Shown: positions 1-64,000 of the stretch, in pieces
Layout of the letters: each line of letters opens with the position of its first letter
Numbering within the stretch: the stretch's first letter is position 1
Virus record (IMG/VR): IMGVR_UViG_3300030108_002876
Span: 1-64,000 of that record
Reading direction: 5' to 3' (one strand)
Origin: a virus
DNA: 64,000 bases
Made by a program: the position numbers and the translations under genes
The notes under the pieces: generated by a model
What the model saw: the letters and a program-made list of their open reading frames with translations, nothing else
Database searches by the model: none
Told to the model about the DNA's origin: nothing

Positions 1-41
1 CACCTCAACCACAAGCTGTAGAAGAGGACTTACCATTCTAG
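1..41 (+). CDS. 3' end of a single-stranded DNA-binding protein (partial)
   Basis: Only the last 12 codons are inside the window (reading from base 3; stop TAG at 39-41). They encode PQPQAVEEDLPF. A Gln/Pro-rich linker followed by an acidic tip ending in Leu-Pro-Phe is the usual C-terminal protein-interaction tail of bacterial and phage SSB (DDDIPF-like). The stop is one base before the primase-helicase start, so the two are in one operon. Identification rests on the tail alone; the OB-fold lies outside the window. Confidence 0.55.
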   Translation, partial: PQPQAVEEDLPF

Positions 42-42
42 T

Positions 43-1758
43 ATGAACGTACAGGAAACAGAGATCAATGGATTTGCGATTGACAAGTTCAATCAATATG
101 GCCTAGAAGTTGGCAAGACACAGGGTGTATGCCCTTGGTCTTCCAAGTGTAGGAAACCTGAAAATCAAAAGAAGAAATGTTCTTCTTATGATTGGGAACG
201 TGGTCTCGGCACCTGTCATAATTGCAACACTAGTTTTCAACTACATACTTACAAGCGCAAAGGTAACAGCGAAAAGGTTTATGTTAGACCTGGAGTTGAC
301 ACCATAATGCAACGTAGTACTAAAGTTGAAGACTGGTTTGCATCACGAGGCATATCTGCTCGTACCCTAGCTGACTTAAAAGTTAGCGAAGGTATGGAGT
401 GGATGCCTCAGACAGGTAAGTCCGAAAATACTATCCGCTTTAATTATTATATGGGCGATCAACTAATCAACATTAAGTATAGAGATGGTCGTAAAAACTT
501 TAAGCTTTATAAAGGGGCTGAAAAGATCTTTTACAATATAAACTCTATAGTTGGTTACGACGCTTGTATAATAGTTGAAGGCGAGATGGACGTGCTTGCA
601 ATGCACGAGGCGGGAGTTAAAAACGTTATATCAGTACCTAACGGTGCTACGTTAAACTCAAACAATCTCGATTACTTAGATAATTGCATCGACTATTTTG
701 AAGACAAGACTGAGGTTATCTTAGCTCTTGATACTGATGAACCAGGCCAAGCTCTTAAACAAGAGTTTATACGTAGGCTAGGAGCTGAAGTATGCTACTT
801 AGTTGACTTCGATGATTGTAAAGACGCCAACGAGTATTTATTAAAACACGGAGTAGATAAGCTACGCGACGTTGTTACTAGCTGTAAACAAGTACCGCTA
901 GAAAACGTATCAACATTATACGATATAGAAGATGAACTTAAAGACTTTGTACAAAACGGTTTTAAACCAGGTTTCCAAGTCGGACTTCCTAACTTTGATA
1001 AGATATTCAGTACTTATACTGGTCAGTTTATCACTGTCACTGGCATCCCGTCTTCTGGTAAGTCTGACTTCGTTGATCAAATGGTGGTTGGCTACAATAA
1101 CAACTATCAATGGAAGACTGCGTACGCGTCGCCTGAAAACCAACCGACGTATCTACATGCTCATAAGCTAATGCGTAAACACTGGCAAGACATGCCAACG
1201 CCAGGTGATATAGGTAGCCAACAATGGAAGAAGATAGCTGACCATGTTAATGACAACTACTTCTTTATTGATATGGACAAGTATACACTTGAGTCTGTAT
1301 TACGTAAAGGCGCTGAGCTTGTAAAGCGTAAAGGTATTAAATGTTTAGTTATCGATCCGTTTAATAAGGTTAGAGATACAAATGCACACTCTGATGATGT
1401 AAACCGTTATACAATGGATTACTTACAGAAGATCGAAATATTTGCTAAGAAATATGACGTGCTAGTGTTTATTGTAGCTCACCCAACTAAAATGTATAAA
1501 GGCCAAGATGGAAAAATTGAAGAACCTACTATGTATAATATCAAAGGCGGTGGTGAGTGGTATGACGCTTCTTATCACGGCTTATTGGTCCACAGGGACT
1601 ACGAAGCTAAAACGGTTAAAGCGAAAGTACTCAAGGTTAAATTCCAAAATCTAGGTGAGAACGGAGCTGAAGCTCATTTCACGTGGGAACCTAGATCTGG
1701 TAGTTTTGTACCTATGATGGCAGACGTTGCTGAACAAGAAGCTATGCCATGGGAATAA
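43..1758 (+). CDS. DNA primase-helicase (T7 gp4-like)
   Basis: Replicative bifunctional enzyme: synthesises RNA primers and unwinds the fork. The N-terminus carries a Cys-rich zinc-binding module (C30, C36, C46, C58, C61). A TOPRIM domain follows, with EGEMD at about 178-182 and DTDEPG at about 230. The C-terminal RecA/DnaB-type helicase has Walker A GIPSSGKS at about 334-341 and Walker B LVIDP near 434. Order and length (571 aa) match phage T7 gp4. It follows the SSB tail by one base and overlaps the next ORF by 10 bases, so it belongs to the plus-strand replication operon. Confidence 0.95.
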   Translation: MNVQETEINGFAIDKFNQYGLEVGKTQGVCPWSSKCRKPENQKKKCSSYDWERGLGTCHNCNTSFQLHTYKRKGNSEKVYVRPGVDTIMQRSTKVEDWFASRGISARTLADLKVSEGMEWMPQTGKSENTIRFNYYMGDQLINIKYRDGRKNFKLYKGAEKIFYNINSIVGYDACIIVEGEMDVLAMHEAGVKNVISVPNGATLNSNNLDYLDNCIDYFEDKTEVILALDTDEPGQALKQEFIRRLGAEVCYLVDFDDCKDANEYLLKHGVDKLRDVVTSCKQVPLENVSTLYDIEDELKDFVQNGFKPGFQVGLPNFDKIFSTYTGQFITVTGIPSSGKSDFVDQMVVGYNNNYQWKTAYASPENQPTYLHAHKLMRKHWQDMPTPGDIGSQQWKKIADHVNDNYFFIDMDKYTLESVLRKGAELVKRKGIKCLVIDPFNKVRDTNAHSDDVNRYTMDYLQKIEIFAKKYDVLVFIVAHPTKMYKGQDGKIEEPTMYNIKGGGEWYDASYHGLLVHRDYEAKTVKAKVLKVKFQNLGENGAEAHFTWEPRSGSFVPMMADVAEQEAMPWE

Positions 1759-2024
1759 ACGATAAAAAGAAAAATAAAAAAGTTTTAGGTAGAGCGCCTG
1801 AAGCTATACCTTATACTGATGATAACATGAAGCATATTGCTTGGTGTATGAACAATAGTATAGTCGTTGGTTTTTCTCCGATATGGGCTTCAGAAGATGA
1901 TTGGACTATTGATATAAAAATCAACAACAAATCAAGCGTTGATCCTAACACGTACACAGGAGAAGAAGTTATGGCTAAAGTTTATGAATACTATAAATAC
2001 TACTACGATAAATATGAAAAATAG
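1749..2024 (+). CDS. Small conserved-looking protein of unknown function
   Basis: A 91-residue protein between primase-helicase and the TS-family enzyme, overlapping both by about 10 bases, as is typical for a real gene in this compact operon. The N-terminus is Lys-rich (DKKKNKKV). The middle reads SIVVGFSPIWASEDDW and the end is Tyr/Lys-rich (YYKYYYDKYEK). The VVGF-type segment recalls the short protein at 4175-4324 (IIVGFRSYE), so the two may be distantly related. No family recognised; a role in nucleotide metabolism is only suggested by position. Confidence 0.7.
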   Translation: MGINDKKKNKKVLGRAPEAIPYTDDNMKHIAWCMNNSIVVGFSPIWASEDDWTIDIKINNKSSVDPNTYTGEEVMAKVYEYYKYYYDKYEK

Positions 2025-2658
2025 ATTTTATAATGCAGACTCTGCTTTCACTTATTTTTTAAATGAGATCAGATGTAATGGTATAGAGTTTGGTGATACT
2101 AAAGCTTTATTCAATATAGGTTTTACTATGGAACAACCACGTGATATGTTTATATTAAACAAAGAACGTGAGTGGAACAGAGAGTATGCTGAAGCTGAAT
2201 GGCAATGGTATTTATCAGGTGATCGTAATATAAACAAGCTAGGTGACTTATATGGTAAGGTGCCGCCGATATGGACGCGTATGGCTGACAAAGATGGTAA
2301 TGTTAATTCTAACTATGGCTGGCAGTGGAATCGTAATAATCAACTTACAAAAGTTATAGATAAATTATCTAACCCAAATACTAGACAAGCAGCTATATCG
2401 ATATACGATGGCAAAGAAATAGATATGTATGACACCGATACACCGTGTACTTACGCTGTGCAGTTTACGATAATGCCTAAAACTAATAAGCTTAACATGG
2501 CTGTAGTTATGCGATCAAACGATTTATGGTTTGGCTTCTGCAACGATCAGTATTGTTTTGCTAACTTGCAAATGCTTGTAGCATACGAGCTAGGTATTGA
2601 TGTCGGTGAGTATTATCATTATGCACACAACTTACACTTATATAATAACAAGCTATGA
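2014..2658 (+). CDS. Thymidylate synthase-family enzyme, probable dCMP hydroxymethylase
   Basis: I start at ATG 2014 (MKNRFYNAD), which overlaps the previous stop, rather than the longer ORF from 1939. Thymidylate-synthase family features in order: NYGWQW, the phosphate-binding segment NTRQAAISIYD, the nucleophile in TPCTY (C145), RSND at 167-170, and the closing HLHLYNN. The position equal to E. coli TS Asn177, counted from the RS of the RSxD motif, is Asp178. In T4 dCMP hydroxymethylase the equivalent residue is Asp179 and it sets preference for cytosine over uracil. I therefore favour dCMP hydroxymethylase; thymidylate synthase remains possible. MazG genes follow directly. Confidence 0.75.
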   Translation: MKNRFYNADSAFTYFLNEIRCNGIEFGDTKALFNIGFTMEQPRDMFILNKEREWNREYAEAEWQWYLSGDRNINKLGDLYGKVPPIWTRMADKDGNVNSNYGWQWNRNNQLTKVIDKLSNPNTRQAAISIYDGKEIDMYDTDTPCTYAVQFTIMPKTNKLNMAVVMRSNDLWFGFCNDQYCFANLQMLVAYELGIDVGEYYHYAHNLHLYNNKL

Positions 2659-3464
2659 CATATTGCATATACCATATACCAGGTAAAAAAATCGGTGTAA
2701 CAAATAACCTGGAAGAACGAGTTACACGACAACAAGGTTATACAGAAGATGAATATGAAATACTAGATATGTCAGACGACATTTGCTACATATCTCACAG
2801 AGAGATAGAGCTGCAAAAAGAATATGGCTATAAAGTAGATCGTAAACTGTATAAAGATTTAAACCCTATAAAACAAGAATTAAATTCTATGAATATAAAC
2901 ATAACAGAACAAACAACTACGTTTCCATGCCCAGTAAATAAGCTTAAAGGCAGACTTATGGACGAGATAGGTATGTGCTGGAAAACAGATCACGGTAGAT
3001 GCTGTATCGACGCTGACTCTATTAAATGGATTATGGAAAACGTAAAGACATCTATGTATAACAACGATAGATGCTACGTATATAATAAGGCGTTTGCTAG
3101 GTACTTTGATAACAACGATTGCTGTAAGACAAATACAGGCGCGTTAAACATGAGTGGTCGTAGAGCGCCAGATCGTTTTGATCTAATCAGAACATGGGCA
3201 AATGAACGAGGCTTGTATGATAAAGGCGATACTAAAACTCAATACTTAAAGCTTATGGAAGAAGCTGGCGAGCTTGGTAGAGCTATACTAAAGAACGACG
3301 AGCCTGAGTTTATTGACGCTATCGGTGATATGGTTGTAGTACTAACTAATCTAGCTAGACTAGGTGGCGTATCAATTGAAACTTGTATTGATTCAGCGTA
3401 TGACGTTATTAGTAAGCGTACAGGTAAAATGGTTAACGGTACATTTGTAAAAGATACACTATGA
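2655..3464 (+). CDS. GIY-YIG-like domain fused to MazG-like NTP pyrophosphohydrolase
   Basis: The start overlaps the TS-family stop (ATGA). Residues 1-75 look like a GIY-YIG nuclease fold: CIYHIPGKKIGVTNNLEERV has the shape of the GIY...YIG...N-x-x-x-R core. A Cys-rich middle (CPVNKLKG, CWKTDHGRCC, NNDCCKT) has no assignment. Residues about 175-260 hold an all-alpha MazG-type domain with metal-binding acids in KLMEEAGELGRAI and EFIDAIGDMVVVL (ExxE...ExxD). MazG enzymes hydrolyse (d)NTP to (d)NMP and pyrophosphate. The nuclease half may be inactive because I cannot place its catalytic Glu with certainty. Confidence 0.75.
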   Translation: MTYCIYHIPGKKIGVTNNLEERVTRQQGYTEDEYEILDMSDDICYISHREIELQKEYGYKVDRKLYKDLNPIKQELNSMNINITEQTTTFPCPVNKLKGRLMDEIGMCWKTDHGRCCIDADSIKWIMENVKTSMYNNDRCYVYNKAFARYFDNNDCCKTNTGALNMSGRRAPDRFDLIRTWANERGLYDKGDTKTQYLKLMEEAGELGRAILKNDEPEFIDAIGDMVVVLTNLARLGGVSIETCIDSAYDVISKRTGKMVNGTFVKDTL

Positions 3465-3742
3465 GCGATAGAGAAATAATGAATGCTAAGTCATCTACTA
3501 AAAAAGTAATGATGAAGTTTCGCGATCCAGTAGTACAACGCGTTTGTGAAAAGTTTACGCAACGATCTGACGAAGGCTATGCTAAGTACGGTCGTACGTT
3601 AAGCGATGAAATGCTAGGCGGACATAAACATCTTGATGGTTATCTCAACGATATACAAGAAGAGCTTATGGATGCAATACTGTATATACAAACAGCTCGT
3701 GAGTTAATAGACCATATCATTGGGCCGCAAGACGACGCATAA
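3461..3742 (+). CDS. Small MazG-like nucleotide pyrophosphohydrolase
   Basis: 93 residues. The RSDEGYAKYGRTL segment followed by GYLNDIQEELMDAILYIQ is the pattern of small phage all-alpha NTP pyrophosphatases related to MazG/dUTPase-2, with acidic metal ligands in QEELMDA. It overlaps the upstream fusion protein by 4 bases and the next ORF by 23. With the preceding gene it gives two MazG-type enzymes in a row beside a TS-family gene. That suits nucleotide-pool remodelling, for example dCTP removal as done by the superfamily member T4 gp56. Confidence 0.65.
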   Translation: MSDREIMNAKSSTKKVMMKFRDPVVQRVCEKFTQRSDEGYAKYGRTLSDEMLGGHKHLDGYLNDIQEELMDAILYIQTARELIDHIIGPQDDA

Positions 3743-4178
3743 AACCAAGAGCAGGAAACGAGGACCAGTTAAGTCAAAAAAGGTTACCTATGATGGGATA
3801 ACCTTTGCCTCGGGTCTTGAGCGTTATATGTATCAAGCACTAAAGAAAGCTAAGATCAAAGCCGAGTACGAGCCGGAGACATTTGTTCTTCAAGAAGGAT
3901 TTATGTGCGACATACAATGTTACGAGCGTCAAAGCAACGGTAAAGGCGACATGGTTAATCGCGGAGAAAAGAAAATACTACCTATCAAGTACACTCCTGA
4001 TTTTATCGGTAATGGTTTTATAATAGAAACAAAAGGCAGGGCAAACGAAAGTTTTCCTATGCGTTGGAAAATGTTTAAGAAATACATTAACAAACATAAT
4101 ATGCCTGTGACTTTATATAAACCCCAAAATCAAAAGGAATGTGATAAAGTTATAGAACTAATAAAAAGCAAACAATGA
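3720..4178 (+). CDS. Phage endonuclease, PD-(D/E)xK fold (DUF1064/T7 endonuclease I-like)
   Basis: 152 residues, apparently starting at TTG 3720 because no in-frame ATG precedes the conserved core. A basic N-terminus (GRKTTHKTKSRKR) is followed by ASGLERYMYQALKKA, YEPETFVLQ, then YTPDFIGNGFIIETKG. The E...PD...ExK spacing is that of the PD-(D/E)xK nucleases, in the arrangement seen in phage DUF1064/Holliday-junction-type endonucleases. It probably resolves branched DNA or degrades host DNA. Overlaps both neighbours. Confidence 0.75.
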   Translation: MGRKTTHKTKSRKRGPVKSKKVTYDGITFASGLERYMYQALKKAKIKAEYEPETFVLQEGFMCDIQCYERQSNGKGDMVNRGEKKILPIKYTPDFIGNGFIIETKGRANESFPMRWKMFKKYINKHNMPVTLYKPQNQKECDKVIELIKSKQ

Positions 4179-4324
4179 GTTGGGAATTAAGCGTTGGGTT
4201 TTACCCAGGAATAATTGTAGGATTTAGATCTTACGAACAAGAAACATGTAACAATCATGTGTTGTATTTACCTTTCGTAGATATATGTTTAACAATTTTA
4301 AAACAAGAGTATGAGTCAGATTAG
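4175..4324 (+). CDS. 49-residue protein preceding the ribonucleotide reductase
   Basis: A short ORF, ATG at 4175 overlapping the previous stop and TAG at 4322-4324 overlapping the reductase start, so it fills what would otherwise be a 130-base gap in a gap-free operon. The product begins MSWELSVGFYPGIIVG and contains HVLYLPFVDI. I recall similar short proteins next to ribonucleotide reductases in marine phages, but cannot check that here. Function unknown. Confidence 0.65.
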   Translation: MSWELSVGFYPGIIVGFRSYEQETCNNHVLYLPFVDICLTILKQEYESD

Positions 4325-6176
4325 CAGAGATATTTTATCAGATATTACAGTGCATATGAAGTATGCTAAGTATATACCTGAGCTTAACAGAAGAGAAACA
4401 TGGGAAGAGCTAGTTACACGTAACTTAGAGATGCACGTTAAGAAATATCCTGAGCTAACAGATCAAATCAACGAAGCTTATAAATATGTATATGATAAAA
4501 AAGTTTTACCGTCAATGCGTTCGCTACAGTTTAGTGGCAAGCCTATTGAAATATCTCCGAACAGGTTGTATAACTGTAGCTACTTACCTATTGACCACAT
4601 TGATAGCTTTAGTGAGACTATGTTCTTACTTCTTTCAGGCTGTGGGGTGGGTTATTCAGTGCAGCAGCACCACGTTGGAAGATTACCACACATCATTAAA
4701 CCGTTTGAAAAGCGACACAGGCGTTTTGTAATTGGTGATAGTATTGAAGGTTGGGCTGATGCGGTTAAAGTACTTGTTGAGTCGTACCTTGGTGGTCGCA
4801 GATGTTCTAAAGTAAAGTTTGATTACTCAGACATCAGGCCTAAAGGTGCAAGGCTAGTGACGTCAGGAGGCAAAGCTCCTGGCCCACAGCCACTCAAAGA
4901 GTGTTTAGTTAAAGTTCAAGGTATACTAGATAATAAAGATGATGGAACAAAGCTTACAAGTCTTGAAGTACACGATATCGTCTGTCATATTGCTGATGCT
5001 GTCTTGGCTGGTGGCATACGACGTGCAGCACTTATATCGTTATTTAGTGCTACAGATGAAGAAATGATATCATGTAAGTCAGGCAACTGGTGGGAACTTA
5101 ATCCGCAGCGTGGTAGAGCTAATAACTCTGCTGTGTTAATGAGACATAAAGTTAAGAAGAAGTTCTTTATGGATCTGTGGAAAAGAGTTGAAGCATCAGG
5201 AGCTGGAGAACCTGGCATATATCTAAACAATGATAAGGACTGGGGAACAAACCCGTGTTGTGAGATTGCTCTTCGTCCTTATCAGTTCTGTAACCTATGT
5301 GAGGTTAACGTATCAGATATAGTTGATCAAGATGATTTAAATGCTAGAGTTAAAGTTGCTGCCTTTATAGGTACGCTGCAAGCAGGTTATACAGACTTTC
5401 ACTACCTACGTGAGGTGTGGAAAGATACAACTGAGAAAGATGCATTAATAGGTGTATCAATGACAGGCATTGGCTCTAACAAAGTTATGAATCTTGATAT
5501 GAAAAAAGCTGCTGATATTGTTAAGCGTGAGAATACTAGAGTTGCTAAGCTTATAGGTATTAATAAAGCAGCGCGTACAACTTGTGTTAAGCCAGCAGGT
5601 ACTACATCACTAGTACTAGGCACATCATCTGGTATACACGCTTGGCATAACAAGCACTACGTACGTAGACTACGAGTTGGTAAGAACGAAGCTATTTATT
5701 CTTACCTAGTTAAGAACCACCCTGAGTTGATCGAAGATGAATACTTCAGACCTCATGATACAGCTGTAATCAGTGTACCGCAAGCGGCGCCTGATGGTTG
5801 TATTGTAAGAACTGAGTCTGCATTTGATTTACTTGAGAGAGTAAAGAAAGTATCAACTGACTGGGTATCGCCTGGTCATAGGACTGGTTCAAACACTCAC
5901 AATGTTTCTGCTACTATTAGTTTAAAAGCTAACGAGTGGGACGAGGCTGGTGAGTGGATGTGGAAAAACAGAGAATACTATAACGGTCTATCTGTTTTAC
6001 CATACGACGGTGGTACATATACTCAAGCTCCATTTGAAGACATTACTAAAACTAAATTTAATGAAATGGTTAAGTCACTAGATACTGTTGACTTATCAAA
6101 TGTAATGGAGACCGAGGATAACACAGATCTTTCTGGTGAGCTAGCTTGCTCAGGCGGGTCGTGTGAGGTTACATAA
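4311..6176 (+). CDS. nrdJ: Adenosylcobalamin-dependent ribonucleotide reductase (class II)
   Basis: 621 residues. It makes deoxyribonucleotides for phage replication. Landmarks: N-terminal SMRSLQFSG, the LLSGCGVGYSV segment with one active-site Cys, the NPCCEIAL loop at about 314-321 with the radical Cys and Glu, TTCVKPAGTTSL, and a C-terminal redox pair in ACSGGSCEVT (C613, C618). Monomeric length, the NCSYLPID region and lack of a separate radical subunit point to the B12-dependent monomeric type, common in marine phages. The host must supply cobalamin. Last gene of the plus arm, followed by a strong terminator. Confidence 0.9.
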   Translation: MSQISRDILSDITVHMKYAKYIPELNRRETWEELVTRNLEMHVKKYPELTDQINEAYKYVYDKKVLPSMRSLQFSGKPIEISPNRLYNCSYLPIDHIDSFSETMFLLLSGCGVGYSVQQHHVGRLPHIIKPFEKRHRRFVIGDSIEGWADAVKVLVESYLGGRRCSKVKFDYSDIRPKGARLVTSGGKAPGPQPLKECLVKVQGILDNKDDGTKLTSLEVHDIVCHIADAVLAGGIRRAALISLFSATDEEMISCKSGNWWELNPQRGRANNSAVLMRHKVKKKFFMDLWKRVEASGAGEPGIYLNNDKDWGTNPCCEIALRPYQFCNLCEVNVSDIVDQDDLNARVKVAAFIGTLQAGYTDFHYLREVWKDTTEKDALIGVSMTGIGSNKVMNLDMKKAADIVKRENTRVAKLIGINKAARTTCVKPAGTTSLVLGTSSGIHAWHNKHYVRRLRVGKNEAIYSYLVKNHPELIEDEYFRPHDTAVISVPQAAPDGCIVRTESAFDLLERVKKVSTDWVSPGHRTGSNTHNVSATISLKANEWDEAGEWMWKNREYYNGLSVLPYDGGTYTQAPFEDITKTKFNEMVKSLDTVDLSNVMETEDNTDLSGELACSGGSCEVT

Positions 6177-6195
6177 TCTAAACTACCGGATACAG

Positions 6196-6230
6196 AAAAG
6201 GGGAACTTAACGGTTCCCCTTTTTTTTATT
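6196..6230 (+). terminator. Rho-independent terminator at the convergence of the two arms
   Basis: AAAAGGGGAAC (6196-6206), loop TTAACG, GTTCCCCTTTT (6213-6223), then more T. This is an 11-bp stem with a 6-base loop. Because the stem opens with A-run and closes with T-run it can serve both strands. It lies between the nrdJ stop (plus) and the last minus-strand gene, where the two transcripts meet. Confidence 0.9.
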
Positions 6231-6277
6231 TACACCAGCCGCAGCTAATGCATATTGGACATATGTGTTTCATGGTT

Positions 6278-6937
6278 TTATTTTTTTGTTTTGTCTTTAC
6301 CTTCTATTTGACTAGCAACACCTCCCAACGTGCCAGTGTCACGATCAAACCAGTAGCCTAAATTACCAAGACTTCTAATAACATCACTAGCTTTGTCTCC
6401 TTGGAACGTTAAGCTTTTACCAAGATCTTTACCACCTTTAATAAAATCAAAAGCTTTACCTCCTGCAGGCGGAACTACATTAAGCACTGCAGCAGTATTG
6501 TATGCAGCACCTTTCAGGTGTTTAGCAGCATCACTAAAAGATCGAGGTCTATTAAGTCCTATAGTCGCATCAATACTTCTTCCAAAACTAGCAGCAGCGT
6601 TTCCAATGTCAAAATAAGGATTTCCTACCCCGGCAAAAGACGCTCCTATTTGACTTTTATCTTTTACGTCTTCTGTTTTTTCATATCTTTCTTTATCTTG
6701 CTCAGGTGTTTGACCTAATAGCTTTCCAACTAAAGATCTTTTTTCATAGGCTTCATCAAACTCTTTTTGCTCTTTTTCGAGCTTTTCAAAATCAGCCTTT
6801 GGATCTGCTACAGCTTCGTCGCTATGTGAATGGTCAGCAGGAAGAGACATATCGACATGTTTAAGTGGAGATATTTTACCTCTTGATCGGTCACTTTTTA
6901 CTAGCCCAGCAAGACCATATACTCTTTTTCCATTCAT
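6278..6937 (-). CDS. Hypothetical protein, last gene of the minus arm
   Basis: I take the start at 6937 (MNGKRVYGLAG), whose ATG overlaps the upstream TGA as ATGA, instead of the longer reading frame from 6997. 219 residues. The N-terminus is basic with RGKISPLKHVDM, recalling the SPM/SPL motif of other small virion-associated proteins here. A charged coiled-coil-like segment follows (FEKLEKEQKEFDEAYEK), then a Gly/Ala-rich C-terminal half (IGNAAASFGRS, VPPAGGKAFDF). Function unknown; possibly an internal virion protein. Confidence 0.75.
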   Translation of the reverse strand: MNGKRVYGLAGLVKSDRSRGKISPLKHVDMSLPADHSHSDEAVADPKADFEKLEKEQKEFDEAYEKRSLVGKLLGQTPEQDKERYEKTEDVKDKSQIGASFAGVGNPYFDIGNAAASFGRSIDATIGLNRPRSFSDAAKHLKGAAYNTAAVLNVVPPAGGKAFDFIKGGKDLGKSLTFQGDKASDVIRSLGNLGYWFDRDTGTLGGVASQIEGKDKTKK

Positions 6938-7299
6938 TTTTCTCCACACTTTTTGCTTGGGTTGCCAACTTGTACCCAGTTTTCTTTTTGAAACCAATCA
7001 CGTAATGTAGCTCCTTTTTTACGAGCACCTTTAACATTACTCTTACTTGAGCGTTTATACTTACCACCTTTAGCTGCAGATCTTTTAGCGCGTACTACTT
7101 TATTTCGTTCTGACTTGCTCATGCTTCTAACTTTAGCAGCAGGCAAACAAACCTTTTTAGTACCACCACCTTTAGTTTTCTTAGGCATAGCAGAAATAAC
7201 GCTGTCAATTTTTTTTGCTTGACCAGCGTGGGTTTTACTAGCTTTTTTTAGTTCTTTAGATACTGCCTGCAACACAGGTTTTTTCATCTTAAACGCCAT
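6934..7299 (-). CDS. FKMK-tagged basic protein
   Basis: 121 residues beginning MAFKMKKPVLQ, one of at least seven proteins here sharing the M(A/P)FKM(K/R) N-terminus. The rest is strongly basic (KKTKGGGTKK, VRAKRSAAKGGKYKRSSKS) and ends with a Trp/Cys-containing tail (LRDWFQKENWVQ...KKCGEK). Very high Lys/Arg suggests DNA or RNA binding. Starts at the stop of the upstream gene and overlaps the downstream gene by ATGA. Confidence 0.75.
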   Translation of the reverse strand: MAFKMKKPVLQAVSKELKKASKTHAGQAKKIDSVISAMPKKTKGGGTKKVCLPAAKVRSMSKSERNKVVRAKRSAAKGGKYKRSSKSNVKGARKKGATLRDWFQKENWVQVGNPSKKCGEK

Positions 7300-7757
7300 T
7301 ACTTATTGTGTTTTCTTTTTAATTCTTTTTTAGCAGCTTTAGCTAAGCGAGCTTGCTCCATTTTACCCATGACTCTAGCGCGTTGCTCTAATACAGTTAG
7401 TATCTGTATTTTTCTAGCGTAAGGTTTGTTAATACGTTTTACTTTAGCTATAGTTTTTCTAGCATCAGATACTGTAGCAAACTTAATTGATACTGTGTCT
7501 TTAGGATTTTCGTCTGTGTATAGTCTTCTACCGCTACCTTTAGGCTTTTTGCCTGTACCTTTTTTAGGATCAGCTTTCTTTTTCTTAGGTGAAGGTCTAT
7601 TAGTCTGCATATTTATAAACCAATTTGCTAATTGTTTATCTCTTGGTGTAGCGTCTTTACGATTTTTAAGCTTACGAGCTTTTTCAACTGTAACATCACC
7701 GCCGTATAGCTTAGATATTCTAGCTTTCAACACGCCTCTATAAGCTTTACTTGCCAT
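7299..7757 (-). CDS. Basic protein with a DUF5824-like C-terminal domain
   Basis: 152 residues. The N-terminal half has GGDVTVEKARKLKNRKDATPRDK and WFINM. A Lys/Pro-rich linker follows (PSPKKKKADPKK), then a second module NPKDTVSIKFAT...KRINKPYARKIQILTV. This resembles, from memory, a domain shared by marine phages and large algal viruses (DUF5824-type). Overlaps the upstream gene by 11 bases. A structural or nucleic-acid-binding role is inferred from charge only. Confidence 0.7.
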   Translation of the reverse strand: MASKAYRGVLKARISKLYGGDVTVEKARKLKNRKDATPRDKQLANWFINMQTNRPSPKKKKADPKKGTGKKPKGSGRRLYTDENPKDTVSIKFATVSDARKTIAKVKRINKPYARKIQILTVLEQRARVMGKMEQARLAKAAKKELKRKHNK

Positions 7758-8034
7758 CTTTCTTCTTACCTAAACGCTTACGAACTATATTCATAACTGT
7801 TTTCATTTTACGAGCATAGCTAGGTTTCTTTTGTCTATTAAAAACATACTGTTGGTTAAGGCTACTAATAATTTTAGATAAATTACCTTTTCTAGTTTTA
7901 ATAAGCCATGATGCTAGTGCTGATGGAGATAAATCTTTAAACTTACCTTTAGCATCAGGAGCATCTGAATCGTGCCACGTAATAGACTTTTTAGTTTTTT
8001 TCTTTTTAACAGGTGTTGATCTATATATAGCCAT
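7747..8034 (-). CDS. Small basic conserved protein
   Basis: 95 residues: a Lys-rich N-terminus (TPVKKKKTKKS), then SPSALASWLIKTRKGNLSKIISSLNQQYVFNRQKKPSYARKM in pieces that look like a helical module, and a Lys-rich end. It starts one base inside the stop of the PAP2 gene. I recall similar LA(D/S)WLIKTR proteins in uncultured marine phages, without known function. Confidence 0.7.
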   Translation of the reverse strand: MAIYRSTPVKKKKTKKSITWHDSDAPDAKGKFKDLSPSALASWLIKTRKGNLSKIISSLNQQYVFNRQKKPSYARKMKTVMNIVRKRLGKKKDGK

Positions 8035-8579
8035 TATATTTTGTCTTTAATATGATTGTACATATCTAAACCTAGCTTTTTACCAAACACAGAGTCTGAT
8101 TTGTAGTGAGCTCTAGCAGAGTTTCTACTGTCAGATATATCTTTAGCTGTCTTCATAAACTGCGACTTAGCTTTAGGATACATCTTGCTTAACGCACTAC
8201 CTATTAAATATCCTTGAGCTGAGTGACCTGACGGATATGCAGGCGTACGCATAGAGTTTAGCTTAACAGTTTCCATTTTGATATTCATCTTCTTAGCTAA
8301 AGCTCCAGGCCTAGGTCTTTTAAAATGTCTTTTTAGTTTCATTATAGGCGAGCTAGAATCATTAACTAATTTTTTAACTAAATCTTTAGGAAAGTCGACA
8401 CCAGCTTTTTTTGCTGTCTTTTTAAATGATCCTGCAACGTCGTCTTTTTCTGTAATAAATTTTTTATTAATAGGAGTTTTAGCAAGCTGCTTTATTTCTT
8501 GAGCAGTTTGAAAAGAGCTATCAGCCGGAGGCTTGTTACTCTTAAATTTTTCTACGCTATAATCCTTAAATAAAGACAT
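8034..8579 (-). CDS. PAP2-family phosphatase, soluble
   Basis: 181 residues carrying the complete PAP2/vanadium-haloperoxidase signature: K-x6-RP (K83...R90-P91), PSGH (116-119) and SR-x5-H-x3-D (S151-R152, H158, D162). The family hydrolyses phosphate esters such as phosphatidate, undecaprenyl pyrophosphate or polyphosphate. No membrane segments are visible and the protein is basic, closer to soluble class A acid phosphatases. It sits among basic virion-like proteins and near an M15 peptidase, so attack on envelope lipids or carriers at entry or lysis is plausible but unproven. Confidence 0.85.
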   Translation of the reverse strand: MSLFKDYSVEKFKSNKPPADSSFQTAQEIKQLAKTPINKKFITEKDDVAGSFKKTAKKAGVDFPKDLVKKLVNDSSSPIMKLKRHFKRPRPGALAKKMNIKMETVKLNSMRTPAYPSGHSAQGYLIGSALSKMYPKAKSQFMKTAKDISDSRNSARAHYKSDSVFGKKLGLDMYNHIKDKI

Positions 8580-8926
8580 TACTTTTTCTTTTTACCCATC
8601 TTACTAGGTCCGCCAGCTCTAGTACAACGCACACCCCAACCTGAAGCATAAGCACTAGGCCATACTTTAAATTTACGCTTAGCTGCAGACTTACAAGGTC
8701 CACTAATTTTAGTGCGCTTAATTTTCTTTTGCATAGGCGACTTCATTTTAGCTGGCGCTGTTCCTTCTTTAATTATTTCAGGACCATACTGTCCTCCTAC
8801 TCCTATTTCTTTGTGACGGTGACCGTCAATTTCTTCGCCATGATACTTAGGCTTAGTCATATCAACAGAAGTTTTGTGCTTCATTGCCGATGAAAAAAAC
8901 ATCGGGCCTTTCATTTTAAATGCCAT
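8579..8926 (-). CDS. FKMKG-tagged protein with PSAYASGW motif
   Basis: 115 residues beginning MAFKMKGPMFF, followed by a His-rich stretch (GEEIDGHRHKEIG), KMKSPMQKKIKR, and a C-terminal module SAAKRKFKVWPSAYASGWGV with CTRAGG. The (Y/W)PSAYAS core is, as I remember, a small domain spread across marine phages and large DNA viruses (DUF5872-like). Both the tag and a second SPM motif are present. Function unknown. Confidence 0.75.
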   Translation of the reverse strand: MAFKMKGPMFFSSAMKHKTSVDMTKPKYHGEEIDGHRHKEIGVGGQYGPEIIKEGTAPAKMKSPMQKKIKRTKISGPCKSAAKRKFKVWPSAYASGWGVRCTRAGGPSKMGKKKK

Positions 8927-8937
8927 GATTTATTATT

Positions 8938-9345
8938 TTAACAATTCCATCTACGTCTAGCTGCACGACCTCTTTTGCTTTTCCAACCTTTTGATCTAGC
9001 GCAGAACGATTTTCTACGTTTAGCAGCTTTGCTGCCTGGTTTTAATTTAGATGGTTTAGTAGTAACAGCTGTTTGTAACTTACTACCAGGGTTTTTACGT
9101 CTATATTCTTTTACACCTTTCTCAGTCATACCTCCACCAGCAGCAGCACCAGTACCAGTTGACTTAGCTTTATTAAAGTTTTTACCTGGACCTATAGTTC
9201 TACGTACGTCAGGCTTACGTTTACGCTTACGCTTTTCAAACGGAGAGTCATCAACCATCTTAATAGGATTATCAGTGGTTTGAAAGTTTCTACGTCTACC
9301 GCAAGACGTTACAGCAAAAGGATTATTTTTTTGTACGTATGCCAT
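8938..9345 (-). CDS. Highly basic protein with a DUF6321-like domain
   Basis: 135 residues. The N-terminus is MAYVQKNNPFAV, followed by a basic linker (EKRKRKRKPDVRR) and a Gly/Ala stretch. The C-terminal module runs from GGGMTEKGVKEYRRKNPGSK through KPSKLKPGSKAAKRRKSFC to ARRRWNC. That pattern (KGxKxYRxKNPGSxL...KRRKSFCAR) is one I recall as DUF6321, found in marine phages and algal viruses. Net charge is very positive; a nucleic-acid-binding virion protein is likely. Confidence 0.75.
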   Translation of the reverse strand: MAYVQKNNPFAVTSCGRRRNFQTTDNPIKMVDDSPFEKRKRKRKPDVRRTIGPGKNFNKAKSTGTGAAAGGGMTEKGVKEYRRKNPGSKLQTAVTTKPSKLKPGSKAAKRRKSFCARSKGWKSKRGRAARRRWNC

Positions 9346-9806
9346 TACATTAATTCATAATGTGTCTTACCATTTTTCTTAACGGCTTTAAGACACCTGT
9401 GTCTATTGTCTTCTTCAGATACATAGCTAACATGTATCCATGCAGGGTTTTTATCATCGCCAAACTCCCAGATCATTTGATCGTAGTCTAAGTGATACCG
9501 CATCCATTTAAACATAGAAGCATTAGTTCTATGTCCATATGTATCATCAAGATCTATAGCTTGGCCTTTACAGTGTTGAGAGTTTTTACTACCACCAATA
9601 GCCACGTTTAGTTCAGGTGATCTATAAAAACTATTTATTTTAATTGGTCCACCTACGTGTTTGCGTAATGGTTCAAAAACTTTCTCAGCTATAAGCTTCA
9701 TGTTCTCAAGCTCTTCAACGTCTGGTATATTATCTATACCTCTACGCAAAGCCGTGTTTGAGCGAGTTGCTTCCTTATAACTTATATGATCACTTATTTT
9801 ATCCAT
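9345..9806 (-). CDS. M15-family peptidase (endolysin-type D,D-carboxypeptidase)
   Basis: 153 residues. Zinc-site motif SQHCKGQAID (S-x-H-x2-G-x-A-x-D; H78 and D85) plus the C-terminal AWIHVS (H125) are the signature of peptidase M15 (VanY/Ply500/DUF882-like), which cuts peptidoglycan peptides. INSFYRSPELN is also typical. No signal peptide, so it would need a holin or be part of the virion. Overlaps both neighbours by one base. It is the best lysin candidate in the window. Confidence 0.85.
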   Translation of the reverse strand: MDKISDHISYKEATRSNTALRRGIDNIPDVEELENMKLIAEKVFEPLRKHVGGPIKINSFYRSPELNVAIGGSKNSQHCKGQAIDLDDTYGHRTNASMFKWMRYHLDYDQMIWEFGDDKNPAWIHVSYVSEEDNRHRCLKAVKKNGKTHYELM

Positions 9807-10111
9807 TATTTTATTATTATTGATAACGGCGTAGAACCTCCTAACCCAGCTCCAGCTGTAGTTATTTTAAGAGCTAACACAGAATTATTAAACGATACGT
9901 TTTCTAAAAATATACTTGATTTACCTGGTATATCTGTTTTTAATATATAACACTTCGTTCCAGATGTGTCTTCTAAAAACAAATCAACTGTAACATCTGT
10001 GCTCGCGTGAGCGTTTGTTAATCTAATAGAACTAATACTACCTTTTCCTTTATAAAAATCTATTAACGTAGTTGTTGTAGCACTTGTTATATTATATAAT
10101 CCTTTTTCCAT
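9806..10111 (-). CDS. Small beta-rich virion-like protein
   Basis: 101 residues, Thr/Ser/Ile-rich with alternating hydrophobic residues (SISSIRLTN, VTVDLFLEDT, SIFLENVSF), suggesting a small beta-sandwich such as a decoration or fibre-tip protein. Lies directly downstream of the fibre-like ORF. No family recognised. Confidence 0.7.
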   Translation of the reverse strand: MEKGLYNITSATTTTLIDFYKGKGSISSIRLTNAHASTDVTVDLFLEDTSGTKCYILKTDIPGKSSIFLENVSFNNSVLALKITTAGAGLGGSTPLSIIIK

Positions 10112-10117
10112 TACGTA

Positions 10118-10750
10118 TTATATTGTTGCTATTGTTACTGTTGCACCATATATTAATGTATTAGTAGTTCCTGGAGCTACTTTTATTACTAAATCTTGCG
10201 TTGCACTAGACGGTATATCTGTTATATCAATGTTAGCGTTAAAATCGCCAGATGTTGAGCTTACGTTATTGTCAGCTCCAGTTTGATAGTTAAACGACTT
10301 AACTGTAACAGCGCTAGATGTACTTGCGCTCGCGTGAACTTGTACGTGAGTTGCTTTGTATCCACTAGGTAATTTTTGAAACGCGTAACCTTCTAAAAGA
10401 GAGTTAAAAAACACTATACCTAAAGTATTTGATGTATCATCTTCAATATATCCCCAAGCTCTAGTACTATCATCATTAGGCACAAACTGATCTGGCATTA
10501 TTTTAATAACAGTAGTGCTAAATGGATCTGCTGTTACTCCACCAGCAGCTGCATTAATACGATCATCAATAGCAGCTGAAGTCATAATGCTAGTGTTGTT
10601 ATCAGCAAACGATTCAGCAGATGTTTGCACAGCATTTATAGTTGCGCCATCAATTCTAAGATCACCATCTAAACGTGCAGTGCCACTTACTTGCAAGCTA
10701 CGAAACCTAGCTGCAAGGTTAAATACACGTTGACCAATATACTTAATCAT
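10118..10750 (-). CDS. Fibre-like structural protein
   Basis: 210 residues. The N-terminal part (LRSLQVSGTARLDGDLRIDG, SIMTSAAIDDRI) resembles the repeated stem of phage tail fibres and appendages. The remainder is Ser/Thr-rich and beta-predicted (SASTSSAVTVKSF, ATVTIATI). Starts 4 bases inside the T9SS gene stop. Function as a fibre or head-appendage protein is inference. Confidence 0.65.
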   Translation of the reverse strand: MIKYIGQRVFNLAARFRSLQVSGTARLDGDLRIDGATINAVQTSAESFADNNTSIMTSAAIDDRINAAAGGVTADPFSTTVIKIMPDQFVPNDDSTRAWGYIEDDTSNTLGIVFFNSLLEGYAFQKLPSGYKATHVQVHASASTSSAVTVKSFNYQTGADNNVSSTSGDFNANIDITDIPSSATQDLVIKVAPGTTNTLIYGATVTIATI

Positions 10751-13050
10751 TTAACAACTCTCTTGACAACAACGCGACCGTTCCAAACAATACGTAACAT
10801 ATACATTCCTGGAGGCCATAGGGACGCGTCTATCGCGTTCGTATTTGTTTTAGATAATAGGATACGTCCGTTTGAATCGATCACGTCTATGTCAACGTTT
10901 TGATTTATGTTTAACACATTACTAACTGGGTTTGGATAGACAACTAAGTCATCACCAGCTAGTATGGATTCTATACCTGTTACACTGCAGTAGTCATATG
11001 TTGCTTGACAAGTATTGTCCCACTCTTCACTACAGCAATATGGATCTGCTTCAATTACCCACGCATAACACAAGTCGTTTAACCAGTACGGTTCGCCAGG
11101 TCCACCAATACAACCAGCATCATATAAACAGTTATCAGTAGATTCATTTGCAAGTTCATTATAGTTGTACGCTAGTGGGTCCATACAGTCGACCACCACT
11201 TCTTCGCACGAGCCATTATCAGTATTAGCAGCTGGATCATAATTAAAAGCGCTACTGTCAGTACAGCCATAAATGTAAGGGATACAGCTACCATCTTCAG
11301 CGTTAGCTTCTGGATCATAATTAAACATTGTTGCGTCCGTGCAACCGTAGACAAAAGGTATACAGCTATCATCGTCAGTATTAGCGGCCGAGTTGTAATT
11401 GAAAGCAAGTGGGTTCATGCAGCCTAACACTACAGGTATACAACCCTCGTTATCAACGTTTGCTTCTGGGTTATAGTTAAATGCTTCTTCGTCCATGCAA
11501 CCAAATACTGCTAGCGTCTGACAGTCACCGTTATCGTAATCAGCTTCGTAGCCTTGCGTATAATATTCTAAGTAACCCGCTTGAGTACAACCAGCTTGAT
11601 AGTAGCAACTACCATCTTCTGTATTTACTTCAGCGTTATAGTTTTGTGCTGCTTCATCTGTACAACCATATGAGTATGGCTCACAGTAGTTACCACACCT
11701 TAAATATGGAGTATAAGTTTTATTAGGTTCTACAGGATCAAGCCAAGGATTAGTGCCTTTATCAAATACAATATCTCCGTTAGGTTTAATAAGTTTAAAT
11801 CCTACTTGTGATATATCTGTTACAGTTCCGCCTTGACCAAAGAAGCCGCCAAACTCTACAGGATAAAATGTAAACTCAACATGTGTTAGTGAGCTTACTG
11901 TAATATTATAAAACGCATCTTGATCTGTACATGTAAATGCGCCAATAGGTTCGCCATCTTGTACTACACCTAAATATGAGTTATCCCAACCATCACCACC
12001 ACCATCAAACAACATAAGCGTGTACTCACACTCAGGCACTAAGTCCATGGTATTAGCTAGTGAGTCATAGTTAAAAGCGTTTTCGTTTATACAACCTGGT
12101 ATTGCAGGCGTTATACACTGGCTTTGATCGTTATTTTCTGCAAGAGAATTAAACTCTAAATAATTAGGGTCTAAGCAACCAAACGGTGGATTTTCTGGTG
12201 GACAAGGATTAAGTAAGTTAGGCACGCTATTAGCTTCATAACCAAAGTCTGGATTTTGCCCTTCAAACGGTAGTATACTGTATATAACGTTACCACACTC
12301 TGTGTAAACTAATACATCACCATCAGCTGATCCACCTGTAGTAGAGCCAGCAAGACCATCACCATACGAGTCGTATATATTAAACGTAAACTCTACGCCT
12401 AACGGTATACAATACTCTGTAGTAACGTTAAGCCCAGCAGTTTCATAAAAACCTTGTTCTTCGCTAGCTAAAACAATAGGCACGCTGTCCGTAGTTAATA
12501 TTTCCCAGCTAGTTTCCCACTGTGAAAACGTATCACCTGTTATACTTACATAAACGTTTTGAGTTAGCGTATCACCGCACTCAGATACATTACCGTACAA
12601 ACAAGACTCTTCAAACTCAGACTCAATACCAGCAAATGGATTATAGTTAGACGCTAGCGGATCCATACAACCAAGACCACAATTAGGATTATCTAATACA
12701 AGAGTATCCATAATACCGCCAGGTGATTCTACTATAAAGTAATATTCGCTACTAGATACAGGCGTAGATTGTGCATAGCCATAAAAGTAATTACCAAACC
12801 AAGGGCCATAAGGTATAAACTGTAGATTATCTAAATCATCGCCTCTATAAAATCCTACAGGCTGACAACCTGGTGGCGCTTCCCAGTTTACGCTTAGCTC
12901 ACCTTGATTAGGCGACCATGGAAAACAAGATATCTCACCTTGTAAATTTGTTATACCACAAGGTGGTGGCGGTATAGTATCTACTTGAGAAAATACACAA
13001 CTCGCTAGTAGCCAAAATATTACTACAAATACGTACGCTAACTTCTTCAT
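10747..13050 (-). CDS. Secreted repeat protein with T9SS C-terminal sorting domain
   Basis: 767 residues. Signal peptide at the start (KKLAYVFVVIFWLLASCVFSQ; a lipobox-like LASC is also present, cleavage at S-Q is more usual). The body contains about ten copies of a GC-(T/M)-D-x-x-A-x-NY-(N/D)-P-x-A-N-x-(D/E)-DGSC unit. The last 75 residues are a type A T9SS sorting domain: VVYPNPVSNVLNI, VIDSNGRIL, LWPPGMYMLRI, VVVKRVVK. In Bacteroidota such domains send proteins through the outer membrane to the surface. It sits in a cassette of exported proteins, inside the phage late operon. Confidence 0.85.
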   Translation of the reverse strand: MKKLAYVFVVIFWLLASCVFSQVDTIPPPPCGITNLQGEISCFPWSPNQGELSVNWEAPPGCQPVGFYRGDDLDNLQFIPYGPWFGNYFYGYAQSTPVSSSEYYFIVESPGGIMDTLVLDNPNCGLGCMDPLASNYNPFAGIESEFEESCLYGNVSECGDTLTQNVYVSITGDTFSQWETSWEILTTDSVPIVLASEEQGFYETAGLNVTTEYCIPLGVEFTFNIYDSYGDGLAGSTTGGSADGDVLVYTECGNVIYSILPFEGQNPDFGYEANSVPNLLNPCPPENPPFGCLDPNYLEFNSLAENNDQSQCITPAIPGCINENAFNYDSLANTMDLVPECEYTLMLFDGGGDGWDNSYLGVVQDGEPIGAFTCTDQDAFYNITVSSLTHVEFTFYPVEFGGFFGQGGTVTDISQVGFKLIKPNGDIVFDKGTNPWLDPVEPNKTYTPYLRCGNYCEPYSYGCTDEAAQNYNAEVNTEDGSCYYQAGCTQAGYLEYYTQGYEADYDNGDCQTLAVFGCMDEEAFNYNPEANVDNEGCIPVVLGCMNPLAFNYNSAANTDDDSCIPFVYGCTDATMFNYDPEANAEDGSCIPYIYGCTDSSAFNYDPAANTDNGSCEEVVVDCMDPLAYNYNELANESTDNCLYDAGCIGGPGEPYWLNDLCYAWVIEADPYCCSEEWDNTCQATYDYCSVTGIESILAGDDLVVYPNPVSNVLNINQNVDIDVIDSNGRILLSKTNTNAIDASLWPPGMYMLRIVWNGRVVVKRVVK

Positions 13051-13410
13051 TTAAAAATCACTATATATTATTTCATCAACTACGTCTTGCACTTCTCTAC
13101 GCGTAGCTTCTAGTTGCATCATAATGTTTGCTTGAAATCTTTTAACTTCTTTTCCGTTAAAAACTATGATTGTAGGTACTACTACAATTTCAAAATCATT
13201 TTGATAAGAATCATCATCATCAATATTAAGATTCATTACCTCACAATCAGTTAATTCATCAAGATAATCAACGCTATTGTTTGCGTTCCAGCTAGCGTTA
13301 AACTGTACGACGCAGATATCACTGTCGCATAGATTTTGCCCAAGCGCTGTGCCTGCTACAAACACAAACAACATTACCAGAAGATATGTTATCACTGATC
13401 CAAAGTTCAT
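13051..13410 (-). CDS. Exported thioredoxin-fold protein without the CxxC motif
   Basis: Start placed at 13410 (MNFGSVITYL), which gives an ATGA overlap with the upstream 50-residue gene; an ATG 12 bases earlier is possible. Residues 1-25 are a signal peptide or anchor (LLVMLFVFVAGTALGQ). The remainder follows the thioredoxin fold: CVVQFNASWNANNS at the usual WCGPC position, MNLNIDDDD, and the cis-Pro loop VVVPTIIVFNGKEV. The redox pair is replaced by Asn-x-x-Ser, so it should not act as a disulfide reductase; a chaperone or binding role in the periplasm is possible. Next to the T9SS protein. Confidence 0.7.
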   Translation of the reverse strand: MNFGSVITYLLVMLFVFVAGTALGQNLCDSDICVVQFNASWNANNSVDYLDELTDCEVMNLNIDDDDSYQNDFEIVVVPTIIVFNGKEVKRFQANIMMQLEATRREVQDVVDEIIYSDF

Positions 13411-13559
13411 TGTCTCTTCCATGCTTTCTTATTAATTATAATACTACTAATAGAGTATATAGCTATAAAAGCTATAGCGTATATAATACTTGGGTGCCCA
13501 TGATAATCACACGTATGACTATCACACATACCAAAGAAGTGTTGTGTAAATTCTTTCAT
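13407..13559 (-). CDS. 50-residue single-span membrane protein
   Basis: ATG at 13559, TGA at 13407-13409, overlapping the thioredoxin-like start. The product begins MKEFTQHFFGMCDSHTCDYH, with a Cys/His-rich head, then one hydrophobic span (SIIYAIAFIAIYSISSIII) and a basic end (NKKAWKRQ). It fills the only larger gap in the export cassette. Function unknown; a small envelope protein or holin accessory is possible. Confidence 0.6.
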   Translation of the reverse strand: MKEFTQHFFGMCDSHTCDYHGHPSIIYAIAFIAIYSISSIIINKKAWKRQ

Positions 13560-13570
13560 TACTTATTTAT

Positions 13571-13780
13571 TTATGATGCTTCATCATGTGGATCCATCAT
13601 GTACTTTTCAAGAGCTTCTCTAGCTTGATCTAAATCTTGTTTAGTTTTCTCGTTCTTATCTTTGTTATACTGTTTTTCGAAAGCCTCTACATCAGATTGT
13701 AATCTATCAAGTTCTTTTGAAGGGTGAGACTTGAGCGCAGACACATCTTGCATAGGAAAACCTTTCATCTTAAACGCCAT
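13571..13780 (-). CDS. FKMKG-tagged coiled-coil protein
   Basis: 69 residues. Begins MAFKMKGFPMQDV, an FKMKG tag, followed by a charged helical coiled coil (LDRLQSDVEAFEKQYNKDK, LDQAREALEKYM) and a HDEAS tail. One of the shortest members of the tagged set, so it shows the tag plus one simple helix. Function unknown. Confidence 0.75.
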   Translation of the reverse strand: MAFKMKGFPMQDVSALKSHPSKELDRLQSDVEAFEKQYNKDKNEKTKQDLDQAREALEKYMMDPHDEAS

Positions 13781-13782
13781 GA

Positions 13783-14067
13783 TTATTTTAATTTATCAAT
13801 TTTTTCTTCAATACGATCAAGATCTTCTTTGAGCTCAGACACATCTTCTTGTGTAGTCATAATAGTCTGACGCACTAGTTGATCTTTCATATCAAACTCC
13901 ATGCGAGTTATATCTGGTGGTAGTGGTTCAGGTAGTTCTTTTGCTAAAGCTATATCAGCTTGTAGCGTAAAGTACATACCAATTAAAGCAGCTAAACCTG
14001 CTGCAGCCATACCTATTGTTTTGAGGTCTAATGTTACTTTAGTATCCTCACCTATTTGCTTTGCCAT
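13783..14067 (-). CDS. Membrane-anchored coiled-coil protein (possible inner-membrane spanin)
   Basis: 94 residues: a short cytoplasmic head (MAKQIGEDTKVTLDLK), one transmembrane helix (IGMAAAGLAALIGMYF), a Pro-rich joint (LPEPLPPD), and a C-terminal coiled coil (VSELKEDLDRIEEKIDKLK). N-in/C-out with a periplasmic coil is the layout of phage Rz-type spanins. No outer-membrane partner gene of the Rz1 kind is evident alongside, so the assignment is tentative. It follows the outer-membrane barrel gene by 3 bases. Confidence 0.6.
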   Translation of the reverse strand: MAKQIGEDTKVTLDLKTIGMAAAGLAALIGMYFTLQADIALAKELPEPLPPDITRMEFDMKDQLVRQTIMTTQEDVSELKEDLDRIEEKIDKLK

Positions 14068-14070
14068 ATC

Positions 14071-15114
14071 TTAAAAGATTACATAGTTTGCTCCACACTT
14101 AAAGTTGTACCACTCTCTGTTCCAGTACTTATAGTATCTACCTTCAAGAAATACACCTATGTGTTTATTAAATCTGTGTCCGTATATTAAACCAGCTGAG
14201 TAGTCAAGCCACTGACCACCTACTGTATTGTGATACATATATTCACCTCCAGTGTCGTAATGGTAGGGTAAAACATTTCCCCATGTGTGGAACCAGAAGT
14301 CGTCTGTAAAGTGATAGAAGTCGAAGCCGGCAACCACCGAGTAATTCCATTGACGAGAGAGTTCACTTCTTTTTCTAGTAGTATATTCAGATAAGATGTT
14401 AGGGATAGTGACTGCTTCCCAGACTTCAGTGTTTGTTGCAACGACTGTTCCGTCAGGAGCGAGGTACTCGCCTGTAACAAGGTTGTGTGAATATCCTTCT
14501 TCAATTGCGAGGTAAGTATAGTGTATGTCTCCTGTTGCCAACTTCCACTCTTCAAGTGGATCATACCCGTAAGGTTCTGAGATACGTTGTGCGATACCTG
14601 CGTGCAAAGAAAACTTGTTACCGAGCTTAAGTCTAAATCGTTGTGATCCCTCAAAGTACTCAATGTCTGCAAACCCGTCTTCAAGGTATTCAACCTTTGC
14701 CATAACTTTGTCTCCGATGTAACGAAAAAAGTGGTGCTGATTAAAGAACTCTTTACCTTGTTGTCTTTCGTATGTAACCTCTCCAAGAAACTCTATGCCG
14801 TTACGCTTACCTATATTAGCGTCAGCAGACCAAGATGTTTCTGATCCGTCATAAAAAGCATTAGCTCTGTTTTCATAACCAAACCTAGCGATCTTACGCA
14901 CACCCATAGATAAACTATAGTCAAATGGTGTTGCTATAGTCTCTTGAGTTAACCCGTCAGTAACAGAGTATATAGTTTGATCTGACACAGAGTTACCTCC
15001 GTTAACAGCTGCATAGAACGTAGAAAACTTAAATGCTTTCTTTAACTCTTGAGCATGTAGTACCGTACAGCTAAATAGTAAGGTTAGTAATAAACTTAAT
15101 CGTGGTAGTAACAT
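14071..15114 (-). CDS. Phage-encoded outer-membrane beta-barrel protein
   Basis: 347 residues. A clear signal peptide (PRLSLLLTLLFSCTVLHAQ) is followed by alternating polar/aromatic strands (YSLSMGVRKIARFGYENR, FRLKLGNKFSLHAGIAQ, YSAGLIYGHRFNKHIGVFLEGRYY in part). It ends in Phe (GANYVIF), the usual terminal aromatic of outer-membrane barrels recognised by BAM. Starts 19 bases inside the giant ORF. Could alter the host surface, for example to block superinfection, or be a receptor mimic; both are inference. Confidence 0.7.
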   Translation of the reverse strand: MLLPRLSLLLTLLFSCTVLHAQELKKAFKFSTFYAAVNGGNSVSDQTIYSVTDGLTQETIATPFDYSLSMGVRKIARFGYENRANAFYDGSETSWSADANIGKRNGIEFLGEVTYERQQGKEFFNQHHFFRYIGDKVMAKVEYLEDGFADIEYFEGSQRFRLKLGNKFSLHAGIAQRISEPYGYDPLEEWKLATGDIHYTYLAIEEGYSHNLVTGEYLAPDGTVVATNTEVWEAVTIPNILSEYTTRKRSELSRQWNYSVVAGFDFYHFTDDFWFHTWGNVLPYHYDTGGEYMYHNTVGGQWLDYSAGLIYGHRFNKHIGVFLEGRYYKYWNREWYNFKCGANYVIF

Positions 15115-18100
15115 TTTCCTGATTTGTTTTTAGTTTTCATTTTACAACGCTTGCCGTTTGATTTTATATGTGAGCACTGAACTTCGTTAGCTTGTTGAGG
15201 AACCTCTTGGTGTATTGTGCAGTAGGTTTCGCCTGGCAATACTTTATTGCTACATCTTTTACCACTACGCGTAACAGCAGCACATTGTATTTCTTCTTCA
15301 GCTACATTATTATCTCTTTGCTCTTGCTGTTCATCGATATGACCTTGAATTACAGCTTCGTTAGCAGCTTGTTTTTCAGCTTCTCTTTCTTGTTTCTTTT
15401 GTTCTCTTCTTTCTTCTGCTTCTTCAGCTTTGATTTCTTTTAGCTCTCGCTTAGCACCTAGCACGTCTTGATTTTGTATACCAAAACTCCAACGGCTCCA
15501 ACCTAAAAACATAGCTACACGTTTGTAAGTTTCGTTTTCAGAGTCTAACGCTGCTCTAATATTTTGTACCTTGTTATATAACCTACTTAACGGAACATTA
15601 GTTACAGCTTCAGTTGCAGCAAAGCTAGCATCATATATAGGATTATCTAGATCTGTTTTAGGCATATAATCAATTACATCTTGATTATACTCCCAAGTTC
15701 GCATACCACTAACTAGCTTTCTAGCTTTAATACCTACAGGTGGAGATAAGTTTAAAGCTTCAATAAGCACGTCTGTTTCGTTATACTCTGTCATGTAAAC
15801 ATCGTCATCTTCTTTAGCTTTTTGCTCAAGATGTTCTATAATAACGTTCTTAACAGTAGCTACAACTGCACCTCCAATACCAGCTCCACGTAGTAAGCTG
15901 TCTACCATACCGTTAACTACTCTTTCTTTTTTAACGTCAAGATCATCTTCTTCTTCGTCGTCGCCAAACATAACGCTAAATAATGCGCTTTGTAAACCGT
16001 AGAATATAGCACTTTGCACTGCGCCATAGTAAATTATTTTAGAAATATTAGCTCTGTTATCTCCCCTACCGTTTATTAAATCTTGGGCAGCACGCTTTAT
16101 AATTCTATTATACTGCATTGGCGTATTCTGAAAAGCTAGTATCCACTTACCTAATGGCGAAGCTTGTTGCTGAGATATTTTATCAGGTCTAGTAGACTGT
16201 TGAGTTTCTTCAGCTACTTCTCTCATATCTTGAAAAGCTTTTGTCTCGGCTTCTTGTTGACTCATACCTTGCTCTAAATAAGTATTAAGTCTATTTCTAT
16301 ACATAGTAGCACCACCTGTAGCAATAGCTAAACTATCCGCTGCTTGTGTAGGTGTAAAACCTAATTGAAGCAAGTAGCTAATAGCTGTTTTCATAGGGTT
16401 TTTAGAACCTTGAAGTTCTTTTAAAAGCTCAGCTGCGTTTAAGTCAGTACCAATACCTGCTCTTCTTTGTTTTAAGAAATCAGAGTTAAATATCATAGAT
16501 ACATCAGTCCAATATTGTTTTTGATTAGCAAAAGCTTTACCAGCTGCTAGTAAGTTGTTGTCACTCCAGTTTATAAAATTAACGTTAGATATCATTTGTA
16601 GCATAGCAGATCTAGCGTTAAAGAACATTGTAGTACCAATAGATCCATTAAGCCACTGTGTAAAGCCGTTTACTAATCTATTAGAACCAAAGTTTCTAGT
16701 ACTACCAGTTTTCATACGGTATATACTATCTTCTAAAGCTTCTCTGTAGTTGCTACCAAATACAGCTTCTAGCTTATTTAAATTCTGCTCGCTAAATATA
16801 ACGTCAACATTGTTGTTCCACTCTTGTAGTAAGGTTTCTCTTGAAGCGTCTATAGTTTCCATGATATCCATAGATATAGTACCTCCTAACCAGTTATCAC
16901 CTGGCTCTACAGTAGCTTCTGCTTTATCTAATATTTGTTCAAGACCGTTAGCAAAACTTGTAAGTTGCGGATCTGCCTTAACTGCTTTAGTTAATTTATT
17001 TAAATCTGCTTGTGATAAACCAGGTACTTCAACTCCGTTTCTATTCCAATTAAAAACTCTTATAGCTTGCTCATACGTAAACTCTGTACCTGGTACTTTA
17101 CGTTTTAGCTTTGACTTAACGTCTTTATGCGTACGTTTTAAAGCTCTTAAGTCACCGCTAGTCTCTTGCTGCAAAGCATTTAAACGTCTCATGCCGTTAG
17201 AATACGGATCAAATAAGTTTTCTTTAAACCATTGGTGATGCTGTTCTCCAATTTGTCCTTTACCTAGCATAGGATACATAAGTCCTTTAAAGTCTTCTGC
17301 TGAAGGTGGTAAGAAAAATTTAAACTTACCTTTATTTTTACCACGTTGTTTAGCTTTAGCTGGTGAAAACTTTTTCTTACGATCTACATCTTTTGTTTCT
17401 TCTAATATAATATTTAAATCTGCATTTAAATCAGCTTCGCCTTGACCTATTATTTCGCTTACACGAGCAGGAGCAGATCTACTAAATAAAGTTTTAGCTT
17501 GTTCAACTTTACCTTTAATATCAAACTCATCAAAAACTTTTCTAACAGCTTCAACGTTTTGCAAAGCGTCGTCTGCAAACGCAATATCATTATAGCCTTG
17601 AGCGTGCTTATCTAGCAACCATCTAGCTTTAGCTTCACCTGTAGAATTACCTAGACCGGTAATATTTTCAATAGGTATATTTAAACCTAGTGAATCTAAA
17701 AACTCTTTAATAGCTGGTGCAGATTCAGGCGCTCTTGCTGTAAGTATAAATGTATCTTGAGTACCATACTTCTTTGCACGCCTCATAGCTTTATCAAAGA
17801 AAGGTCCTGGAGTACCGCCAGTAACTTTATTAAACTCAGAAAAATCTGGCACCCAACCTTCAGCTACAAGATCAGCACCCTGAGTAGCAAAATCTTCAGC
17901 GCTTACTATTTTAGTTTCACCGTCTTTATTAAATATAACGTTTGATTTAGTTCTAGCTAGAGTGTCATCAAAGTCCCAAGCTGTCATACCTTTTTTCTTA
18001 CCAGTCCTTGAGTATAAGCTTTTTTCTTTATTAGCTTTTTTAGCGTTACTTCTTGTCTGCTCTATAGTGCCTACGTCGTTACCACCTAATGGTCCTAAAG

Positions 18101-21100
18101 CATCTTTACGTTCTTTATTTACTCTGTTCCAATTATCTATAGTAATACCAGCATCACCGCCAATACTAACGCCTGTAGACAACATGCTAAGTTCAAGATC
18201 AAACCCAGCTGCTAGTAGCTGTGGACCATAGTATCTACCAAGTGGCGACATGTCTGATGTTTGCCAATAAGGAACAGTTGACTTGTAAAAAAGATTTACA
18301 ATATCATCGTACTTTTTAGGCAAATAAGCTAACCTATAGTTGTCCATAGTTTGGTCAAACTGTGTTTTCTGATCAGCATTACCAGTCGCTATATACCTTA
18401 ACGCTTGTAAATTTACTTGCAGCGCTGGAGTCATATGCTCTAATGTAGCGCCAAGCATTATTGGGTTTCCTTTTGAGTCAAGCTTTGGAGTACCATCTCT
18501 ATTTAAAGCAGGTTCTAACTTGAAAGGTTTAGTAGGTGCGAAATCAAATATAGCAGAAGATCTAGTTAAACCTTGTTGACTAGAATTTAACGTTTCTAGT
18601 ATTTGAGTAGCTTGAGCAAGACTAATTTCCTTGCTGTCAACCATTGATCTAAGCTCTTCAACTATTTGCCTAAACGCTTTATTGTTTTCTTGTTGAGCTT
18701 TTACTATAGCATCTTTATTGTTTACGTGTTTTTTTACTTGATCGTAACTAAAGTTACCGTCCATGTAATTAGAAGGCGGTCTAGAATAATCTCCTATTTC
18801 ACCTTTTACAGCGCCAAGTAATTTTCTAGTGTCTTCTCTACCGTCTGTAAAAAAGCCTCTTTTACGAGATGATGCTGCTGCTAAACCTGGCACTAAAAAT
18901 CTTTCATTAAATTCAGCGCCGTATTTTTCTGCTAGTTTTTGACCTAATTTACTAGCACCTGCTCTAGCTTTTTCAACGTCTAAAGGATTAGAAAGATCTA
19001 ATACATTATTCTCACCAACAACTGTTGTATAATACTGTCTGTGAGTAGTAATTTCATTAACTATATGACCTTGTATTATTTGACTTAAAGGCTGTTTTAA
19101 TATTCCAACATTAACGCTTACATCTTTAACAGGTTTAAAACCACTAAACTCATCATACACTTGTTGTAGCTCACTACCTATTTTAGCAAATCTTCTAGTT
19201 ATTAAAGAAACCTCTTTCTTGCCAGCTCTACCAAACTGTTCTATAGCAAGAGCTCTAATATCTTCATCAGTAAACAAGTTATTAAAAGCTCCTTGTATAT
19301 TACCAGTAACATCTTCAATCATTTGAAGACCTTCTTCACTTTGTATTTTATTTAACACAGCTTGACCAATAGTAGAGTATTCACTTTGCAACTTATTAGC
19401 AGTTTTAGAATACAAAGTCTTCGACTTACCGTCTTCAAAAGTAAAACCTTGACCTTTGCCTTGTTCTATTAAAGCTTCTTTAGCAGCTTGATTAGTCATA
19501 GCTTTACCTGTCTGATCAATTAAAGCTTTAATTCTAGCACTAGTATTACGATCACTTACATTAGGTTGACCAGCTGGCGTTACACCAAAAGTTTCTAAAA
19601 ACTCTTGCTTTGTTATATTATCACGTTTTAATTGAGCTGCTAAACCTGCTTTACTACCTGTTTTAGATGCAGATACTCTACCACCTTTTTCATAAAACGG
19701 CTCCAATAATACTTTATTAACACCTGTAGATTTACCTGAAGTATCGGTACCTTCTGGTAACATAGCAATCAATGTGTCAGCATGCTTCATAATAAAAGCT
19801 TGTGCGTTTTTAACGTCACCTTTAGTTAAATTACCAGGCTTTGGAACAACGCCAAACATAGTTTGAACCTGATCAGACACAGCATTACCTAGTGTTTTAT
19901 AAGTTTTATTATCTGTATTGATAGCACCACGTTTTACCTGTTGTTTAGTGTCGTCATGTATCTTCTGGCCTCTTTCACCGAACCTATCAGCTAGTCTTAT
20001 GCCTTCACGAGTTCTACTTACAACTTCTGGTTCTGCGGCCGCTTCAGCAGCTACGCCTCTAGCTTCGGTTACGTCATCTTCAAACTCTGTCTTTAATATT
20101 CTATTAGCAGCTTCAATAGCTCTTCTGTCTAAGAACTTATTAATATAAGCAGCAATAGGTACTCCAGGGTTTGCGTCTTGATCATACTCTAATATCATAT
20201 CAAGTATACCTCTACGCCCAGTATTTATTTCGTCAGTAAGTAACTGTCTGTCAAAGCCTGGTACGTCTTGATATTTATTAACAAGCTTGTTTACTCTACC
20301 ACCAAACTCATCTATAATATCCATTGCAGCGCCAACGCCTTGATCTTCGTATAGAGTTTGTACACGTTCAGATGCCTCTTGTCCAGACCTTGAAAATCTC
20401 TTTTTACTAGTCTCTCCATCAAGCGTGCCTTCAATTCTACTTTTTGTAAGCTTTGAAACTTCACCGTTTCTAAACGCTTCAATATTACTTACCATAAAAT
20501 TAAGCGCGTCTTTACTGTTGTTTATCGTAAAGCCTTTACCTGTAGCCATTCTGTACCAGTTGCGTAAACTAGTTCTACCAGCGGCTTTTTTAGCAGCGTT
20601 AAACTCACTCTTGAAGTACTTATTACCAAGTATATCTTGAACAGACTTTGTATATTCGTCGTAATACTCTTGACTACCTTGTTCAAGATTTAACGCATTA
20701 ACCCTGTCTCTAGCAGTTTGATCTACCCATCTAAGATTTTTATCGCCATTTAAACCTGTCATTAGTTTTCTAGCAAAGTTTTCCATCTGACCCTCAGCGT
20801 TCATACCGCTTAATACGTCTATAGCGTGAGTACTTTCGTGAAGAACTACTGTGCCTTGGAGTATTTCTCCTTTATCTAAAGCGTCTTGGACTTGCTGTGT
20901 GTTAGCTATGGTTATATACTTACCACCAGGAAGTAAGGCACCAAACTCAACGCCATCTTCAGTTGAAGACTTAAACATATCTTGCGTGTCGTCTCTAAGC
21001 GCGTCGTACTCGTCTTGAGTAATATTGCCATTGTCAAACTCTTGCTTAATTTTTGCCATTAAGTCTTCGTTAGAGTCTGCTTGTATCACCTCAAAGTTAC

Positions 21101-24100
21101 CAGCAACGCTTGGATCTGCTAGTATAGCTTCGAGTGAAACGTTACCTTCACGTGCTTGCATGGTAGTCCACCCTTTGCGAACTTGAAGTTCAGTACCATA
21201 CCTATCTAATATAGCATCTTCTGCTTTACGGTTTCTGTTTTTTCTACCGCTTTCGCTAAACTTACCTCCATAAACCTGTAGCTCTACAAACTCCATCAAC
21301 TTCTCGTCTTTACGATGTGAGTTTACTCTATTGTTTCTAGCTTTACGCTGCATTTCAGTGTGAACAGCAACCGCTTTTTCTCTGTTAGACAACTGATCCC
21401 AACCAGATTTTTTAGATAGCTTGTCTTGTACTTTTAAACCTTCTTCGCCATATACATCTTCTACCACGTTACCGTCTTCGTAAGCTTGAGCAACTTCGGC
21501 ATGCGTTTTACTAATTCTATTATTAGCGCTAGATAACCTTTGATCAAAAGATTTTAAATCACCACCGCTCAGTGTAGCTCTATATTTTTTTAGTTTTTTA
21601 TCTATTGTAGCTTGCGAATCAGATCCTGTAATACCAGCTTCTTGGTGTATTTTTAATAAAGCTTTATTAGCTTCTAGTGTAGTTTTTAAGGTCTTTGAAC
21701 CACCAACTAAAACATCAAGCTCTAAACCGGCTTGCAAATTAGACAGTCTACCTACCTCTTGAAGATAATCTATTTTAAGAGCTTCTCTCTCAGCTGGTGT
21801 TGCGGCTCTTTCCATACTAGCTGTGATCATGTCTAGATTCGTCATTACATCATTGTAAACCGCTCTAGTGTCACTAGTCGCCATTGTAGAAGTAAACGCG
21901 TTATATACGTTACCAGCACCTTGAGTTGGGCCAGCTGATATAATAGAAGAGAAAACTACATCAAGAGCGCCAGAGTAATCTGCGTCTTGGCCTAGTATTA
22001 AACTACCAGCCATTTGATCTCCAAAGAATATTAAGCCTTCTTCAAGAACTTCACTACCAGTTTCTTTAGCAGTAGCAAGAACACCTCTGCCTACGTTTTG
22101 ATACCACGTATTAGTTGCAGTTCTAAGGACATCATCAACCTCACCTCCAAAAGCTTTTAATAATTTTTGAGAGTTTATAGCCGTACCAAAAAACGTAGTT
22201 ACACCACCTTCAATAACAAGAGCTGAAGCCATAGCTGTATACAGTTCTGTATCATCTATATCTCCAAGAGCAATGGTTTTTTCTAACTCTCCTTTTTGCA
22301 CTAAGTACTCGGCCATTGATATGTCGCCGCGCTCACGTTGAGCTTCTAAAGCGGTAAGCTGCTTTTGAGCTTCTTCTCCAGCAGAACGCATATCATATAT
22401 CTGCTTTTTCTTTTGGCCTGCAGATCCAGTTCCAAAAATACCAAAACCAGTGGTCGCTGAGCTTCCGTATTTTATAACGTTAGCTGACGCTCCAAGCGCT
22501 TTCAAACCACTAGATGTTACACCACCTGTACCGACAGCTACAAGTAGGTTTGGTAATTGTTGAGTAAACGTTCTAGACGCATACTCACCTTTCTGACCAA
22601 TATCCCAAGCTTCACTAGCAGTAAGCATAGTTCTGTAAGCACCTGCTCTGTCATCTATTCTTTGCAAGCCCGCTATACCTTCTTCGCTACCAAAAAAAGC
22701 CGTAGTACCCCACCACATGCCCTTCCAAGCGTCCATCCAGTCTTTCCACCTTTTATCATGATCATCAAATTCTTTTGAAACAGTATTAAGCACAGCTGCA
22801 TTGTCTTGAGTTTCGTTAACAAACTCTAGATATTTAAGCATCTCACCTCTAAGGCCATTCATATAGTCTGAATTTATAGTCTCGTATTGACGATATAGGT
22901 TGTCAACTTTCTTCTGAAATACTTTGCGATCTTCTTCACTGCCATCTTCTGGCATATCTATTACAAATCTGAACGTACCTTCTTCAACATTACCCTCAGA
23001 GTGATAGCCATATCCTGCTTTAGCAACATCAGCTAAAGTGCCATTAATAGTTGTAGCTAAACTATCGCTCTTCTGCTTTAAATGGTTTTCAATAGTAGAC
23101 TGTCTAGCGCTAAAAGCGTTGATCTTAGCTTGTATGTTGTGAGGTGCTGTTTTTTCGTCTATAACACCTCTTACTATATTAGCGTTTGAAGAATTTGATA
23201 TCTCTCTTTCAATCAATATGCTTCTACGTCGATCAACTTGTTCATCTACAACAGATCCTACTATAATGTTTACCATATCAGAACCTGCTGTCAATGAATT
23301 TCTAACTGCTTCTTGACCTTCAAGTGATAAGTTCTTGTACATGTCAGACTCAAGCACACCGTCAAGTCTTTGCTTTTGCCAATCTGAAGCCAGTGTTTTT
23401 TCAGTATATGTTTTTTTATAGCCCTTTACCCATTTCTCTTTCTTTGTTGTGTAGTATATAGGTTCGTTAAAATATTTTGCTATTGTAGTTATTTCTTCTT
23501 CTGGCAAGTTTGAGTCTTCTAGTACAGTTCTAATCACATCAAACGTTAGAACGTTATTGTCTTTAAGAGCTAAACTAATAGCCGTTGCACTGTACTCTGT
23601 TTCATCTATGTCAAATGTTGATGGATCATCACGAGTAACAATATATTTATCTTCAAAAGCGGAAAGCTCAGCGTTAATACCATTAAGTACTTCGGCTTCT
23701 CTTTCAACCATGTACTCTCTTGACTTTTGCAAAAAGTTTACGGTAGGATTGCCTTTATCATCATAGCCAAATCCGTTTTCTTCATGAAAATCTTTTGCCA
23801 AGTTCCAAAAATAGTTTTGTACTTCACCACTACTTACGCCAGCGTAATTATTGTTCATCGTACCACCAATTTCATTGGCTTCATTTTCACCTAAAGGGTT
23901 AGAATTATAGTCTTCAAAATCTTCAGGCGCTCCTCCTAAAACAACTTCGCCGTCTTTTAATACTCTATACCCTCTTATAATTACTCCTCTTCTTCCTTTT
24001 TGTTGGTTATATCTACTACCAGAATATTGATCAAGCATATATTCACCTTGCAAATTTTTTCTCATTACTTGCACAGGATAAATTGGTTCAATAGTATATC

Positions 24101-25130
24101 CAGAAGCACTAAGCGCTTCGTTCATACCTTCAATATCATTAAATTGATAGGCGTATTCTTCACCCGCTTGCGCTTTAGACGTGCCAAATGGATTTTCAGA
24201 AGCCCCAAATGCTGGGTCTGCGTTACCACTATCTTTTCTTTCAAACAAAGACCATATAGGATTAGATGCTATTTTACTGTTATCACCAGTATTATACCAT
24301 TCTGCAATATTATCTACAGCTGTATCTACATGTGTTTCATCTTCATCTGATATTACTGAATACCCACCGTTTGGCTTAAATACAACAGCATGTTCGTTGC
24401 CAAATCTATTAACATTAGTGTGACTTGCTTGCAAGTTGGGAAAAGCTGCAGTACCTTTAAAATCTCCAGCTATAGTAGAAGAAGAGTAGTTAAACTCACC
24501 TTGATACTCTCGTTTAATATTAGTTTTAAGGTCTTTAGTAAATTTATCTTCAATACCTTCAAACATACCTGGCTGATCCGCTTCATCGCCTTCAGTATAA
24601 TCAGCGTCAACTTTATCTACAAACTCGTTATACTCAGGAAACATTTCTTTAGCTATCGTGTTAGCTACGTCTCCTGAAGTCTGTGTCCAACTTGGCGCAC
24701 CTACTTTTTTAGTGTAGTATATACCGTTTTCTCTTTTGTATTCATATCCATCTCCTCTATCTGAAATAATTTTAGGTGCATCTTGCGGCTCTTCAGTTAC
24801 AACTTCTTCTTCTTGCCTTTGTTCTTCAATTATAACTTCTTCTTCACTACTAATATCTGTATCTACTTGATCATCATCTTCTTGCTCCAACAAAGATTCG
24901 TCTGTACTCACTTCCGTAGTAGACTGTAAAGCGTCTGATTGCCCTTGAGTCGTTGACTCTCCGCTTGGGCTTGGCTGAGAGTCTTGATCTTTTTTTACCT
25001 GCTCGTCATCTTTGTACTGCTTTACAAAAGCCATTATGTCAGTCTTAGCTTGTTCGCTTAACACACCGTTATTAGCAGCTTTCGCGGCATCAATCTTTTC
25101 TTGAACAAGAAGTTCTAGTTCTGGATTCAT
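15096..25130 (-). CDS. Giant polyvalent internal virion protein with protease-like and HAD-like modules
   Basis: 3344 residues, the largest ORF here. Residues 1-130 are acidic and low complexity. A hydrophobic/Gly-rich region near 860-1080 (VAVGTGGVTSSG, LEEGLIFFGDQMAGS) resembles membrane-active parts of ejected proteins. HESTH at about 1431-1435 is a zincin HExxH motif. From about 2382, WDFDDTLARTKS and later DIAFADDALQNV form a HAD-type phosphatase module. The C-terminal third has segments common to phage polyvalent proteins (FFNARSAMLQMISNVNFINW, GKWILAFQNTPMQ). The last 75 residues carry two Cys/His zinc knuckles (SGKRCSNK...CTIH; NGKRCKMK...CYYH). Probably ejected with DNA, as T7 gp16 is. 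Confidence 0.75.
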   Translation of the reverse strand: MNPELELLVQEKIDAAKAANNGVLSEQAKTDIMAFVKQYKDDEQVKKDQDSQPSPSGESTTQGQSDALQSTTEVSTDESLLEQEDDDQVDTDISSEEEVIIEEQRQEEEVVTEEPQDAPKIISDRGDGYEYKRENGIYYTKKVGAPSWTQTSGDVANTIAKEMFPEYNEFVDKVDADYTEGDEADQPGMFEGIEDKFTKDLKTNIKREYQGEFNYSSSTIAGDFKGTAAFPNLQASHTNVNRFGNEHAVVFKPNGGYSVISDEDETHVDTAVDNIAEWYNTGDNSKIASNPIWSLFERKDSGNADPAFGASENPFGTSKAQAGEEYAYQFNDIEGMNEALSASGYTIEPIYPVQVMRKNLQGEYMLDQYSGSRYNQQKGRRGVIIRGYRVLKDGEVVLGGAPEDFEDYNSNPLGENEANEIGGTMNNNYAGVSSGEVQNYFWNLAKDFHEENGFGYDDKGNPTVNFLQKSREYMVEREAEVLNGINAELSAFEDKYIVTRDDPSTFDIDETEYSATAISLALKDNNVLTFDVIRTVLEDSNLPEEEITTIAKYFNEPIYYTTKKEKWVKGYKKTYTEKTLASDWQKQRLDGVLESDMYKNLSLEGQEAVRNSLTAGSDMVNIIVGSVVDEQVDRRRSILIEREISNSSNANIVRGVIDEKTAPHNIQAKINAFSARQSTIENHLKQKSDSLATTINGTLADVAKAGYGYHSEGNVEEGTFRFVIDMPEDGSEEDRKVFQKKVDNLYRQYETINSDYMNGLRGEMLKYLEFVNETQDNAAVLNTVSKEFDDHDKRWKDWMDAWKGMWWGTTAFFGSEEGIAGLQRIDDRAGAYRTMLTASEAWDIGQKGEYASRTFTQQLPNLLVAVGTGGVTSSGLKALGASANVIKYGSSATTGFGIFGTGSAGQKKKQIYDMRSAGEEAQKQLTALEAQRERGDISMAEYLVQKGELEKTIALGDIDDTELYTAMASALVIEGGVTTFFGTAINSQKLLKAFGGEVDDVLRTATNTWYQNVGRGVLATAKETGSEVLEEGLIFFGDQMAGSLILGQDADYSGALDVVFSSIISAGPTQGAGNVYNAFTSTMATSDTRAVYNDVMTNLDMITASMERAATPAEREALKIDYLQEVGRLSNLQAGLELDVLVGGSKTLKTTLEANKALLKIHQEAGITGSDSQATIDKKLKKYRATLSGGDLKSFDQRLSSANNRISKTHAEVAQAYEDGNVVEDVYGEEGLKVQDKLSKKSGWDQLSNREKAVAVHTEMQRKARNNRVNSHRKDEKLMEFVELQVYGGKFSESGRKNRNRKAEDAILDRYGTELQVRKGWTTMQAREGNVSLEAILADPSVAGNFEVIQADSNEDLMAKIKQEFDNGNITQDEYDALRDDTQDMFKSSTEDGVEFGALLPGGKYITIANTQQVQDALDKGEILQGTVVLHESTHAIDVLSGMNAEGQMENFARKLMTGLNGDKNLRWVDQTARDRVNALNLEQGSQEYYDEYTKSVQDILGNKYFKSEFNAAKKAAGRTSLRNWYRMATGKGFTINNSKDALNFMVSNIEAFRNGEVSKLTKSRIEGTLDGETSKKRFSRSGQEASERVQTLYEDQGVGAAMDIIDEFGGRVNKLVNKYQDVPGFDRQLLTDEINTGRRGILDMILEYDQDANPGVPIAAYINKFLDRRAIEAANRILKTEFEDDVTEARGVAAEAAAEPEVVSRTREGIRLADRFGERGQKIHDDTKQQVKRGAINTDNKTYKTLGNAVSDQVQTMFGVVPKPGNLTKGDVKNAQAFIMKHADTLIAMLPEGTDTSGKSTGVNKVLLEPFYEKGGRVSASKTGSKAGLAAQLKRDNITKQEFLETFGVTPAGQPNVSDRNTSARIKALIDQTGKAMTNQAAKEALIEQGKGQGFTFEDGKSKTLYSKTANKLQSEYSTIGQAVLNKIQSEEGLQMIEDVTGNIQGAFNNLFTDEDIRALAIEQFGRAGKKEVSLITRRFAKIGSELQQVYDEFSGFKPVKDVSVNVGILKQPLSQIIQGHIVNEITTHRQYYTTVVGENNVLDLSNPLDVEKARAGASKLGQKLAEKYGAEFNERFLVPGLAAASSRKRGFFTDGREDTRKLLGAVKGEIGDYSRPPSNYMDGNFSYDQVKKHVNNKDAIVKAQQENNKAFRQIVEELRSMVDSKEISLAQATQILETLNSSQQGLTRSSAIFDFAPTKPFKLEPALNRDGTPKLDSKGNPIMLGATLEHMTPALQVNLQALRYIATGNADQKTQFDQTMDNYRLAYLPKKYDDIVNLFYKSTVPYWQTSDMSPLGRYYGPQLLAAGFDLELSMLSTGVSIGGDAGITIDNWNRVNKERKDALGPLGGNDVGTIEQTRSNAKKANKEKSLYSRTGKKKGMTAWDFDDTLARTKSNVIFNKDGETKIVSAEDFATQGADLVAEGWVPDFSEFNKVTGGTPGPFFDKAMRRAKKYGTQDTFILTARAPESAPAIKEFLDSLGLNIPIENITGLGNSTGEAKARWLLDKHAQGYNDIAFADDALQNVEAVRKVFDEFDIKGKVEQAKTLFSRSAPARVSEIIGQGEADLNADLNIILEETKDVDRKKKFSPAKAKQRGKNKGKFKFFLPPSAEDFKGLMYPMLGKGQIGEQHHQWFKENLFDPYSNGMRRLNALQQETSGDLRALKRTHKDVKSKLKRKVPGTEFTYEQAIRVFNWNRNGVEVPGLSQADLNKLTKAVKADPQLTSFANGLEQILDKAEATVEPGDNWLGGTISMDIMETIDASRETLLQEWNNNVDVIFSEQNLNKLEAVFGSNYREALEDSIYRMKTGSTRNFGSNRLVNGFTQWLNGSIGTTMFFNARSAMLQMISNVNFINWSDNNLLAAGKAFANQKQYWTDVSMIFNSDFLKQRRAGIGTDLNAAELLKELQGSKNPMKTAISYLLQLGFTPTQAADSLAIATGGATMYRNRLNTYLEQGMSQQEAETKAFQDMREVAEETQQSTRPDKISQQQASPLGKWILAFQNTPMQYNRIIKRAAQDLINGRGDNRANISKIIYYGAVQSAIFYGLQSALFSVMFGDDEEEDDLDVKKERVVNGMVDSLLRGAGIGGAVVATVKNVIIEHLEQKAKEDDDVYMTEYNETDVLIEALNLSPPVGIKARKLVSGMRTWEYNQDVIDYMPKTDLDNPIYDASFAATEAVTNVPLSRLYNKVQNIRAALDSENETYKRVAMFLGWSRWSFGIQNQDVLGAKRELKEIKAEEAEERREQKKQEREAEKQAANEAVIQGHIDEQQEQRDNNVAEEEIQCAAVTRSGKRCSNKVLPGETYCTIHQEVPQQANEVQCSHIKSNGKRCKMKTKNKSGKCYYHD

Positions 25131-25146
25131 ATTGCTTTATTTTATT

Positions 25147-26742
25147 TTATTCTACTGGTTCTCCTGTTGGACGTTGGCGAGGCAAATTTGCATCAGCGCT
25201 AGTTCTTAGTCTAACTCTAAATTTACCACTTGGTAATTTAGTTATTATAGCTGGACCACCAAATCTAAATAATTTATCTATATCAACTTGTGACATTCCG
25301 TTGCTTCTAGCTTGTCTTTCAAATCGTCTTTGTAATTCAGTAATGTTATCACCTTCGTAAACTACATTTGTTAGCTTATTCAAAACTTGTTCAAACGTTG
25401 CTTTAATTGGTTTTTGTGTAGCAACAGTTCTGCTACCTCCTGGTGTTGATGTTTCACCTTCTGGGTTTATGTTTAGATCTATTTGTTTGAAAGTACCATC
25501 AGGTAACAAATCGCCACGTTGTGGTTCATCAGGTTCTATTGCATCTTCACTTAAAGCCTCGTTGATTAAATCAGCTGCTTCGCTACCTTGATCTTGTGGT
25601 TCGAGTATGGTAGAATCTTCACTTTGTGCGCTAGAGTTTTGATTAGCAGCAGAGCCTGCTTGTTTATCAGCAAAACCTTTATTAAACTGTTGTATATTAT
25701 TTAGTGTCATAGCTTCAGCTATAATACTTTTAGTTACTTCTGCATTTTCTGGCCTTAACATTTCTACTACTAGCTTTTCGTAATCACCATCTTCAAAATC
25801 TGCCATAGATATAAAGCCATCATTATTTTTATCTTCAGCGGCTCCTTTTGCTTTGCTAACAGGAAACTTAAAGTCTCTTACAGCAGGATTTGCGTTAGAT
25901 ACTATGGCGTCGAACATAGTGCCTGGTACACCGGCTACAACGTTTTTGTCAAGTAATATTTGCTGAACACTTGCCTTACCACTATCTATATCAGCTTCAT
26001 TTTGTTTTTTAAGATCGTTATATTTTTGCATACCACTTGGCGTAGTAATATCTATAGCAGCACTAGCGTTATTTCCTTGCTCTAATAAATTTACGTTACG
26101 ATCAGCTTGATCTGCCATAAATTCTTTAGGTAGCATGTTTTTAGTAACTAAAGCTTCGTACTGGTTTTTATTTACGTTTATCACGCTACCATCAGGCATA
26201 GTAACATCAAACGTAACTGTTCCATCTTCGCTTATATTTAGTGCGGCTTTGTTGGTTTGAACTTGTTTCATAACATGCTCTTCTAATGGGTTTATTGCAG
26301 AAGAAAAACCTAGGTTTTCATCTACACCTATTAAGCCGGTTTCTTTTTTAGCTACGTCCCAAGCAGCCATACCTTTAGCTATTTGATCTAAGTTACCTTC
26401 TGCGGCTTCTGCAGCTTCTTTGTCTATTTCACCAGTACCTACCGTAAGAGAATTTATTAAAGAATCTCTATCTTTTTCAATATATTCTCTTAATTGAGTT
26501 TTATTCTCTGCAGAAAATGTATCTCCTCCATTATCGTAAATAAAGTTCATAGCGTTATCAAACTCTTGAACTCTCTGTATGTTGTCTATTTTCTGACTAA
26601 GAGTTTCACCTAAAGTAGTAAGCGTAGTTCTACCTTCATCAAAGAACTTTTCTTGAGCTTTGCCTACATCTCTATAACCTTTAAGCGTTGAGGCTTTTAA
26701 GCTATATATATTGCCTGATTGTGCTGTTGGTTTATCTGCCAT
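25147..26742 (-). CDS. Internal virion protein with one EF-hand-like loop
   Basis: 531 residues, helical and charged (VGKAQEKFFDEGRTT, LGETLSQKIDNIQRVQEF). An EF-hand-like calcium loop DKNNDGFISMAD starts at about residue 304 (D-x-N-x-D-G-x-I-x-x-x-D). A Gln/Ser linker and a C-terminal domain ending in RPTGEPVE follow. It lies between the T7 gp14-like and giant ORFs, the place of ejected core proteins in podoviruses. Role as ejected or core protein is by position. Confidence 0.65.
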   Translation of the reverse strand: MADKPTAQSGNIYSLKASTLKGYRDVGKAQEKFFDEGRTTLTTLGETLSQKIDNIQRVQEFDNAMNFIYDNGGDTFSAENKTQLREYIEKDRDSLINSLTVGTGEIDKEAAEAAEGNLDQIAKGMAAWDVAKKETGLIGVDENLGFSSAINPLEEHVMKQVQTNKAALNISEDGTVTFDVTMPDGSVINVNKNQYEALVTKNMLPKEFMADQADRNVNLLEQGNNASAAIDITTPSGMQKYNDLKKQNEADIDSGKASVQQILLDKNVVAGVPGTMFDAIVSNANPAVRDFKFPVSKAKGAAEDKNNDGFISMADFEDGDYEKLVVEMLRPENAEVTKSIIAEAMTLNNIQQFNKGFADKQAGSAANQNSSAQSEDSTILEPQDQGSEAADLINEALSEDAIEPDEPQRGDLLPDGTFKQIDLNINPEGETSTPGGSRTVATQKPIKATFEQVLNKLTNVVYEGDNITELQRRFERQARSNGMSQVDIDKLFRFGGPAIITKLPSGKFRVRLRTSADANLPRQRPTGEPVE

Positions 26743-26753
26743 GATTATTGTGT

Positions 26754-27401
26754 TTAGTTACTCCCCGAGAACAAGTCTGTAAGTACGTCAGGATTTTCTG
26801 TTAAGTAGTCACCGCCCACAGCTAATAAAGCATTAAGACCCGTATTTTTTTGCTCTGTAAGACCAGCTTGAAGAGCTTGTGCATTAGCTAGCAACTGAAG
26901 ATCAATACCCATTTGCGACTCTAATTTACCAAATTCCATTTGCCTTGACATTACTTCACCTTGACGCTCTGCTGTTTGGTTAGCTTGAGCCTGCTTAGCC
27001 GCAGCTAAGTTTATAGCCGCTTCTTGTTTACCTACTTGAGCACCTATTTTTTGAGCTTGCAAATCTCCTCTTTGAGCTAAAGCAGTAGCTAGAGCTGCTA
27101 TACCTGATGTACCAGCGCCTTGCCTTAGTTGATCTAAAGTGTTTGCTTGAGACTGAGCTAACATATCTCTTTGCATTTCAGCTTCTTTTAGATTTACTGT
27201 AACATCTTCTAGACTATTTTCTAAGTTAGTGTAAGGGTTGCTAGTATCTAGCATGTTAAGCATTTCTCTTTGCTGATCTAATCTAGCTTGGGCTTGCTCT
27301 GCTTGCAGTCTAGCTTGCTTATTTCTACTACCACTACCAATTGCTTGAGTAAGAGGCCCAATCAATTTTAAACCGTATTCTGCTACCGTACCCCAATCCA
27401 T
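26754..27401 (-). CDS. Internal virion protein (T7 gp14-like position), coiled coil
   Basis: 215 residues. N-terminal GTVAEYGLKLIGPLTQAIGSG, then long Ala/Gln-rich helices (QARLQAEQAQARLDQQREM, LAAAKQAQANQTAERQ) typical of small ejected core proteins that form the channel across the envelope. First of three consecutive internal-protein-like genes. Identification by composition and gene order only. Confidence 0.65.
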   Translation of the reverse strand: MDWGTVAEYGLKLIGPLTQAIGSGSRNKQARLQAEQAQARLDQQREMLNMLDTSNPYTNLENSLEDVTVNLKEAEMQRDMLAQSQANTLDQLRQGAGTSGIAALATALAQRGDLQAQKIGAQVGKQEAAINLAAAKQAQANQTAERQGEVMSRQMEFGKLESQMGIDLQLLANAQALQAGLTEQKNTGLNALLAVGGDYLTENPDVLTDLFSGSN

Positions 27402-27460
27402 GATGATATATTTTTCATTTTATTTACTCTCTTATAGTTACACTATTTGCCTTTTATTTA

Positions 27461-27844
27461 CTATTCAATACTTCCGTAGCCACTACTATCTGAAGATTCT
27501 AAGTTAACAGCAAACAGCTCGGCTTCTACTGTAGATGTATTAACCATTTTTACATTAGCATGATAACCAAGTAGTGTGCTTAGATTAGCTTTATTGTCTT
27601 TACTAAACAACACGTATTTACTTACACCATTGTTACCAGCAAAAGGTAGTATTGTTTCACATATAACTACTGGGGAGTTACTCTGCCCGTTAGTTATTTG
27701 CCGTATTTGACCTATTTCAACTACGTTATTATTACCGTTAGTTGTAAAACCGCCGTCACTACCTGTGTCTACATAGTATGCAGTATCTCCAACTTGGCAA
27801 GATACGTTTAGTGGCTGTGAAAATGTTAATGTTATTGATGGCAT
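27461..27844 (-). CDS. Hypothetical beta-rich virion-associated protein
   Basis: 127 residues beginning MPSITLTFSQPLNVSC, mostly short beta segments (GDTAYYVDTGSDGGF, VVICETILPF, VKMVNTSTVEAELFAV). Its start touches the stop of the giant tail protein, so it is translated with it. Possibly a tail accessory. No family recognised. Confidence 0.65.
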   Translation of the reverse strand: MPSITLTFSQPLNVSCQVGDTAYYVDTGSDGGFTTNGNNNVVEIGQIRQITNGQSNSPVVICETILPFAGNNGVSKYVLFSKDNKANLSTLLGYHANVKMVNTSTVEAELFAVNLESSDSSGYGSIE

Positions 27845-30800
27845 TAGCTTACTGTTATTATGTCGTCGATATAAACTTCGTGTGAAAGAGTATTATCAAT
27901 ATCGCCAACTCTTAAATTACCTGTTATTACTATATTGTCTCCTACTTTCGTAGCTTCAGCGCTAATTATACTAACGTCTGTATTAGTAACTGTATTAGAT
28001 AATGGGTGTGAAAACGTTAAAAAGTCGTCGTCAGAAAGTGTTACATCTGTGTCAACAACTATTCTAGTTGCACTAGTAATGCTAGCCACTTTTACAGCTA
28101 CGTTGCCTATGCTAGTGTCGTGCGTTACGTCCATACCTACAGCTATACCTCTAGTGCTATTAAGATCTATAACCTTAGCATTACTAACCGCACCGTTTAC
28201 TTGCTGACGAACAGAAGTAGTAAACCCTGATATTTTTTCAGTAACGTCTACGCTACCAGTAACATTAAGCGTGTTACTATTAGGTAGTATAGTTAAAGAA
28301 AACCCTACGCAAGAAGTATTATCTTCTATGAACTTAATATCAGCGCCACTTGCAACGCTGACTGCAGCGCTTAGTATAACAGCGTTTTCTCTTACGCTAG
28401 TTACTGTAACGCCTGCGCCAACACCTGTACCTACAACTTTCATGCCACTTACAACTCTATTTAAGTTCTTGTGATTTTTAAGAAGTATTCTGTTAGTGGT
28501 TGAAGCTGCTGATGTTTGAATGCTTGTAGAATAATAAGGAGCTGTTACATAGTCGTCGTCCTCGTATCTTGTAGGGCGTTTAATAGTTTGTGTTGGTAAA
28601 GTACCAAAGTTACCGGCTGTATCCGTTACAGGTTGTAGAGTAATTGTTTTAATACCGTGCTGTATAATAGACTTGTCACCGTCTTTAGTTGGAACTCTAG
28701 AATCTAACGTAGCTACACCACCGCTAATAGTAACAGGATATATGATTACATCGTATCTAGTATTATCAGTTACTTGAGGCAATAAAACTCTATGTATTTT
28801 CTTTTTACCGCTAGGTATTGTAGCTTCAAAATTAGTATTATCGTTAACGTCTGTTATAAAATTGTGGTTTACAAAATCATATCTACTAACTGTAGTAGCA
28901 TCTGTTTCGCTGGTCTTCTTTAATAAAGATATTTTATATTTTGTATCAGCTTTACCTTTTACTGTTATAGGATAAAAACCTCCTGTGTAAGGCAGCTTTT
29001 GATCTACAATAACGTCTGTTATTCTGTGTGTAAAACCATCTGTAGGCTCTACAGATATAACATCGTAGTTTATAAATGCGAGATGCTTTTGCTGGCAGAA
29101 ACCAATTTCAGCTGGAGGATCTGCTAATAGCGGATCTTCTGGAGGAGTATATGATATTTCTACAACAATGCCAGTAGTTTGAGAGTTGCTAGTGGTTTCC
29201 GTTATTGAAGAAGAATAATAACCTTCGTAACCCAAGATACCTAGTTGGTAGTGAGCAAGCTCGTTAAACGAAACGCTTATATTTTGCAAATAATAGCCAG
29301 TGCTAGCGTTAATGGTATACTTAGCAATAACGGTACTAGTATTACTTTGTACTGTGCCAGTGTGCTGGCCTGTAAACAAATTAGGGTCAGATGCAGGAGA
29401 AACATCACTTTCAGTTATATTAGCAAGATCAGCATAAGGAGTGCCAAGAGTAACTCCAGTTTGTTCTACAATATTAACTTTTAAGCAAACGTCTCTATCG
29501 ACTGATTGACTAACTGTACCATCAATGTCTACGTATATAGTATTATTATTTGTTGGTGTGTAGCTATTTAAATGTACTCTAGCACGAACTGTATTATCGT
29601 ACTCACCTACTGTGCCAAGATCTGAGAATACTACTTTTGCCACAGGTGTATCAACATTACCACCAGTGTATTCGTTTGTAGCTGTTAAAGAACCGCTTCC
29701 TATAGTAAAGTCACTAGCTTGTATAAAGTAACCTTCAGCATTGTTTGCGCTTATCACTAAGTCTACTGTTTGAGCAGATTCAGCTGTACCAGTTACTATT
29801 TCAAAAGTATTAGATGACACAGTAAAACCTACGTCATCAGTTGAATCCCAAGCACTACCGGTACCGTCAGCGCCAACATAACTATTAGAAGTATTGTTAG
29901 CAACAGTAACCGTCATAGTTTCACCTAGACCGCTAGTGTCGTGTGCAAAGCTAGCAGTACCTAAACCTTGCACAGAAAACTCATGTTCATCTAAATTAGA
30001 TAGCGTGGTTGTTTCACCACATATAGCGCCATAGTATTTACCTTCTCTATTTATAAACTCTATTTCTCCACTAGTTTGAAGATCAGTAGTTATGATTTCA
30101 GTATACCAACCTGCAGTACCTGCGCTATCAGCTCCTGGTCCACCTAAGTTGTAATACTCTCCGTCTGTTATTGAGCTATTAGTCTCAAGCCCGCTGTTTG
30201 AACTATAGTTACCTGTTAACCAAGAGCTGCTGCTTTCAGTATCAAAGTTTGTTATTCTAGCGTTTGTGCCTTCGTAGCTTATAGAGTTAAATGTTTTAAC
30301 TGATTGAGGGAAAGCATTAAAAGGTATGTTTACCGTAGAAGTATATTGAACTCCATAGAAATTATTTCTAGGAACAACAGCTTCTGAATCGTCTAACTCT
30401 ACGTGATGCTCGTATAAATGACCTAAGTTAAAAGTAAAAAACTTATTGTTTAAACTTATACCTTTTTCTGGTATGTAAGATCTAAAGCTTGTCCAGCCAC
30501 CTGTCGACTCTGCAAATGCTAATGTAGTTTGTTCATAAGGTCGAACAAAAGCTGAAGCACCGTAGTTAAAGTGATATTTATTTATACCAAGGTTGTACTC
30601 TCTTTTACTTTCGTCGTACATGCCTATGCATCTAAATACTCCTTCTCTAAATGAGTCGCGGAAATAGTCAATCATACCGACATTGGAAATAGATGTTATA
30701 CCTTCAGTAGTTAACTGCAATACGTGACCACGAGCAGTGTCTGTGAAGTAAATTCTATATGGCGTTACTGCTATAGACTCTGGATTAGTTGCAACTCCGT

Positions 30801-33800
30801 AATCTCCTTGGTAAGCTGTCGCAGCACCTATAACTGCATTAGTAGCTACAACCTGTGGTTTTCCATCAGAATTAAATAAAAGGTCTTTATTAGTTTCTGC
30901 TCTAAGTACTCTATCTTCGCAGAATACAACTAACCTACTTTCTTTATTAACTAAAGCTTGTATAGATCCATGGCCTGGATTTAAATCTTTAGTTATGTCT
31001 TCACCAATTATAAATTGATTTAAAGCGTTTTGTTTTGATACAGAATTATAAACACCAGACCAAATCATAGAGTGTTTTCTAACTTCAGCTTTGTTAGCTC
31101 CAGCGGCTACAGCGGACGCTTTAACGCCGTTAGATATTGTTTCTGCATTAAAATCATCGCGTATTCTATCAGACTCTACTCCATTTCCAAACGCAAAACA
31201 ATTAGACCAATTTAAAGTATGTTTCTTTGTCCATAGCTCTGCACCGACAACGTCTTCACCTCTCATACCATGTACTGTAAGCTGAGTAGCACCAGCCGCT
31301 ACAGTGCCGTTTACTTTTATTTCAGCGCTAGATGTATCTGGTTTATTTATAGTTAATATATCTCCGTCTGTTATTGGAGTTAACGCGCTTAATCCAGTTG
31401 TTCCAGCAGTTTGAGAAAAGTTTACAGTATTGTCGTTAGCCCAGCTACTAATAGTATATTCAACTGTTCCTATAGTAAATGTAGAACCTAAAGGTATAAC
31501 TTTTTCTTTAGTATCTTTTTCTAAATATAAAGGATTTTTGTTACTAGCTTCCCAATAAATATCTAATTCAACTTGCTCTCTTGGCTCTGTCTCCCATATA
31601 GCAGGATTCTCAGCATAGACCGCACGTCCTCTTGGATCAGTATACTGCTCTACTATCTCTATAACATCTTGATTTGTTCCATCATGACGCAAGCCTGCAA
31701 CTTGGGTGTCAGCGTTGGCTGAAGTACCACGCATAGGATTATATCCACTAATACCGCTACCTATAGGTGGGTTAACCATTATCGTCCAGCGCTGTCTTAA
31801 ATTTGCGCCTCTATACTGATTCTTCTTGTTACCTGTAGCATAATTTCTTATACCAAAAGCGCCTGTATGTATATTTGTTCCATGCTTCCAATACGTACCT
31901 GCTCCTGTACTGTATCCAAATTCAGGGTAATTTGCAAACGACTCAACTGTGTAAACTGTTTCGTCTGGATCATTTTGAAACCTAAACATACAACCGGGCT
32001 CTACTAGTTCTCTTATAAACCTAGCAGCAGCTTCATAGTTATCTCCATTAACATCTTCTAGTTGGTGAGGAAATGGTTTATCACCCCAATTACTACCATT
32101 ATATCCTGTACCCATACCTGTCCACGATATATCCATACACTTGCCACCGTTCCATATACCTCTACTAGGCATACCATGATTACTCTTCATGTTACCTGTA
32201 ATGTTGTCGTTTCCGTTCCAAGATGGCGCACCTTCTGGTTTATCTTGAGCGTCTGGCTCAACTGCCCAGTTACCATACGCGTCTTGGTTTTGGCCAACTG
32301 CTATACCCATAAAGTTACCTTGAAATAAATTACCTCCAAAATAACCTCCTGGTCTATTACCAGTTCTACCAGACCATGAATATGCAGTGCATGCATCTAT
32401 AAAAAAGTCTTGACGACCAGCCATTGTGGTCCAAAAATCTTCAGCTCTACCAGCGCCACCAAATCCACCTGCTGATGCGTTTTTATCGTTAACAGCTCGT
32501 ATAGGATCTGCGTGCGGTCTTTCATTTTTAACTTCAGTACCCTCGTTACTCTCACCTGGTACACCACCTTCTGATTGATTACCCCACCAATAACCAGTAT
32601 GGTGGCTATAAGCAGCCTGGTTTTTTGACATGCTTTCGCCTGGCTGATTGTATATCTTAAAAGTATCGCCGCCGTTTATCGAGTGCTTAAAGTGAGTTCC
32701 ATCACTAAGCTGATAAACATAGTTATCACCACCTCCCCACTCTTTAGCGTCTTCGGGTATTTCACCTAAATAACCAGCCGTACTAGCTCCAGCGTTAGGA
32801 TCAAATGCGTTCCAATAACCGTTGTTGTTTATATATCTAAGACCCCAGTTTGCTTTAACACGGTACTGACCATCACCAGCTCGTAAAACGTATTGATCTA
32901 AAACACTATCTCTTAATATTTTTACAAAAAACCTACCATCATACTCAGGTCTATTAACTACTTTGTATTCATATATATCAAAGAAAAGATAATCAACTCT
33001 AGTAGCATATGTATCAGCAGTAGAAGTTATTAATATGTCTTCATTAAACTTACCAGCAATTTTAATTTTATAATCATCACTTTCATCAGGTCCAAGCTTA
33101 GTTATTTTAGCTATCTCGTATTCCTCTGATTCATCAGGTCCAGCAAAAAACTTAATAGTCATTCTGTCAGGAGTTCTCAACCACTCATCAGTGTCTCCAA
33201 ATACATCTTCAAACGCGCTTGCAGTCACTAATATATATGTTTGATCTTCCAGTGGATAACCTCTAGTAGCGTTACCTATATCATCGTCATCATTATAAAA
33301 CCTACCTAGAGTATTGATGTCAGTTTTTATATAGTCTGGAGCGTCATTTTCTATAGCTATTACTTTGTACCTAGCTTTGTCATGAACGTATTCGTCACTT
33401 CCATGACCTTTTTTAAGAGTCAAGTAATCTTCTGTATCTAGTTTATTTCTATCAGCAGAAGGAAACGATATCCAAATATTACCATCTTCAGCAAAGTACC
33501 ATCTATCCATGGCTAAGTTGTAATACTCTGAAGACGTTTCTTTTACATAGTAAGAATAATACTTAGCCCAAGAAGGTACGTAAGTTCCTTCGTTAAATTT
33601 AACAGTAAGCTTGTTTTGGGTATGTGACTGATCTTTCTCTACCCTTGTAGTTGCGAAACCATCGAAGTCACTAGACGTTAGTACAGGCGTTTCTCTACCG
33701 TACTTATCACTAAACACAACGCCTAACTGATACGTTCGTATTGATTTAACAGAGCTTAATCCAAACTCAGAGTCAGCAATAGATGTAGAGCTATATCCTA

Positions 33801-35739
33801 CTGTAAAGCGAGGCTCTTGTAATACATTGTATCCTAAAGTAAAGTTTCCGTATATAAGTCTATTAGCTGAAATTTCTTGCGCTACAGCTTTAACAGGTAC
33901 AGAGTCTTGAGTTCTTATTAATTGATTACTAGGTAAAAGCTGATGCAGTAAATCTGTTTTAAGAGAATATTCTCCTCTAGCATTATTATCATAGTAAAAA
34001 TCATTTTCAATAGCAGGCCAAGCTGGGTGACCGTCTTGTTTTGTAATTGTTTTTACTATATATACAGGAGGCTTTTTATCTTCTTTGTAAAGTATATCTA
34101 TAGCAGTTACATCTTCTGGAAAACAATCTTCTTCTGCGTAGTAATTTTTAAGAACGAGCCTTCTTATTTGATTAGTCATGGCTAAGTTGTAACCATCTTT
34201 ATTTCTATACCTAAACTCACCTGGTAAAAAAGCTATGCGTGACCAAGGAGCAAATGTAGAATATTCGCCATCCTCGTATTTATATCTATACGAAAATCTA
34301 GGAAACTGTAATTCAAATAAAGGATCTGGCTTTTCCAATCTAACAAACCAGCTTGTATCGTTTTGATCTATAACTGATGAAATAGAAAGTACTAATAAAT
34401 CAAAACCAGTTGAAGATAAGTTGTCAGCATCAATAACATTGGATGCTACAACTTCACATCTCATTTGATAATCTAAAAAGTTTTCTTCGTCATCAGTATC
34501 TACTTGCGCTGTAAATAACAATATGTCACCAACTCTAAAATCAACAGGCTCTGTAAAACTAAACGCTGATGAAGGTATAACATCGTCTGCGCTATATACT
34601 GATAAATCTAAACCAAGCACTTCTGTGCTCGATGGGTTTGCAACAGACTCTCCAGTAGGTATTCTATCTTCAAGATCTCTAAACATATCTATGTCTAGAG
34701 CTTTTTTAGGAGCTTTTTTAATAACAGTTACGTGTTGTTCTTCTACGTATGCAACTCTTCTAGAATCTCTTCTAAGAACTATTTGTTGGCTAGTCTCGTA
34801 CTGTCCAACTTCTTCAACAAGTCGTGTGTGAAAATATCTATTGTTACCAATAAATGTTTCAGGTGTAGGATCGCCTAAAGCATAGCCATTTACACCAGCG
34901 CCTTTAAGGTACTCAGTACCGCCAGTACCCAACTTTGACCTTTCTATATGTATTCTTTTAGGTTCAGTATGCCCGTCTGTCCAGTATATATAACCTTCAT
35001 GTACGTTAATAGCGTTAATAAGAATTTCCGGATCAAACTTTAAAACGCTATCAGCTACAAAAAAAATTGTATTGTTTTGTTGAGGAGCTGTAGGTGGAGT
35101 AAAGCTAACTCCGTTTTGTTCTAAAAATATTTTAAAACGATCGTTGCCAGTATCATACACAATATCTGAAACAAATACCTCGTTACCAGTTCCGTAGAAA
35201 GTTCCATTCATAGTGCCAGATAATCTCATACCTATTCTAATTCCAGTGGAATTAAACGTTTCTCCATTAGCAGATATGTATATAAAATTATCTAATGTAG
35301 TGCTACTTGCAATAAGCTTGTATTGTATTTGATATATGTCTACAAAAATATGACTAACAATATTATCTTGAGTATTGTATCTTAAGATGTGATTTATACT
35401 TCTACGACCAACATCAGCATCTGCGGGATCTCCAGTTCTTTGATTTACAAACCAATATACTGATTCTGTATTTTTATCTGCTACAGTACCTACACATGTG
35501 CAATGTTCGGTTACCGGTGTTGGATTACTAACAAGCCCGTAGTTTCCGTCAATATGCGGATTAGCCATACGTCTATGGGTAGTGTTACCTAATAAAGTCT
35601 GCAGTGTTCCTACCTCTGATGTATCAGACGTGCCAACTTGAACATTTAAAGCATCGGTATATTGACCATCAGGAACAAGTCTTTCATCAAGATCTTTATT
35701 CATCTGCCCCTGGGCAAAGCTACGTTTTAATTCTGCCAT
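27844..35739 (-). CDS. Giant tail protein, tail-nozzle/stabilisation type with C-terminal Ig-like repeats
   Basis: 2631 residues. The N-terminus (FAQGQMNKDLDERLVPDGQYTDALNVQ in part, then VGTLQTLLGN) matches the opening of podovirus tail nozzle/stabilisation proteins of the T7 gp12/P22 gp10 kind. A long middle contains Trp/Gly-rich surface-like sequence (SWNGNDNITGNMKSN, IWNGGKCMDISW). The C-terminal 700 residues are Ser/Thr/Val-rich beta repeats of Ig/cadherin type (TVTVANNTSNSYV, DVTEKISGFTTSV). Fusion of a nozzle with an adhesin-like stalk suggests receptor contact. Length is several times that of T7 gp12. Confidence 0.75.
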   Translation of the reverse strand: MAELKRSFAQGQMNKDLDERLVPDGQYTDALNVQVGTSDTSEVGTLQTLLGNTTHRRMANPHIDGNYGLVSNPTPVTEHCTCVGTVADKNTESVYWFVNQRTGDPADADVGRRSINHILRYNTQDNIVSHIFVDIYQIQYKLIASSTTLDNFIYISANGETFNSTGIRIGMRLSGTMNGTFYGTGNEVFVSDIVYDTGNDRFKIFLEQNGVSFTPPTAPQQNNTIFFVADSVLKFDPEILINAINVHEGYIYWTDGHTEPKRIHIERSKLGTGGTEYLKGAGVNGYALGDPTPETFIGNNRYFHTRLVEEVGQYETSQQIVLRRDSRRVAYVEEQHVTVIKKAPKKALDIDMFRDLEDRIPTGESVANPSSTEVLGLDLSVYSADDVIPSSAFSFTEPVDFRVGDILLFTAQVDTDDEENFLDYQMRCEVVASNVIDADNLSSTGFDLLVLSISSVIDQNDTSWFVRLEKPDPLFELQFPRFSYRYKYEDGEYSTFAPWSRIAFLPGEFRYRNKDGYNLAMTNQIRRLVLKNYYAEEDCFPEDVTAIDILYKEDKKPPVYIVKTITKQDGHPAWPAIENDFYYDNNARGEYSLKTDLLHQLLPSNQLIRTQDSVPVKAVAQEISANRLIYGNFTLGYNVLQEPRFTVGYSSTSIADSEFGLSSVKSIRTYQLGVVFSDKYGRETPVLTSSDFDGFATTRVEKDQSHTQNKLTVKFNEGTYVPSWAKYYSYYVKETSSEYYNLAMDRWYFAEDGNIWISFPSADRNKLDTEDYLTLKKGHGSDEYVHDKARYKVIAIENDAPDYIKTDINTLGRFYNDDDDIGNATRGYPLEDQTYILVTASAFEDVFGDTDEWLRTPDRMTIKFFAGPDESEEYEIAKITKLGPDESDDYKIKIAGKFNEDILITSTADTYATRVDYLFFDIYEYKVVNRPEYDGRFFVKILRDSVLDQYVLRAGDGQYRVKANWGLRYINNNGYWNAFDPNAGASTAGYLGEIPEDAKEWGGGDNYVYQLSDGTHFKHSINGGDTFKIYNQPGESMSKNQAAYSHHTGYWWGNQSEGGVPGESNEGTEVKNERPHADPIRAVNDKNASAGGFGGAGRAEDFWTTMAGRQDFFIDACTAYSWSGRTGNRPGGYFGGNLFQGNFMGIAVGQNQDAYGNWAVEPDAQDKPEGAPSWNGNDNITGNMKSNHGMPSRGIWNGGKCMDISWTGMGTGYNGSNWGDKPFPHQLEDVNGDNYEAAARFIRELVEPGCMFRFQNDPDETVYTVESFANYPEFGYSTGAGTYWKHGTNIHTGAFGIRNYATGNKKNQYRGANLRQRWTIMVNPPIGSGISGYNPMRGTSANADTQVAGLRHDGTNQDVIEIVEQYTDPRGRAVYAENPAIWETEPREQVELDIYWEASNKNPLYLEKDTKEKVIPLGSTFTIGTVEYTISSWANDNTVNFSQTAGTTGLSALTPITDGDILTINKPDTSSAEIKVNGTVAAGATQLTVHGMRGEDVVGAELWTKKHTLNWSNCFAFGNGVESDRIRDDFNAETISNGVKASAVAAGANKAEVRKHSMIWSGVYNSVSKQNALNQFIIGEDITKDLNPGHGSIQALVNKESRLVVFCEDRVLRAETNKDLLFNSDGKPQVVATNAVIGAATAYQGDYGVATNPESIAVTPYRIYFTDTARGHVLQLTTEGITSISNVGMIDYFRDSFREGVFRCIGMYDESKREYNLGINKYHFNYGASAFVRPYEQTTLAFAESTGGWTSFRSYIPEKGISLNNKFFTFNLGHLYEHHVELDDSEAVVPRNNFYGVQYTSTVNIPFNAFPQSVKTFNSISYEGTNARITNFDTESSSSWLTGNYSSNSGLETNSSITDGEYYNLGGPGADSAGTAGWYTEIITTDLQTSGEIEFINREGKYYGAICGETTTLSNLDEHEFSVQGLGTASFAHDTSGLGETMTVTVANNTSNSYVGADGTGSAWDSTDDVGFTVSSNTFEIVTGTAESAQTVDLVISANNAEGYFIQASDFTIGSGSLTATNEYTGGNVDTPVAKVVFSDLGTVGEYDNTVRARVHLNSYTPTNNNTIYVDIDGTVSQSVDRDVCLKVNIVEQTGVTLGTPYADLANITESDVSPASDPNLFTGQHTGTVQSNTSTVIAKYTINASTGYYLQNISVSFNELAHYQLGILGYEGYYSSSITETTSNSQTTGIVVEISYTPPEDPLLADPPAEIGFCQQKHLAFINYDVISVEPTDGFTHRITDVIVDQKLPYTGGFYPITVKGKADTKYKISLLKKTSETDATTVSRYDFVNHNFITDVNDNTNFEATIPSGKKKIHRVLLPQVTDNTRYDVIIYPVTISGGVATLDSRVPTKDGDKSIIQHGIKTITLQPVTDTAGNFGTLPTQTIKRPTRYEDDDYVTAPYYSTSIQTSAASTTNRILLKNHKNLNRVVSGMKVVGTGVGAGVTVTSVRENAVILSAAVSVASGADIKFIEDNTSCVGFSLTILPNSNTLNVTGSVDVTEKISGFTTSVRQQVNGAVSNAKVIDLNSTRGIAVGMDVTHDTSIGNVAVKVASITSATRIVVDTDVTLSDDDFLTFSHPLSNTVTNTDVSIISAEATKVGDNIVITGNLRVGDIDNTLSHEVYIDDIITVS

Positions 35740-35742
35740 ACG

Positions 35743-36672
35743 TTAGTGCTTGATTATTTTAGAGCTACCTCTAAGTACTTGAGTTAATTCTTCTAGCTTA
35801 ATATTTGAAAGCCTAAGCTTAGCTTTTCTAGTTTCTGCAAACTTCTCTTTTTTAACCAACATAAGAGTAGCAGGCTCTGTATCTCTTCTAGCTGATAATA
35901 TACCATACAGTATATGTTTATATATTGCCTCCTCGGCCATTTTAGGGACCATAGACGCAGTTAAATCTATTGAGCCATTGTCAGGTCCATATCCGCTAGT
36001 TACAAGTCCGTCACTGATGTATTTTAAAACAAGAGTTTTACCAGCTAAGTTTGAGCTAAAGTGAAACTTACCTGCGCTTTCGTCTATAAAAAATGTTCCG
36101 TTACCTTGAGCATATTGAGGGTCAATGCCATATCTCTGTCCTTTTAAGTGGCCATACAAGTCATCTATTTCGTCTGAGTCTGTAGAACCAATGTCGGTTG
36201 CTGCTTGGTTTTTAAACTTATCAACAGTATAAGATGTTTCATCAGTAGTTAAATCTTGATCAGTGCTAAAAGCAGATGTATCAAAAGCACCTTCACTTGT
36301 TACAGTGTGATTAACATCTAAAGGATTTGATGTTTTGCTAGTTGGGTATATTATTCTTTGTATACCATTACCATCTGTCCAAGATAACTTAACGTAGTTT
36401 ATATAATCTATCGGTGTAACTAACACTAAAGCATCAGGTACTTCGACTTCCCAGTCTTTAGTACATTTTAATGTGTCATAACTTAACTCTTGTAAAGCTC
36501 TTGTTGCGTGGAAATTAATATCCATGTGCAACACGTTTTGACAAAGTTTATTAGGACCTACGTACGTAGCAGCGAACGAATCAATAATCTCTGCTAAACT
36601 AATGTATCTATAGTTGCCGTGATCACCGCTATTAGCGTAGTATTGATCAGCTCTTGTAGTTAATATTGCCAT
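35743..36672 (-). CDS. Tail-tube/head-completion structural protein
   Basis: 309 residues, starting 3 bases before the T7 gp11-like gene ends. Segments such as MDINFHATRALQELSYD and DALVLVTPIDYINYVKLSW are typical of podovirus adaptor or connector proteins. The C-terminus is helical and basic (EKFAETRKAKLRLSNIKLEEL). It sits between the tail-tubular protein and the giant nozzle ORF, so a connector role fits. Confidence 0.65.
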   Translation of the reverse strand: MAILTTRADQYYANSGDHGNYRYISLAEIIDSFAATYVGPNKLCQNVLHMDINFHATRALQELSYDTLKCTKDWEVEVPDALVLVTPIDYINYVKLSWTDGNGIQRIIYPTSKTSNPLDVNHTVTSEGAFDTSAFSTDQDLTTDETSYTVDKFKNQAATDIGSTDSDEIDDLYGHLKGQRYGIDPQYAQGNGTFFIDESAGKFHFSSNLAGKTLVLKYISDGLVTSGYGPDNGSIDLTASMVPKMAEEAIYKHILYGILSARRDTEPATLMLVKKEKFAETRKAKLRLSNIKLEELTQVLRGSSKIIKH

Positions 36673-36675
36673 GTG

Positions 36676-37413
36676 TTATGATGATTGTAATAATGTTTCA
36701 GCAGAATTCTTCGACAATGCGTACTGAGATAGTTGAGGCTTGTTGATAACTATTCCAGCTAAATCTAATATTGTATATACTAAAGTATCTTCTTCACTAA
36801 CATGTAGCTCGAAGTTTACTGCTAAGTTTGAGTTGTATAGAGCTTTACTGTTAACAACTACATAAGCCCAGTTAACAGGTATAGGCCTTCTAAAACACTC
36901 AACAGTTACTCCAGAAGTTTCTTCTTGTGCACTTCCTGCGTAAACAACTATGTCTCTACCAGTAACTCTATTGTGTGCGTATACTGGCGCTTGACCTGAA
37001 GTAGAATTAATATGTCGTACAGAACGCTTCATACGCTCTGCTTCATTTATGCTTATATGCTGACACACTTGGTCGTTAAAAAACACGTGGCCAGTTTGAA
37101 ACACTTCGTAGTTAGTGCCACTAACATCTATACTTGTTGGAAACGTATGTCCACTTGTTACAACTTCGCTAGAAGCAAATGGCCCTAGCTTTTTATGTAT
37201 AAGCTCTAGCACGTCTGACTCGTCTACTTCTAAACCACCTTCGCTAGTGTCTATACGCTCACGTAAATTCATAGCATAAAAATACGATTCAAATATGCTC
37301 ATTTGAGCTTGATTGGCGAGCAAGTTAAACTCCTGCGGAGTAATATAACCTCGCTGCTCTTTGTTTGCAAGAGCTAATACTCTTTGATATACTGTGTCTA
37401 CACTTACTGCCAT
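36676..37413 (-). CDS. Tail tubular protein (T7 gp11-like)
   Basis: 245 residues. The opening VDTVYQRVLALANKEQRGYITPQEFNLLANQAQ is, in pieces, the common start of adaptor/tail-tubular A proteins of marine podoviruses. The remainder is mixed alpha/beta (HVFFNDQVCQHIS, VECFRRPIPVNWAYVV). Preceded by a UUCG-capped RNA hairpin (37432-37455). Forms the ring below the portal in related phages. Confidence 0.7.
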   Translation of the reverse strand: MAVSVDTVYQRVLALANKEQRGYITPQEFNLLANQAQMSIFESYFYAMNLRERIDTSEGGLEVDESDVLELIHKKLGPFASSEVVTSGHTFPTSIDVSGTNYEVFQTGHVFFNDQVCQHISINEAERMKRSVRHINSTSGQAPVYAHNRVTGRDIVVYAGSAQEETSGVTVECFRRPIPVNWAYVVVNSKALYNSNLAVNFELHVSEEDTLVYTILDLAGIVINKPQLSQYALSKNSAETLLQSS

Positions 37414-37431
37414 AATTCGTTTTTAAGTTTA

Positions 37432-37455
37432 GTGACCGCCCCGAAGGGCAGTCAC
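37432..37455 (-). promoter_or_regulatory. Intercistronic hairpin with UUCG loop, upstream of the tail-tubular gene
   Basis: On the minus strand: GTGACTGCCC, loop TTCG, GGGCGGTCAC. Ten paired bases with one G-U wobble and a C(UUCG)G cap, a very stable RNA hairpin. No T-run follows, so an mRNA-stability or processing signal, or an attenuator, is likelier than a full terminator. Confidence 0.75.
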
Positions 37456-37463
37456 ATAACTAG

Positions 37464-38309
37464 TTAGTTTAATCTTTTTTCTATATTTGTATAAACTTCC
37501 ATGCCTTCGTCAGTCTTAAACCACTGAGCTAACGCTGAGTATGGATGCTCGTCAAAAGGTACTGTCATAATCTTTCTATTGTTCGTACCCCACATAAAGT
37601 GTCGTTGATCATTAGATAGTTTAATAATACCTGCTTCTGTAGCTTTGATACCAAAGTTTCTAAGAACTACATTATCGTCAGTTGCTAGCTCTAAGAACAA
37701 GAAAGGGTTTCTCTTAGCGTATAGTAACAAATCTCGTCTAAGCTCTTTAGAACTCATCTCAGATACTTTAGAACCAATTTCAACTCTCATAATAGCCTCA
37801 GCTAAATCAATATCAATTGTTTTAGCAGTCATCAACGCTTCTACTTCAGCTTCTAATATGTCAAGCTCGTTTTCAGCGATCTCTACTGGCTTGTGTTCAT
37901 AAAACAACTGACCATTGTGAGGGTGATATAAAGACAATAGTTTCTGTAAAGTTACTTCTTCTTTAGGAACAAAAAGACTACCGTCTCTAAATATAATGTG
38001 CTCTAATCTTTGATCACCTTTCATCTCATCAACAAACGGTGTTTTTTGATTTTTGCAATATTTAAGCTCTCTTTCGTATCCTAGTTCTTTGTCAAACCAG
38101 TATATACCAGAAGCTCTAATAGAGTATGATATGGGTTTTCTTTTGCTTTTTAGATAATATAATCTATCTTTAAATTCCCAACCTTTATCCTTTGGTTTTT
38201 CTACAACTGCAATAGGCTCTAGCTCTGGTTCAACAACCGGAGTTTCATCTATTACAGATTCAACTTGAGGTTCTTCTACAACCTCTACTTCTTTTTTCTT
38301 TTTAGCCAT
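37464..38309 (-). CDS. Conserved-looking structural-operon protein downstream of the capsid gene
   Basis: 281 residues. Acidic/Lys N-terminus (AKKKKEVEVVEEPQ, VVEPELEPIAVVEKPK), then a folded part with LYYLKSKRKPISYSI, FKTDEG, LYHPHNGQLFYEH and HFMWGTNNRKIMTV. It stands alone between two UUCG-capped hairpins, so its dosage is probably set apart from both the capsid and tail genes. Function unknown; head-completion or capsid accessory is possible by place. Confidence 0.7.
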   Translation of the reverse strand: MAKKKKEVEVVEEPQVESVIDETPVVEPELEPIAVVEKPKDKGWEFKDRLYYLKSKRKPISYSIRASGIYWFDKELGYERELKYCKNQKTPFVDEMKGDQRLEHIIFRDGSLFVPKEEVTLQKLLSLYHPHNGQLFYEHKPVEIAENELDILEAEVEALMTAKTIDIDLAEAIMRVEIGSKVSEMSSKELRRDLLLYAKRNPFLFLELATDDNVVLRNFGIKATEAGIIKLSNDQRHFMWGTNNRKIMTVPFDEHPYSALAQWFKTDEGMEVYTNIEKRLN

Positions 38310-38333
38310 AATATAATATAATTAAATAATATA

Positions 38334-38363
38334 AAACTACCCCACCCGAAGGTGAGGTAGTTT
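38334..38363 (-). promoter_or_regulatory. Intercistronic hairpin with UUCG loop, downstream of the capsid gene
   Basis: On the minus strand: AAACTACCTCACC, loop TTCG, GGTGGGGTAGTTT, a 13-bp stem (one G-U) with the same C(UUCG)G cap as the hairpin at 37432-37455. It is followed by TATATTATTTAATT, a weak T-rich run. Located 14 bases after the major capsid stop, it could terminate part of the transcripts and protect capsid mRNA ends. Confidence 0.8.
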
Positions 38364-38376
38364 CGTTAAATATAGT

Positions 38377-39879
38377 TTACTTCAATAACATGAAGTTGTT
38401 TGCACCTTGTACAACCAAGCAACGCTCAGTAAGCATATGCAGTTGCATAGCATCTAGAGCTGCTGTAGCTGCTCCAACAGAACCAGTAACCCAAGTCTTC
38501 ATACGACGATCGTCAGTCTGCGAAGCGCGGAAACGAACGTGTAGGAAAGGACGCTTAAGGTTTCTACCTAATGCTTGATCGTATACAGTAGAAACACCAG
38601 CTGGGATAATAACTCCACGGATAGCATTAGCTGCGTTAGCTGAATTGATTGATCCACGAGTAGCTTTATCGTTTAAGTAACGGAAGTCAGACTTGTAGAA
38701 GTCGTAAGATCCGCGACGGAAACCTGAGAAGCCAAGGTTTAGAGCCATGTCTTCATCATTTTCAAACACTCCGTAAGAAGTACCACCAGCACCGTATGAG
38801 TTCATTCCTGCAAGCATATCGTCGATAGCTAGAGATGTAGCACGGTTAACAAAAAGCATGTTCTCTTCAATTGCACCTTGAGCATCAAACTCTGCTAAGA
38901 TAGCATCGAACTCTGCTAAATCACCAGCGCCACTCAAACCAGTAACACCAGTTGTTACGTTTCCACGAGACTCAATAGCAGCGAATAAACCTTCTGTACC
39001 AACAGAACCAGCGCCAGCTGCAGAACCGTCAATTAGATTACTACCATCAATAGTAGAATCTGCTAAGTTCTTTTCAGCTTCAAGCATAGCCATTTCAATG
39101 TAGTCAGTGAAACGAGCACGAGTGTCTGCTTCAGCTTTTAAGTACCATAGGTATCCTGACTGTCCGTCTTCAGCGGCTACTTCAACCCAACCAATACGAG
39201 ATGCATCAGAACCTGATACTTCGTAGTAGTCCTTCATGATAATAGGTTTGTTTGTAAATGACTTGAATCTTGGCTCAATAGCACCTCTTGAATCAGTAGC
39301 AGTACCGTCACCAGCTGTTAAGTAGCTCATGCCTTTACCGTACTCAGAACCGTAAACTAATACTGTAGTAGTTAAGCTACCACCAGTAGTTGATAGTCCA
39401 GCAGTGTTTAATGAAGCGTGAGAGTAAGGCTGAACATCAATGATGTCAGTAGCTACAGCTTCAACGATACATCTTACAACGCCTTCAGAGTTTGCGATCA
39501 ATACTGTATCGTTAACTCTAATTGGAAGGCTACCAGATACTACCGCTTGCCCATCAATATCTTTTTCAAGTTGAATTTGTCCACCAGAAGCTGTACCTCC
39601 AGCGTTAGACTCAACGTGACCTTTGAATGAAAGGTGTAGTCTGCCTTGCTCAGACCAAACAACTTGATCAGATGTCATTGACTCTTCTGCTCCTACTTGT
39701 GCTAGGAAACCAGAAATTGTACGAGGTCCAAAAACCTCAGCTTCCTTCTCCATAAGATCCGGAAGATACTGTTGTGCCCAGTCATTAGAACCAGACGTAA
39801 AATCTAAATAGTTTGTATTAAGCGTTTGCTTTTTTGGAGCTGGCACGCTATTTAACAAACTTCCTCCTGTAATTGCCAT
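38377..39879 (-). CDS. Major capsid protein
   Basis: 500 residues, directly after the scaffold-like gene in portal-scaffold-capsid order. The N-terminus (LLNSVPAPKKQTLNTNYLDF, QQYLPDLMEKEAEVFGPRTI in part) and central RFTDYIEMAMLEAEKNL, DEDMALNLGFSGFRRGSYDF fit an HK97-fold capsid protein of marine podoviruses. Start chosen at the ATG 11 bases after the scaffold stop. Followed by a strong hairpin. No single diagnostic motif, so the call rests on context and length. Confidence 0.8.
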   Translation of the reverse strand: MAITGGSLLNSVPAPKKQTLNTNYLDFTSGSNDWAQQYLPDLMEKEAEVFGPRTISGFLAQVGAEESMTSDQVVWSEQGRLHLSFKGHVESNAGGTASGGQIQLEKDIDGQAVVSGSLPIRVNDTVLIANSEGVVRCIVEAVATDIIDVQPYSHASLNTAGLSTTGGSLTTTVLVYGSEYGKGMSYLTAGDGTATDSRGAIEPRFKSFTNKPIIMKDYYEVSGSDASRIGWVEVAAEDGQSGYLWYLKAEADTRARFTDYIEMAMLEAEKNLADSTIDGSNLIDGSAAGAGSVGTEGLFAAIESRGNVTTGVTGLSGAGDLAEFDAILAEFDAQGAIEENMLFVNRATSLAIDDMLAGMNSYGAGGTSYGVFENDEDMALNLGFSGFRRGSYDFYKSDFRYLNDKATRGSINSANAANAIRGVIIPAGVSTVYDQALGRNLKRPFLHVRFRASQTDDRRMKTWVTGSVGAATAALDAMQLHMLTERCLVVQGANNFMLLK

Positions 39880-39890
39880 AATTGTTTAAT

Positions 39891-41069
39891 TTACTTTTTA
39901 TTCTTAATTTTAAAACCATAAGAGCTTGAATCGTCACCTAGCACACGAACTTTAATACCACCAGCTTCAACCGAATTATGCGACTTACGCGGATCCATAT
40001 TAATGTTTTTAGACTTAGCTACATTTTCTTTTATAGCATCTGCCTTACCTTGTTCGTAAAAATGCTGTGCAACTGCGTCAGCGTTCATAGCAGTGAATAA
40101 ACTTCTGTGATAACCTTTAGCATCTGACATTGTTTCATTTTCGTCTAAAAACTTTTTAAACATATTATTGATGTCAGATTGAGTTTCTTTAACTTGATCT
40201 ACGTCGTTTACATTAAAACGATACACCTTGTCTCCAACGTTATATTCAAAACCTTTGAACTTGTCGTTAAACAATTGATCTGTTTTTTTATTAAACGTAT
40301 CTCTTTGTCTGGTTATTACTTGCTGATTTTGCTCAGACTCTTTATTGTATCTATTAAAGAAATCAACAGCCTTCTGCTGCTCTTTAGTTAAATTGCTTCC
40401 AGCTTTAATTTCTTCATAGTATTTAGACTTTTGCCCGTCTAAGTAGGCTTTGGCCTCGGCAACTTGCTCTTTAAGGGCCAATTTTTTTCTTTTAATATCT
40501 TTAGCTTCATCTAGCTCTTCGTCGTAAGAAAACTTATCTTCTAAAAGAAAGTTTATTTCTTCAGCGTCTAAATGAGGTTTAGTTCTTGAGTAATACTCTC
40601 GTAGCGCGTCTTGATCGTCAATATCTTTAACGTCTCTGTTAAGCCTTACATAGTCTTCTAAGCTACCACCAGTGTCAGCCATAAAGTCAACGAGTTTTTG
40701 TACACCTTCAGGTAAAGGCTGCCCAGTAGCTTCGGCTTGATCAAAAGCTTCTGATACTTCTTCTTTAAACTCTTTTACTTCTTCTAGTACTTGTACTTCT
40801 TCTTGTGTTTCTCTTTCCGGTTGTACTTGGTCTTCACTTTGTGCGGGCTCGGCGTCTTCATTGACTCCAGCCACTCCTGTGTCGTCAGTGTTGTTTTCTT
40901 CAACTTCATTTGTTGGTGGTGGTTTGCTTAAATCTACTTTGATAATGTCTGGATTATCTTTACTATCAAATTTTTCTAAATCAAGCTCAGGAGTTACTTC
41001 CTCTACTTGCGGTGTTTCTTGTTCGACCTCTTGAATTACTTCTTCAAGATCTGTTTGTTTATTTTCCAT
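39891..41069 (-). CDS. Scaffolding protein
   Basis: 392 residues, strongly acidic N-terminal half (EEVIQEVEQETPQVEEV, QEEVQVLEEVKEFKEEV) with a helical coiled-coil centre (KRKKLALKEQVAEAKAYL, LTKEQQKAVDFFNRYN) and a basic C-terminus (GFKIKNKK). This composition and its place between portal and capsid are typical for capsid-assembly scaffolds, whose basic tail binds the capsid protein. Confidence 0.8.
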   Translation of the reverse strand: MENKQTDLEEVIQEVEQETPQVEEVTPELDLEKFDSKDNPDIIKVDLSKPPPTNEVEENNTDDTGVAGVNEDAEPAQSEDQVQPERETQEEVQVLEEVKEFKEEVSEAFDQAEATGQPLPEGVQKLVDFMADTGGSLEDYVRLNRDVKDIDDQDALREYYSRTKPHLDAEEINFLLEDKFSYDEELDEAKDIKRKKLALKEQVAEAKAYLDGQKSKYYEEIKAGSNLTKEQQKAVDFFNRYNKESEQNQQVITRQRDTFNKKTDQLFNDKFKGFEYNVGDKVYRFNVNDVDQVKETQSDINNMFKKFLDENETMSDAKGYHRSLFTAMNADAVAQHFYEQGKADAIKENVAKSKNINMDPRKSHNSVEAGGIKVRVLGDDSSSYGFKIKNKK

Positions 41070-41086
41070 GATAAAATATTATATAA

Positions 41087-43459
41087 TTACGTTCCTATTT
41101 GTGGATTAAAATCATCTAATCTAATTCCTCCCTCAAGTACATCATTACCTGAAGATTCAAACTTTTTACTTGTTTGCTTTACTTTTTCTCGCTTATCTTT
41201 TCCAGCTTCTTTCATACTTTCTATTCTTTCATTAGAAGCTCGCTCTTGATCACGAAGCATACTGTTCAACTCAAACTCGTATTGCATTAGTTCTTTTTTA
41301 AGTCTAACTTCTTCTTGAAGGTAAGAAAGTTTGTTAGAAGATCTTAAAGATTCTACTTGCATGTCTGCTTCAGTTTTTGCCTGATTTTTTTGTATCTCAG
41401 CTTGAGCAGCGGCTTGTTGAGCTTGCGCATTTGCTTGCGCTTGGGCCTGCATGTTTTGTTGTTGGATTTTTTGATCTCGCTCTTGTTTTTGCTTGCGCTT
41501 TATTTTTAAAAGTTTATTTGCTAAGGTTACGTTGCGAACCTCTCTAATATCTATAGCGTCATCTAGATCTATTAATTGTTGAGCTAAAGCAGTTTGAATA
41601 TTATTTTCTAATAATTGTTTTTGCTCTTCGTCTGGCTCTAACTCTATAAATATACCAAAGTCATATAAATATAATTCTGTCATTTCAGAAAGCGTAGCTA
41701 CGTTGTGTGATCCTAATGCTTGAGCAAACGCGTCTGCTGTTGGAGAGTACTCTAATATATCTGATATTCTTAGTGATAGTGATTCAGCGACAGAAGCTGT
41801 TAGATACATAGACGACAAAAGTATATGTCGTGTAGCTACGTTTGAATTAGCCGCTGCTAGTTTTTGTACACCTACTAAAGATTTAGGGTCAGGTAAACTA
41901 CCGTCACGAGCTTCATTTAAACCCGTAACATCACGTATCATTTGTAAATAATAATTGTAAGTATTAATAAGACTCTGTATCTTGCCTTGACCTGTACCAT
42001 TAGCTATTTGTTGAATAGGCACTTTACCAGGATTAGGATCTCCATCTGCAGTTAAACTTCTACCAATAACACTACCAGTTTGGAAGAACATGTTAAGAGC
42101 TTCTTGTGGATTATAGTTTGTTCCGTTACCAAGATCAACTTCAGCAATACCATCTACGTCAAGATATACACCATCTGGTACCATGCGTGACATTACTTGT
42201 TGTAGCTTTAAGTGTGTAAGTTGAATCATATCAGCAAACCCAGTTATTCTACTAACTAAAGACTCTATTTTATTATTGTACATACGTGGCGCAACAAGAC
42301 TGTAATTCATTTTAACTTTGTTAAAATCAGACTTTGATCGTATCATGTTATCGCACATACGCCACTGCAGCAGCCTGTCTGTACCTAATACTATAGCACC
42401 TTCAAAAACAACTTCTACAGCTCTTTGAATTTTAGCAAAGTTTACTTGCTTGTCTTTAGGTGGGTTAAAGCTTTCATCTTTTTGTATAGCTTTTTCTCCA
42501 CCAGACTTTGTTTCTTTAATCTTATAAACGTCGTTCATATACGTTTTATGATTAAAGTAAAGTATTTGTATTTTATTTTGATCTCTAACTTCTAATCTAT
42601 TATATCTTCCTCTAGGTCTGTAAGAGCTTTTTTTAATCGACTCTAAATCTTGTTCTGTTAGATGGGGATATTGTCTTACTAGCTCGTTTATAGATATTGT
42701 TTTTACTTCTCCAACGTAGTATATATCTTCAAAATATGGAGAGTCACTATAGGAATATACTATATTAGCCGGATCTACATAATCAATAGTAACGCCATCA
42801 CTTGTATTAAACCCTGTTTTTACGCACGCAATGCCTAGTACAGTTAAATCGTATAGTAGTCTACGTCTAGTTAAGTCGTATTTATTTCCATCAAGTAATA
42901 CGTTGATCGCCTGCTCTTCAGCTAACTCTACAGCTTGTTTGTAGTTAAGCTGCATGTGTAACTCTAACTCTTCCTTTGTCTCTGGCAGTGTGTCTTTGTT
43001 GCTTTTATAAACATCAACGCCAAACATATCTTTTGCTTTGTCGTTGAACTTTTTAGTTGCCATGTCATCTACCATAGCTTGCATGTAAGCAGTTCTTTTA
43101 GCTACGCCGTATTGATCTTGAGAGTAAGCTTTAACGTTAAACATACGTTCAGACATACCGTTAACAACTATATCTACAAATTTAGGTATAATTGGAACTG
43201 GCTTCCAGTCAAGGTTTAAATATGATAAATCACCATTAATAGATAATTCATCTTTATACTTTTGAACAGACTGTTCACCTCTAGCGTATAATCTAAGCAT
43301 ATGGTACTTGTCTTGAGTATCCATATATCTATTAGAGTGTATACCATTGAACCACTCTTGCTCAATAGCGTAAGCTACTTTAAGCCCATACTCTGGACTT
43401 ATTTTCTCTAAATCACTTACGATTTGAGATGGAAAATTAACATATACTTGTTGAGCCAT
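41087..43459 (-). CDS. Portal protein
   Basis: 790 residues. Features of podovirus portals: helical core with VNGMSERMFNVKAYSQ, RRRLLYDLTVLGIACVKTGF, YVDPANIVYSYS, IRDVTGLNEARDGSLPDPKSLVG (split here by rules of length). The long C-terminal coiled coil is Gln/Ala-rich (QQQNMQAQAQANAQAQQ) and could form the barrel inside the head. Starts at the stop of the large terminase. Forms the dodecameric DNA gate of the capsid. Confidence 0.8.
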   Translation of the reverse strand: MAQQVYVNFPSQIVSDLEKISPEYGLKVAYAIEQEWFNGIHSNRYMDTQDKYHMLRLYARGEQSVQKYKDELSINGDLSYLNLDWKPVPIIPKFVDIVVNGMSERMFNVKAYSQDQYGVAKRTAYMQAMVDDMATKKFNDKAKDMFGVDVYKSNKDTLPETKEELELHMQLNYKQAVELAEEQAINVLLDGNKYDLTRRRLLYDLTVLGIACVKTGFNTSDGVTIDYVDPANIVYSYSDSPYFEDIYYVGEVKTISINELVRQYPHLTEQDLESIKKSSYRPRGRYNRLEVRDQNKIQILYFNHKTYMNDVYKIKETKSGGEKAIQKDESFNPPKDKQVNFAKIQRAVEVVFEGAIVLGTDRLLQWRMCDNMIRSKSDFNKVKMNYSLVAPRMYNNKIESLVSRITGFADMIQLTHLKLQQVMSRMVPDGVYLDVDGIAEVDLGNGTNYNPQEALNMFFQTGSVIGRSLTADGDPNPGKVPIQQIANGTGQGKIQSLINTYNYYLQMIRDVTGLNEARDGSLPDPKSLVGVQKLAAANSNVATRHILLSSMYLTASVAESLSLRISDILEYSPTADAFAQALGSHNVATLSEMTELYLYDFGIFIELEPDEEQKQLLENNIQTALAQQLIDLDDAIDIREVRNVTLANKLLKIKRKQKQERDQKIQQQNMQAQAQANAQAQQAAAQAEIQKNQAKTEADMQVESLRSSNKLSYLQEEVRLKKELMQYEFELNSMLRDQERASNERIESMKEAGKDKREKVKQTSKKFESSGNDVLEGGIRLDDFNPQIGT

Positions 43460-45678
43460 TATTTTAGTATTCTAGAGTTAAAGCCCTCGTTATTATATTT
43501 TGCTATATTCAAGTTCACTGATGTTCTTTGTACTTTAGGATTTGGTGCGTACAAATGTCTGTTGCAAGCCATTATAGCTAGCCCAGAACTTATTGACGCA
43601 TCAAACTTAGTTCTTCTGTTTATATCAAACTTAGACCAATCGTTTAGAGTTTCGTTAAAATACATAGTGCCATATTCTCCGTCTCCAATATGTCCTACGT
43701 GATTTTGTATATACATTTCAATTGCAGCAGCGTGAGCTTGTTTAATGTCTTCACTTGAGTTTGGTATACCACCAACTTCTTTTTCTGCAACAGATAATTT
43801 TTTCCAAGATTTATCTGGCCTATTCATACTGTACCCTCTGTAGCCTCTACGCCTTAAGTAATACAGTAATCTAGGTTTATTGTTCTCTGCAAGCAAAGGC
43901 ATGCCGTAAAAAACTAGTGCCATTAAAACGTCTTCAAAGAACATCTCTGCGGTTTGTGGTCTAGCTATATATTCTAAGAAAAAAGTATTCGAAGGTACTT
44001 CTTCCATAGAAAATTTTGTTAACCCGTGTAAAGCTCCTTTAGAACCGCGACCATCAACCGTGCCGCTGATATCGTAACTATCACAACCAAAGGCGCCAAC
44101 ATGATCGTTGCCAGGATATTTAATTCCATTTTTTATTATTTGTTTATTCTGCAAGTGAGCTGGAGGTACCCAACTTACTTTAAACCTACCAGTTGGATCA
44201 GGGTGGAATACTACTTGTGTATCTTTAACACCATTAATCCAACCGAAACTTCCTACTGTAGTATGAGCGTTGTATCTACTACCTTCGTTAAAATCTATTT
44301 GCTCATATATTTTAATTAAGTTAAATATACTATTTTTAGTTTCATCTCTAAACGCATGCTCTTCAGTGCGTGGAAACTGTCTGTAAAATTCGTTTAAAGC
44401 ATCTTGATCATCACGTAATCCATCAGCTTCGTTTTCCCAGTGATCAATAACACCTACATCTATTAATTCACCATCTGGTCCGCGTCTAACATCATCACTT
44501 CCACAATTAAAGACTGGAAGTCCGTATTCGTCAATAAATCCTTCATAGTTCCATTCCATTGGGATAAAGAGAGAATATAAGCCAGACTTCGTTTGTCCAT
44601 TACGATTTCTTCGCGTGACGTCAGAATCATTGTATAGTTTTTTAAAGTTATCTCCACCTTTGTCAAGTGCGTTACTAGTACTACCCATTAAGCACTTACC
44701 AACGATTTTACTACCTAGTCTTAAACAAGTTTTAGTAACTCGCCAGTTGTTTAATATGTTATCAGGTCTTTCCCATTTACCACTCTCATCATGAACTAGT
44801 AAACTTAGCTTTTCACCATCATAGCTATTGTCACCAGTATTTTTCCAGTCGATTGTAGTATCAAGACCTACTATTTCTTCAAGCTGCTCGTTAGTTTGTA
44901 TTTTCTTACGAGTAAACTTACTAGCCGGAACTCTATACGCAAGCTCAGACTTTGGACGATCCATACCATCTTGTATCGGCTTGAAAAAGAAAGGGTAGTT
45001 TAAAGATATAGGTACAACTTTATCAGTAAACATTTTCTTTGCATCGGCACCAGACTTAGAGAGTATCCCATATCTACTATCACTCGATATAGTGGCTAAG
45101 TTAACTGTCTCAGCTGATGACATAAACGAGAAACCTGAACGACGGTTTTTAAGGTAGCACATCCCATAGCATCTCTTATCAGCTTTACAAGCTTCCCAGA
45201 ATATAAAGAATAGTCTGTTCGCCTCTCTAAAGTCTGGAGCTCCAACATCAATTTTGCTCCATTGCAGGTACATATAATGTGCACCTGTTATATATGTCGG
45301 TACGCCTTTATTAACAAACCAAAAGCCTTCGTCTCTACGTTTAAACTCTTCGTCAATATAGTCGTACCACTTTTCTTTTTGTTCGTCTGGATAATCTCTC
45401 CAGTCGAATATATTTTTTATACGCTTAAGTTCTTTTGGATACTCAGTCTTTACCCATTTGTCTTCTTTATGTTTAAACACATTAGAGGCGGGCACACGCG
45501 GCAATGCGATCTGCAACCCTTGTATTTCAATGACTTCTCCGATTTGTCCAGTCTTTGATATAACAACGATATCATGGTCTTTATCATAACCGTATTTCCA
45601 TTTTTTACCACGATTAAGTCTCGTGACAGTTGTTTTCTTAATTGGTTCTACAACTTTTACTAAACTCTGTTCGTACAT
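43459..45678 (-). CDS. terL: Terminase large subunit
   Basis: 739 residues. ATPase part: an Arg-rich nucleotide-loop candidate KNRRSGFSF at about 177-185 (not a classical GKT loop) and a Walker B with catalytic Glu in LSLLVHDES at about 291-299, then MGSTSNALDKGG as coupling motif. The C-terminal nuclease half includes GAFGCDSYDISG with likely metal-binding Asp. It packages DNA with the portal. The gene is flanked by the small subunit candidate and the portal with one-base overlaps. Confidence 0.85.
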   Translation of the reverse strand: MYEQSLVKVVEPIKKTTVTRLNRGKKWKYGYDKDHDIVVISKTGQIGEVIEIQGLQIALPRVPASNVFKHKEDKWVKTEYPKELKRIKNIFDWRDYPDEQKEKWYDYIDEEFKRRDEGFWFVNKGVPTYITGAHYMYLQWSKIDVGAPDFREANRLFFIFWEACKADKRCYGMCYLKNRRSGFSFMSSAETVNLATISSDSRYGILSKSGADAKKMFTDKVVPISLNYPFFFKPIQDGMDRPKSELAYRVPASKFTRKKIQTNEQLEEIVGLDTTIDWKNTGDNSYDGEKLSLLVHDESGKWERPDNILNNWRVTKTCLRLGSKIVGKCLMGSTSNALDKGGDNFKKLYNDSDVTRRNRNGQTKSGLYSLFIPMEWNYEGFIDEYGLPVFNCGSDDVRRGPDGELIDVGVIDHWENEADGLRDDQDALNEFYRQFPRTEEHAFRDETKNSIFNLIKIYEQIDFNEGSRYNAHTTVGSFGWINGVKDTQVVFHPDPTGRFKVSWVPPAHLQNKQIIKNGIKYPGNDHVGAFGCDSYDISGTVDGRGSKGALHGLTKFSMEEVPSNTFFLEYIARPQTAEMFFEDVLMALVFYGMPLLAENNKPRLLYYLRRRGYRGYSMNRPDKSWKKLSVAEKEVGGIPNSSEDIKQAHAAAIEMYIQNHVGHIGDGEYGTMYFNETLNDWSKFDINRRTKFDASISSGLAIMACNRHLYAPNPKVQRTSVNLNIAKYNNEGFNSRILK

Positions 45679-45956
45679 TACTTAGATCTACCTTCAGCAA
45701 AACCCTTGAAGACACGCTCTTTCTTTTCTTCTGGAGACTTACCATCTAGTAAGTTTTGTTCTTCTTGGATTCTAGCTAATATCTCAAAAGCATCAAAGAT
45801 CGCAAGCTTCTTAGTAGCAGCAGCGTTTTTAAGTCTATCAGCAGATACATCATCTTCAGTGTTAGTGATGATTTTTTCTTCTGCTACTTTGATAAGCTCG
45901 TTAACAGCTATCTGCCCAGCTTGGATTATACTCTTCTTCGTTTCCTTGATATTCAT
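45678..45956 (-). CDS. Probable terminase small subunit
   Basis: I start at 45956 (MNIKETKKSII) rather than the ORF's first ATG at 46007, which would lie deep in the upstream gene. 92 residues, helical: IIQAGQIAVNELIKVAEEKI, DRLKNAAATKKLAIFDAFEIL, EEKKERVFKGFAEGRSK. Small, helical, immediately upstream of terL, so the DNA-recognition subunit is the likely role, though no HTH is obvious. Confidence 0.6.
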   Translation of the reverse strand: MNIKETKKSIIQAGQIAVNELIKVAEEKIITNTEDDVSADRLKNAAATKKLAIFDAFEILARIQEEQNLLDGKSPEEKKERVFKGFAEGRSK

Positions 45957-46491
45957 ATTTAATTGTAATAAATTGAGACGGTATACGATATAAACGTTTA
46001 CCGTCAATTACGAACTCACACTCTATGTTTGGCTTAAAACCTATAAGAGAGTTTAGCTCTGCTCTGCCATCAGTATGTTTTACAATACCAACTAAAGGTT
46101 TTTCAGTATCAACACTTAGCTTGCTATTGTCTTTAATAGGTTGTACAAAGCAATAACCTTTTGGGCATAGCCAATTGTTATCACGCTTGTACAAAAATAT
46201 TTGATCATCATTTACAAAGTATTTATTTTCTTCATAATATGACCTACTATTACGCTCTCGACCTTTTACATCATGCCAACGTCTAAATACGTTAAAGTGA
46301 ACTATAACTGTATCACCAACTTGTATTTCTGTATTGCCTAACTTTGGTATAGATATAACTTTAGCAAGCCTATTAACGTGATGATGATTAAACACATCAG
46401 TGTTAAGTATTAGTTCTTTATCACCTACTTTTGTAGTATTGTTGTATCTTTCACCTATAGGCTCTACAACAAAGTTGTAAAGCGCTTGCAT
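45901..46491 (-). CDS. Possible two-domain co-chaperonin-like (cpn10-fold) protein
   Basis: 196 residues made of two parts that each resemble a cpn10 barrel. First: YNFVVEPIGERY, RLAKVISIPKL, VQVGDTVIVHF-like (IQVGDTVIVHF), YFVNDDQIFLYK. Second: GYCFVQPIKD, PLVGIVKHTDG, YRIPSQFITIKYE. The opening 'xxFVVEPIxER...K(V/A)(I/V)xIP...VGDxVIxHF...D(Q/D)I' pattern is that of GroES and T4 gp31. If correct, the phage has two co-chaperonins (see 51507-51776). Motif-level evidence only. Confidence 0.45.
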   Translation of the reverse strand: MQALYNFVVEPIGERYNNTTKVGDKELILNTDVFNHHHVNRLAKVISIPKLGNTEIQVGDTVIVHFNVFRRWHDVKGRERNSRSYYEENKYFVNDDQIFLYKRDNNWLCPKGYCFVQPIKDNSKLSVDTEKPLVGIVKHTDGRAELNSLIGFKPNIECEFVIDGKRLYRIPSQFITIKYEYQGNEEEYNPSWADSC

Positions 46492-46712
46492 TAGTATTCT
46501 AGATTATATTCTACAGATATAGCCATATTCTTGTTGAAGTCTTTCCAAGGAATAACAGCTTTGTCTTTTCTAATATATATAGAATACTTTTCAGTTTCTT
46601 CTAAAATGTCACAAATGGTATGACCGCCATACACTTCCTGTCCAACAGAATAGTGCATAGCGTCGTTTTTATAGTCTTTACCAATCGTGATCTTACGAAT
46701 CAGATGGCTCAT
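46491..46712 (-). CDS. Small hypothetical protein
   Basis: 73 residues: MSHLIRKITIGKDYKND, YSVGQEVYGGHTICDIL, YSIYIRKDKAVIPWKDF. Beta-rich, with a 'VGQEVYGGHTI' turn like small barrel proteins. Overlaps both neighbours, so translation is coupled. No family recognised; may work with the cpn10-like gene that follows. Confidence 0.65.
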   Translation of the reverse strand: MSHLIRKITIGKDYKNDAMHYSVGQEVYGGHTICDILEETEKYSIYIRKDKAVIPWKDFNKNMAISVEYNLEY

Positions 46713-46971
46713 CTTTTTTGTAGTTAATTGTACCGTCTTGAATATTTATGTCATCACAACCGTACTGTTCATTAAATTGTAATTGCATTTCATTGAGTCT
46801 TTCGTTACCTTGAAATAAAGCGTGAAGAGCGCTGTGTTTCTGTACCTCCATTACTCCAATGTCAAACTGAAGTTTATTAATTGCAGAAACTACGTTTTGC
46901 AGTTGCTTTAATTCTTCTTCAGAAATCTTTTCTGGTTTTAGGTCAATGACCTTTTCTTTCTTTTTTCCCAT
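46693..46971 (-). CDS. Small coiled-coil protein
   Basis: 92 residues. Lys-rich start (GKKKEKVIDLKPEKISE), a heptad-type helix (EELKQLQNVVSAINKLQFDI, ALFQGNERLNEMQLQFNEQ), and an acidic end (YKKDEPSDS). Located upstream of the terminase block. Helical adaptor proteins are common here in marine phages; no function assigned. Confidence 0.65.
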   Translation of the reverse strand: MGKKKEKVIDLKPEKISEEELKQLQNVVSAINKLQFDIGVMEVQKHSALHALFQGNERLNEMQLQFNEQYGCDDINIQDGTINYKKDEPSDS

Positions 46972-46998
46972 AATTAAATTGTATTAAATTAAAATTGT

Positions 46999-47220
46999 TT
47001 ATTGTAAATACCAGTCACTACTGGTGTCTGATTGCATTGTTTGAACTTGAGATTCTGTGTAAGAATCGTAAGAACTTAAGCTAGCTGGTAAAGAATCATC
47101 AAACTTAAGCATAACTCTTTTAGGGTTTTTAGCTGTATCAACAAAATTGTTTAAAATAAAATCTACTTTGTCAGCGTGATTTTCAAGTTCGGTTTCAGTG
47201 AGTATTGTGTATATAGCCAT
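46999..47220 (-). CDS. Small hypothetical protein
   Basis: 73 residues: YTILTETELENHADKVDFIL, PKRVMLKFDDSLPASLSSYD and a Ser/Gln/Asp-rich tail with QTMQSDTSSDWYLQ. Begins 3 bases after the LamG gene, same operon. No recognisable domain. Confidence 0.6.
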   Translation of the reverse strand: MAIYTILTETELENHADKVDFILNNFVDTAKNPKRVMLKFDDSLPASLSSYDSYTESQVQTMQSDTSSDWYLQ

Positions 47221-47222
47221 TG

Positions 47223-47960
47223 TTAAGGTGTTGTTGTTGAGAAAGCAGCATCAGCTCTAAGAGTTCCATTACTATTACCTGCTTCATCATCAGTGCTGTT
47301 GTTCATCTTGTAGTAAAGATGTAAGTGGTCATGACCAGTTATATCTGTAGGAGCTCCGCCTCCGCCTATATCAGATATTTCACTATCTTCAAGGGCAGCA
47401 TCAAAAAACGCACACTCATCAATAAAACCATCAATAGGTGTAGTTGCAGTGCCAGCTCCATTTTGGAACCCTCCAAATCCTAGATTAATAGATGAAGTAT
47501 ACTGATTGTGATTAGATATACTTACCGCTAGAGTTAAAGTTCCAGCTATTTCGCTACCATTAACGTATATAGCATACGCTGTGTTACCTCCAGTCTCTGT
47601 TACTTTAGCTGCTACATGAGTCCAGTCAGTCGCTCCATCACTAAAAGTAACACCGTCTGCATTGTATAGTGCTATATCAGAATTTGCTTGATGTATAAAA
47701 CTAAGTTTTCCAGTAGGATTTACAGCAAAGCCAATAATATTACCTGAAGTGCTTGCTCCAGCTATGTATTGTACAACACTAGGTTGGCCGTCGTCTAACT
47801 TAATCCACGCTGAAATAGTGAAGCTATTTCTAATCTGAGTTTGCAGCGTTGTATTAGTATCAAAAAAATCTCCACTTCCGTCTAAAACAACAGAGTGAGA
47901 GTTTGCATATCCAGAGTCGAGTACATACGGTGACGCTAAACTAGCTCCTAAACCTAGCAT
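47223..47960 (-). CDS. LamG/concanavalin-like lectin-fold protein
   Basis: 245 residues. The central part has the LamG pattern: SHSVVLDGSGDFFDT, SFTISAWIKLDDG, IGFAVNPTGKLSFIH, DWTHVAAKVTETGGNTAYAI in part, YVNGSEIAG, PIDGFIDECAFFD, LHLYYKMN. Such domains bind glycans or peptides. It overlaps its upstream neighbour by one base. Probably a head- or tail-surface decoration that touches cell-surface sugars. No signal peptide typical of secretion; the start (MLGLGASLASPYVL) is weakly hydrophobic. Confidence 0.8.
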   Translation of the reverse strand: MLGLGASLASPYVLDSGYANSHSVVLDGSGDFFDTNTTLQTQIRNSFTISAWIKLDDGQPSVVQYIAGASTSGNIIGFAVNPTGKLSFIHQANSDIALYNADGVTFSDGATDWTHVAAKVTETGGNTAYAIYVNGSEIAGTLTLAVSISNHNQYTSSINLGFGGFQNGAGTATTPIDGFIDECAFFDAALEDSEISDIGGGGAPTDITGHDHLHLYYKMNNSTDDEAGNSNGTLRADAAFSTTTP

Positions 47961-48358
47961 TACTCTCCTATGTAGGCTACGATGTGACCAGAGTTAACAT
48001 CTATTTCTGTCCAACGACCGTAGATAGTAACTCCTTTAGGAAACGTTACTGAATCTACAACTTTACCGCCAGTACCTTCAGTAGCGGTTTCAGCTCCAGC
48101 GTCTAAATCGTGAGCTGGCTCTTCTGTAGAAATATATATATCTCCAGTTAAAGTACTTGGATCTGTAGCGCTAGCGCCTGGTACACGTACTCTTTCTGCT
48201 ACTAAACCACCGGAAGCATCAAATACTGTGTCAGCTAACATTGTTATAGCTACAAACACTTTACCACTTGGAGGATTAATTTCCTCACTAGAAGCAGTGG
48301 TGTAAACACTACCTAATTGTCCGAAGCCATATGAGACCTCTGTTGAATTAATTCCCAT
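47960..48358 (-). CDS. Beta-rich virion-associated protein
   Basis: 132 residues: STEVSYGFGQLGSVYT, GKVFVAITMLADTVFDA, KGVTIYGRWTEIDVNSGHIVAYIG. Gly/Thr/Val pattern fits a compact beta fold. The segment FPKGVTIYGRWTEI resembles capsid-decoration or virion proteins I recall from marine phages. Function not assigned. Confidence 0.65.
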   Translation of the reverse strand: MGINSTEVSYGFGQLGSVYTTASSEEINPPSGKVFVAITMLADTVFDASGGLVAERVRVPGASATDPSTLTGDIYISTEEPAHDLDAGAETATEGTGGKVVDSVTFPKGVTIYGRWTEIDVNSGHIVAYIGE

Positions 48359-48359
48359 T

Positions 48360-48791
48360 TTATTTTTTTACTTTTTCTATAGATCTACCAGCAAAGTACG
48401 CACCAAAAGCGGTAAGCATAAGTATCTGTAGTAAGTCTACATATGAATCTTTAACATTGAAAGGTAATGTATCTACGCTATCAAAAACCATTGTTAGCAT
48501 GAACATACCCATTAGACATATAAGCGTTAGTGGTCTTATAAGCTTAGCTAGCTTTACATCGCTACCCATATCAGCTTTCCATCTTTCGCTTACATTATTT
48601 TGAAAAGCAACCTCAGCATCTACAGCAGCCATGCCTGCCTCTGTGTCTACTTCAGGATCTTTATCAATAAGGTTTTTAACTATACCTAACGCTCCTTGAT
48701 CTGGTAGAAAGTCTCCTACTACATCAAGCACATTTGGCGCTTTGTTAGCTAGCCATTTACCTAGGCCTGTTTCTTTAATTTTTTTCGGCAT
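48360..48791 (-). CDS. Holin candidate (GTA_holin_3TM-like)
   Basis: 143 residues: an amphipathic start (LGKWLANKAPNVLDVVGDF), an acidic middle, the segment VSERWKADMGSDVKLAKLIRPLTLICLMG followed by two hydrophobic spans (LICLMGMFMLTMVFDSV and LLQILMLTAFGAYFAG), and a basic end. The RW-x-aDm-SD-x-x-x-x-k-x-IRPLTLi pattern is that of the three-TM holins of gene transfer agents and related phages. It would release the M15 lysin through the inner membrane. Overlaps the preceding gene by 17 bases. Confidence 0.7.
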   Translation of the reverse strand: MPKKIKETGLGKWLANKAPNVLDVVGDFLPDQGALGIVKNLIDKDPEVDTEAGMAAVDAEVAFQNNVSERWKADMGSDVKLAKLIRPLTLICLMGMFMLTMVFDSVDTLPFNVKDSYVDLLQILMLTAFGAYFAGRSIEKVKK

Positions 48792-49152
48792 CTATTGCTA
48801 CTTTTTCCCATGGAAAAGACTTGTCGCCTTCTTCTTTCCACTTACCATTATACTTAATCATACCGCTTTTTCTAGCGTATGTCTTGCCTTCCCATCTTAC
48901 ATAGTCATCACCAAACGCGGCTCTACCGCTTTGTAAATCTTTTACGTGTTGAGCTTCGTGTTTTATAACTCTGTCGTACTGAGGCGTACCTTTTTTAATA
49001 TCGTCGTCTACGACAACTTTATTAGGATAAGCTTCACCCATAACTCCAGGCCCAAGCTCTTTGTGTTCTACTTTAAACTGTAAAGACTTTTTTAGCTTAC
49101 CGCCTGACGCTATGCCTGGTAAAGGTTTATATTTGCCAAGCTTAAAAGCCAT
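48775..49152 (-). CDS. FK-tagged small protein with HExxH zinc motif
   Basis: 125 residues beginning MAFKLGKYKPLPG, a variant of the FKMK tag. It contains HEAQH (H65-E66...H69), a zincin-type metal site, within QYDRVIKHEAQHVKDLQ, then WEGKTYARKSGM and KWKEEGDKSFPWEK. Small phage HExxH proteins are usually minimal metallopeptidase-like domains. With the tag it may be a virion-borne protease. Starts one base into the upstream stop. Confidence 0.7.
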   Translation of the reverse strand: MAFKLGKYKPLPGIASGGKLKKSLQFKVEHKELGPGVMGEAYPNKVVVDDDIKKGTPQYDRVIKHEAQHVKDLQSGRAAFGDDYVRWEGKTYARKSGMIKYNGKWKEEGDKSFPWEKVAIDAEKN

Positions 49153-49604
49153 TATTTAACGTCGTATGTTTTACCGTCTACTTCAAAAGTTTTAGCTCCT
49201 TTTTCTCTAGCGTCGTTTAATGCTCCAATAAAAGCATTAGCTTGCATAGGTGACATTTTTTTCATAGCTGAAGTCATTTTCATAGCAGCGTCTTGAGTAA
49301 GCTTCATGTGAGACATATCCATAGCTGAGTCTTCTTTAAGCTTCATATGAGACATGTCCATAGCTGAATCTTTTTTAAGCTTCATATGAGACATATTCAT
49401 AGCACCATGAGCATGATCCATTGGTGACTTATCCATTGGTGACTTCATCTTCTTAGGTGAGTGACCCATATCCATAGGTGATTTATCCATAGGTGATTTA
49501 TCCATAGGAGATTTGTCCATAGGTGATTTAAGTCTCATGCTAGATATACCTCTATCATTTTGTACCTTGTCGTACATCGCTGTACCTTTCATTTTAAACG
49601 GCAT
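49152..49604 (-). CDS. FKMKG-tagged Met/His-rich tandem-repeat protein
   Basis: 150 residues. Tag MPFKMKGTAMYD, then repeated KSPMD units (four consecutive plus two after a spacer, 15-base DNA units), then three copies of a 13-residue unit MSHMKL(K/T)xD(S/A)AMD/K, then a folded-looking end (NAFIGALNDAREKGAKTFE). About a quarter of the residues are Met or His; MxxM and HMK spacing recalls copper-binding repeats. The SPM motif equals that after the tag in other members. Function unknown; metal binding is inference. Confidence 0.75.
   Translation of the reverse strand: MPFKMKGTAMYDKVQNDRGISSMRLKSPMDKSPMDKSPMDKSPMDMGHSPKKMKSPMDKSPMDHAHGAMNMSHMKLKKDSAMDMSHMKLKEDSAMDMSHMKLTQDAAMKMTSAMKKMSPMQANAFIGALNDAREKGAKTFEVDGKTYDVK
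49285..49530 (-). repeat. Tandem repeats inside the Met-rich gene
   Basis: Two blocks on the minus strand: 15-base units encoding KSPMD at about 49415-49530 (interrupted by an MGHSPKKM segment), and about 39-base units encoding MSHMKLKxDSAMD at about 49285-49400, three copies. Units differ by a few silent or single changes, so the blocks likely expand and contract by slippage. Confidence 0.8.
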
Positions 49605-49605
49605 G

Positions 49606-50046
49606 TTATCTTTCTTTATCTCGTATCATATCGTCTATTGCTTTGTTGTAGACTTTATCTGTATACGATTTGTTGTTATAAAAAATGCTACGTTCAGAAG
49701 TTGGTAGATCTTCTTCGCCAAGCAATATGCGATATATTCGTGTCACTAGCTGTGAGCATTTAAACGACGTTTTAAATACAGAGTACTTAATACTTGTTCT
49801 GTTTCTATGTCGCCAAACTTCTATCCAGCCAGCTGATCGTAGTTTCTCCCACCTTTTCTTATCCCAAGAATATGTGTAAGCACCCTCGATAAATTCGTTT
49901 CGGGTAAATCTACCCTTATGATCTAAATATATAAGTAATTCTAGATCAGCGTCAGTTAATCCATAAGTCTTACAGGCCCACTTACGCGTGAGCCTGTAGT
50001 ACTTAAGGATATTCATATCACGCAAATCATGCGCTGATAATCTCAT
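49606..50046 (-). CDS. Winged-helix (MarR-like) DNA-binding protein
   Basis: 146 residues. SAHDLRDMNILKYYRLTRKW, then LTDADLELLIYLDHKGRFTRNEF and WDKKRWEKLRSAGWIEVWRHR form a winged-helix HTH (helices, recognition helix, beta wing). The end is basic (YTDKVYNKAIDDMIRDKER). It is the only regulator-like gene inside the minus arm, in the structural operon, so it could control late transcription or bind the packaged genome. Confidence 0.65.
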   Translation of the reverse strand: MRLSAHDLRDMNILKYYRLTRKWACKTYGLTDADLELLIYLDHKGRFTRNEFIEGAYTYSWDKKRWEKLRSAGWIEVWRHRNRTSIKYSVFKTSFKCSQLVTRIYRILLGEEDLPTSERSIFYNNKSYTDKVYNKAIDDMIRDKER

Positions 50047-50047
50047 A

Positions 50048-50485
50048 TTATATTGCTCCGTCTACACTATTTTCAATGTGCTGCACAGACAATATGTCTT
50101 TGTGTATGTAAACAGGTTGACGTGTTGTACCATCAGCATCAGTAGTAGAGTCATCTGCTATGATTGTAATGCCATCATGATGAGGTCCTCTATTAACTGC
50201 TTGAACTAAAGCTTGCATCACTTCTTTTCCTTTACCAGCAGTGATGTTTAAAATAACGTACCCGTTACTACCGTCTACTCCATCTTCAGCACCATCATTT
50301 TGGTGAACGTTTCCTTTATTCATACCTTCAAAGTATATAATCATACGTTGATTTGAAGAATGCATCAGAAACCCACAAAGACTTGACACTGGGATTAGTA
50401 TAGAATCTCCAGTTCCATCGTCATCATCTTCATCAGCTTGGTTTCTAAAGTACCAGAATCTGTCTGTATATTTTGATTTTGTCAT
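50048..50485 (-). CDS. Structural-type protein, paralogue of the next gene's N-terminal half
   Basis: 145 residues. FWYFRNQADEDDDDGTGDSIL, VSSLCGFLMHSSNQRMIIYFEG, NITAGKGKEVMQALVQAVN and DGITIIADDSTTDADG align with the first half of the 298-residue protein at 50514-51410 (NWLYFRTVADADNDDGDTTT, AGKTQEVMTAIAQAVN, DGFVVIADDVTTDVN). So one is a duplicated domain of the other. Acidic Asp-rich turn may bind calcium. Function unknown; likely virion protein. Confidence 0.7.
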   Translation of the reverse strand: MTKSKYTDRFWYFRNQADEDDDDGTGDSILIPVSSLCGFLMHSSNQRMIIYFEGMNKGNVHQNDGAEDGVDGSNGYVILNITAGKGKEVMQALVQAVNRGPHHDGITIIADDSTTDADGTTRQPVYIHKDILSVQHIENSVDGAI

Positions 50486-50513
50486 AGTTTCTATTTTTTT
50501 TATTTATTATCAA

Positions 50514-51410
50514 TTATACTTTAATAGCTGGCTTTCCAAACCACTTAAGATATACACCAACTTGTGGAGTACCTGTCATAGAGCTCATGTCTTCTTTAGC
50601 TGTTATATGAAAGAACGTATCACCTGTTTGTCTACTTACTTTAGCAGCAGATCCTGAGTGAACTATAAGAGGATCGTTTGCATCCGAGCTAATATCAAGG
50701 TCTACATCAGGAATAGATGTATTGCCTGAAGCATCTGCGCCAACGAACTCAGTACCACCAGAAGCAGCATCATCTGCTATAGCAGCGTTATGATACTCTA
50801 AAGCTACTGAACCTACGTTATTAGTTGCTCCAGAAATAGAAATCAAAGCCGCTTCTAATAGAATAGCATTATTGAGTTTAATAGAAAGCGAAGCAGCAAC
50901 GTCATCGTCGTCTGCTGTCATAGGTGTAACAACCTCAAAGTACTCGTGGATACCACGGTGTTGCGATGAATAAGTAGCAAGCGTATTTCCACAAGAATTA
51001 ATAAACGGAGATATATATTCTGCTTCAACAGTATTATTGTTAACGTCTGTAGTCACGTCATCTGCAATTACAACAAACCCGTCTTTATTAACGTAACTGT
51101 TTACTGCTTGAGCGATAGCCGTCATAACCTCTTGAGTTTTTCCTGCTACTATATCTAACTTAGCTCCATCATGCCCTGTGTTACTATGATGGTATCCTAC
51201 TTTATGTGTATTAGGATCTTCTGGATATCTTATAGGGCTAAAATGAACCATTACATTTGTATCGCTGTTTGGTTCCAAGTGCAATAATTTCGATGCTGGC
51301 ACACACATACTAGTAGGGTTCTGATCAAGCGTCGTAGTATCCCCATCATCGTTGTCTGCGTCTGCGACAGTACGAAAGTAAAGCCAATTTTCAACTTTAT
51401 TAACTGACAT
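50514..51410 (-). CDS. Structural-type protein with duplicated domain
   Basis: 298 residues. The N-terminal half is paralogous to the 145-residue neighbour (WLYFRTVADADNDDG, QEVMTAIAQAVN, DGFVVIADDVTTD). The C-terminal half is a separate Ala/Ser/Thr beta domain (ASLSIKLNNAILLEAALIS, GDTFFHITAKEDMSSM, QVGVYLKWFGKPAIKV). Acidic DDDD and NDDG turns recur. Probably capsid-decoration or head-surface, expressed from the promoter region after groES. No family recognised. Confidence 0.65.
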   Translation of the reverse strand: MSVNKVENWLYFRTVADADNDDGDTTTLDQNPTSMCVPASKLLHLEPNSDTNVMVHFSPIRYPEDPNTHKVGYHHSNTGHDGAKLDIVAGKTQEVMTAIAQAVNSYVNKDGFVVIADDVTTDVNNNTVEAEYISPFINSCGNTLATYSSQHRGIHEYFEVVTPMTADDDDVAASLSIKLNNAILLEAALISISGATNNVGSVALEYHNAAIADDAASGGTEFVGADASGNTSIPDVDLDISSDANDPLIVHSGSAAKVSRQTGDTFFHITAKEDMSSMTGTPQVGVYLKWFGKPAIKV

Positions 51411-51483
51411 TTTTTAAATTTTTAATTAGTTATTGTTTATTTACCGTGTAAGGTTTATGATGTAAAGTTTAGGTCTAATATAT

Positions 51484-51518
51484 ATATCACACGTTTAGCG
51501 AAGTAGTTACTCCACTAA
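51484..51518 (-). promoter_or_regulatory. Hairpin across the groES stop plus promoter-like run
   Basis: On the minus strand the inverted repeat TTAGTGGAGTA-AC-TACTTCGCTAA (51495-51518) covers the groES stop codon. It is followed at once by ACGTGTGATATATATATT. The 95-base gap to the next gene (51411-51506) has no ORF and is AT-rich. Likely a transcript boundary: partial end after groES and new start for the next genes. Confidence 0.45.
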
Positions 51519-51776
51519 CACTACATCTCTTGCTCGGATTACATGGTACATTGTGTCTGCCCAGGTTATACCATGCCCAGCATGTTTGTCGTAATATATA
51601 ATATCGTTATCTTTTAGGCCTTCAACTAGATTACCTGTAGAGATAATCGTAGCTTTAATATACCTATTGCTTTCGTCTAGTTCTTCAGTAAGAAGTAAGC
51701 CACCAACTTTCTTAGGACCCACTTTCTCTACGTCTACTACTATGTAATCATTGATTGCTTTCATCTGCTCTAGCAT
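51507..51776 (-). CDS. groS: Co-chaperonin GroES
   Basis: 89 residues (or 85 from a second Met). Cpn10 pattern: MKAINDYIVVDVEKV, mobile-loop region VGPKKVGGLLLTEELDES with GGLLLT in the place of the GroEL-binding IVL, then IKATIISTGN, LKDNDIIYYDKHAG, IRARDVVLVE. Caps the GroEL ring. It starts 29 bases inside the end of groEL and lies downstream of it, opposite to the cellular groES-groEL order. Confidence 0.85.
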   Translation of the reverse strand: MLEQMKAINDYIVVDVEKVGPKKVGGLLLTEELDESNRYIKATIISTGNLVEGLKDNDIIYYDKHAGHGITWADTMYHVIRARDVVLVE

Positions 51777-53319
51777 TTGATATTACACAATCAGCTGATA
51801 TAATAGTTGACACTACTGATACAGCGTTCTTTAATGCAGACTTAGTAACAAGTACTGGATCTACAATACCTGCTTCAATCATATCTACACACTCACCAGT
51901 TATTACATCGATGCCACAGTACTCTTGATCGTCGCATACCACACCTGTAATACCTGCGTTATCTAGTATTGTATCGAAAGGAGCTTTAATAGCTTCTAGC
52001 AATACTTCCTCACCCGCGTTAGCGGGAGAAATTTTTTGAGCAGCCCACCATAGTGCTGAACCGCCGCCAGGTACTATGCCTTCTTTTAGTGCAGCTTTAG
52101 TTGCGTATATAGCATCTTCAACCCTGTCTTTCTTTTCTTTGAGTTCTACTTTAGAACCTGCACCCACTTTGATAATACCTACAGAGCCTGATAGCATAGC
52201 TAAACGTTCTTCAAGCTTCTTTTTAAAAAACCCGTTTTTTTCTTCAGCTACTTTCTTAGACACTTGCTCAATACGTTCGTTAATTTCCTCTGTCATTTCT
52301 TCAAGAGTTATTACTGTATTAGTATCGCTAGTTACCGCGTACTCAGCTTCACCAAGATGTTCTACACTTATGAGATCTAAGTCATCACCTAGCTCTTCAT
52401 TAATAACAGTAGCGCCTGTCATAATAGCTAAATCTTCTGTAGCATCTTGCTTAGTAGGTCCAAAGCCAGGCAAGTCAACGATGTTAACTTTAATATTACC
52501 TTTTACCTTGTTCATCATAAGCGCTGACTTGACGCCTTGCGCTACTGGAGCTATAATAAGTAAAGCCCTACCTTTTTTAATGACATGCTCTAATACGCTT
52601 TGTATCTTACGTACATTAGGTATCTCACTTGACACAATAAGTACATATGGATTATCTAGCTCTGCTAGATGTTTATCAGTGTTAGTGACGAAGTGCGGCG
52701 ACGTAAGCCCGCAGTCAAACTGCACTCCGTCAACTAACTCAACATGCGTTTCATCGGTGTCACCTTCCTCCATAAGTACGACACCATTCTTACCTACTTT
52801 TTGGTAAGCTTCTGCAATAATGCTTCCAAGGGCTTGATCATTATTACAACTAATCGCGCTAACAGCGCTAAGCATGCTCCCTTCAACTTCAATAGCCCTT
52901 CCTTCCAGATGTTGCACAACTTTGTCCAGGCCTGAGCTAATACCTGCTTTGATTTCTCTAATAGATTCATCAGCATATTTTTCTTTGTTTACTTCTTTTA
53001 AAAGTGCTTCAGCAAGGACAGTAGCTGTAGTAGTACCGTCACCTGCTTCTTTCACTGTATTGTTAGCTGCCTCCTTAATTAAGGTTGCACCTATGTTTTC
53101 GACCGGATCATATAAGACTACGCTTTGGGCAACGGTTACTCCGTCTTTTGTTATGACCGGCTTGCCGCGAGCATCTTCGTATATAACGCATTTACCCGAT
53201 GCGCCTAATGTACTCTTTACGGCTTGCGCTAGTTTAGTTACACCAGCAATTACTTTATCTTTAGCGATTTGACCAAAGTCTAAACGTTTGATCAACTCAC
53301 TAGGTAAGTTGTATTCCAT
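51748..53319 (-). CDS. groL: Chaperonin GroEL (60 kDa)
   Basis: 523 residues, complete group I chaperonin: KSTLGASGKCVIYED, KDGVTVAQSV, ATP-site AGDGTTTATVLAEAL, apical domain with LAELDNPYVLIVSSE and KGRALLIIAPVA, and EGIVPGGGSALWWA with the catalytic region. It is about 25 residues shorter than E. coli GroEL and lacks the Gly-Gly-Met tail, ending ISNARADESNQ. It probably folds capsid or the giant tail proteins. Sequence is clearly diverged at ordinarily constant places, so old phage acquisition rather than recent host transfer. Confidence 0.95.
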   Translation of the reverse strand: MEYNLPSELIKRLDFGQIAKDKVIAGVTKLAQAVKSTLGASGKCVIYEDARGKPVITKDGVTVAQSVVLYDPVENIGATLIKEAANNTVKEAGDGTTTATVLAEALLKEVNKEKYADESIREIKAGISSGLDKVVQHLEGRAIEVEGSMLSAVSAISCNNDQALGSIIAEAYQKVGKNGVVLMEEGDTDETHVELVDGVQFDCGLTSPHFVTNTDKHLAELDNPYVLIVSSEIPNVRKIQSVLEHVIKKGRALLIIAPVAQGVKSALMMNKVKGNIKVNIVDLPGFGPTKQDATEDLAIMTGATVINEELGDDLDLISVEHLGEAEYAVTSDTNTVITLEEMTEEINERIEQVSKKVAEEKNGFFKKKLEERLAMLSGSVGIIKVGAGSKVELKEKKDRVEDAIYATKAALKEGIVPGGGSALWWAAQKISPANAGEEVLLEAIKAPFDTILDNAGITGVVCDDQEYCGIDVITGECVDMIEAGIVDPVLVTKSALKNAVSVVSTIISADCVISNARADESNQ

Positions 53320-53349
53320 GAATTATATTAAATTAAATTGTATTGGTTT

Positions 53350-53877
53350 TTATTGTTTAGTTCTAGGATTTCTAGGAGGAGTGTTAGCTTTTTCAAGAAA
53401 CTCACCTGGTTCTCCTGGATTAGCCATGCGATCAACAGCTGGATAATTAGGAGATCCATCGTCTTTAAGAGGAACGCTTTTACCTGCTCTTCTAATTTTT
53501 ATAAACTCATCTTTAAGTCCTTGATCAGAATACTCTTTGCCACCTATGGTAACAGTAGTATCTCCTATCTTTTCTATGTTAGAAGGATTTTTCTGATTAT
53601 CAGGTGGATTCTCTCGCTCGTGCTCCTTATCAAATGGGCTAAAGCCTTTCATCTTAAATCCTGATTTTAATTTCTTTATTTTAGCTTCGTATTGTTCCTT
53701 AGTTAAGTATCTCGCTGTGCCAGGATTCTTTTTCGCAAATTCCTCGTAACTCATAGTTGGCTCTTTAGTCTTTGACTTACCTGTTGCCATTGACTTTAGT
53801 TCTTTCTGTAAGTTTTTTTCAGCTTGTACTCCGCCTATGCCTGATAGTTTCGGAAAGCCCTTCATTTTAAACGGCAT
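53350..53877 (-). CDS. FKMKG-tagged protein with a second internal tag copy
   Basis: 175 residues. It begins MPFKMKGFPKLSG and repeats the tag internally at about residue 73 (SGFKMKGFSPFDKE). Between lies a Lys-rich helix (LQKELKSMATGKSKTKEPT, YLTKEQYEAKIKKLKS). The C-terminal half has IGDTTVTIGGKEY and KIRRAGKSVPLKDDG, ending in a Pro-rich tail. The internal copy implies domain duplication or two cleavage/recognition sites. Function unknown. Confidence 0.75.
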   Translation of the reverse strand: MPFKMKGFPKLSGIGGVQAEKNLQKELKSMATGKSKTKEPTMSYEEFAKKNPGTARYLTKEQYEAKIKKLKSGFKMKGFSPFDKEHERENPPDNQKNPSNIEKIGDTTVTIGGKEYSDQGLKDEFIKIRRAGKSVPLKDDGSPNYPAVDRMANPGEPGEFLEKANTPPRNPRTKQ

Positions 53878-53878
53878 G

Positions 53879-54148
53879 TTATACTTCTTTTTTAATTTTA
53901 CCTTTCTTAGTTATCTTGTATTGAGTAGAACTACCTCCTGTAGGATTAATAACTTTTCCTTTAGGGTCTTTTGCAATACCACCTCCTTCGATAAAGTACG
54001 TGTCACTACCGCCAAATCGAGTTAATTGCTCTGATGTAACTAGTTTACCTTTTTTAGCTAGTCTATCTCTTCTTCTTTGTGCTCTTTTAGAGTCTATATC
54101 TTTGCCGAAGTTACGCTCCATCGGTGAACTTCTCATTTTAAACGCCAT
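53879..54148 (-). CDS. FKMR-tagged basic protein
   Basis: 89 residues beginning MAFKMRSSPMERNFG, a tag variant with the SPM motif. A basic stretch follows (SKRAQRRRDRLAKKGKL), then a small beta-like end (GGGIAKDPKGKVINPTGGSS, YKITKKGKIKKEV). Two bases separate it from the next tagged gene, so these two are one unit. Confidence 0.75.
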   Translation of the reverse strand: MAFKMRSSPMERNFGKDIDSKRAQRRRDRLAKKGKLVTSEQLTRFGGSDTYFIEGGGIAKDPKGKVINPTGGSSTQYKITKKGKIKKEV

Positions 54149-54159
54149 ATTTCTTGTTT

Positions 54160-54450
54160 TTAAAAAGTTTTTACAACTTTAGGGCCTTTTGTAGCCTCTA
54201 ATTTTTTTGAAAAGTAGTCAATGCTACCGTCAATTGCAGATTCTGCGCCTTCCATAGTCTCTCTACGTGTAACTGCGTGCCAATTATCGTCAATTGAAGG
54301 GTGAGAAACCTCTGTTTGGTAGTATCCGTTAGGTAATTGGGTGATTCGCCAGTTACTTTTGTCCGACATGTGCGTCCATTCAGTAATTTCTTGTTTACTA
54401 GGTTTAGTAGTGTGCGTCGTAGACGACGTCTTGTAGTATAAATAGGTCAT
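54160..54450 (-). CDS. Small hypothetical protein
   Basis: 96 residues: TYLYYKTSSTTHTTKPSKQE, WRITQLPNGYYQTEVSHPSI, HAVTRRETMEGAESAIDGSI. The 'WRITQLPNGYYQTEV' segment looks like a short beta hairpin domain of the kind found in several phage surface proteins. No function. Confidence 0.6.
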   Translation of the reverse strand: MTYLYYKTSSTTHTTKPSKQEITEWTHMSDKSNWRITQLPNGYYQTEVSHPSIDDNWHAVTRRETMEGAESAIDGSIDYFSKKLEATKGPKVVKTF

Positions 54451-54483
54451 ATTTATTGGTTTTTAGTTTAAATGTTATGTTAA

Positions 54484-54891
54484 TTATCCTTTTACCCACC
54501 AACCGTACTCTGCAACGACTGTACCAGACGATGCTTGTAGTTGTACTCCTGCTGAATGGCCACCGCAAGGTAGAAAACAGAACTCATCAGCAGCAAGTTT
54601 CGCAAAAGGTACGTCACCTGTTAGCTCTACGTTTAAAGTTTCTGTTGTTGCAGAAGATCCATCAGACGTACCGGTGTGCTTTACGTATATATAGTATGTC
54701 TGACCGTCTGTACGAGGCTGCACAATGTTATTTGCGCCTGTAGTCGATACGGTAGTTCTAGATATACCATGCGTTTCTTGCCCAATAGTGAGCTCGTCGG
54801 TGACAGTTAGACTTAGAGTTTCGTCTTCGCTAACTCCTGCTGATCCTCCAGTACTTGCTAATGTTAATGTTGGTGTTAATTTTATAGCCAT
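54484..54891 (-). CDS. Beta-rich virion-like protein
   Basis: 135 residues, Thr/Ser/Gly-rich (PTLTLASTGGSAGVSED, ETLNVELTGDVPFAKL), ending VVAEYGWWVKG. Style of small decoration proteins. Second gene of the minus arm. Function unassigned. Confidence 0.65.
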   Translation of the reverse strand: MAIKLTPTLTLASTGGSAGVSEDETLSLTVTDELTIGQETHGISRTTVSTTGANNIVQPRTDGQTYYIYVKHTGTSDGSSATTETLNVELTGDVPFAKLAADEFCFLPCGGHSAGVQLQASSGTVVAEYGWWVKG

Positions 54892-54902
54892 TGTTTAATT
54901 CT

Positions 54903-55310
54903 TTATAGTTCCATTGCTCCGGTACTTGATTCTTCGTAGCCTTGTTCAAATAGTTTTCTTTCTTTTTTTCTTTTTGCACCTTTTGCTAACGCTATACCCC
55001 CACCTATTACCGCTGCTGCAGCTAGAGCTATCCAGCCTACTGGGTTACTTACGCCTATAGCTGCTGCTCCTTTAGCACCTAGACCTAGCGAAGCTGACTT
55101 ACCTATAGCATATCCTGCTCCTGCTGCTGTCTTTGCTTTTCCGCCTAGGCCAAACGTATTCTTTATATCTGATGTTACGTTCTCTTTTCTTTGTGCTTTT
55201 AGTTCTTCTGGGTTTTGAGATAAAGGTGCACCACTAGAGTCAACATACTTCATTGGAGAGCATGATGATCTTCTACGTCTTTGTCCGTGCATAATTCTTC
55301 TTTTACCCAT
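54903..55310 (-). CDS. First gene of the minus arm, basic N-terminus with membrane segment
   Basis: Start taken at 55310 (MGKRRIMHGQRRRRSSCSPM), since the ATG at 55328 is not needed and the basic head is shared in style with other virion proteins. 135 residues. The SPM motif occurs at about 18. A Gly/Ala-rich segment (KTAAGAGYAIGKSASLGLG, WIALAAAAVIGGGIALAKG) forms one membrane span. The C-terminus is basic then acidic. Possibly a virion membrane-puncturing or holin-like peptide. Confidence 0.65.
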   Translation of the reverse strand: MGKRRIMHGQRRRRSSCSPMKYVDSSGAPLSQNPEELKAQRKENVTSDIKNTFGLGGKAKTAAGAGYAIGKSASLGLGAKGAAAIGVSNPVGWIALAAAAVIGGGIALAKGAKRKKERKLFEQGYEESSTGAMEL

Positions 55311-55328
55311 AAGTATAGTATTACACAC

Positions 55329-55510
55329 TTAATCTGCTATTTACAAAGTGTGACACAAGCCTACTACTAGGATACTATTAACTAGCTATTGTCATACTTT
55401 TTTGGGATATTATAAATTTTGGAGTAAAATGTAGCCCCCCTCCCCCGCCCCCTCCCCCCTGCCAGGAAAAGTCGCGACTCTAAGCCAGCCCCGCCTCTTA
55501 TTTTTACACT
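55329..55510. other. Divergent intergenic region with G-quadruplex tract
   Basis: 182 bases between the two arms with no ORF. Contains the C6-T-C5-G-C5-T-C6 tract (55435-55459), GCCAGGAAAA, and the perfect 10-base palindrome AGTCGCGACT (55470-55479), followed by CCCCGCC. The rest is AT-rich. Candidate replication or transcription start region (see findings). The Bacteroidota promoter pair TTTG/TAnnTTTG was not found at proper spacing. Confidence 0.7.
55435..55459 (-). promoter_or_regulatory. Potential G-quadruplex with single-base loops
   Basis: Minus strand reads GGGGGG-A-GGGGG-C-GGGGG-A-GGGGGG. Four G-runs of 5-6 with three one-base loops, the most stable parallel quadruplex type known. 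The opposite strand could form an i-motif. Very unusual in a genome this AT-rich. Confidence 0.85.
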
Positions 55511-55549
55511 TTACAAACTAAATACGACTTCACTTGGATAATATATATG
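55511..55549 (+). promoter_or_regulatory. Bipartite element, copy 1
   Basis: ACAAACTAAATACGA (55513-55527), spacer CTTCACTT, GGATAAT (55536-55542), then ATATATG which is followed by TAA; the actual gene start is at 55574. See findings for the seven-copy family. Confidence 0.85.
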
Positions 55550-55573
55550 TAAACAAAATCTAATAACTACAAA

Positions 55574-55777
55574 ATGAAAAAGTTAAACTACAAATTAAAA
55601 ACTCTTATAATTACTAAAATAGCTAAAAACTTCAGAAAAAAGTTACCAATCGCTCGCAATCTCAAAGTTCAAAATATTGATTACATGTATGAATATAGCT
55701 TTATTCAACTATTCAAAACATTAATCGACTCATTCAAACTTGAACCTCAACACTTCAATAACATGTTTATCAAATGA
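55574..55777 (+). CDS. First gene of the plus arm, small basic protein
   Basis: 67 residues, Lys-rich and helical (MKKLNYKLKTLIITKIAKNF, RKKLPIARNLKV, LIDSFKLEPQHFNNM). Headed by element copy 1. Its stop overlaps the next tiny ORF (ATGA). Early host-takeover style small protein; function unknown. Confidence 0.6.
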   Translation: MKKLNYKLKTLIITKIAKNFRKKLPIARNLKVQNIDYMYEYSFIQLFKTLIDSFKLEPQHFNNMFIK

Positions 55778-55839
55778 GACAAATACTTGAATCAATAGCA
55801 ATAATTATACTTATACTACTAAGTTGTTGTGTGTACTAA
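55774..55839 (+). CDS. 21-residue lipoprotein-like peptide
   Basis: MRQILESIAIIILILLSCCVY. A hydrophobic segment ending in a lipobox-like LLSC-C, starting with an ATGA overlap on the previous gene. Could be a lipid-anchored micro-protein such as those used for superinfection exclusion, or chance. Confidence 0.4.
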   Translation: MRQILESIAIIILILLSCCVY

Positions 55840-55911
55840 AAAAATTGTACAATCACACTCGCGGCAGAAGACTACTCTAGTAAAATTGTATACTAAACAA
55901 AACATACTCTT

Positions 55912-55949
55912 TTACAAACTAACAACGACACTCGTTGGATAATAATAAT
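55912..55949 (+). promoter_or_regulatory. Bipartite element, copy 2
   Basis: ACAAACTAACAACGA (55914-55928), spacer CACTCGTT, GGATAAT (55937-55943). The next ATG is 33 bases further at 55982. Sits in a 142-base gap (55840-55981) that holds no other ORF. Confidence 0.85.
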
Positions 55950-55981
55950 AACTAATTTAAAAATTCTAAAATTTACATATC

Positions 55982-56227
55982 ATGTCAAATTCTAATAACA
56001 CTCTAATCTCAAAGCGTTTCGTACTACGTCAGTCACTTGTTGGCAAAAATGCTATCATCACTGTCAACTTCAAAAATGGCAAAACAGTTACTTACTCACA
56101 CGACAAAGCATTCACTCTTATGCAGTCTGCACTCGAAGCAATGCCATGTTGGGCAAAGTACAAGTCGTACACTGCTACTAACAATGTGCCAAAGGCAATT
56201 CGTGAAACTGAAGCAATTGTTGACTAA
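55982..56227 (+). CDS. Small early protein of unknown function
   Basis: 81 residues: LISKRFVLRQSLVGKNAIIT, VNFKNGKTVTYSHDKAF, MQSALEAMPCWAKYKSY. Mixed beta then helix. Headed by element copy 2. No family recognised. Confidence 0.6.
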   Translation: MSNSNNTLISKRFVLRQSLVGKNAIITVNFKNGKTVTYSHDKAFTLMQSALEAMPCWAKYKSYTATNNVPKAIRETEAIVD

Positions 56228-56443
56228 TGATTAGTGCCAGCAAACTCCGCAAGTTGTCAGGCTTGTACCGCTTCCGCAGAGTATAAACAAATAATAGTCC
56301 AGTTAGTTGTATGTTTACTGGTAAATCAAATATGAACATACACACATAGTAGTCCTTGGCGGAATTGGCGGCGATTTTACCGTAGCATTGCAATTACGAG
56401 TTCGATTCTCGTGCTACTACTAACAATTAAATAAATAGAAAAC
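56228..56443 (+). other. Noncoding stretch with paired segments ending in a tRNA-like RNA
   Basis: 216 bases without ORF. Before the tRNA-like part (56347-56420) it contains nested complementary pieces: ACTC near 56243 with GAGT near 56279, and CAAG with CTTG inside. This suggests a structured transcript that ends in the tRNA-like element. Confidence 0.45.
56347..56420 (+). ncRNA. tRNA-like element 1
   Basis: Acceptor arm TAGTAGT (56347-56353) pairs with GCTACTA (56413-56419) over 7 bp (one G-U). T-arm ACGAG-TTCGATT-CTCGT (56396-56412) is perfect. D-loop-like GGAATTGG is present and the length (74) equals a normal tRNA. But no convincing 5-bp/7-base anticodon arm could be drawn, and C sits at the discriminator. 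Either a degenerate tRNA or a tRNA mimic. Confidence 0.5.
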
Positions 56444-56542
56444 ATGAAAACATTTTTCAAAAATCACTATGTACTTATCGTACTTGGCTTCTGGCTAACA
56501 ACTTTAATGTGTCTATCTTCTTGCTTAGGCGTTACAAACTAA
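56444..56542 (+). CDS. 32-residue lipoprotein-like peptide
   Basis: MKTFFKNHYVLIVLGFWL then TTLMCLSSCLGVTN. N-terminal basic head, hydrophobic span and a lipobox-like LSSC make a small lipoprotein precursor. Its stop TAA is the one inside element copy 3 (ACA AAC TAA). Similar in size to phage lipoproteins that block superinfection. Confidence 0.5.
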   Translation: MKTFFKNHYVLIVLGFWLTTLMCLSSCLGVTN

Positions 56543-56572
56543 GCACGAACGCTAAAGGATAATAATAATATG
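56532..56572 (+). promoter_or_regulatory. Bipartite element, copy 3
   Basis: ACAAACTAAGCACGA (56534-56548), spacer ACGCTAAA, GGATAAT (56557-56563), ATG at 56570. First base of the block to ATG is 36 bases, equal to copies 4, 5 and 6. Confidence 0.9.
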
Positions 56573-56875
56573 ATATTCGATACTAAACTACGAGCTGAAG
56601 TAAAAATACAGCGTGATGCAGTGCATCAATTACTCAAGCACCACTTACCAAAGTGTGAGCTAACGCTAATCGGTGACAGCGAGATACAACTCACATGGCA
56701 CTCAAATCCTCACTGTATACGTGAAACATTACTTACATGTAGCATGTATGGCGACTGGCAGTTCGAAGAGCACCAGTGGGAGTCGTTCGATAACTATCAT
56801 TACTCAACAGACTTAAACGTCGACTACACGTCACCTGCTAACGAAGTTGTTAACGCATTAATGAAATTACTATGA
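56570..56875 (+). CDS. Small early protein of unknown function
   Basis: 101 residues: FDTKLRAEVKIQRDAVHQLL, CELTLIGDSEIQLTWHSN, LTCSMYGDWQFEEHQWESF. Acidic and Trp/His-rich. The start is the ATG that closes element copy 3; the stop overlaps the next ORF. No family recognised. Confidence 0.65.
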   Translation: MIFDTKLRAEVKIQRDAVHQLLKHHLPKCELTLIGDSEIQLTWHSNPHCIRETLLTCSMYGDWQFEEHQWESFDNYHYSTDLNVDYTSPANEVVNALMKLL

Positions 56876-57003
56876 GATTACTATCAATCATCGCGCTCTG
56901 CTTAGTATTTAATGCAGAGATAAATCAAGGCTGGCAAGGCTGGGTAAACTCTACTTGGGACGTAGTAGGTGTTCACAAACCAAATACGAAACTAAATGGA
57001 TAA
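56872..57003 (+). CDS. 43-residue exported peptide
   Basis: MRLLSIIALCLVFNAEINQGW in outline: a short signal-peptide-like start with cleavage after N-A, then a Trp-rich tail ending KPNTKLNG. Starts with ATGA overlap on the previous gene and ends inside element copy 4 (GGA TAA). Function unknown. Confidence 0.45.
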   Translation: MRLLSIIALCLVFNAEINQGWQGWVNSTWDVVGVHKPNTKLNG

Positions 57004-57013
57004 TATTAATATG
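56973..57013 (+). promoter_or_regulatory. Bipartite element, copy 4
   Basis: ACAAACCAAATACGA (56975-56989), spacer AACTAAAT, GGATAAT (56998-57004), ATG at 57011. One change (C for T) in the first block. Confidence 0.9.
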
Positions 57014-57202
57014 AAGACAATACAATTCCTCAAAGACAAAAGAGTACAGCTCAATGGCGTAACTTTCAAGCCATACTGTATCGGCGACTTACCGCCATCA
57101 TTCGGTTGCATTGCTCACGAGCGTGACGCAGACGGCGACATTGTTAAATACGGCATAAGTGAATGGTTTGCATTCAAAGGCTTTTGCTACATACCAGAGT
57201 AA
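57011..57202 (+). CDS. Small early protein
   Basis: Start chosen at 57011 (MKTIQFLKDK), the ATG at the fixed distance from the element, not the ATG at 56996 inside it. 63 residues: VQLNGVTFKPYCIGDLPPSF, IAHERDADGDIVKYGISEW. No family recognised. Confidence 0.6.
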   Translation: MKTIQFLKDKRVQLNGVTFKPYCIGDLPPSFGCIAHERDADGDIVKYGISEWFAFKGFCYIPE

Positions 57203-57204
57203 TC

Positions 57205-57357
57205 ATGAAAATTACAGTATTAAATTTTGAAGTGTGCGAAGTAGATACAATAGAGCTACCAGCAGAGTTACATGGCGCACAAATCGAAGTGCTAGAAGGT
57301 TTTTTAATCGGCAAAGACTACAGTCTTGGCAATATAGAGTGGATGCAACATGAATAA
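57205..57357 (+). CDS. Small early acidic protein
   Basis: 50 residues beginning MKITVLNFEVCEVDTIELP; acidic (ELPAELHGAQIEVLEGF). The ATG at 57205 is two bases after the preceding stop; a longer upstream reading (57163) would overlap needlessly. Function unknown. Confidence 0.6.
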   Translation: MKITVLNFEVCEVDTIELPAELHGAQIEVLEGFLIGKDYSLGNIEWMQHE

Positions 57358-57853
57358 TCAAGCAAAAAAATATAGAAAATACTACGAAGCACTCGACGCA
57401 ATCGGTTGCAAGCATATATCAACGCCACGTCAAATCAAGAATGGAACACGAGTATTTCGTCTACCATTCAAAGACGCTTGGGGTCACGATATAGACTTTG
57501 CTACATACGAGTCGGGTTATGTACGCAGATTAGTAAAGGTCGGCTATTGTCCTTGCTATCAAATTAATAAAAAGTGTAAGAAATCACGTATGGTTAAAGT
57601 AGAAAGCGGTACACACAAAGGCTATTACTACAAGAGACGCTCAAACGAACGCATACTAATTGAAGGTAATGGCGATCGACTAGAGTACTTATTTAACTAC
57701 ATTATACGTAATTTCTTTAGAGCTAAGCCAAAATACAATAGAACTATCGACATGGAGTGGTTAAACTTCTGTGCAAAGTGGCAATACGGTGAGTTTGGCT
57801 TCAACAGCTGCACTCAACCACAACAGAATAACATACTAAAATCTTTACAATAA
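57350..57853 (+). CDS. Basic early protein with Cys-rich centre
   Basis: 167 residues. YRKYYEALDAIGCKHISTPR, GTRVFRLPFKDAWGHDIDF, then VGYCPCYQINKKCKKSRMVKV, whose CPC...C spacing may be a small zinc site, then RSNERILIEGNGDRLEYLF. Basic overall. Overlaps the previous gene by 8 bases. No family recognised. Confidence 0.65.
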   Translation: MNNQAKKYRKYYEALDAIGCKHISTPRQIKNGTRVFRLPFKDAWGHDIDFATYESGYVRRLVKVGYCPCYQINKKCKKSRMVKVESGTHKGYYYKRRSNERILIEGNGDRLEYLFNYIIRNFFRAKPKYNRTIDMEWLNFCAKWQYGEFGFNSCTQPQQNNILKSLQ

Positions 57854-58188
57854 TGACAAGTTACGAACAAAGAGCGTATGACGCGCTCGCAGTGAAGCTA
57901 ACCGAAGCAGGTTACGCATATGAAAACACAAGCTGGGCTAATGATGCAACTGCATCTATATCAGTATCTTGTAGACGTGTAATTATATCAGAGGTTGAAG
58001 ATGAAGTTCAACAATTTGAGTTTCAAATTTACATACCTAACTGTGATTACCTCGACCCAGATAACGAGTTCTTTAATACTTATGCTATCACTGACGTGAT
58101 GACTGGTCACACATATGACTTCGATCGAGCTGATGAAGTTGTAGAGCATATTCAAGACTGCTTACGAGATGTTATTTTTACAAACTAA
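57853..58188 (+). CDS. Small acidic early protein
   Basis: 111 residues: YEQRAYDALAVKLTEAGYAYE, ASISVSCRRVIISEVEDEVQ, LRDVIFTN at the end. The final Thr-Asn-stop (ACA AAC TAA) is the first block of element copy 5. No family recognised. Confidence 0.65.
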   Translation: MTSYEQRAYDALAVKLTEAGYAYENTSWANDATASISVSCRRVIISEVEDEVQQFEFQIYIPNCDYLDPDNEFFNTYAITDVMTGHTYDFDRADEVVEHIQDCLRDVIFTN

Positions 58189-58218
58189 ATACGATTACCT
58201 CTGGATAATAATAATATG
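58178..58218 (+). promoter_or_regulatory. Bipartite element, copy 5
   Basis: ACAAACTAAATACGA (58180-58194), spacer TTACCTCT, GGATAAT (58203-58209), ATG at 58216. Consensus first block. Confidence 0.9.
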
Positions 58219-58428
58219 AAATGTCCAAAATGCAATAACACAATACAACCTGGCCGCGTGCGCCTTGGTTACAAAGTATGTATCAACTGTTCTACTGTAG
58301 AGCGTTATGGTTGTGCACCACTTATAAACCACAAGACAGGCAACTCAATACAAATTATGTCAAGCAGCGATGCTGCTCGTATTGCCAAACTTACAAGGCG
58401 TCGCGGTTATGGTACAATGCTAAAATAA
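58216..58428 (+). CDS. Zinc-ribbon early protein
   Basis: 70 residues with CPKCNN (C-x2-C) and a second CINC (C-x2-C) near 20 residues later, the four-Cys pattern of zinc ribbons. End basic (IAKLTRRRGYGTML). Starts at the ATG of element copy 5. Zinc-ribbon proteins of this size often touch RNA polymerase or nucleic acid; no partner known here. Confidence 0.65.
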   Translation: MKCPKCNNTIQPGRVRLGYKVCINCSTVERYGCAPLINHKTGNSIQIMSSSDAARIAKLTRRRGYGTMLK

Positions 58429-58435
58429 TATAATC

Positions 58436-58792
58436 ATGGATAAAGAAAATTTACAAACAAAGTTAGAAGCGCTAGAAGCTAACGTAAAAGTTAAGCAAAA
58501 TGAACTAGGCATTGCTATGTCAGAAGCTCAAATGGCGCGAGAAGAACTAGCTAATGCAGACAAACCTGTGCTATCAGCAGATAAAGCGTCAGATTTAGTA
58601 GATCTGTTACAAGGTATGTTTCACGATATACTAAATGACGCTGACACTAGCGACCTAAGTCCAGAGTTCAGTATAGACTATGGTAACGAGGTAAGACTCG
58701 ACTGCATTGACATGAGTGCGATCGAAGTACACTCAGGTGATATCGAAGCTGTACTAGAGCAGGTATTCAATATAGTGTCTGACAATAGCTAG
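58436..58792 (+). CDS. Small coiled-coil early protein
   Basis: 118 residues: KENLQTKLEALEANVKVKQNE and SEAQMAREELANADK form a coiled coil; the C-terminal half is acidic (DADTSDLSPEFSIDYGNEV). Lies 7 bases after the zinc-ribbon gene. Function unknown. Confidence 0.65.
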   Translation: MDKENLQTKLEALEANVKVKQNELGIAMSEAQMAREELANADKPVLSADKASDLVDLLQGMFHDILNDADTSDLSPEFSIDYGNEVRLDCIDMSAIEVHSGDIEAVLEQVFNIVSDNS

Positions 58793-59056
58793 TTAAGCAC
58801 GACGGTGCAAGGCGTACAAGCACATGTAAACACAAAGAGCTGTTTACCTAACGTGTAAAATTTACGATAGTGTACGTAACGGGCGAAAGCCACGCATTGG
58901 CCGCAGGTGACCTAGACGATAGGTGTCAAAGCTTCGGCGCCGGGTCAATGCTTTACATAAGAGTAACGGTTGTTATGCTTGCCTATCACAGGTAGCTTGG
59001 TGCACCAAGTGACGAGAAACAGCAAGTTAACGCAGGTTCGATTCCTGCACTCTTAC
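58793..59056 (+). ncRNA. Structured noncoding RNA region ending in tRNA-like element 2
   Basis: 264 bases without ORF. It contains GGC-GAAA-GCC (GNRA-capped, 58882-58891), GCATTG paired with CAATGC (58894-58899 with 58946-58951), and ACCTA-GACGA-TAGGT (58910-58924). GTAAAC/GTTTAC (near 58828/58841) also pair. The 3' end is a tRNA-like domain (58958-59055). No known RNA family could be named. It probably is transcribed and folds. Confidence 0.6.
58958..59055 (+). ncRNA. tRNA-like element 2
   Basis: Perfect 7-bp acceptor TAAGAGT (58958-58964)/ACTCTTA (59049-59055) directly joined to a perfect T-arm GCAGG-TTCGATT-CCTGC (59032-59048). In place of a normal anticodon arm is a longer stem GTTA-TG-CTTGC/GCAAG-T-TAAC with an inner CTTGG-TGCA-CCAAG hairpin. 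A T-arm and acceptor with a long replaced arm is the layout of the tRNA-like part of tmRNA, but no tag ORF was found. Confidence 0.55.
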
Positions 59057-59093
59057 AAACTAAATACGAATACTAATGGATAATATAAACATG
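59053..59093 (+). promoter_or_regulatory. Bipartite element, copy 6
   Basis: ACAAACTAAATACGA (59055-59069), spacer ATACTAAT, GGATAAT (59078-59084), ATG at 59091. Its first base is the last base of the tRNA-like acceptor, so the RNA's 3' end abuts the element. Confidence 0.9.
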
Positions 59094-59279
59094 AAAGACT
59101 ATATTACACAAGAGCTAGCTGCGCTCGATCGAAGCATTGTAGCTACACCACACACCAAAGCAGATCTAGAATCATTTGCTAAAGCAAATCAAGGTAGTAG
59201 CGATATACTACTTATGCAAATGGCAATGCAATACGGTTATAAACTAGCATTAGAAAACCTAGAAATAGAATTATCATGA
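59091..59279 (+). CDS. Small early protein
   Basis: 62 residues from the ATG at the element's fixed distance (MKDYITQELAALDRS); the ATG at 59076 lies inside the element and is unlikely to be used. Helical: LESFAKANQGSSDILLMQMA. Overlaps the next gene by 4 bases. Confidence 0.6.
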   Translation: MKDYITQELAALDRSIVATPHTKADLESFAKANQGSSDILLMQMAMQYGYKLALENLEIELS

Positions 59280-59512
59280 GACAAACATTGTATGAAAGAA
59301 TAACACCAGAGTGCAAAGAAGCTCTAGAATATAACTCTAAGCGCTGGCATGGCGCAACTAACAAAATAGTTAGCGTGCTATCGTCACATAAATTCTGGTC
59401 TGATTTAAGAGTAGGCGACGTAAACTTTATTATACAGTTCGTAGACCTACCATTTGCAAAAATAACTGCCAATACATTTGCGTTCGGCGAAAATATTATC
59501 AAAGATGAATAA
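59276..59512 (+). CDS. Small early protein
   Basis: 78 residues: RQTLYERITPECKEALEYN, WHGATNKIVSVLSSHKFW, PFAKITANTFAFGENI. Overlaps both neighbours. No family recognised. Confidence 0.6.
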   Translation: MRQTLYERITPECKEALEYNSKRWHGATNKIVSVLSSHKFWSDLRVGDVNFIIQFVDLPFAKITANTFAFGENIIKDE

Positions 59513-59771
59513 GAAAAAAGTACAAGAACAATTACCTAACTGGTTTCACGGTGAGGTGTATGAATTAGGCGACGAAGTTCGTAATCCATTTAGCGGCGAA
59601 ACAGTATTGCTAGATGCTGCTGAGCTAAGTATGTATGACTGCGTCAAAGGTGCTGAAATGATTATGCACATGGGCGCAGCTAACATTGATGAGTGTATAG
59701 ATGTTATTAACCAAGGTAAAGACTGGTTTCTTGCTAGAAACCCTCAAGCCTACATGACACTACTTGATTGA
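59505..59771 (+). CDS. Conserved-looking small phage protein
   Basis: 88 residues from MNKKKVQEQLP at 59505 (the ATG at 59478 would overlap more than needed). The WFHGEVYELGDEVRNPFSGE...ELSMYDCVKGAEM pattern, with a C-terminal helix (GKDWFLARNPQAYMTL), occurs in small proteins of many marine phages as I recall (DUF7222-like). Function unknown. Confidence 0.65.
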   Translation: MNKKKVQEQLPNWFHGEVYELGDEVRNPFSGETVLLDAAELSMYDCVKGAEMIMHMGAANIDECIDVINQGKDWFLARNPQAYMTLLD

Positions 59772-59848
59772 TGATTATACTTAGTATGCTAGTGTCATAT
59801 ATATTTTTAGAAATATTTATAGAATCAAAACAAAAATTTAAAGAATAA
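59771..59848 (+). CDS. 25-residue membrane peptide
   Basis: MIILSMLVSYIFLEIFIESKQ and KFKE. One hydrophobic span with a charged C-terminus. Starts one base inside the previous stop and ends with TAATG coupling to the next gene. Possible membrane micro-protein. Confidence 0.4.
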   Translation: MIILSMLVSYIFLEIFIESKQKFKE

Positions 59849-60261
59849 TGGCAACAAGAGCAACGATAAGGTTTGCTACACGCGAAGAAGGTGTACCTTT
59901 TGACAAACACCCACAACAATGGCATGCGCAATTCTACAACCACTATGACGGTTATCCTGAAGGTTTAGGTGTAGAGATCGCGAAGTCATTTACTAACTAC
60001 AATAAAATCAACGGCTGGGAAGTTGAAGCACTTGATATAGTTCACGGTGATATAGAATATCTGTATTACGTATGGCAGTGTCATGGTAAATCAGAGCCAT
60101 GGATTAGTATATTTCAAGTAATTGATTGGAGCGTTCCTGAAAATAATAGCGAAGGCAAATGCATCTTCGTAGGTACACCAGATATGTTATTGAAGAAGTA
60201 TGCGCCTGAAGAAAGCGATCTTGATAAAATTTCTAAGCATCTTTGCGATAATACAAACTAA
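59848..60261 (+). CDS. Conserved-looking early phage protein
   Basis: 137 residues: ATRATIRFATREEGVPFDKH, QFYNHYDGYPEGLGVEIA, EYLYYVWQCHGKSEPWISIF. The YxHYDGYP-type segment recurs in small proteins of many tailed phages and bacteria. Ends in Thr-Asn-stop within element copy 7. Function unknown. Confidence 0.65.
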   Translation: MATRATIRFATREEGVPFDKHPQQWHAQFYNHYDGYPEGLGVEIAKSFTNYNKINGWEVEALDIVHGDIEYLYYVWQCHGKSEPWISIFQVIDWSVPENNSEGKCIFVGTPDMLLKKYAPEESDLDKISKHLCDNTN

Positions 60262-60300
60262 ATACGAACGATGACGGATAATAATCTAAACAAATCAATG
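60251..60300 (+). promoter_or_regulatory. Bipartite element, copy 7
   Basis: ACAAACTAAATACGA (60253-60267), spacer ACGATGAC, GGATAAT (60276-60282). ATG follows at 60298, 9 bases further than in copies 3-6. An ATG within the spacer (60271) is probably not a start. Confidence 0.85.
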
Positions 60301-60585
60301 ACTGAAAAAGAATTAAACAGCTTAGCTAACAAGATCGTAGCTAAAATGATGCATCTTAAAACCATGGAACAGTGGTTTGAGCACATACGTGATACTGATG
60401 TAGCTAAAGATGCAGACTTCTTCAGTCTACACATAAGCGAAGAGTATGAAGCTATGGGTGATCTAGCTAAGCTTATTACATTGCTTAACTTGTACACTGA
60501 AGATGAAGAATATGAAAAGTGCGTTATCATAAAACGCCGTATAGAAACTGTAAATAAAATACTAGATAAATATGATGAGACATAA
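60298..60585 (+). CDS. Small helical protein with UVR-like motif
   Basis: 95 residues from MTEKELNSLANK (60298). The C-terminal YTEDEEYEKCVIIKRRIETVN resembles a UVR (UvrB/UvrC interaction) helix-hairpin. Helical throughout. Overlaps the ligase start. Might link to repair or host proteins; weak evidence. Confidence 0.55.
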   Translation: MTEKELNSLANKIVAKMMHLKTMEQWFEHIRDTDVAKDADFFSLHISEEYEAMGDLAKLITLLNLYTEDEEYEKCVIIKRRIETVNKILDKYDET

Positions 60586-61417
60586 GCCAATGCTGGCATA
60601 CCCTGTCAGCTCTAAACCAATTAACTACTACGAACCTGTATTTATACAACCTAAACTTGACGGCGTCCGCTGCCTTATACAGTGCGACAAAGGCAAGGTA
60701 ACTGCATGGTCACGTACAGGTAAGCAATGGCTTAACATCGATCACATCTTGTTTAACCTTGAACCTTTCTTCAAGTTTCACCCGCAAGTTGTACTCGATG
60801 GCGAGCTATACAACCATGACTTGAAAAATGACTTTGAGCAAATTATTTCTTGCGTGCGTAAAACTAAACCAACCGATCAACACCGCTTTGATTCAGCTAG
60901 ACTTGTGCAGTTTCACTGCTACGATCTAATTGGTAAAGGCATGCACTTACCTTTTGCTAAACGTAACGAGTGGCTACGTGATAACCTTATGACAAACCAC
61001 TGTGTTAAACGTGTACCTACATTTGCCGTAGGCTGTGAAGAGCAAGCTAAAAAATACCACCAAGATCACTTAGAGTGTGGTTACGAAGGCTCAATAGTAC
61101 GTCTTAACACAGAGTATCAAGAAAAGCGCTCGCACAGTTTGCGTAAGTTCAAAGACTTTCACGACACCGAAGCAGAGCTTGTTGGCTGGGTTGAAGGCAA
61201 AGGCAAACGTGTAGGCACGATCGGTAAGTTTCTAGCTCGTGATGCTGATGGCATCGAGTTCGGCATGCCAGTTATGGATAAGTTCAAGTACTTACAAGAC
61301 AACTTTAAAGAAATGCAAACATGGGTTGGCAAGACAGCTACGTTCACATACTTCGAGCGTACTAAAGCTGGTAGCTATCGTCACCCGTTGTTTAAATGTA
61401 TACGCGACTACGAATAA
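60572..61417 (+). CDS. ATP-dependent DNA ligase
   Basis: 281 residues. Adenylation motif I QPKLDGVR with K28, motif III VVLDGELYN, motif IV GYEGSIVRL, motif V SLRKFKDFHD; then an OB-fold with GWVEGKGKRVGTIGKF. Short, phage T7/Chlorella type. Seals nicks in phage DNA. Two ATG codons at 60572 and 60575 are both possible starts. Confidence 0.9.
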   Translation: MMRHKPMLAYPVSSKPINYYEPVFIQPKLDGVRCLIQCDKGKVTAWSRTGKQWLNIDHILFNLEPFFKFHPQVVLDGELYNHDLKNDFEQIISCVRKTKPTDQHRFDSARLVQFHCYDLIGKGMHLPFAKRNEWLRDNLMTNHCVKRVPTFAVGCEEQAKKYHQDHLECGYEGSIVRLNTEYQEKRSHSLRKFKDFHDTEAELVGWVEGKGKRVGTIGKFLARDADGIEFGMPVMDKFKYLQDNFKEMQTWVGKTATFTYFERTKAGSYRHPLFKCIRDYE

Positions 61418-61432
61418 ATAAAATATAATAAA

Positions 61433-61642
61433 ATGGGAAACATGAGTTACTGCCGCTTTGAAAACACACTAGCGGATATGCGCGACTGTCTATACGCGCT
61501 TCAAAATGGTTTAGACGCAGAAGAGTTATCAGATTACGAGATCAGCGCGTTACGCAACTTTGCTGATACAGCTAGACAAATAGCTGCATTTGAAAACAAC
61601 ATATATAATGTAATTGAAGAGTATGAACAGATTACAGAATAG
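61433..61642 (+). CDS. Conserved-looking small early protein
   Basis: 69 residues: MGNMSYCRFENTLADMRDCL, ALQNGLDAEELSDYEISAL, FADTARQIAAF. The opening GNMSYCRFENT is familiar from small proteins of many phages as I recall, function unknown. Overlaps the next ORF. Confidence 0.65.
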   Translation: MGNMSYCRFENTLADMRDCLYALQNGLDAEELSDYEISALRNFADTARQIAAFENNIYNVIEEYEQITE

Positions 61643-61787
61643 ATTAGATGCTTACGAACGATTAGTTGAATCACAAGAAAAGACTATTAAATTACTTGAA
61701 ATGCAACTACGTAATGAAAAATTAAAGAATAACAACCTAACTAGCCTGTATAAGTCTGGTGACGGTATAAAATCAATAGAGGACTAA
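61623..61787 (+). CDS. 54-residue coiled-coil protein
   Basis: MNRLQNRLDAYERLVESQEK, then TIKLLEMQLRNEKLKNNNLT: a leucine-zipper-like helix. ATG at 61623, TAA at 61785-61787 overlapping the next ATG. A small dimerising protein. Confidence 0.5.
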   Translation: MNRLQNRLDAYERLVESQEKTIKLLEMQLRNEKLKNNNLTSLYKSGDGIKSIED

Positions 61788-61915
61788 TGAATAAGGATTT
61801 AAAGAAACGTATAAAAGAATTTAATAAAATACCTAATTATGATAATTCTAAAAGAATTATTGTATGTACTTTAAAACCTCAAAGCATGACAATAGCCTCT
61901 AATAATACTAAGTAA
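61787..61915 (+). CDS. 42-residue basic protein
   Basis: MNKDLKKRIKEFNKIPNYD, then RIIVCTLKPQSMTIAS. Starts one base into the preceding stop. Basic and short; unknown function. Confidence 0.4.
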   Translation: MNKDLKKRIKEFNKIPNYDNSKRIIVCTLKPQSMTIASNNTK

Positions 61916-61922
61916 CAGGCTA

Positions 61923-62546
61923 ATGTCACAGTATGAAAGAAACTTAGAGCTGTTAAATAAAAGGCGTGTAGTGTATCGTAGACTACCTATAACAGATGTA
62001 CCTGATATAGAAAACGATATGTACATGTTCTTTGAAAACGGCACGTATCAATGCTACGATCTATTTAAAAGTACAGCAAAGATAACTACGTATAAGTCTC
62101 TGAAGTGGCATTTGCTTGTTATATGGTATTTAAACCCAGGCATAGATCAAGATGAGTTTATGGATATAGCACTTGATATATCTGCTAAAACAAACGGCTA
62201 TGTTAGTTTTAATGTACCACCTAACTTATTGAACAAGATTGTTTATGAAGTTAGTATGCTTGATCTTATAGAGCCGCCGAAGAATAAACTACGTAAAGTT
62301 ATATTCAAGTTGCATTGTGGTCTAGCAAAAGATGAAAAGCTACGCATTGTAGGTCAGCTTATTGGTAGATCAAATAAAACGCATCCTGATGACGTTTATC
62401 AAGCTATGATAGATATACATGACTTAGGCCAAAAGATTACAATTAAACGTATCTCTAACGTCTTACATGTATCATCTCGAACTGTACATAGGTATATGTG
62501 CGAAGACTTGAAACGTGAAAAAGAATTATTAAATAAACAACTATGA
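61923..62546 (+). CDS. HTH-containing regulatory protein
   Basis: 207 residues. The C-terminal ITIKRISNVLHVSSRTVHRYM is a helix-turn-helix (recognition helix SSRTVHRYM) like MerR/ANTAR-style or terminase-type HTH. N-terminal part has a helical domain (LKWHLLVIWYLNPGIDQDEF, LRKVIFKLHCGLAKDEKL). It is co-transcribed with and overlaps the sigma-like gene; the pair probably resets transcription. Could also be a replication initiator. Confidence 0.65.
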   Translation: MSQYERNLELLNKRRVVYRRLPITDVPDIENDMYMFFENGTYQCYDLFKSTAKITTYKSLKWHLLVIWYLNPGIDQDEFMDIALDISAKTNGYVSFNVPPNLLNKIVYEVSMLDLIEPPKNKLRKVIFKLHCGLAKDEKLRIVGQLIGRSNKTHPDDVYQAMIDIHDLGQKITIKRISNVLHVSSRTVHRYMCEDLKREKELLNKQL

Positions 62547-63301
62547 AATGTTATAATGTACAAAACTACATACGCTATAAAAAAGATATAAAGCAATGGA
62601 GTAAACGTGTAGACTGGTGTAGGCCATGGGACGAGATGACTCGTGATGAGCTTATAGTTAAGTTTATGCCTCTTGCAGAAAACCTAGCGCGTAAGTTTTC
62701 AACTACGCAACAAGCTAGCGGTGTAATGACTATCAACGATCTTATACAAGAAGGTAATAAAAACTTAGTTATTGCTGCAGATAAAATAGCTTGGGATACT
62801 ATATATGAAGCTGAAGACCCAGAGCAAAGGCTTAAATCATTTTTATCAAAGCGAATTAAAGGTGGTATACGTAGGGCTATAGATATAATGCGTGGCACTA
62901 TGCGTATACCAGAACATAAGATTAACGAGATACGTAAAAACGAAGGTAAAGATCGTGATGCAGTAGAAATGTTTTTCAACTCTGTATTTCAAAGTCTTGA
63001 TGCTATGGTAGACGATACAACTAATATGTATGACGTACCTGAGCCAGTGCAGACTTACAACCCTGAGCTGTTAGCTTCATATCTTATTAGTCTATTGCAA
63101 ATACACCTAGATCCAAGAGAGTTTGATGTAGTAGTATATAGCTACGGTATTAATTGTGATAAGCTATCTGCTAAACAAATTGCAGCTAAACTTGATATTA
63201 AAGGCGACAGTGCTTACGTACGTGTATCACAGTTAAAACGTCAAGCTATTGACAAGCTTGTTGACAATGTAGATTACTCGCAAGTGGTTGACTTTCTGTA
63301 A
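62543..63301 (+). CDS. Sigma-70-like RNA polymerase factor
   Basis: 252 residues. Region 2: LIVKFMPLAENLARKFSTT, MTINDLIQEGNKNLVIAADK, KSFLSKRIKGGIRRAIDIM (promoter -10 recognition helix), then MRIPEHKINEIRKNEG. Region 4: LDPREFDVVVYSYGINCDKL, SAKQIAAKLDIKGDSAYVRV and QLKRQAIDKLVDNV, the -35 HTH. A phage factor that would redirect host RNA polymerase to phage promoters. Overlaps the HTH gene by 4 bases. Confidence 0.8.
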   Translation: MKCYNVQNYIRYKKDIKQWSKRVDWCRPWDEMTRDELIVKFMPLAENLARKFSTTQQASGVMTINDLIQEGNKNLVIAADKIAWDTIYEAEDPEQRLKSFLSKRIKGGIRRAIDIMRGTMRIPEHKINEIRKNEGKDRDAVEMFFNSVFQSLDAMVDDTTNMYDVPEPVQTYNPELLASYLISLLQIHLDPREFDVVVYSYGINCDKLSAKQIAAKLDIKGDSAYVRVSQLKRQAIDKLVDNVDYSQVVDFL

Positions 63302-63361
63302 TTTACTCGTGTAAAAACGTAAATAAACGTGTAACTATATATATGCAAACCATATACCAAA
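63302..63361 (+). promoter_or_regulatory. Intergenic region with CGTGTAA repeats upstream of the ERF gene
   Basis: 60 bases, AT-rich: CGTGTAA occurs twice, the second in AAACGTGTAACTATATATATG, close to the starts at minus-strand 51.49 kb and 27.44 kb (see findings). Candidate promoter or operator for the recombination genes. Confidence 0.45.
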
Positions 63362-63895
63362 ATGAAAGAATTAAATAACAAACTAGCTCAAGTCCAGACT
63401 AAGCTAAAGGCTAAAAAGTCTAGCTATAATTCGTTTGGCAAATACTATTTTCGTAAAAGCGAAGATATACTAGAAGCGGTAAAACCGTTTCTCCTCGAGC
63501 TCGATGTATCTGTAGTAATTAAAGAACAGATTATCGCCACAGATCCTGTGCCAATGCTCGAGTCCACAGCAATTTTCTCGGACGGTGAAAACCAGGTAAC
63601 AGCCACTGCGGTTGTAGGTGTCGACCTATCTCAAAAAGGTATGCAGACGTCTCAACAGTTTGGTGCTGCAAGTACTTACGGTAAGAAGTACGCGTTAGGT
63701 AATCTATTCTTGATCGATGATACTGAAGACGCAGATGCAACTAACACGCACGGAAAAGCTGATGTAAAACCTAGAATAACTGTCGAGCAGTTTAACAAAG
63801 CAAAAGAATATATAACCAATGGAGGAAACGTTAATGCGATTAAAACAAAATACAAGCTTACCTCAAAACAAGAGGAAGAGCTAACTAAGCTATGA
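63362..63895 (+). CDS. ERF-family single-strand annealing protein
   Basis: 177 residues. KKSSYNSFGKYYFRKSEDIL, EAVKPFLLELDVSVVIKEQ, TAIFSDGENQVTATAVVGVD, QQFGAASTYGKKYALGNLF and DTEDADA match the ERF superfamily, which anneals ssDNA in phage recombination. The C-terminal GGNVNAIKTKYKLTSKQEEEL is a small helical extra. Directly followed by a nuclease gene, as usual for annealase/exonuclease pairs. Confidence 0.85.
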   Translation: MKELNNKLAQVQTKLKAKKSSYNSFGKYYFRKSEDILEAVKPFLLELDVSVVIKEQIIATDPVPMLESTAIFSDGENQVTATAVVGVDLSQKGMQTSQQFGAASTYGKKYALGNLFLIDDTEDADATNTHGKADVKPRITVEQFNKAKEYITNGGNVNAIKTKYKLTSKQEEELTKL

Positions 63896-64000
63896 GTAAA
63901 GAAATAATCGATCGACTGCGTAATGATGAAGATTATTACGGTGACTACGGTAATAAGTTTTTAAGTAACTCGCATATAGGTAAGCTACTTAAAAATCCTA
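63892..64000 (+). CDS. PD-(D/E)XK nuclease, 5' part (partial)
   Basis: Starts ATG 63892 with overlap on the ERF stop and runs off the window. Visible: SKEIIDRLRNDEDYYGDYGN, KFLSNSHIGKLLKNP. The 'YGxKFLSNSxIxxLLxNP' opening is the common N-terminus of RecB/Cas4-like exonucleases coupled to annealing proteins. The catalytic part lies beyond the window. Confidence 0.65.
   Translation, partial: MSKEIIDRLRNDEDYYGDYGNKFLSNSHIGKLLKNP

Follow-up and report, generated by a model that had tools for sequence, protein, structure and literature searches.

A probable two-domain noncoding RNA with an anticodon-less tRNA-like end in a crAss-like phage

The RNA locus and its phage

The window analyzed here, a stretch of 64,000 bases, comprises bases 1–64000 of a 65,509-base virus record. 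Marker proteins and relatives identify its phage as crAss-like (Crassvirales). The phage encodes portal, terminase, structural, and GroEL families as well as a Crassvirus muzzle domain just at the Pfam cut-off, and its terminase has relatives in Flavobacterium phage elemo and in Cellulophaga phages. The RNA under study (58793–59056) lies between a gene ending at 58792 and an ORF starting at 59076. As the initial annotation had stated, no gene-like ORF covers this stretch, and the longest plus-strand ORF inside it spans 41 aa. The annotated contact of the RNA 3′ end with a repeated element was also recovered, in the form of a promoter-like copy (Table 1). This element, ACAAACTAAATACGA...GGATAAT, has four exact copies in the window (at 55513, 58180, 59055, and 60253) and none in 100 shuffles; variants occur at 55914, 56534, and 56975. 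The copies precede genes of the early region, and the element looks like a putative phage promoter with a very short leader.

Relatives were gathered by a search with the ligase gene, which yielded 70 loci (designated by L numbers). In L066, L003, and L004/L005/L020, homologs of the window RNA sit at the equivalent position, and most other relatives carry T-arm sites within the same region. For the RNA over its full length, only three distinct close homologs were found. In Flavobacterium phage immuto, the downstream gene was matched, but only 62 bases occupy the expected place of the RNA, and this candidate was rejected. BLAST of the RNA against cultured phages found nothing beyond short matches of the T-arm to tRNA-type sequences, and the matches from pattern scans with 15–18-mers were mostly due to chance.

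Table 1. Coordinates of the RNA elements and neighboring features in the window.
Feature	Position	Strand	Basis or remark
Domain 1, conserved scaffold with variable stem extensions	58797–58957	+	homologs and covariation
P1 hairpin GCAC-GACG-GTGC	58797–58808	+	two compensatory pairs
P2, CGTAC (58813–58817) with GTACG (58872–58876)	58813–58876	+	three pairs changed on both sides
P3 GNRA-capped hairpin GGC-GAAA-GCC	58882–58891	+	MFE fold
P4, GCATTG (58894–58899) with CAATGC (58946–58951)	58894–58951	+	covariation
P5 hairpin ACCT/AGGT inside P4	58910–58924	+	covariation
Linker TTTACAT	58952–58958	+	GCTTTNNAT shared with relatives
Domain 2, tRNA-like: acceptor, D-loop GG, perfect T-arm	58958–59055	+	homologs L066, L003, L004
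Acceptor TAAGAGT with ACTCTTA, 7 bp	58958–58964 / 59049–59055	+	sequence
D-loop-like AACGGTT	58965–58971	+	part of domain 2
Middle arm, 60-nt hairpin replacing the anticodon arm (GTTATGCTTGC...GCAAGTTAAC)	58972–59031	+	replaceable
T-arm GCAGG-TTCGATT-CCTGC, perfect	59032–59048	+	sequence
Promoter-like element copy ACAAACTAAATACGA...GGATAAT	59055–59084	+	overlaps RNA 3′ end
Second tRNA-like unit TAGTAGT...ACGAG-TTCGATT-CTCGT-GCTACTA, then CTA	56347–56419	+	T-arm and acceptor scan

The 5′ domain is kept by compensatory changes

The stems, the GNRA-capped hairpin, the 7-bp acceptor, and the T-arm of the initial annotation are all present in the sequence, and the middle arm is a stem rather than an anticodon arm. 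The layout as one RNA stood as far as its structure is concerned, but not as a single unit: domain 1 precedes different tRNA-like units in different phages, and the stretch therefore probably comprises two RNA domains. The folding energy of the whole stretch was unremarkable (z −1.59; 14 of 200 shuffles as good), and that of domain 2 gave a z of −2.44, with 2 of 200 shuffles as good. We consider the convincing evidence for structure to be comparative, namely the covariation of domain 1 and that of the alanine-type tRNA-like chassis in relatives.

Homologs of domain 1 occur in L066, L003, L004/L005/L020, L007, and L021. Covariation in relatives, which had been proposed as a check on the stems, came out in favor of the domain 1 helices. 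Among five distinct sequences, each from a different phage, 11 of 19 pairs were changed on both sides and 95.8% of cells were paired, on a 65-column core trimmed by hand (variable parts cut, some P5 loops shortened), a procedure that can favor the result. None of 500 shuffles scored as high, and slid partners gave at most two pairs changed on both sides. L021 was represented by the innermost four pairs of its differing P5 hairpin; leaving it out gave 94.7% paired cells, and 8 of the 19 pairs then showed changes in both partners. The P1 counterpart in L007 and L021 is ACGC-GACG-GCGT, with two compensatory pairs. The distal part of P2 differs among phages and is almost missing in L066, and longer stems stand in place of P3 in L003, L004, and L007.

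Hairpins with the GACG loop of P1 rank first among all 256 tetraloops in the RNA regions, with 29 in 50 kb, compared with 43 when all loci (1.17 Mb) are counted. They recur with varied stems across the RNA regions of L003–L072, often right before a T-arm, and the hairpin is a possible candidate for a protein-binding motif. A 17-mer of the window P1, GCACGACGGTGCAAGGC, also sits within another tRNA-like unit on two prophage-like contigs (L119:8690–8790 and L120:7420–7520), both of which have a sub-threshold twister-P1 ribozyme match about 250 bases downstream.

Domain 2 is tRNA-like but, by the tests made, neither a tRNA nor a tmRNA

The strict combination of a T-arm with a 7-bp acceptor was found at two sites in the window (56347 and 58958) and once in total among 300 shuffles of a first-order Markov model; a criterion that differed slightly gave no match in 60 shuffles. 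The trinucleotide CAA directly follows the acceptor at 58958. Two readings of this acceptor are possible: 7 bp with C73, or 6 bp (AAGAGT/ACTCTT) where A73 comes before CAA. The latter reading matches the spacing in relatives better. The middle arm is nearly the same in L066, is another arm in L003, and is missing in L004, L005, and L020, which carry the armless form TAAGAGT-AACGGTTAGT-(T-arm)-GCTCTTA. Over 21 nt, the T-arm and linker of the window unit (TAACGCAGGTTCGATTCCTGC) match alanine-type units of L060, L062, and L064 exactly. The second unit of the window was likewise not called by ARAGORN, and L003 and L004 have an armless counterpart, about 45 nt long, in its place.

ARAGORN reported neither a tRNA nor a tmRNA in 58793–59056, and Rfam gave nothing for the RNA at the gathering threshold or at E ≤ 10. 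The RNA is not a tRNA (RF00005) by ARAGORN and cmscan, and its middle arm is a long stem that some relatives lack. By the tests made it is not a tmRNA either. Besides having no Rfam match, it lacks G3:U70 (the alanine identity pair) in either reading of the acceptor as well as the tmRNA D-loop and a conserved tag frame; neither its acceptor nor its D-loop is tmRNA-like, and there is no room for pseudoknots. A model built on alanine-type units (R1) matches the window unit at the T-arm only. The frame GCT TGC CTA ... AAG TGA in the middle arm, present in both the window and L066, would resemble the short tag of a true but unrecognized tmRNA. This explanation is extremely improbable, as the frame is missing in L003 with its other arm and in the armless L004, and the Rfam search argues against it as well.

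tRNA-like units as a class in relatives

Selection by nothing but the T-arm gave 110 distinct sites. In 109 of them C[T/A]A comes next, either at the position expected after a discriminator base or one base earlier, which marks these sites as tRNA-like 3′ ends as a class. C[T/A]A thus stands instead of CCA at all but one of these T-arm sites in the window and in L003–L072, true tRNAs included, and is perhaps a candidate signal for 3′ processing or CCA repair. In the related phage MW202828, a 593-base gap between annotated genes contained no T-arm unit; at L124:523–629 of this phage, mostly outside annotated genes, a T-arm has a 7-bp acceptor partner that lies 83 nt upstream. Relatives also hold true tRNAs and full tmRNA; the full tmRNA of the related Cellulophaga phage Calle_1 (L121:2671–3032) has the unusual tag AQIEANMEAVNAILNLEVAVGV. 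The window RNA escaped both ARAGORN and the Rfam gathering thresholds, as did many units related to it.

About 30 alanine-type mini-tmRNAs occur in other relatives, and a large class has GGGNGTG/CACNTCC plus A. With the tmRNA model, cmscan recovered L046:531–611, L036:3608–3688, and L048:46–126 at 64–69 bits (threshold 47); in these alignments, model positions 1–29 and the 3′ end match, and 11 nt stand in for about 300 model positions. The unit behind the domain 1 homolog of L007 (L007:2886–2969) also exceeded the threshold, at 48.8 bits. The tmRNA-like plan without a tag put forward in the initial annotation is thus borne out in kind by these units of relatives, but not for the window RNA with its lack of an Rfam match. 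All 18 distinct alanine-type cores, the 5′ sides of which were picked by the D-loop motif only with no requirement for pairing, have G3:U70, and 99.5% of their cells are paired. Pair 4–69 is C-G, G-C, or A-U, three T-stem pairs are changed on both sides, and A73 is strict. The conservation of G3:U70 favors either a decoy role or charging for the alanine types.

A mini-tmRNA pattern that replaces the mRNA-like domain with 20–50 nt matched 22 further viral contigs from other phages (L126–L147). Six of the eight matched contigs that were scanned passed as tmRNA at 53–73 bits (L130, L133, L134, L135, L144, and L147). These RNAs are about 80 nt long and devoid of an mRNA-like domain, and their P2 is often GNRA-capped. 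The contig L135 also carries a GOLLD RNA (2748–3145) about 1.5 kb from its mini-tmRNA (1188–1270). A search of 84,980 bacterial and archaeal genomes with this pattern gave no convincing match; the single hit, in a Thermomonas MAG, apparently arose by chance, its paired "acceptor" and "T-arm" being unlike those of the phage units.

Exchange of arms on a conserved chassis

The chassis is conserved and the arms are exchanged freely among relatives. When alanine-type units that share an identical chassis are paired, the arms prove unrelated in 43 of 55 comparisons, and a single arm is common to L038 and L045, whose chassis differ. The L049 phage contains a second, identical copy of 31 nt of its arm about 200 nt farther upstream, and a piece of the L042 arm was found at other positions in L054, L055, L036, and L029. 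Arm length in the group ranges from none to about 140 nt, on acceptors of the alanine type and others; armless units are about 45 nt long, as in L010 (GGGCATA-ATGGTTAAT-(T-arm)-CATGTCC-A-CTA).

These exchanges bear on two further explanations. The units could be decoys against host defenses that cut or sense tRNAs: an RNA without an anticodon arm would be immune to anticodon nucleases and might still bind tRNA-recognizing defense proteins, and arms traded between chassis, unrelated in most identical-chassis pairs, would reflect an arms race. We regard this as unlikely, given that its target is only hypothetical and the arms may equally be neutral caps. Still lower stands the idea that decaying remnants of tRNA/tmRNA clusters, without present function, were invaded by hairpin cassettes. 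The true tRNAs and full tmRNA of relatives would suit such an origin, as would the resemblance of the arms to inserted cassettes, but compensatory changes keep the acceptor and T-stem of the alanine-type cores paired, covariation keeps domain 1 paired, and the 3′ motif follows nearly every T-arm site, all of which makes decay improbable. A broader proposal, possible but rather doubtful, is that the units form a family of anticodon-less tRNA-like RNAs of about 45–170 nt, with a conserved chassis of several acceptor types, exchangeable hairpin arms, and structured leader RNAs. Such a family would be modular rather than a tmRNA relic and would control host tRNA/tmRNA factors and phage RNA ends.

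The junction between the two domains

In the window as in L003, L004, L007, and L021, the 5′ end of the tRNA-like unit comes after the sequence GCTTTNNAT. The slot behind domain 1 is occupied by a true tRNA-Arg(TCT) in L021, by a mini-tmRNA in L007, and by the AAGAGT unit in the window family. As GCTTTNNAT precedes every unit type behind domain 1, the comparison suggests an RNase P site between 58958 and 58959, with A59055 as the predicted discriminator base.

The interchangeable units favor a processing role, the main rival to the decoy explanation below. The tRNA-like domain would then be a signal like the t-elements, at which cuts by RNase P and RNase Z define the 3′ end of domain 1 and of the upstream transcript, with no further job. 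The equal spacing of the three unit types, as if any RNase P substrate serves, fits this role, as do the constant join to domain 1 and the dispensable arms, and t-elements are known to be cleaved and CCA-tailed without charging (PMC11658184). The strict G3:U70 and A73 of the alanine-type units would be left unexplained, however, and the units are few per genome. We hold this role to be a serious possibility, at clearly less than an even chance.

A possible decoy for tRNA and tmRNA factors

Such RNAs are numerous in relatives, where some are versions of tmRNA without a tag, and the window RNA therefore probably occupies or borrows the tRNA-handling machinery of the host. The explanation we tentatively prefer, at a little short of an even chance, is that the RNA acts as a decoy for tRNA/tmRNA factors and is cut out by tRNA-processing enzymes. 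The phage would produce a noncoding RNA of two domains, a structured 5′ domain and then a tRNA-like domain. The latter keeps the acceptor-side features read by tRNA enzymes, namely the acceptor stem, the D-loop GG, and the T-arm, with a replaceable hairpin where the anticodon arm would be. Host RNase P and the 3′ tRNA nuclease would free the tRNA-like piece, to which CCA may be added. The freed piece would occupy tRNA/tmRNA factors, most likely SmpB and EF-Tu, without decoding or tagging, and trans-translation would be dampened during infection.

Several lines of sequence comparison point in favor of the decoy explanation: the mini-tmRNAs of relatives that exceed the Rfam tmRNA threshold without an mRNA-like domain, G3:U70 in every alanine-type core with covarying neighbors, the L007 mini-tmRNA behind a homolog of the window domain 1, the 21-nt identity of T-arm and linker to alanine-type units, and the presence of mini-tmRNAs in the 22 viral contigs with none convincing in bacterial or archaeal genomes. 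The inhibition of tmRNA by a DS6A-like TLD (PMC4131195) favors it as well. Against it stand the features of the window unit itself (no Rfam match, no G3:U70, no tmRNA D-loop, and a match to the R1 model at the T-arm only), and the tight join to domain 1 suits a processing role equally. For the decoy idea of the initial annotation, phage DS6A offers a published precedent (PMC4131195, PMC11915505), but both the alanine identity pair and the tmRNA D-loop are missing from the window RNA.

Comparison with known systems

Compared with the tmRNA RF00023, for example that of Calle_1, the window RNA shares the acceptor, the D-loop, the T-arm, and a long stem replacing the anticodon arm, whereas it lacks the mRNA-like domain, the pseudoknots, the conserved tag frame, and an Rfam match. 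Tag-less mitochondrial and plastid tmRNAs resemble it as tmRNAs cut down to the tRNA-like part; they are organellar, and PMC11915505 describes neither exchangeable arms nor a 5′ partner domain for them. The t-elements of plant mitochondria are similar in being tRNA-like structures beside other transcripts that are cut by RNase P and RNase Z, and the position and spacing of the window unit behind domain 1 fit this comparison; they differ in being organellar homologs of ordinary tRNA genes with typical tRNA-like folds and no tmRNA link (PMC11658184).

PMC4131195 and PMC11915505 describe a TLD-only tmRNA in the mycobacteriophage DS6A, and according to the former a DS6A-like TLD is a strong inhibitor of tmRNA, both in a form that accepts alanine and in one that does not. 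By these descriptions, the DS6A RNA and the window unit are alike in being phage-encoded, mostly a tRNA-like domain, and free of a tag frame. In contrast to the DS6A RNA, the window unit lacks the alanine pair and has no tmRNA D-loop; its arms are exchangeable, and a structured 5′ domain is joined to it. Going by the same descriptions, the alanine-type units of relatives are much closer to the DS6A kind. In the open-access literature searched, the TLD-only phage tmRNA is represented by this one phage, whereas here such RNAs are common in a crAss-like group and occur in 22 other viral contigs. Being both common and varied, the plan is open to test, either as phage RNA decoys against ribosome rescue or as tRNA mimics that serve as RNA-processing signals.
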